Of a stretch of 12,753 bases of DNA, positions 1 through 12,753 are shown piece by piece. The stretch is taken from positions 1 through 12,753 of the forward strand of contig JAIEON010000054.1 in NCBI GenBank assembly GCA_019750345.1, given 5' to 3'. The DNA is from Patescibacteria group bacterium (lineage in GTDB: Bacteria; Patescibacteriota; Minisyncoccia; Phycocordibacterales; UBA9973). Position 1 is the first letter of the stretch. Every line of letters starts with the position of its first letter. The notes beneath the pieces were generated by a model, which worked only from the letters and a program-made list of their open reading frames with translations, ran no database searches and was not told where the DNA came from. Made by a program: the position numbers and the translations under genes.

Positions 1-49
1 CGGTTCTCTGCAAAAGAACTATACGCGAGTTCGATTCTCGCCCAGGTCT
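1..49 (+). tRNA. tRNA-Cys(GCA), 5' part outside the window
   Basis: This is the 3' part of a tRNA. The anticodon arm is perfect (GTTCT at 3-7 pairs with AGAAC at 15-19) with loop CTGCAAA, giving anticodon GCA, which reads Cys codons. The T arm is a perfect 5-bp stem (25-29 with 37-41) around loop TTCGATT. The acceptor 3' strand is 42-48, and U73 at 49 is the discriminator expected for tRNA-Cys. No CCA follows (CCG is encoded), so a CCA-adding enzyme is needed. The D arm and 5' acceptor strand lie upstream of the window. Confidence 0.9.
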
Positions 50-66
50 CCGCACATTTTAATATT

Positions 67-149
67 GCCCGAGTGATGGAATGGTAGACATAGAGGACTT
101 AAAATCCTCAGACAGTGATGTCGTGTGGGTTCGAGTCCCACCTCGGGCA
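67..149 (+). tRNA. tRNA-Leu(UAA)
   Basis: This is a complete class II tRNA. Acceptor GCCCGAG (67-73) pairs with CTCGGGC (142-148), and A149 is the discriminator. The anticodon stem GAGGA/TCCTC encloses loop CTTAAAA, giving anticodon UAA (Leu codon UUA). A long variable arm and a perfect T stem (GTGGG/CCCAC, loop TTCGAGT) follow. CCA is not encoded. It lies 17 bases after tRNA-Cys, probably in the same transcript, and is followed after seven bases by a small ORF. Confidence 0.95.
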
Positions 150-156
150 CAATACA

Positions 157-354
157 ATGATTATTCCATTTATAATTGCGTATCTCTTATATGAAATTAC
201 AGAAAATAAAATCTGGCTTTGGATTTTTATTGTACTCTGTGGAGGTGCATTTATACTTTTACTGATTAATATATTTGTAACTGAACCAATTGGACTAAAA
301 GAATATCCTGATCCTATTCCGAGTATCTCTGCACCAACAATAATAAAGTACTGA
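157..354 (+). CDS. Small two-helix membrane protein, unknown
   Basis: A 65-residue ORF starting at the ATG at 157, only seven bases after the 3' end of tRNA-Leu. It has a short hydrophobic N-terminal stretch (residues 2-12), then ITENK, a strong membrane helix at about residues 19-41, and a short Pro-rich tail (PDPIPSISAP). No Shine-Dalgarno is possible because the leader is the tRNA itself. Processing of the tRNA 3' end would release a nearly leaderless mRNA. The stop TGA is followed at once by a terminator hairpin, which supports a real transcript end here. The family is not recognised and there is no homology evidence. It could instead be a chance ORF in an AT-rich tRNA trailer. Confidence 0.5.
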   Translation: MIIPFIIAYLLYEITENKIWLWIFIVLCGGAFILLLINIFVTEPIGLKEYPDPIPSISAPTIIKY

Positions 355-355
355 T

Positions 356-390
356 AAAAAACCATCACAATAAATTGTGATGGTTTTTTA
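356..390. terminator. Bidirectional intrinsic terminator
   Basis: A perfect hairpin, ccatcacaa (362-370), loop taaa, ttgtgatgg (375-383), is flanked by A's on the left (356-361) and T's on the right (384-389). It works in either direction, ending the + strand tRNA/ORF transcript and the - strand tRNA-Leu(UAG)/tRNA-Lys transcript that converge here. Confidence 0.9.
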
Positions 391-395
391 TCTTG

Positions 396-468
396 TGCCC
401 CCAGGGGGATTCGAACCCGCGACCGTCTCCTTAAGAGGGAGCTGCTCTACCGACTGAGCTATAAGGGC
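396..468 (-). tRNA. tRNA-Lys(CUU)
   Basis: A 73-nt tRNA on the minus strand. Acceptor GCCCTTA pairs with TGGGGGC using two G-T wobbles, and the discriminator is A. The anticodon loop CTCTTAA gives anticodon CUU, which reads Lys codon AAG. Two irregularities are visible: a G27-A43 mismatch at the base of the anticodon stem and a C50-C64 mismatch in the T stem (GCGGG against CCCCC). CCA is not encoded. A truncated copy of its 5' half lies just upstream at 506-540. Its promoter is probably the one in front of tRNA-Leu(UAG). Confidence 0.88.
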
Positions 469-505
469 GTATTGTTATGCTTTCCTATATTTACACTAAG
501 ATGTT

Positions 506-540
506 GGCGACCGGAGCCGCTACGACTGAGCTATAAGGGC
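506..540 (-). pseudogene. Decayed tRNA-Lys 5' half
   Basis: Read on the minus strand from 540, the first 18 bases are identical to the 5' end of the adjacent tRNA-Lys (acceptor and D arm). Small deletions follow in the D loop, then a 13-base deletion that removes the anticodon loop and 3' anticodon stem. GGTCGC still matches, after which similarity stops. The T arm and 3' acceptor strand are absent, so it cannot fold as a tRNA. It sits in the transcript between tRNA-Leu(UAG) and tRNA-Lys, consistent with a tandem duplication that decayed. A retained regulatory or decoy role is possible but unsupported. Confidence 0.8.
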
Positions 541-568
541 ATTAATTATTTCTGTACAAAAGTACGGG

Positions 569-650
569 TGCTGGGAGGGAGACTTGAACTCCCAAGCCTT
601 GCGGCATTAGTTCCTAAGACTAACGTGTATACCAATTCCACCATCCCAGC
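569..650 (-). tRNA. tRNA-Leu(UAG)
   Basis: This is a complete class II tRNA on the minus strand. Acceptor GCTGGGA (650-644) pairs with TCCCAGC (576-570), with discriminator A. The anticodon stem TTAGT/ACTAA encloses loop CTTAGGA, giving anticodon UAG (Leu codon CUA). It has a long variable arm (around TGCCGCAAGGC) and a T loop TTCAAGT. The next bases are CCC, so CCA is not encoded. A sigma70-type promoter ends about nine bases upstream of its 5' end. Confidence 0.94.
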
Positions 651-658
651 GTTCGTTC

Positions 659-687
659 ATAATACTTTATTTATGCTTCCCTATCAA
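659..687 (-). promoter_or_regulatory. Sigma70-type promoter of the tRNA-Leu(UAG)/tRNA-Lys unit
   Basis: On the minus strand, -35 TTGATA (687-682) is followed by a 17-bp spacer and -10 TATTAT (664-659). Transcription would start about 651-653, directly before the 5' end of tRNA-Leu(UAG). Confidence 0.75.
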
Positions 688-709
688 GTTTTTATCATGC
701 TTCTGCTAC

Positions 710-737
710 TTGACAAATTCTATATATTTGCTATAAT
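710..737 (+). promoter_or_regulatory. Consensus sigma70-type promoter with extended -10
   Basis: TTGACA (710-715), a 16-bp spacer, then TATAAT (732-737), preceded by TGC at 729-731 (extended -10). Both hexamers match the consensus exactly. The expected start at about 744 gives a ~33-nt, very A-rich leader to the ATG at 777. It is back to back with the minus-strand tRNA promoter 22 bases away. Confidence 0.85.
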
Positions 738-776
738 ATATTTAAATTACACAAGTTATTTAAAAAATAAAATAGT

Positions 777-1268
777 ATGAAAAAATTACTTTTAGCACTG
801 AGTGCTCTCTTCTTTTGTTCAGTAAGTATTACGTACGCACAAACTGCTCCACCGCGTCCTACAGGAATCGCTGGATTATCGTTTTGGCAAAATGTACCTG
901 CTGAACCACATTTCTCGGACTTAGAAAAAATGATGCAAGAAAGAAGGACGACGTACATCAAACATGAGGCAACAGGATATATCCTAAGCCCTGTAACTAC
1001 TACTGACAGTAATGGTGCGCAAGTTAATCCAAACGGTAGAGTTACTGTCTGGATTAACCAACACAACCCTAACACTGGAATGGTTACCCCCATACCTGTT
1101 TCGTGCGAAATCTTTCAGCAACCTAATTCATGGGATACCCCAGCATTTCGTAATGCGAGTCCAGACAATCCGATTGTGGTGAGTCTGGTAATGAGTTGTA
1201 AAATTGATTTCTTACACCCGTCTAACACACCGATCTTAAAGAGGTTTCCCATTGCGGCAAACTTCTAA
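777..1268 (+). CDS. Secreted protein of unknown function
   Basis: A 163-residue protein with a clear type I signal peptide: KK at 2-3, a hydrophobic core at about 4-16, and predicted cleavage TYA|Q after residue 21. The mature part of about 142 residues has no further membrane helix. It is rich in Pro, Asn and Thr and has two cysteines (C110 and C141) that could form a disulfide outside the cell. I recognise no family or catalytic motif. It is a single-gene unit, with an exact consensus promoter upstream and a strong terminator just after the stop, so high expression is expected. The ATG has no Shine-Dalgarno; the leader is almost only A and T. That it is a gene is well supported by the signal peptide and the flanking signals; its role is unknown. 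Confidence 0.85.
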   Translation: MKKLLLALSALFFCSVSITYAQTAPPRPTGIAGLSFWQNVPAEPHFSDLEKMMQERRTTYIKHEATGYILSPVTTTDSNGAQVNPNGRVTVWINQHNPNTGMVTPIPVSCEIFQQPNSWDTPAFRNASPDNPIVVSLVMSCKIDFLHPSNTPILKRFPIAANF

Positions 1269-1273
1269 TCCGA

Positions 1274-1306
1274 AGCGTTTCTTACTATCGTAAGAAACGC
1301 TTTTTT
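1274..1306 (+). terminator. Intrinsic terminator after the secreted-protein gene
   Basis: agcgtttcttac (1274-1285), loop tatc, gtaagaaacgct (1290-1301): a perfect stem of about 12 bp running into a run of six T's (1301-1306). It begins five bases after the stop codon. Confidence 0.92.
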
Positions 1307-1309
1307 GTA

Positions 1310-1338
1310 TTGACAAATAATGATTATGTTGTTATAAT
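1310..1338 (+). promoter_or_regulatory. Consensus sigma70-type promoter of the SPFH-like operon
   Basis: TTGACA (1310-1315), a 17-bp spacer, TATAAT (1333-1338), with TGT at 1330-1332 (extended -10). The -35 starts within four bases of the preceding terminator's T-tract. The expected start at about 1345 leaves a leader of some 37 nt to the ATG at 1382. Confidence 0.88.
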
Positions 1339-1381
1339 ATAACCAAAGAAAACATATTGTTGAACCTTAAAAAAATAAAAA

Positions 1382-2491
1382 ATGGCTAGAAAATTAATAA
1401 CCTTTGTTACTCCGAGTACGGGGCAATGGTTGATTATCACAGAATTTGATAAGGAGTTGAAAGCGATATTATATGACCCAGGAAAACCTGAGGATAATAT
1501 TTCAAAAAACATTATCAAGAACAAATACAATGACGACCTTAGACTAGAAAAAACAAGTGAAGTTTCTTCACTAAAAATTCTAGTATGGCCACGAGGTTTA
1601 GGTTTAACCAAACTTCGCTGGACTGAATTTGTCACAGATATCCAATCTGCGAAACTTGAAAAAGTTAAGGACAGAATTACAGGTCTAGAAAGAAAAAAAT
1701 ATACTTCAATCAAAACATTCTTAAACTCCAATTTAGCAATTGGAACAAGAGAAGAATGGGTTCCCTATTTAAACAAAGTTGAAACTCACCCGGCTGTTGT
1801 TGAAATTACATCCAGTGATGGAGGCTCTGTTGAGATGGTAATCAACATCGCACTAGAAATACTTCACCCTCTTTTAATCAAAAATGTTGAAGACATTATC
1901 GCGTATGTTACGAGTTTTGTTGTTGAAGCGTTTCGTCTGTGGGGTGCAAACAAATCCTTTAAGGATTTGAGATCTATCTGCACTACAGATGACAAAACAA
2001 TTCATGATGAAATTTTTGACAAACTTACCCCCCTTAATGAGAAAGATTTCATTGAAAAAGGAGTGTGGGTTAATCGCGTTGCTGTTATGGAAGTTGCTAT
2101 AGCAGAGCGATCAAAAGATCTCTTGGAGAGTGAAGAAAATGTTGCGAAACAAAAAAACAATGCCGCTGCGGCAGTCCATCAGAAAGAAATCGAACTTGAG
2201 CTAAATCAAGCACAAGAAGCTCGTAATGCTTCTGAATTAAAATTCAGAAAAGAAGACGCTGATATCAAGGCAAACTTAATCGAAAAATCTTCTGAAGGGT
2301 TGGCGAAAATTAATAAAGGCTGGGGAAAAGGTGGTCTTAAGAGATTATACATAGGATCAGGTAATACTAATTCTATGCAATCTCTCGTTGAGAGCACATT
2401 GCAAGTACAAGACTTTGCAGACAGTGATACTGACAAACGGAGAAAACCTCAACAAAAAAACAAGAAAGAGGGAGGGTCTGAAAATGTTTAA
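1382..2491 (+). CDS. SPFH/band 7-like coiled-coil protein
   Basis: A 369-residue soluble protein with no signal peptide and no membrane helix. Residues about 135-245 look like an SPFH/band 7 (stomatin/prohibitin) core: a beta segment EMVINIALEI, a helix DIIAYVTSFVVEAFR, then VNRVAVMEVAIAERSKDLLE, where SPFH proteins pass into their helical region. Residues about 240-305 are Ala/Glu/Lys/Gln-rich and should form a coiled coil. The C-terminus is Gly-rich, then basic (KRRKPQQKNKK). SPFH proteins form membrane-associated rings or scaffolds. Most have an N-terminal membrane anchor, which is missing here; the anchor may be the overlapping membrane protein downstream. The ATG lacks a Shine-Dalgarno, but only this start keeps the full N-terminus close to the promoter. 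The family assignment rests on pattern recognition and is moderate. Confidence 0.65.
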   Translation: MARKLITFVTPSTGQWLIITEFDKELKAILYDPGKPEDNISKNIIKNKYNDDLRLEKTSEVSSLKILVWPRGLGLTKLRWTEFVTDIQSAKLEKVKDRITGLERKKYTSIKTFLNSNLAIGTREEWVPYLNKVETHPAVVEITSSDGGSVEMVINIALEILHPLLIKNVEDIIAYVTSFVVEAFRLWGANKSFKDLRSICTTDDKTIHDEIFDKLTPLNEKDFIEKGVWVNRVAVMEVAIAERSKDLLESEENVAKQKNNAAAAVHQKEIELELNQAQEARNASELKFRKEDADIKANLIEKSSEGLAKINKGWGKGGLKRLYIGSGNTNSMQSLVESTLQVQDFADSDTDKRRKPQQKNKKEGGSENV

Positions 2492-3173
2492 AGACAGCGG
2501 ACCTGTGTTATGGATATTATTATTCATAGCAATTCTTTGTATTGTAGGATTTGGATGGCTTTGGATCTACCTGGGTTGGTATATGACTATCGCACTAGTA
2601 GTGATAGGCCTGTTATATCTGTTGTTTTTCTTTAGACAACATATCCCGTTTTCTTCATTAAGATCTATTCGCATCGGTAGTGGTCTATGGTACGCACTCG
2701 GTACAATTATTGTTATATATGCGGCAGTGTTCATCTGGAACCTCTTTGCCGTATCAATCAATCGTTGGCCGTGGGATATTGACCCTGCGTCAGTTCCCCG
2801 CTCTCGTATTTCACTTCGTTCTACTATTAATGACAGTGAACAAGCACGAGTGCGAAAGAACTCAACTCCTACAGACACACGCATTCCTCTCGAAATGAAT
2901 ACGTACCAATTGTTAAAAGCTGGTACTAAGTATCGTTGGGAAAGAGCATGTCTGACTGAATATTATTTCAGAATCAAAGAAGTGGGTCGTGTCGGACTCG
3001 CGTATCAGTTTGATGATAATAGTACTCTGCACTACAAAGGTACTATGATCAAAGATACCGAGGATGCTCGATTTGTTCCTGATCAAGGAGAAGAAGAACC
3101 TTTTGTTGCTGGTACCTACACGGTAACAGTCGACAAAGATGCACTGGTAAAGTTTATCGCTATAAAAAAATAG
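2484..3173 (+). CDS. Three-helix membrane protein paired with the SPFH-like gene
   Basis: A 229-residue protein. Three hydrophobic helices lie at about residues 7-29, 32-50 and 68-91, followed by a ~135-residue soluble C-terminal domain that is probably beta-rich (for example YRWERACLTEYYFRI and FVAGTYTVTV). The ATG at 2484 was chosen because GGGAGGG lies eight bases upstream, a rare clear Shine-Dalgarno here. It also removes an unlikely 32-residue extension that overlaps the previous gene. It overlaps the SPFH-like gene by eight bases, so the two are probably translationally coupled and act together at the membrane. SPFH genes are often paired with NfeD membrane proteins. I see no definite NfeD/OB-fold signature here, so the parallel is only suggestive. 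No known family recognised. Confidence 0.8.
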   Translation: MFKDSGPVLWILLFIAILCIVGFGWLWIYLGWYMTIALVVIGLLYLLFFFRQHIPFSSLRSIRIGSGLWYALGTIIVIYAAVFIWNLFAVSINRWPWDIDPASVPRSRISLRSTINDSEQARVRKNSTPTDTRIPLEMNTYQLLKAGTKYRWERACLTEYYFRIKEVGRVGLAYQFDDNSTLHYKGTMIKDTEDARFVPDQGEEEPFVAGTYTVTVDKDALVKFIAIKK

Positions 3174-3190
3174 CACGGTACTCAAAAACC

Positions 3191-3225
3191 AAAAGACCTT
3201 TCGCAATTTTCGAAAGGTCTTTTTT
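3191..3225. terminator. Bidirectional terminator between convergent operons
   Basis: aaaagacctttcg (3191-3203) pairs with cgaaaggtctttt (3211-3223) around a short loop. A's to the left and T's to 3225 allow it to terminate both the + SPFH-like unit and the - pilin unit. A 7-base outer inverted repeat (acggtac at 3175-3181, gtaccgt at 3228-3234) extends the dyad and touches the stop codon of the minus-strand gene. Confidence 0.92.
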
Positions 3226-3233
3226 ACGTACCG

Positions 3234-3581
3234 TTATGGTAACTTCAATTCTTGAAGCGGTTGAGGTTTGAATGTCTGTTCGTTGTTGTTTATCTTGACT
3301 CCTTGTATACCAAAGGTAGACATAAGAAGTGTAATAAGTCCAAACACCGTAAGCATTATCAAGAGACCAATAACACCCCAGAGCATATGCTGTTTGCCGT
3401 CGCGTCGTTTTTCTTCGTTATCAGCACCACGGATAAACTCCATGACACCAAAAAGGAAGACACCGATTGCGATAACAAAAGACATTTCAATCAATGGGTT
3501 CAAAACAACTTTGTTTATTTTGAACAACAATGTATCGAGACTGTCAGCGTACGCAATACTGTTAAACAGTAGGTCGTACAT
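3234..3581 (-). CDS. T4SS pilin-like two-helix membrane protein (D)
   Basis: A 115-residue protein, the last gene of the minus-strand surface operon. After a short N-terminus come NPLIE and helix 1 (about 29-50), a charged loop RGADNEEKRRDGKQ (51-64), helix 2 (about 68-92) and a short polar tail ending in a KPQPLQ region. This helix-charged loop-helix layout is shared with the three genes upstream and with the C-terminus of the large protein. It resembles the VirB2/TrbC-like T4SS pilin family of Patescibacteria. The ATG at 3581 lies one base after the upstream stop (TAATATG). A TTG at 3590 would add three residues and overlap the upstream gene by eight bases. Unlike its paralogues it has no long signal peptide. 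A structural pilin or membrane subunit is likely; direct function is unproven. Confidence 0.8.
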   Translation of the reverse strand: MYDLLFNSIAYADSLDTLLFKINKVVLNPLIEMSFVIAIGVFLFGVMEFIRGADNEEKRRDGKQHMLWGVIGLLIMLTVFGLITLLMSTFGIQGVKINNNEQTFKPQPLQELKLP

Positions 3582-3582
3582 A

Positions 3583-3984
3583 TTATCCAACGCGACAAGT
3601 ACCAGTACCGCGGTCGTACGTCATACCAGGAGGACAAGTAACAGCAGGAGTTTGTTTAACGTTTTCTGTGTCTACGCCAATAACATCACCAGCGATACGG
3701 ATAAGTCCCCACACAGCAACAGCAACAAAGAGTCCGATGATACCATTGATCATAGTTTTTTTCTTAACTTCTGATTCCTTTGGATCTTTTTCAGCAATAA
3801 AGCGGAATACTGAAATAAGGAAGAACAACATCATTGCGATCATCAACACTGTGATAGACAAGCGGAGCCAGTACAATGCTTGGTTGAGCCAGTTGTTAAC
3901 GTATGTAAAGTTTTGTGCAAGCGCTACCATAGGGATAGCAGAGAGTACAGGAAGGGTTAAAGCAAAGAGTGCAGATTTTTTCAT
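3583..3984 (-). CDS. T4SS pilin-like protein (C) with Cys-bounded C-terminal loop
   Basis: A 133-residue protein. It has a signal peptide at 1-23 (KK start, cleavage ALA|Q), helix 1 at about 38-63, a charged loop EKDPKESEVKKK, and helix 2 at about 80-103. The short tail contains CPPGMTYDRGTGTC (117-130), whose two cysteines may close a disulfide loop outside the cell. The layout matches the neighbouring pilin-like genes. The start at 3984 was chosen because MKKSALF opens a standard signal peptide. A GTG at 4065 would add 27 residues of poor signal character, although it overlaps the upstream stop by one base (TAGTG). No Shine-Dalgarno is evident. If 3984 is right, the 80-bp gap upstream is the largest inside this operon. 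Confidence 0.82.
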   Translation of the reverse strand: MKKSALFALTLPVLSAIPMVALAQNFTYVNNWLNQALYWLRLSITVLMIAMMLFFLISVFRFIAEKDPKESEVKKKTMINGIIGLFVAVAVWGLIRIAGDVIGVDTENVKQTPAVTCPPGMTYDRGTGTCRVG

Positions 3985-4042
3985 ATTGATAGAGTAATCG
4001 AATAAGTAATCACCTGGTACGAATACAGGTATATATAGTATA

Positions 4043-4058
4043 GCATCTTCAGAGATGC
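4043..4058 (-). other. Small hairpin in the intra-operon gap
   Basis: gcatct (4043-4048), loop tcag, agatgc (4053-4058) forms a 6-bp stem in the 80-base gap (3985-4064) between two pilin-like genes. On the minus strand it is followed by a TATACTATATATA tract that could hold a -10 element. There is no T-tract, so it is not a terminator. A processing or stability element or an internal promoter region are the options. Confidence 0.3.
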
Positions 4059-4064
4059 AAGCCA

Positions 4065-4664
4065 CTATTTAGAAGCACTTGCAGGGTTGAGATATTCTTG
4101 TGTCTGCAAGAACGGTACCGAAGCCTTAATACCAAGCGTACCACTTAATATCGTGATAATTCCCCAGACACCAACCATTACAAACAATGCGATTATCCCC
4201 CAGCCCATACGCTGCTTGGCTTCTTCTTTTTGAGTGTTTTCTGCGCTACGCATAAACTGTAATACATTCCACAAGAAGAACAGAAATGCCGCAGCAAAGA
4301 TAAGAGGAATAAGTACAGAAGTGATAATGCACTTGACCCAAATCAATATGTCGAGCAGTGATTTAAATTTGATAGCAGAACATTCTTTGAGCACCTCTGA
4401 ACCTGACTGAGGAGCTCCGGGGTTACCTGCAGTACCAAGAGCACCAGACCCTCCAAGCGCATTGGTCCCCTGGGTCCCACTATTCACTTGCCCCTCAACG
4501 GTACTGGCATAGACAGCAGAACATTCTGCAGTATTTTCTGGGGTATACGTACTACAACATGATGCATAGTTTGCTGAGGTAACAGGACTACAGAATTGCG
4601 CCTCAACAGGTGTGGTTACAACTAGTCCAAGAGTGAGAATGATCGAAAGAAAAAATGTTTTCAT
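4065..4664 (-). CDS. T4SS pilin-like protein (B) with Cys-rich N-terminal region
   Basis: A 199-residue protein. It has a signal peptide at 1-22 (cleavage VEA|Q), then a Cys-rich segment (C25, C36, C37, C48, C95). A Gly/Ser/Asn/Ala-rich flexible stretch (about 59-88) precedes helix 1 (about 107-137, containing C112). The loop is MRSAENTQKEEAKQRM, followed by helix 2 (about 153-178, containing WGIIALFVMVGVWG) and a short tail. The two-helix unit is the same as in the neighbouring pilin-like genes. The extra extracytoplasmic Cys-rich head with its low-complexity linker is specific to this paralogue and suggests a disulfide-stabilised exposed part. The ATG at 4664 lies ten bases after the upstream stop, with no Shine-Dalgarno. 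A surface appendage subunit is inferred. Confidence 0.85.
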   Translation of the reverse strand: MKTFFLSIILTLGLVVTTPVEAQFCSPVTSANYASCCSTYTPENTAECSAVYASTVEGQVNSGTQGTNALGGSGALGTAGNPGAPQSGSEVLKECSAIKFKSLLDILIWVKCIITSVLIPLIFAAAFLFFLWNVLQFMRSAENTQKEEAKQRMGWGIIALFVMVGVWGIITILSGTLGIKASVPFLQTQEYLNPASASK

Positions 4665-4674
4665 AATATAACTA

Positions 4675-5121
4675 CTAACTGGTAAGAGAGTTCACTGTTC
4701 CAATAATCGCGTTCGTAATAGTCCATGCTCCAAGAATCAATAGTGTACCAATTACGGTATAGAAAAATGTCGCTCGTGCTTTGGTAATTTTTTCTGGATT
4801 ACCTCGAGCAAGAATAAATGACAACCCTGACCACAGGAAGAATACAACAATAATGGGAATTGCTATTCGAACAATCGCATTTACAAATAATTTGATCGCG
4901 TCTTGAATAGTGTTTACCTTTAAGGGGTTACTGAATTTAATTCCAATACCAAATTCACCACCCTTACATGGCGCACCTCCTGCATTTGCAGTACAAGGAG
5001 CAGCCTTAGCATCTTGGGCGTGAACTACTAAGATAGTAGAAGTATTCATAGGAGTTAGTGCAAGCATAAATACACAAGAGCTTACTATGAGTAGTTTTGT
5101 AATACCGTTAAATAATTTCAT
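4675..5121 (-). CDS. T4SS pilin-like protein (A), closest to the family pattern
   Basis: A 148-residue protein. It has a long signal peptide at 1-35 (cleavage VHA|Q), a short segment with two cysteines (C43, C52), then FSNPLKVNTIQDAIK, helix 1 (about 82-104), the loop ARGNPEKITKAR, and helix 2 (about 120-143, LGAWTITNAIIGTV). NPL..NTIQ....FVN before helix 1 and GNPEKI.KAR between the helices are the pattern I associate with Patescibacterial T4SS pilins, related in layout to VirB2/TrbC. The ATG at 5121 was chosen because it begins the signal peptide; an upstream start at 5172 would add 17 residues and overlap the large gene. The gap to the upstream gene is 16 bases. Probably the major or archetypal pilin of the set; this is inferred from pattern only. 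Confidence 0.88.
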   Translation of the reverse strand: MKLFNGITKLLIVSSCVFMLALTPMNTSTILVVHAQDAKAAPCTANAGGAPCKGGEFGIGIKFSNPLKVNTIQDAIKLFVNAIVRIAIPIIVVFFLWSGLSFILARGNPEKITKARATFFYTVIGTLLILGAWTITNAIIGTVNSLTS

Positions 5122-5137
5122 ATCTCTAGTATACAGT

Positions 5138-6826
5138 TTAATCGAAAAATAATAAGCCATCAGCGTACCCAAGACTGGTAAGGATCGTGCGCACGATCAA
5201 CCAGGCTGTAAGTATGATCACTACACCAAGGAACATGTGCCACAACATTTTCTTAAATTTAAGATGCATAGCAGGATTTCCTTGCGAAGTAAGATACTTG
5301 AAACCGATATACATAATCATAATGACAAAAATAGGTATCAAGAGAACAGTGATGACAAATTTCAATACGTTATTGAGTAGTTTGAAAACATCATCGAAAC
5401 CACACTTATCAGTACAGGGCACGAGTGCCCCCTTGGCTACATCATCAGCAATTTCTTCTGCGTCAACTTTAAAACATGAAGGATCTGGAGCTTCACCATT
5501 TGGACCACCATAATAATCAATTCTTCCATCACCATCGTCATCTAGACCGTTTGTACAAGTAGTACCAAGTTTTGCAGTTGGTCCAGTACTCGTTGCACGA
5601 GGAACCCCTTCAACGATCGATGGAGAATTTGGCGCTGGTGCCGGTGCTGGCTGGGTTATGTCAGCAGGTGCAGGTTCTTTTACGGTTGTACCGTCGAGTG
5701 TCTTAAAAGTACCCAACTCAGCAATTGTACTGTTTGTTCCTGTGCTATTTTGTTTTACTACTGAAACTGCGTACGTAGAATTGTTATTGAGATTTTCAAA
5801 CGTCAGTTTTTTTGCAACATCTTTAGAGAAGTTCATTATTCCTCCTCCTACCAGAGCACTCCCTCCTACCAATGTTGCCACCACTTGTGCCGAGGGTTCG
5901 TTCGCATCAGCTACCACTTCAAATGTTACAGTTGAAACTTTTGTAGAACCCTTTTGAACCACTGAAACCTGTGGCTTTTGTTTGTATGAAAATTTCGTCG
6001 TTACTCCTGTAATATATGTTTGCCCAGGTGTAGTAAACGAAGGAAGTGTGGCAACAAGAGACTCTGTAGTAGAACCTGGGTTAATACTAAAAACTTTCAC
6101 GGCATACGTAGTGTTCCATTGAAGGTTTTGAAAAGGTGTGTTTACGATTTCATTTTCATCTTCATACTTATAAATACTATCAATTTGATAGGTTTTACTT
6201 GCGTTATTTGGAGCAATGATTCTTACAAACAAGTCTCGCGCGTCCATAGTACTTTTAAAATACAGTCGCACCGCAGGCGTCTTTGAAAGCTCTTCTCCAC
6301 TATAAAATTGCTCAGGTTGCTTAGCATATGAAAGAAATTGAGTCTCTGAAGGATTATCCCCTGCAGGAGAAGTAAAATATCCTATATCAGTATCAAGTTT
6401 TCTTAAAGTATATCCATCACTTCCTAGCTCAGCTAAAGATGCATTGATCGTATAATTTCTTGAGGGAACAAGATTAGTAAAACTTACAGTGGCGTTACCA
6501 TCTCTTGGAATTTCTACACTTTGTTTAGAAGATCCTCCTACGCTAATATCAATATAAACACGAGTAGAACCAGGTGCGGTCCATCCAGTACCACCTAGAC
6601 TTGTTGCCATAAGCTTAAAAGTAACAGAAGATATTTTTTTGTCCCCTACTGTAGCGATACTAACCGTTGGCTTTTCCATAAAACCAAATCGTGGATCAGT
6701 TAGTTTTCCTGCGGCTGAAGAATACCTTATTACTACAAACACAAGCAAAAGAACTGTTATACCTAAATAAGCCAGGCCGTGCCGTGTCTTATTAATTACT
6801 TGTCTGAAAGTCTCTTGCTGCTTCAT
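5138..6826 (-). CDS. Fn3-like repeat protein with C-terminal T4SS pilin-like domain
   Basis: A 562-residue protein. Order of parts: basic N-terminus; membrane helix (about 18-35); Fn3-like beta repeat 1 (about 49-152); a second beta domain (about 165-275); repeat 3 (about 278-377); a Pro/Ala linker (about 384-404); a Cys-bounded loop C424-C451 holding TNGLDDDGDGRIDYYGG, a DxDxDG-type calcium site; two cysteines in CTDKC (471, 475); then a two-helix unit (about 483-512 and 528-550) with loop TSQGNPAMHLKFKK. Repeats 1 and 3 are related: FMEKPTVSI, VSSVTF-type and NYTINASL-type segments recur. The last part matches the small pilin-like genes downstream. I infer an adhesin-like or tip subunit anchored through a pilin-type hairpin. 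The ATG at 6826 overlaps the upstream gene by 35 bases; a GTG at 6856 would add ten residues. Confidence 0.85.
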   Translation of the reverse strand: MKQQETFRQVINKTRHGLAYLGITVLLLVFVVIRYSSAAGKLTDPRFGFMEKPTVSIATVGDKKISSVTFKLMATSLGGTGWTAPGSTRVYIDISVGGSSKQSVEIPRDGNATVSFTNLVPSRNYTINASLAELGSDGYTLRKLDTDIGYFTSPAGDNPSETQFLSYAKQPEQFYSGEELSKTPAVRLYFKSTMDARDLFVRIIAPNNASKTYQIDSIYKYEDENEIVNTPFQNLQWNTTYAVKVFSINPGSTTESLVATLPSFTTPGQTYITGVTTKFSYKQKPQVSVVQKGSTKVSTVTFEVVADANEPSAQVVATLVGGSALVGGGIMNFSKDVAKKLTFENLNNNSTYAVSVVKQNSTGTNSTIAELGTFKTLDGTTVKEPAPADITQPAPAPAPNSPSIVEGVPRATSTGPTAKLGTTCTNGLDDDGDGRIDYYGGPNGEAPDPSCFKVDAEEIADDVAKGALVPCTDKCGFDDVFKLLNNVLKFVITVLLIPIFVIMIMYIGFKYLTSQGNPAMHLKFKKMLWHMFLGVVIILTAWLIVRTILTSLGYADGLLFFD

Positions 6827-8102
6827 AAATTGCTGTTTGAGCGTTACTTTTACCACTATTTACATCCTGAATCATAGCACGGAAGAGTCTGTTTGTTGTA
6901 GCGATATTTGGATCAGGCCAGGTAAAAGCCGAAAGTGCTGCTTTGAAAAATACTGACAGATACGGATTTTGTTGAGCTACGAGTAAAAGATCTCTGCGTA
7001 CAGGTGGGAGAGAAAATCGTTTTGACAGTGCATCTACGCCTTCTGCACTTGCCATTGTTGATACCGCTGCGTATGCAGCAGTAAAGTTTGGCGCTGCCTT
7101 CATAACACCGACTGCTACAAAAGATCCATACGTTATTGAGCGTGTTGCATTTTCTGGCTGAAACATTTCCATAACATCAAAGTTAAGGTTAGGATTTTGA
7201 TCCTGTATACCAAAGAGTTCACTTGCTCTTCCAATATAAAAAGCGGTTTTTCCTGACAAAAATTGCTGCAGACTATTCGGTAGTGTTCTGTTCCAGCTAT
7301 AGCTGCCCGAAGTAGGGTTCGCAAATCCAGTATAAAATGTTAGCGCATCAGCAGTTGGCAGTGTCCCTCCATCAAGACTTCCTCCATTAGTAAGCGTTGA
7401 AAGCGCTACCCCTGTTACAGGGTCTATACCGACAATACTACTCCCTGTTTGCAAGAACAATGTCGAAAGAATATCTCGAAAGTGCATCACGTTATCAACC
7501 TCACCAAGTGCTACTGCTGACTGAGCGAGAGTGTTTTGTGCGGTACGTTTGGTCAATAAAGGTACTGATCGCGCGAGCGTGTTCCAGTTACGAGGAGGAA
7601 CGACGAAATTTTGCGCAGCAAGAATATCCTTGTTGTAGTACACAACCATAGGGTCAACTACGATTGGTAGACCAAGTACCCCGTCTTTTGTTAAGAATAC
7701 TTGAGCTCCATCAACATTAGTATCTCTAAATGTTCTCTCTGTGTATGCTTGGTATGGAATAGTGTAAAGCTTGTCTTTAAATTGAGAAAATATTTCTGAG
7801 CTATACATCACCACATCAGGAGAACCGTTATTTGCTAATGCCATAATCAGATCTTGATAAAATGTTTCCGGACTGTGTTCTTCGTATTGAATAGTATATC
7901 CATAGCCGTTACTATTAAAATCAGTAACATATGCTTGCATTGTTTCTGATGGTAATACTCCCCAGATTATAACCTCACCTTCTGGAACTGAAGATGTACT
8001 CGCACCAGAAGATCCTCCAAGTATCCCTGAGAATGCAATTACCGCAACAATAAAAGCAGTAAGAAAGGTTCCGATGATAATTGTTTGGAATGATGATTTC
8101 AT
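6792..8102 (-). CDS. Extracellular solute-binding protein, family 1-like, membrane-anchored
   Basis: A 436-residue protein. An N-terminal hydrophobic helix (about 8-30) is followed by a Gly/Ser linker and a periplasmic-binding-protein fold. Family marks are VIIWGVLPSETM (44-55), GSPDVVMYSSE (93-103), the hinge segment GVLGLPIVVDPMVVYYNKDIL (141-161) and GKTAFYIGRASE (284-295). These belong to sugar-type ABC solute-binding proteins. There is no lipobox cysteine, and in fact no cysteine at all, so it is probably held by its N-terminal helix or released by signal peptidase. No permease or ATPase gene is near. It lies between a methyltransferase and the Fn3/pilin gene, overlapping the latter by 35 bases, so it may serve surface binding or sensing rather than ordinary uptake. 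It starts 18 bases after the methyltransferase stop, without a Shine-Dalgarno. Confidence 0.88.
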   Translation of the reverse strand: MKSSFQTIIIGTFLTAFIVAVIAFSGILGGSSGASTSSVPEGEVIIWGVLPSETMQAYVTDFNSNGYGYTIQYEEHSPETFYQDLIMALANNGSPDVVMYSSEIFSQFKDKLYTIPYQAYTERTFRDTNVDGAQVFLTKDGVLGLPIVVDPMVVYYNKDILAAQNFVVPPRNWNTLARSVPLLTKRTAQNTLAQSAVALGEVDNVMHFRDILSTLFLQTGSSIVGIDPVTGVALSTLTNGGSLDGGTLPTADALTFYTGFANPTSGSYSWNRTLPNSLQQFLSGKTAFYIGRASELFGIQDQNPNLNFDVMEMFQPENATRSITYGSFVAVGVMKAAPNFTAAYAAVSTMASAEGVDALSKRFSLPPVRRDLLLVAQQNPYLSVFFKAALSAFTWPDPNIATTNRLFRAMIQDVNSGKSNAQTAIYEAARDFQTSN

Positions 8103-8120
8103 GTACGTATACAGTAGTGT

Positions 8121-8645
8121 TTACTTTCTAAATAATACACCATAATGATGCTCTCCTGAAGGAATGTTTTCAGACAGCTTGGTATACCCCATTGAAGCGA
8201 ACAAATTCTCTGCTATTTGTTGAGTAAAGACATGGTGCGGCGCAGGACCCATCCCCGCAAAACTCTCAGTCCAATCTACTACCAATACACGTCCGCCCAA
8301 TTTTAATACACGGGTTGCCTCTTTAATACATCCTGTTTTATCTTCGAGATGGAATAATACATTTGAGAGTATGACAAAGTCAGCGGAAGCATCTTTGAGC
8401 TGAGTACCACCCGCAACTTCTATATCACCCCAGAGTGTATGGATGTTTTTTATACCACGATCTTTTACTTCACGAGTAAGTCGAGCGACAATATCTCTGT
8501 TTATTTCTATTGCAAAAACTTCTCCATGAGGAACCAAAGAAGCTGCAGCGTGAGCTACAAAACCAGACCCTGCACCAAAATCAGCAACTGTATCAGTTGT
8601 TTGTAGATTACATGCAGTAAGTGTTACTACTGGGTCCATGAACAT
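8121..8645 (-). CDS. Class I SAM-dependent methyltransferase
   Basis: A 174-residue protein with the Rossmann-type methyltransferase order: motif I ADFGAGSG (21-28) binds the SAM methionine part; acidic E47 in AIEINRD should bind the ribose; GDIE (73-76) is motif III-like; DFVILSNVLFHL (89-100) is motif IV; LKLGGRVLVVDW (115-126) is post-motif strand V. The closest pattern is the UbiE/COQ5 or Methyltransf_11/31 group; the substrate cannot be told. The ATG at 8645 was chosen because it lies six bases after an extended -10 (TGCTATACT), and the DPVVTL start fits the family. Another ATG at 8639 would remove two residues; a farther one at 8684 would add 13 and lie upstream of that promoter. It is the first gene of the surface operon. 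Confidence 0.88.
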   Translation of the reverse strand: MFMDPVVTLTACNLQTTDTVADFGAGSGFVAHAAASLVPHGEVFAIEINRDIVARLTREVKDRGIKNIHTLWGDIEVAGGTQLKDASADFVILSNVLFHLEDKTGCIKEATRVLKLGGRVLVVDWTESFAGMGPAPHHVFTQQIAENLFASMGYTKLSENIPSGEHHYGVLFRK

Positions 8646-8651
8646 GTCTGT

Positions 8652-8660
8652 AGTATAGCA
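8652..8660 (-). promoter_or_regulatory. Extended -10 promoter, leaderless start of the methyltransferase operon
   Basis: On the minus strand TGC TATACT (8660-8652) is followed by six bases and then the ATG at 8645, so transcription would begin at or next to the A of the start codon. No good -35 lies 16-18 bp upstream, as is usual for extended -10 promoters. It would drive the methyltransferase, solute-binding and pilin-like genes. Confidence 0.6.
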
Positions 8661-8688
8661 AAGAAAATGCGCGAAGGTGAGCAAAAAG

Positions 8689-8735
8689 AAAAATATTTTC
8701 CGAGTATGCAGCCTTAGGCGCAGGAAAATATTTTT
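8689..8735 (-). terminator. Long AT-rich dyad, probable gyrA terminator
   Basis: aaaaatattttcc (8689-8701) and ggaaaatattttt (8723-8735) form a perfect 13-bp inverted repeat around a 21-base loop. It begins 25 bases after the gyrA stop. On the minus strand the stem ends in T's followed by CTTTTT, as an intrinsic terminator would. The stem is mostly A-U, so termination may be weak. Confidence 0.6.
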
Positions 8736-8760
8736 ATTATTTGAGAATAACGAGCGTTTA

Positions 8761-11220
8761 TTACAAACAGGTCACAGAAGCAAGACTATCCCCTGCGCGG
8801 AGTTTCATGATAGCAACACCTTGTGTTTGGCGTCCTGTAGAAGGAACGGTGTTAAGGTCTACACGAATCACTTGTCCTTTTTTAGACATTGCGACAAGCT
8901 CAGTATCGTTTTGCACAACCTTACCAACCATCAATGCTCCAGTCTTGGCAGTAACTTTCGTAGTCTTAATACCACTACCACCACGCTTTTGGATTTTGTA
9001 TTCTTCCATTGCAGTCTTTTTACCAATACCGTTTGCACTCATTGCGAGCATGTAGAAGTTTGTATCAGTAGTGACCACATCTGCCCCAATAATTTCATCA
9101 GATTTTTCAATCTTCATTGCGCGTACTCCACCCGCTGTTCGCCCCATTTCACGAACGTCAGATTCATCAAAACGAATAGACTGACCTTGTGCTGTTGCGA
9201 GAATCACACTATTGCCTTCTTGCACACGAAGCACTGCTTGGAGCTCATCACCTGCATCGAGTCTGATTGCAATGATTCCACTGCGACGAACATCTTTGAA
9301 TGACTGGTAAGAAATCTTTTTGGCCGTACCTTGTTTGGTTACCAACATCAGTGACGCTTTTTCTGCTTTAAGTGATTTTGGTACTGCAAGAATAGAAGTT
9401 ACTGCTTCATCTCCCGCAAGAGAAAGGAAGTTCATAATACTCTTACCCTTGGTTGCACGACGTCCTTCTGGAAGCTCATACATTTTGATTTGATATGCCT
9501 TACCTTTATTCGTGAAGAACAATAAATCACTATGAGTGTCCGTAGTAAGTAAGATAGTAACAAAGTCTTCTTCTTTGGTTTCAAGATCTACTACCCCTAC
9601 TCCGCCACGCTTTTGGATTTTGTATTCATCAGGATCAGTGCGTTTTACATATCCACCAGAAGTAAACACGAGCACTGAATCCTTTTCAGGAACCAAGTCT
9701 TCGTCAGAAATAGTTTTGTTGCCACCAGTAACGATAGTTGTTTTACGATCATCGCCATATTTGTCACGGATTTCTGTAAGTTCTTCTGCGATCACTTTGT
9801 AGATCTTTTTGACACTTGCAAGCAAGCTCTCCAGATCTGCGATCAATAGCTGTTTTTCTTTGAGTTCGAGTTCAACTGCTTTGCGCTCAAGACCAGCGAG
9901 TTTCTGAAGACGCATTTCCAAAATAGCAGTCGCCTGCAAATCAGAGAATTTAAATTCCTTAATAAGGTTTACTTTCGCAATACTCGCATCTTTTGATTCG
10001 CGAATAATAGTGATCACGCGATCGATATGGTCGAGTGCCTTTTTGAGACCAAGCAAGATATGTTCACGAGCTTTTGCCGCTGCAAGATCATACGCAGTAC
10101 GACGACGAATGACTACTTCTCGATGCGATACAAAAGCAGTAAGAATAGACTTCAGTGAAAGTGTTTCTGGCACACCATCAACAAGTGCCACCATGTTGAA
10201 GTGGAACGATTGTTCGAGTTGTGTGTGCTTATATAAATAGTTGAGAACCTTTTGGGGGTTTACTCCGTTTTTGAGCGTAATAACAATCCGTGTATCTTTT
10301 GCAGAAAGTTCATCAAGTGCTTTGATACCTTCGAGTTTCTTTTCTTGAACAAGATTCGCAATAGATTCAACAAAAGTAGATTTGTTTACACGATACGGTA
10401 GTGAGGTGATAGTAATCTGGTACGTTCCACTTTTGTGTTCGTTGATCTCAGCTTCACCGCGACACACTACACCACCACGTCCTGTAGCATAGGCTTGCAA
10501 AATATCTGCTTTGTTAAATGCGAGACCTCCTGTCGGGAAGTCAGGACCTGTGACAATTTCTGCCAAGTCTTCAACGGTCGCATCATCGTGTTCAATCAAA
10601 TATAAACATGCGTCGATAATTTCTCGGAGGTTGTGTGGCGGAATACTGGTTGCCATACCAACCGCAATACCGAGCGTACCGTTCAAAAGAAGGTTTGGTA
10701 CTGCTGTCGGCATTACCGTTGGTTCTTTACGAGTAGCGTCATAGTTTGGACGAAAATCCACAGTGTCCTTGTCGATATCACGCAAAAGCTCACTCGAGAT
10801 CTTGGACATACGTGCCTCGGTATAACGCATCGCAGCTGCAGGGTCGCCGTCAACAGAACCGAAGTTACCTTGACCTTGTACGAGCATATAGCGAGTAGAG
10901 AAATCCTGTGCAAGGTTTACCATTGCATCGTAGACAGAAGTATCTCCGTGTGGGTGGTACTTACCAAGCACGTCCCCCACTACCAACGCTGACTTACGGA
11001 ATTTTGCAGTGTTTTGTAGACCGAGACCACTCATTGAATAGAGAATACGTCGGTGCACGGGTTTCAAACCGTCACGCACATCAGGAAGTGCACGATCAGT
11101 AATAACACTCATCGCGTAGTCGATAAAGCTCTCGCGCATTTCTGTCACGATATTCGTTTGAATGACATTTTGTCTTTCTGGTGTTGGTTCAATTGCTACT
11201 GGAGCTTCTTTTTTAGCCAT
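8761..11220 (-). CDS. gyrA: DNA gyrase subunit A
   Basis: An 819-residue breakage-reunion subunit of the type II topoisomerase that adds negative supercoils with GyrB. The N-terminal domain has [17 protein letters not shown] (44-60) and the quinolone-resistance region [15 protein letters not shown] (86-100), with T94, S95 and D98 at the E. coli 83, 84 and 87 positions. The active-site tyrosine is Y133 in AMRYTEARM. The helical tower and dimer interface follow, with [11 protein letters not shown] at 435-445. The C-terminal beta-pinwheel carries a GyrA box QKRGGVG (536-542), which distinguishes GyrA from ParC, and a second box-like QKRGGSG (744-750). There is no acidic tail; the protein ends SVTCL. 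The length is slightly below that of E. coli GyrA. Shine-Dalgarno GAGGT lies eight bases before the ATG. No gyrB is in the window. Confidence 0.97.
8981..9003 (-). repeat. Direct repeat in gyrA (copy at 9605-9627)
   Basis: Twenty-three bases are identical at 8981-9003 and 9605-9627. They encode the YKIQKRGG segment of two different blades of the GyrA C-terminal pinwheel, around residues 741-748 and 533-540. Identity at third codon positions suggests recent conversion or duplication rather than conserved protein alone. Confidence 0.75.
9605..9627 (-). repeat. Direct repeat in gyrA (copy at 8981-9003)
   Basis: This copy covers the canonical GyrA box region in the first pinwheel blade (residues about 533-540) and is identical over 23 bases to the copy at 8981-9003. 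Confidence 0.75.
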
Positions 11221-11233
11221 ATATTAGTACCTC

Positions 11234-11242
11234 ATTATAACA
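11234..11242 (-). promoter_or_regulatory. Possible gyrA promoter (extended -10)
   Basis: On the minus strand TGT TATAAT (11242-11234) lies just after the stop of the upstream small gene and 13 bases before the gyrA ATG. A start about seven bases downstream would give a 6-7 nt leader and leave the GAGGT Shine-Dalgarno (11229-11233) out of that mRNA. The Shine-Dalgarno would then serve only readthrough transcripts from the MBL gene. No -35 is recognisable. Confidence 0.45.
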
Positions 11243-11449
11243 TTATTTCTTTCTAAAATACGATTGTGTGCTTTCAAGAATCGTGGTGTAACCGTTCAGT
11301 ATCATAGTATCAAATCCGTATTTATCTCTCGTTTGAGGTCTTGAATATACCATTATCAACACTGCCACAAGTACAACAGCAAAACCAATAGTGCACCATA
11401 GTGCTATTTTTTTACGTTTCTCAATTGAGTACTGGTTGAAATACTTCAT
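11243..11449 (-). CDS. Small single-helix membrane protein, unknown
   Basis: A 68-residue protein: basic N-terminus (KYFNQYSIEKRKK), one membrane helix at about 15-35, then a short polar domain with MILNGYTTILESTQSYF and a basic end. The charge pattern predicts N-in, C-out. It lies 26 bases after the MBL-like gene and 22 bases before gyrA, so the three are probably co-transcribed. No Shine-Dalgarno precedes the ATG. I recognise no family. The gene call rests on the operon position, the complete ORF and the clear membrane topology. Confidence 0.75.
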   Translation of the reverse strand: MKYFNQYSIEKRKKIALWCTIGFAVVLVAVLIMVYSRPQTRDKYGFDTMILNGYTTILESTQSYFRKK

Positions 11450-11475
11450 TATACTGTACCGTTCTTTATCACGGA

Positions 11476-12111
11476 TTATGCTTGTGGAGTGAGCACCATA
11501 ATGTGACCTTGTTTACCGTCAAGATCTCGACGCTTGAGTGTGAGTTTGTCTTGTGGTTCAGGGGCATCTTGTCCACCTTCTTTCAAGAAACGTGCGAGGT
11601 CTTCTTTTTCGTATTCATACGGAATGATTACGTTTGGTCCAAACGACACTGCAGTCTTGTACGCAACTGATGCGTCAAGGTCGAGTGTTCCTGATACTGG
11701 TACAAAGAGCATGTCTGCATTACTCGCTATTTCTTTTGCTTCAGAGGAGAAAGATTTTTCGTCGCCTGTGAGACCGAGAAATGCAATCTTGATATTGTCG
11801 AGTTCAAATCCGTAGACAGTGTTGATGTATTCCTTACCTTCTACCACTACCTTACTCGTTGCGGCTGCAAAAAATAATTCTCGTACTTCATAACTTCCTG
11901 GACCATCAATCACAAAAGGAACTTTATCACCAAGAGTCACTGTTTCAGCTCCATCAGTATCAGGAGTATGAGTAGTAACGAGTGCGATATCTGCACCAAA
12001 TCGAGGAATCTTGGTAAATGCCTTTGAATCTTTTGATGGTGGATTAATAGCGATCGTCAGATCGCCGAGCGTGAGCTTGAAATAGGATTTGCCGAAATAT
12101 GTGATAACCAT
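11476..12111 (-). CDS. MBL-fold metallo-hydrolase-like protein lacking metal ligands
   Basis: A 211-residue protein of the UlaG-like (Lactamase_B_3) MBL group: MVITYFGKSYFKLTLGDLTIAINP at the start, ADIALVTTHTPDTDG (40-54), FVIDGPGSYEV (67-76), IAFLGLTGDEKSF (109-121), LFVPVSGTLDLD (135-146) and VIIPYEYE (161-168). In active members the second segment is HxHxDH, the GD segment carries a His, and the last reads IPxH. Here these ligands are absent: the HxHxDH position reads THTPDT, no His follows GD, and E166 replaces the final His. The protein is therefore probably a pseudoenzyme, binding rather than hydrolysing. It is the first gene of the unit that runs on into gyrA. The ATG is seven bases after an extended -10. 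Confidence 0.82.
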   Translation of the reverse strand: MVITYFGKSYFKLTLGDLTIAINPPSKDSKAFTKIPRFGADIALVTTHTPDTDGAETVTLGDKVPFVIDGPGSYEVRELFFAAATSKVVVEGKEYINTVYGFELDNIKIAFLGLTGDEKSFSSEAKEIASNADMLFVPVSGTLDLDASVAYKTAVSFGPNVIIPYEYEKEDLARFLKEGGQDAPEPQDKLTLKRRDLDGKQGHIMVLTPQA

Positions 12112-12118
12112 GTGTTGT

Positions 12119-12148
12119 ACTATAGCAAAAAAGTGTTGTCTTTACCAA
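12119..12148 (-). promoter_or_regulatory. Extended -10 promoter, leaderless start of the MBL-gyrA unit
   Basis: On the minus strand TTGGTA (12148-12143), an 18-bp spacer ending in TGC, then TATAGT (12124-12119), followed by seven bases and the ATG at 12111. Transcription should begin at the start codon. The arrangement is nearly the same as before the methyltransferase gene (TTTGCTATAnT, 6-7 bases, ATG). Confidence 0.6.
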
Positions 12149-12160
12149 AGCCACTCTCTC

Positions 12161-12189
12161 TTGAATTATATACATATATATGGTAAGGT
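12161..12189 (+). promoter_or_regulatory. Probable rpsA promoter with extended -10
   Basis: TTGAAT (12161-12166), a 17-bp spacer ending in TGG, then TAAGGT (12184-12189). The expected start is about 12196. An 8-base inverted repeat, actctctc (12153-12160) and gagagagt (12200-12207), brackets the promoter. The hexamers are imperfect, and the TATATA tract between them is an alternative -10. Confidence 0.5.
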
Positions 12190-12195
12190 GAGACC

Positions 12196-12341
12196 ACTCG
12201 AGAGAGTATTAAGAACCGTTTCCCTTCCAGGAATAACCTCATTACACTACATAGCGATTAGCGCCGTGGAAGCAGTGAAATCTTGGCTAGGCGTTCCCGA
12301 TCTGCGGGAACGGCTGCCTCTGAGCAGCCATTTTTTATTTT
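12196..12341 (+). promoter_or_regulatory. Structured rpsA leader RNA, possible attenuator or S1 autoregulatory element
   Basis: About 145 nt without an ORF between the promoter and the rpsA ATG. Hairpin 1 is an 8-bp stem, cgttcccg (12292-12299) with cgggaacg (12305-12312). Hairpin 2, ggctgc (12312-12317) with gcagcc (12324-12329), is followed by ATTTTTTATTTT up to the ATG, like an intrinsic terminator. The 5' arm of hairpin 1 can instead pair as GGCGTT (12290-12295) with AGCGCC (12260-12265). Its 3' arm can pair as gggaacgg (12306-12313) with ccgtttccc (12216-12224), one base bulged. These options are mutually exclusive. There is no Shine-Dalgarno. E. coli rpsA also has a hairpin-rich, SD-poor leader controlled by S1 itself. 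A separate small RNA ending at hairpin 2 is the alternative. Confidence 0.55.
12312..12336 (+). terminator. Terminator-like hairpin directly before rpsA
   Basis: A 6-bp GC-rich stem (ggctgc/gcagcc) with a 6-base loop and six T's at 12331-12336 lies five bases before the start codon. It fits an intrinsic terminator, conditional if rpsA is to be expressed from the upstream promoter. It may also serve as an AU-rich S1-binding entry site. Confidence 0.6.
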
Positions 12342-12753
12342 ATGTCTACAGAAGAAATTACAAAAACTGAAGAAGAAGTTATTGCAACTACTCCTACAGA
12401 AAGCGAAGAAGGTGACTCTCACCGTCCAAAACTCGAAGACCTCGTTGAAGGACCAGTGATCGCCGTTGATAAAGCTGCTGTGTATATCGACCTCGCACCA
12501 TATGGTACTGGGGTGATCTATGGCCGCGAATTTATCGCTGTGCGTGACCTCGTCAAGAAAACAAACATTGGTGACATCATCAAAGCAAAGGTTGTCGAAG
12601 TTGAAAACGAAAACGGATACGTTGAACTTTCATTGAAAGAAGCAAAGCAGGCACTCCTCTGGAGCGAAGCAGAGCGGGCAATCAAAGACAAAACTATGTT
12701 TGACCTTGTTATCAAGGAAGCAAACAAGGGTGGTCTTATCATCGATTGGCAAG
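12342..12753 (+). CDS. rpsA: 30S ribosomal protein S1, 5' part
   Basis: 137 codons are visible; the frame runs off the window end. A Glu/Thr-rich acidic N-terminus (1-35) is followed by a first S1/OB-fold domain (about 36-100: GPVIAVDKAAVYIDL, GTGVIYGREF, GDIIKAKVVEVENENGYVELSLKEA) and the start of a second (from about 118: MFDLVIKEANKGGLIIDW). S1 binds single-stranded A/U-rich mRNA on the 30S subunit and helps initiation on mRNAs with weak or no Shine-Dalgarno, which are common in this window. The ATG at 12342 is the first in frame and directly follows a T-rich tract. Its own mRNA lacks a Shine-Dalgarno, which fits possible autogenous control. The other S1 repeats lie beyond the window. Confidence 0.92.
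   Translation, partial: MSTEEITKTEEEVIATTPTESEEGDSHRPKLEDLVEGPVIAVDKAAVYIDLAPYGTGVIYGREFIAVRDLVKKTNIGDIIKAKVVEVENENGYVELSLKEAKQALLWSEAERAIKDKTMFDLVIKEANKGGLIIDWQ

What the first reader, a model, noticed from the sequence alone, without database searches (positions are those of the whole stretch)
5138..6826. Fn3-stalk and calcium-loop protein fused to a pilin-like membrane hairpin
The 562-residue protein carries an N-terminal membrane helix, three beta domains (the first and third clearly related), a Pro/Ala linker and a Cys-flanked DDDGDGRID loop. It ends in the same two-helix unit as the small pilin-like genes next door. Both ends are membrane segments, so the exposed stalk would form a tethered loop or be built into the appendage. 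An adhesin welded to a pilin anchor could mediate host-cell attachment, an essential but poorly understood step for episymbiotic CPR bacteria.
Basis: partly seen in the sequence, partly recalled or inferred. Interest (0 to 1): 0.75.

Follow-up and report, generated by a model that had tools for sequence, protein, structure and literature searches.

The report
Pilin gene with a swappable stalk
In a tiny, probably host-dependent bacterium, one of five neighbouring secretion-pilin genes carries a string of fibronectin-like domains, and in related bacteria the same slot is empty or holds other domains, which makes it a good candidate for the part that touches a partner cell.

Summary
The 562-aa protein (5138-6826, minus strand) has an N-terminal hydrophobic segment, three Fn3-like domains, a Pro/Ala linker, a Cys-flanked DxDxDGxxD loop and a C-terminal hairpin matching Pfam T4SS_pilin above cut-off. 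It heads a five-gene array holding every T4SS_pilin match found in its draft genome. The N-terminus looks like a cleaved signal peptide, so a 'tethered loop' is unlikely.

Beyond the finding: in 81 of 92 loci of the order a pilin directly follows a solute-binding-protein gene. Of these first pilins 51 are bare and 30 carry a stretch of extra residues before the hairpin. The 81 hairpins form one BLAST group, the 30 stalks fifteen; a GyrA tree needs at least 15 bare/stalked changes. The binding protein is mostly an orphan: 53 of 60 genomes lack its usual permease, yet 63 of 108 phylum-wide loci have pilins within three genes.

Best reading: a 'display pilin' offering an exchangeable Ig/Fn3 stalk. 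Pilus incorporation and host adhesion are inferred. Patescibacterial pilin arrays are published; my searches found no description of stalked pilins.

The parts
5138..6826 (-). P1: 562-aa stalked pilin, the finding
   Evidence: homologues P0002-P0027
6710..6826 (-). residues 1-39: N-terminal hydrophobic segment, probably a cleaved signal peptide (site near SSA|A)
   Evidence: inferred, no signal-peptide predictor was at hand
6359..6700 (-). residues 43-156: Fn3-like domain 1
   Evidence: Pfam fn3, best stretch 68-128; model strands 46-152, block pLDDT about 70-88
6017..6349 (-). residues 160-270: beta domain 2, poorly modelled (block pLDDT about 42-62)
   Evidence: pairwise BLASTP to domain 3 E 2.5e-6; model
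5687..6004 (-). residues 275-380: Fn3-like domain 3
   Evidence: pairwise BLASTP to domain 1 E 3.7e-9; model, block pLDDT about 69-84
5564..5686 (-). residues 381-421: Pro/Ala-rich linker, low-confidence and without regular structure in the model
5474..5557 (-). residues 424-451: Cys-flanked DxDxDGxxD loop (candidate calcium site)
   Evidence: a Cys loop of this type in 19 of 26 homologues
5402..5422 (-). residues 469-475 VPCTDKC: Cys pair before the hairpin; a Cys pair in this place in 62 of 81 first pilins
5174..5398 (-). residues 477-551: T4SS_pilin two-helix hairpin
   Evidence: PF18895 37 bits; helices 477-513 and 518-551
5141..5161 (-). residues 556-562 DGLLFFD: conserved C-terminal end
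   Evidence: identical in the window protein and its three closest homologues
6792..8102 (-). sugar-type solute-binding protein, 436 aa, overlapping the start of P1 by 35 bases
   Evidence: PF13416 70.2 bits; PDB relatives of its profile; overlap
4675..5160 (-). P2: small T4SS pilin (start may be 5121)
   Evidence: PF18895 41.4 bits
4065..4664 (-). P3: small T4SS pilin
   Evidence: PF18895 23.1 bits, below cut-off
3583..4065 (-). P4: small T4SS pilin (start probably the internal MKKSALF)
   Evidence: PF18895 34.7 bits
3234..3590 (-). P5: small T4SS pilin
   Evidence: PF18895 29.3 bits
3191..3223 (-). 13-pair terminator-like stem just after P5, end of the presumed operon
   Evidence: 7 terminator-like sites found, 4.3 expected by shuffling; this is the longest stem

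Best explanation
P1 is a display pilin: a VirB2-like type IV secretion pilin with an exchangeable Ig/Fn3 stalk added between its signal peptide and its membrane hairpin. Proposed working: the Sec pathway exports it and the signal peptide is removed; the two-helix hairpin lodges in the membrane with both ends outside; the hairpin is then assembled with the small pilins of the same operon as a minor subunit, leaving the stalk on the outside or at the tip, where it binds a partner surface; the Cys loop and linker serve as a stiffened, perhaps calcium-dependent, joint. Lineages gain, lose and swap the stalk while the hairpin and the operon stay, as expected of a part that follows changing partners. 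SHOWN: domain make-up, hairpin family, operon position, position of the extra part before the hairpin, repeated change of the stalk. INFERRED: cleavage, topology, assembly into a pilus, binding to a host.
For: Hairpin is T4SS_pilin above cut-off and related by profile to P2. Same slot: 81 of 92 loci have a first pilin next after the binding protein, hairpin starting at residue 31-70 in 51 and 99-648 in 30, none between. Unrelated stalks on related hairpins: 15 BLAST groups against 1. At least 15 bare/stalked changes on a GyrA tree of 66, 8 forced by starred branches. Close relatives differ: GyrA 96% identical, first pilin 324 against 137 aa; GyrA 93%, 272 against 135 aa. G010 and P0017 are 78% identical over 152 residues from the Cys loop to the end, with 37 and 268 residues before it. 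Six of 20 stalked P1s scanned have a stalk domain above a Pfam cut-off, each of Fn3 or Ig-like type (fold type recalled). VirB4-like and PrgI genes are in the same genome. In print: pilins and T4SS are essential in the epibiont S. epibionticum (passages).
Against: No pilus has been seen for these pilins, and the array lies on another contig than the VirB4-like and PrgI genes (the assembly has 113 contigs, so the distance is unknown). TrbC/VirB2 Pfam scores stay below cut-off (20.4 of 27.9). Fourteen of 20 stalked P1s scanned show no stalk domain above cut-off, and 5 of 20 miss the T4SS_pilin cut-off. In 38 of 81 arrays no pilin called in an unbroken run from P1 has its hairpin starting at residue 95 or later, so a stalk is not needed for the machine; some of these runs are short. 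Domain 2 is as conserved as the hairpin between the window and P0002 (91% and 90%), so fast evolution is not uniform. No host or ligand is known.
Confidence: 0.5

Rival explanations
1. Surface-anchored adhesin only: the hairpin was borrowed from a pilin gene as a membrane anchor, and the stalk stands on the cell surface without entering any filament.
For: Large stalks would crowd a helical pilus if the subunit were abundant (inference); the array is not on the contig of the VirB4-like gene.
Against: The hairpin stays alignable with bare first pilins in the same operon slot, and the slot is filled by a bare pilin in 51 of 81 loci, so it has a job without a stalk.
Confidence: 0.27
2. Envelope-crossing component of the secretion channel: the stalk is a spacer through cell wall or surface layer, standing in for parts that monoderm systems lack, and binds no partner.
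For: A disordered-looking linker and repeated Ig-like domains suit a spacer (inference).
Against: Length varies from 127 to 562 aa within one genus, whose members should share wall thickness, and stalk sequences fall into 15 BLAST groups, more than a spacer needs.
Confidence: 0.13
3. Capture pilus: the orphan binding protein and the pilin array form one uptake machine for sugars or other solutes or for DNA from the partner, and the stalk docks or aims it.
For: Binding protein and first pilin are neighbours in 81 of 92 loci of the order, and a pilin lies within three genes in 63 of 108 loci of the phylum sample; 53 of 60 genomes lack the matching permease family.
Against: Divergence of binding protein and hairpin does not co-vary more than that of the neighbouring methyltransferase and hairpin (partial r 0.23 and 0.29). 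No ligand known.
Confidence: 0.08

Closest known systems
VirB2-like pilin arrays of Patescibacteria (PMC12102498; abstract, passages and part 2 of section 13 read)
   Same: Same Pfam family (PF18895), arrays of 2-11 diverse pilins, near virB4 in 1,135 of 1,948 assemblies with both.
   Different: What I read of that paper refers to the small size of the protein and says no adhesin such as PrgB was detected; it does not describe pilins with large ectodomains, and 'solute-binding' does not occur in its main text.
Essential T4SS pilin series of Southlakia epibionticum (PMC10633639, passages read)
   Same: Several pilins in a series in a patescibacterium; there found essential for epibiotic growth.
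   Different: [quoted passage not shown] here the array is on another contig than the VirB4-like gene. Stalks are not mentioned in the passages read.
PrgB-type adhesins of Gram-positive conjugation (PMC12857230, passages read)
   Same: Surface protein that would bring cells together for a monoderm type IV secretion system.
   Different: PrgB is wall-anchored by LPxTG and carries a polymer adhesin domain; here the anchor is a pilin hairpin.
Tip adhesins of other pili (FimH, PilY1, CagL; recalled)
   Same: Would display a binding domain on a filament.
   Different: Not compared here; in this protein the adhesin-like part is fused to a VirB2-like hairpin.
T4SS pilins and Ig-like proteins among highly expressed genes of parasitic Patescibacteria (PMC10936435, passages read)
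   Same: Both kinds reported as highly expressed in cultures with methanogens.
   Different: The passage lists them under different gene numbers.

Membership tests
T4SS_pilin (Pfam PF18895) | Profile match over the curated cut-off | tested here: met
   37.0 bits against 26.6, residues 480-548
T4SS_pilin (Pfam PF18895) | Two transmembrane helices joined by a short loop | tested here: met
   Helices 477-513 and 518-551 in the model, block pLDDT about 62-75 from residue 481 to 550; hydrophobic 19-residue windows starting at 487 and 531
TrbC/VirB2 pilin (Pfam PF04956) | Profile match over the curated cut-off | tested here: not met
   20.4 bits against 27.9
VirB2-like pilin in function | Cleaved Sec signal peptide | tested here: inconclusive
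   Motif test 65 of 81 first pilins against 30 of 78 controls; an earlier pattern did not separate them (63 of 81, 54 of 78)
VirB2-like pilin in function | VirB4 ATPase in the same genome | tested here: met
   P-loop_TraG 91.3 bits on contig C57; PrgI 38.6 bits on C103; neither on the array's contig
VirB2-like pilin in function | Assembly into an extracellular filament | not testable with these tools
   Needs microscopy or biochemistry
Fibronectin type III (PF00041) | Profile match over the curated cut-off | tested here: met
   34.3 bits against 25
Acidic double-disulfide repeat (NF033662) | Profile match over the curated cut-off | tested here: not met
   21.8 bits against 41
Mbov_0395 pilin-like conjugal protein (NF045849) | Profile match over the curated cut-off | tested here: not met
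   21.2 bits against 40
Calcium-binding DxDxDG loop | Metal binding | not testable with these tools
   Motif present at 429-437 (motif recalled from known calcium loops); best PDB sequence match of the segment E 0.54, not significant
PrgB-type adhesin | Polymer adhesin domain and C-terminal LPxTG anchor | tested here: not met
   No such Pfam match up to E 1; the protein ends in LLFFD

The most novel reading that the evidence does not exclude
Patescibacteria have turned the first VirB2-like pilin of a conserved operon into an exchangeable receptor slot: the hairpin and an orphan sugar-type binding protein are kept widely in the phylum, while the stalk is gained, lost and replaced in front of the hairpin and sets which partner cell the secretion pilus holds.
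Probability: 0.35. Interest if true: 0.82.

Novelty: new variant of a known kind. Interest (0 to 1): 0.62.

Why it matters
How Patescibacteria choose and hold their partner cells, and what their widespread type IV secretion pilins do, is open (PMC11665869 calls the T4SS role in Saccharibacteria completely unknown; passage read). A slot with changing Ig/Fn3 stalks gives a concrete, testable candidate for partner recognition that can be read from the sequence of uncultured genomes. The linked orphan binding protein is a second lead to the function of the same machine.

Tried and rejected

Rows dropped: of 93 genomes matched (window's own included), 92 loci were examined; G064 was lost by a wrong region of mine. 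In one search, 6 loci showed no binding protein on the piece fetched and 5 had one without a pilin called next to it; two of the 81 first pilins (G079, G086) stand 392 and 410 bases from the binding protein. The tree used 66 of 81 rows, those with a complete GyrA frame in range; one overlong frame (G042) was cut to its last 820 residues. Of 30 stalked first pilins (window included) 20 others went to Pfam. Of 113 phylum genomes with a binding-protein match, 110 loci were examined and 108 gave a frame; 30 of these loci had flanks of only about 1.5 kb, and the 165-bit split was chosen after seeing the list. P0028 was left out as a partial match. Of the 8 loci, L013-L015 match outside the hairpin region only and are not pilins by that match.

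Full report
WHAT IS THERE. The frame reported at 5138-6826 is real and lies on the minus strand: 562 residues from an ATG at 6826. Its start codon lies inside the upstream binding-protein gene (35-base overlap), and the first residues are shared with P0002 and P0003. From the N-terminus: a hydrophobic segment (1-39), three beta domains (about 43-156, 160-270, 275-380), a Pro/Ala linker (381-421), a Cys loop C424-C451 with DxDxDGxxD, a Cys pair VPCTDKC (469-475), a two-helix hairpin (477-551) and the end DGLLFFD. Pfam finds fn3 at 34.3 bits (cut-off 25) and T4SS_pilin at 37.0 bits (cut-off 26.6); TrbC stays below its cut-off.

IS THE HAIRPIN A PILIN HAIRPIN? Three of the four small neighbours reach the T4SS_pilin cut-off and one does not. 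The five matches found in the genome are all in this array. A profile of six first pilins matches a profile of six second pilins at 96.8% probability and does not match six fifth pilins significantly.

THE LOCUS. The genome has a VirB4-like ATPase on contig C57 and a PrgI on C103, so parts of a type IV secretion system are present, not on the array's contig; the draft has 113 contigs, so the distance is unknown. The window's genus, as the tool groups it, contains the record JAGOVD010000032.1, Candidatus Paceibacterota bacterium Gw_Eff_bin_539: the locus found under that name and the one under G011 are identical. The window itself is unnamed. A profile of nine homologues matched 93 of 100 genomes searched, the window's own included; many of these matches cover the hairpin only. 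I examined 92 of these 93. In 81 of 92 a pilin is the next gene after the binding protein. In 76 of these 81 the methyltransferase directly precedes the binding protein, and in 69 of 81 gyrA is also there within five genes upstream; some pieces end at contig ends.

A SLOT THAT CHANGES. In these 81 first pilins the hairpin starts at residue 31-70 in 51 and at 99-648 in 30, with nothing in between. The extra part lies between the N-terminal segment and the hairpin; a Cys pair just before the hairpin was found in 62 of 81, bare and stalked alike. By group, 7 of 12 in the window's genus, 19 of 41 in the rest of its family and 4 of 28 in other families are stalked. The window's genus ranges from 127 to 562 aa (12 genomes) while GyrA is 79-93% identical (the ten with a GyrA on the piece). 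The 81 hairpins form one BLAST component; the 30 stalks form fifteen at E 1e-4, although remote Ig-type kinship between them is possible. Of 20 further stalked first pilins scanned, 15 reach the T4SS_pilin cut-off (the other five score 20.3-26.1 bits) and 6 show a stalk domain above cut-off: fn3, Pur_ac_phosph_N or TIG (that the last two are Fn3-like and Ig-like folds is recalled). A GyrA tree of 66 loci (quick method) needs at least 15 changes between bare and stalked, 8 forced by starred branches; shuffled labels need 20.2 on average, so the trait is somewhat clustered but very changeable. Pairs: G048 and G056, GyrA 96%, first pilin 324 and 137 aa; G031 and G058, 90%, 157 and 442 aa; G008 and G009, 93%, 272 and 135 aa. 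G010 and P0017 are 78% identical over the last 152 residues with 37 and 268 residues before them. Stalks also occur at positions 2 (17 of 74) and 3 (15 of 68), seldom at 4 (2 of 63) and 5 (1 of 52). Between the window and P0002 the hairpin is 90%, domain 1 78%, domain 2 91%, domain 3 70% and the linker 46% identical: fast change is not uniform. These are draft genomes of one species each, and gene calls are by a simple script of mine.

N-TERMINUS AND TOPOLOGY. A peptidase-like site follows the hydrophobic stretch in 65 of 81 first pilins, in 30 of 78 binding proteins, and in 26.5 after shuffling; a site ending A|Q occurs in 16 and 0. An earlier pattern did not separate the two sets (63 of 81, 54 of 78). 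I read the N-terminus as a signal peptide, with both ends of the mature protein outside; that pilins of this kind expose their termini on the filament is recalled from the F-pilus literature, not tested.

THE BINDING PROTEIN. It is a sugar-type solute-binding protein (PF13416 70.2 bits; PDB relatives of its nine-row profile such as 5ci5 and 4r9f). The permease family PF00528, the usual partner of such proteins (recalled), is absent from 53 of 60 genomes searched, from 39 of 44 that are at least 90% complete, and from what is held of the window's genome, while all 14 control genomes have it. In a sample of the phylum, 141 of 145 genomes have a T4SS_pilin match at E 0.001, 138 over the cut-off, and 113 of 145 a match to the binding protein. 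Of 108 frames examined, 60 have a pilin directly downstream and 63 within three genes; outside the window's order this is 59 of 82 for scores of at least 165 bits and 1 of 23 below, a split chosen after seeing the list. So a subfamily of this protein seems tied to the pilins. I found no specific co-variation of its divergence with that of the hairpin. Of the 60 first pilins, 18 are stalked by the same measure, so the architecture is not confined to the order; among the rows listed are frames of 3312, 1588 and 1243 residues with this hairpin.

HOW IT MOST LIKELY WORKS. Display pilin, as stated in Best explanation. Shown: make-up, slot, operon, change. Inferred: cleavage, assembly, adhesion. Rivals are a plain surface anchor, an envelope spacer, and a capture pilus with the binding protein.

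AGAINST PRINT. PMC12102498 (abstract, passages, part 2 of section 13) reports VirB2-like pilin arrays of 2-11 genes and no adhesin such as PrgB. PMC10633639 (passages) reports the T4SS and pilins essential in S. epibionticum. PMC12857230 (passages) speculates on a conduit pilus. PMC10936435 (passages) lists T4SS pilins and Ig-like proteins among highly expressed genes under different gene numbers. PMC13059738 (passages) reports Fn3 domains in large surface proteins of another epibiont. PMC11665869 (passages) calls the role of the T4SS in Saccharibacteria unknown. Searches listed no paper whose title or abstract start speaks of stalked pilins or of the linked binding protein; I read passages of these six papers only, and the library lacks most subscription journals and all bioRxiv preprints.

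Noticed in passing
window 6792-8102 (-): Sugar-type solute-binding protein next to pilin arrays in many Patescibacteria, although 53 of 60 genomes searched lack the PF00528 permease family.
   Followed up: partly
window 1382-3173 (+): Convergent gene pair behind the array: a 369-aa protein without a Pfam match and a protein with three hydrophobic segments; relatives of one or both were called behind some other arrays.
   Followed up: no
window 3191-3223 (-): 13-pair terminator-like stem directly after the last pilin.
   Followed up: no
G044 (L092), G056 (L101), G081 (L120): Pilins with a long extension after the hairpin instead of before it.
   Followed up: no
G171:C1, G105:C86, G121:C1: Open frames of 3312, 1588 and 1243 residues that contain a T4SS_pilin match.
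   Followed up: no
L143-L169, upstream of the binding protein: Many phylum loci have a frame of about 280-300 aa just upstream of the binding protein; not identified.
   Followed up: no
L013, L014, L015: A Cys loop like that of residues 422-451 also occurs in loci of Myxococcota, Pacearchaeota and Pseudomonadota, so the loop is a module wider than these pilins.
   Followed up: no
window 5141-5161 (-): Conserved aromatic C-terminal end (LLFFD/E and variants) of the closest relatives, of unknown purpose.
   Followed up: partly
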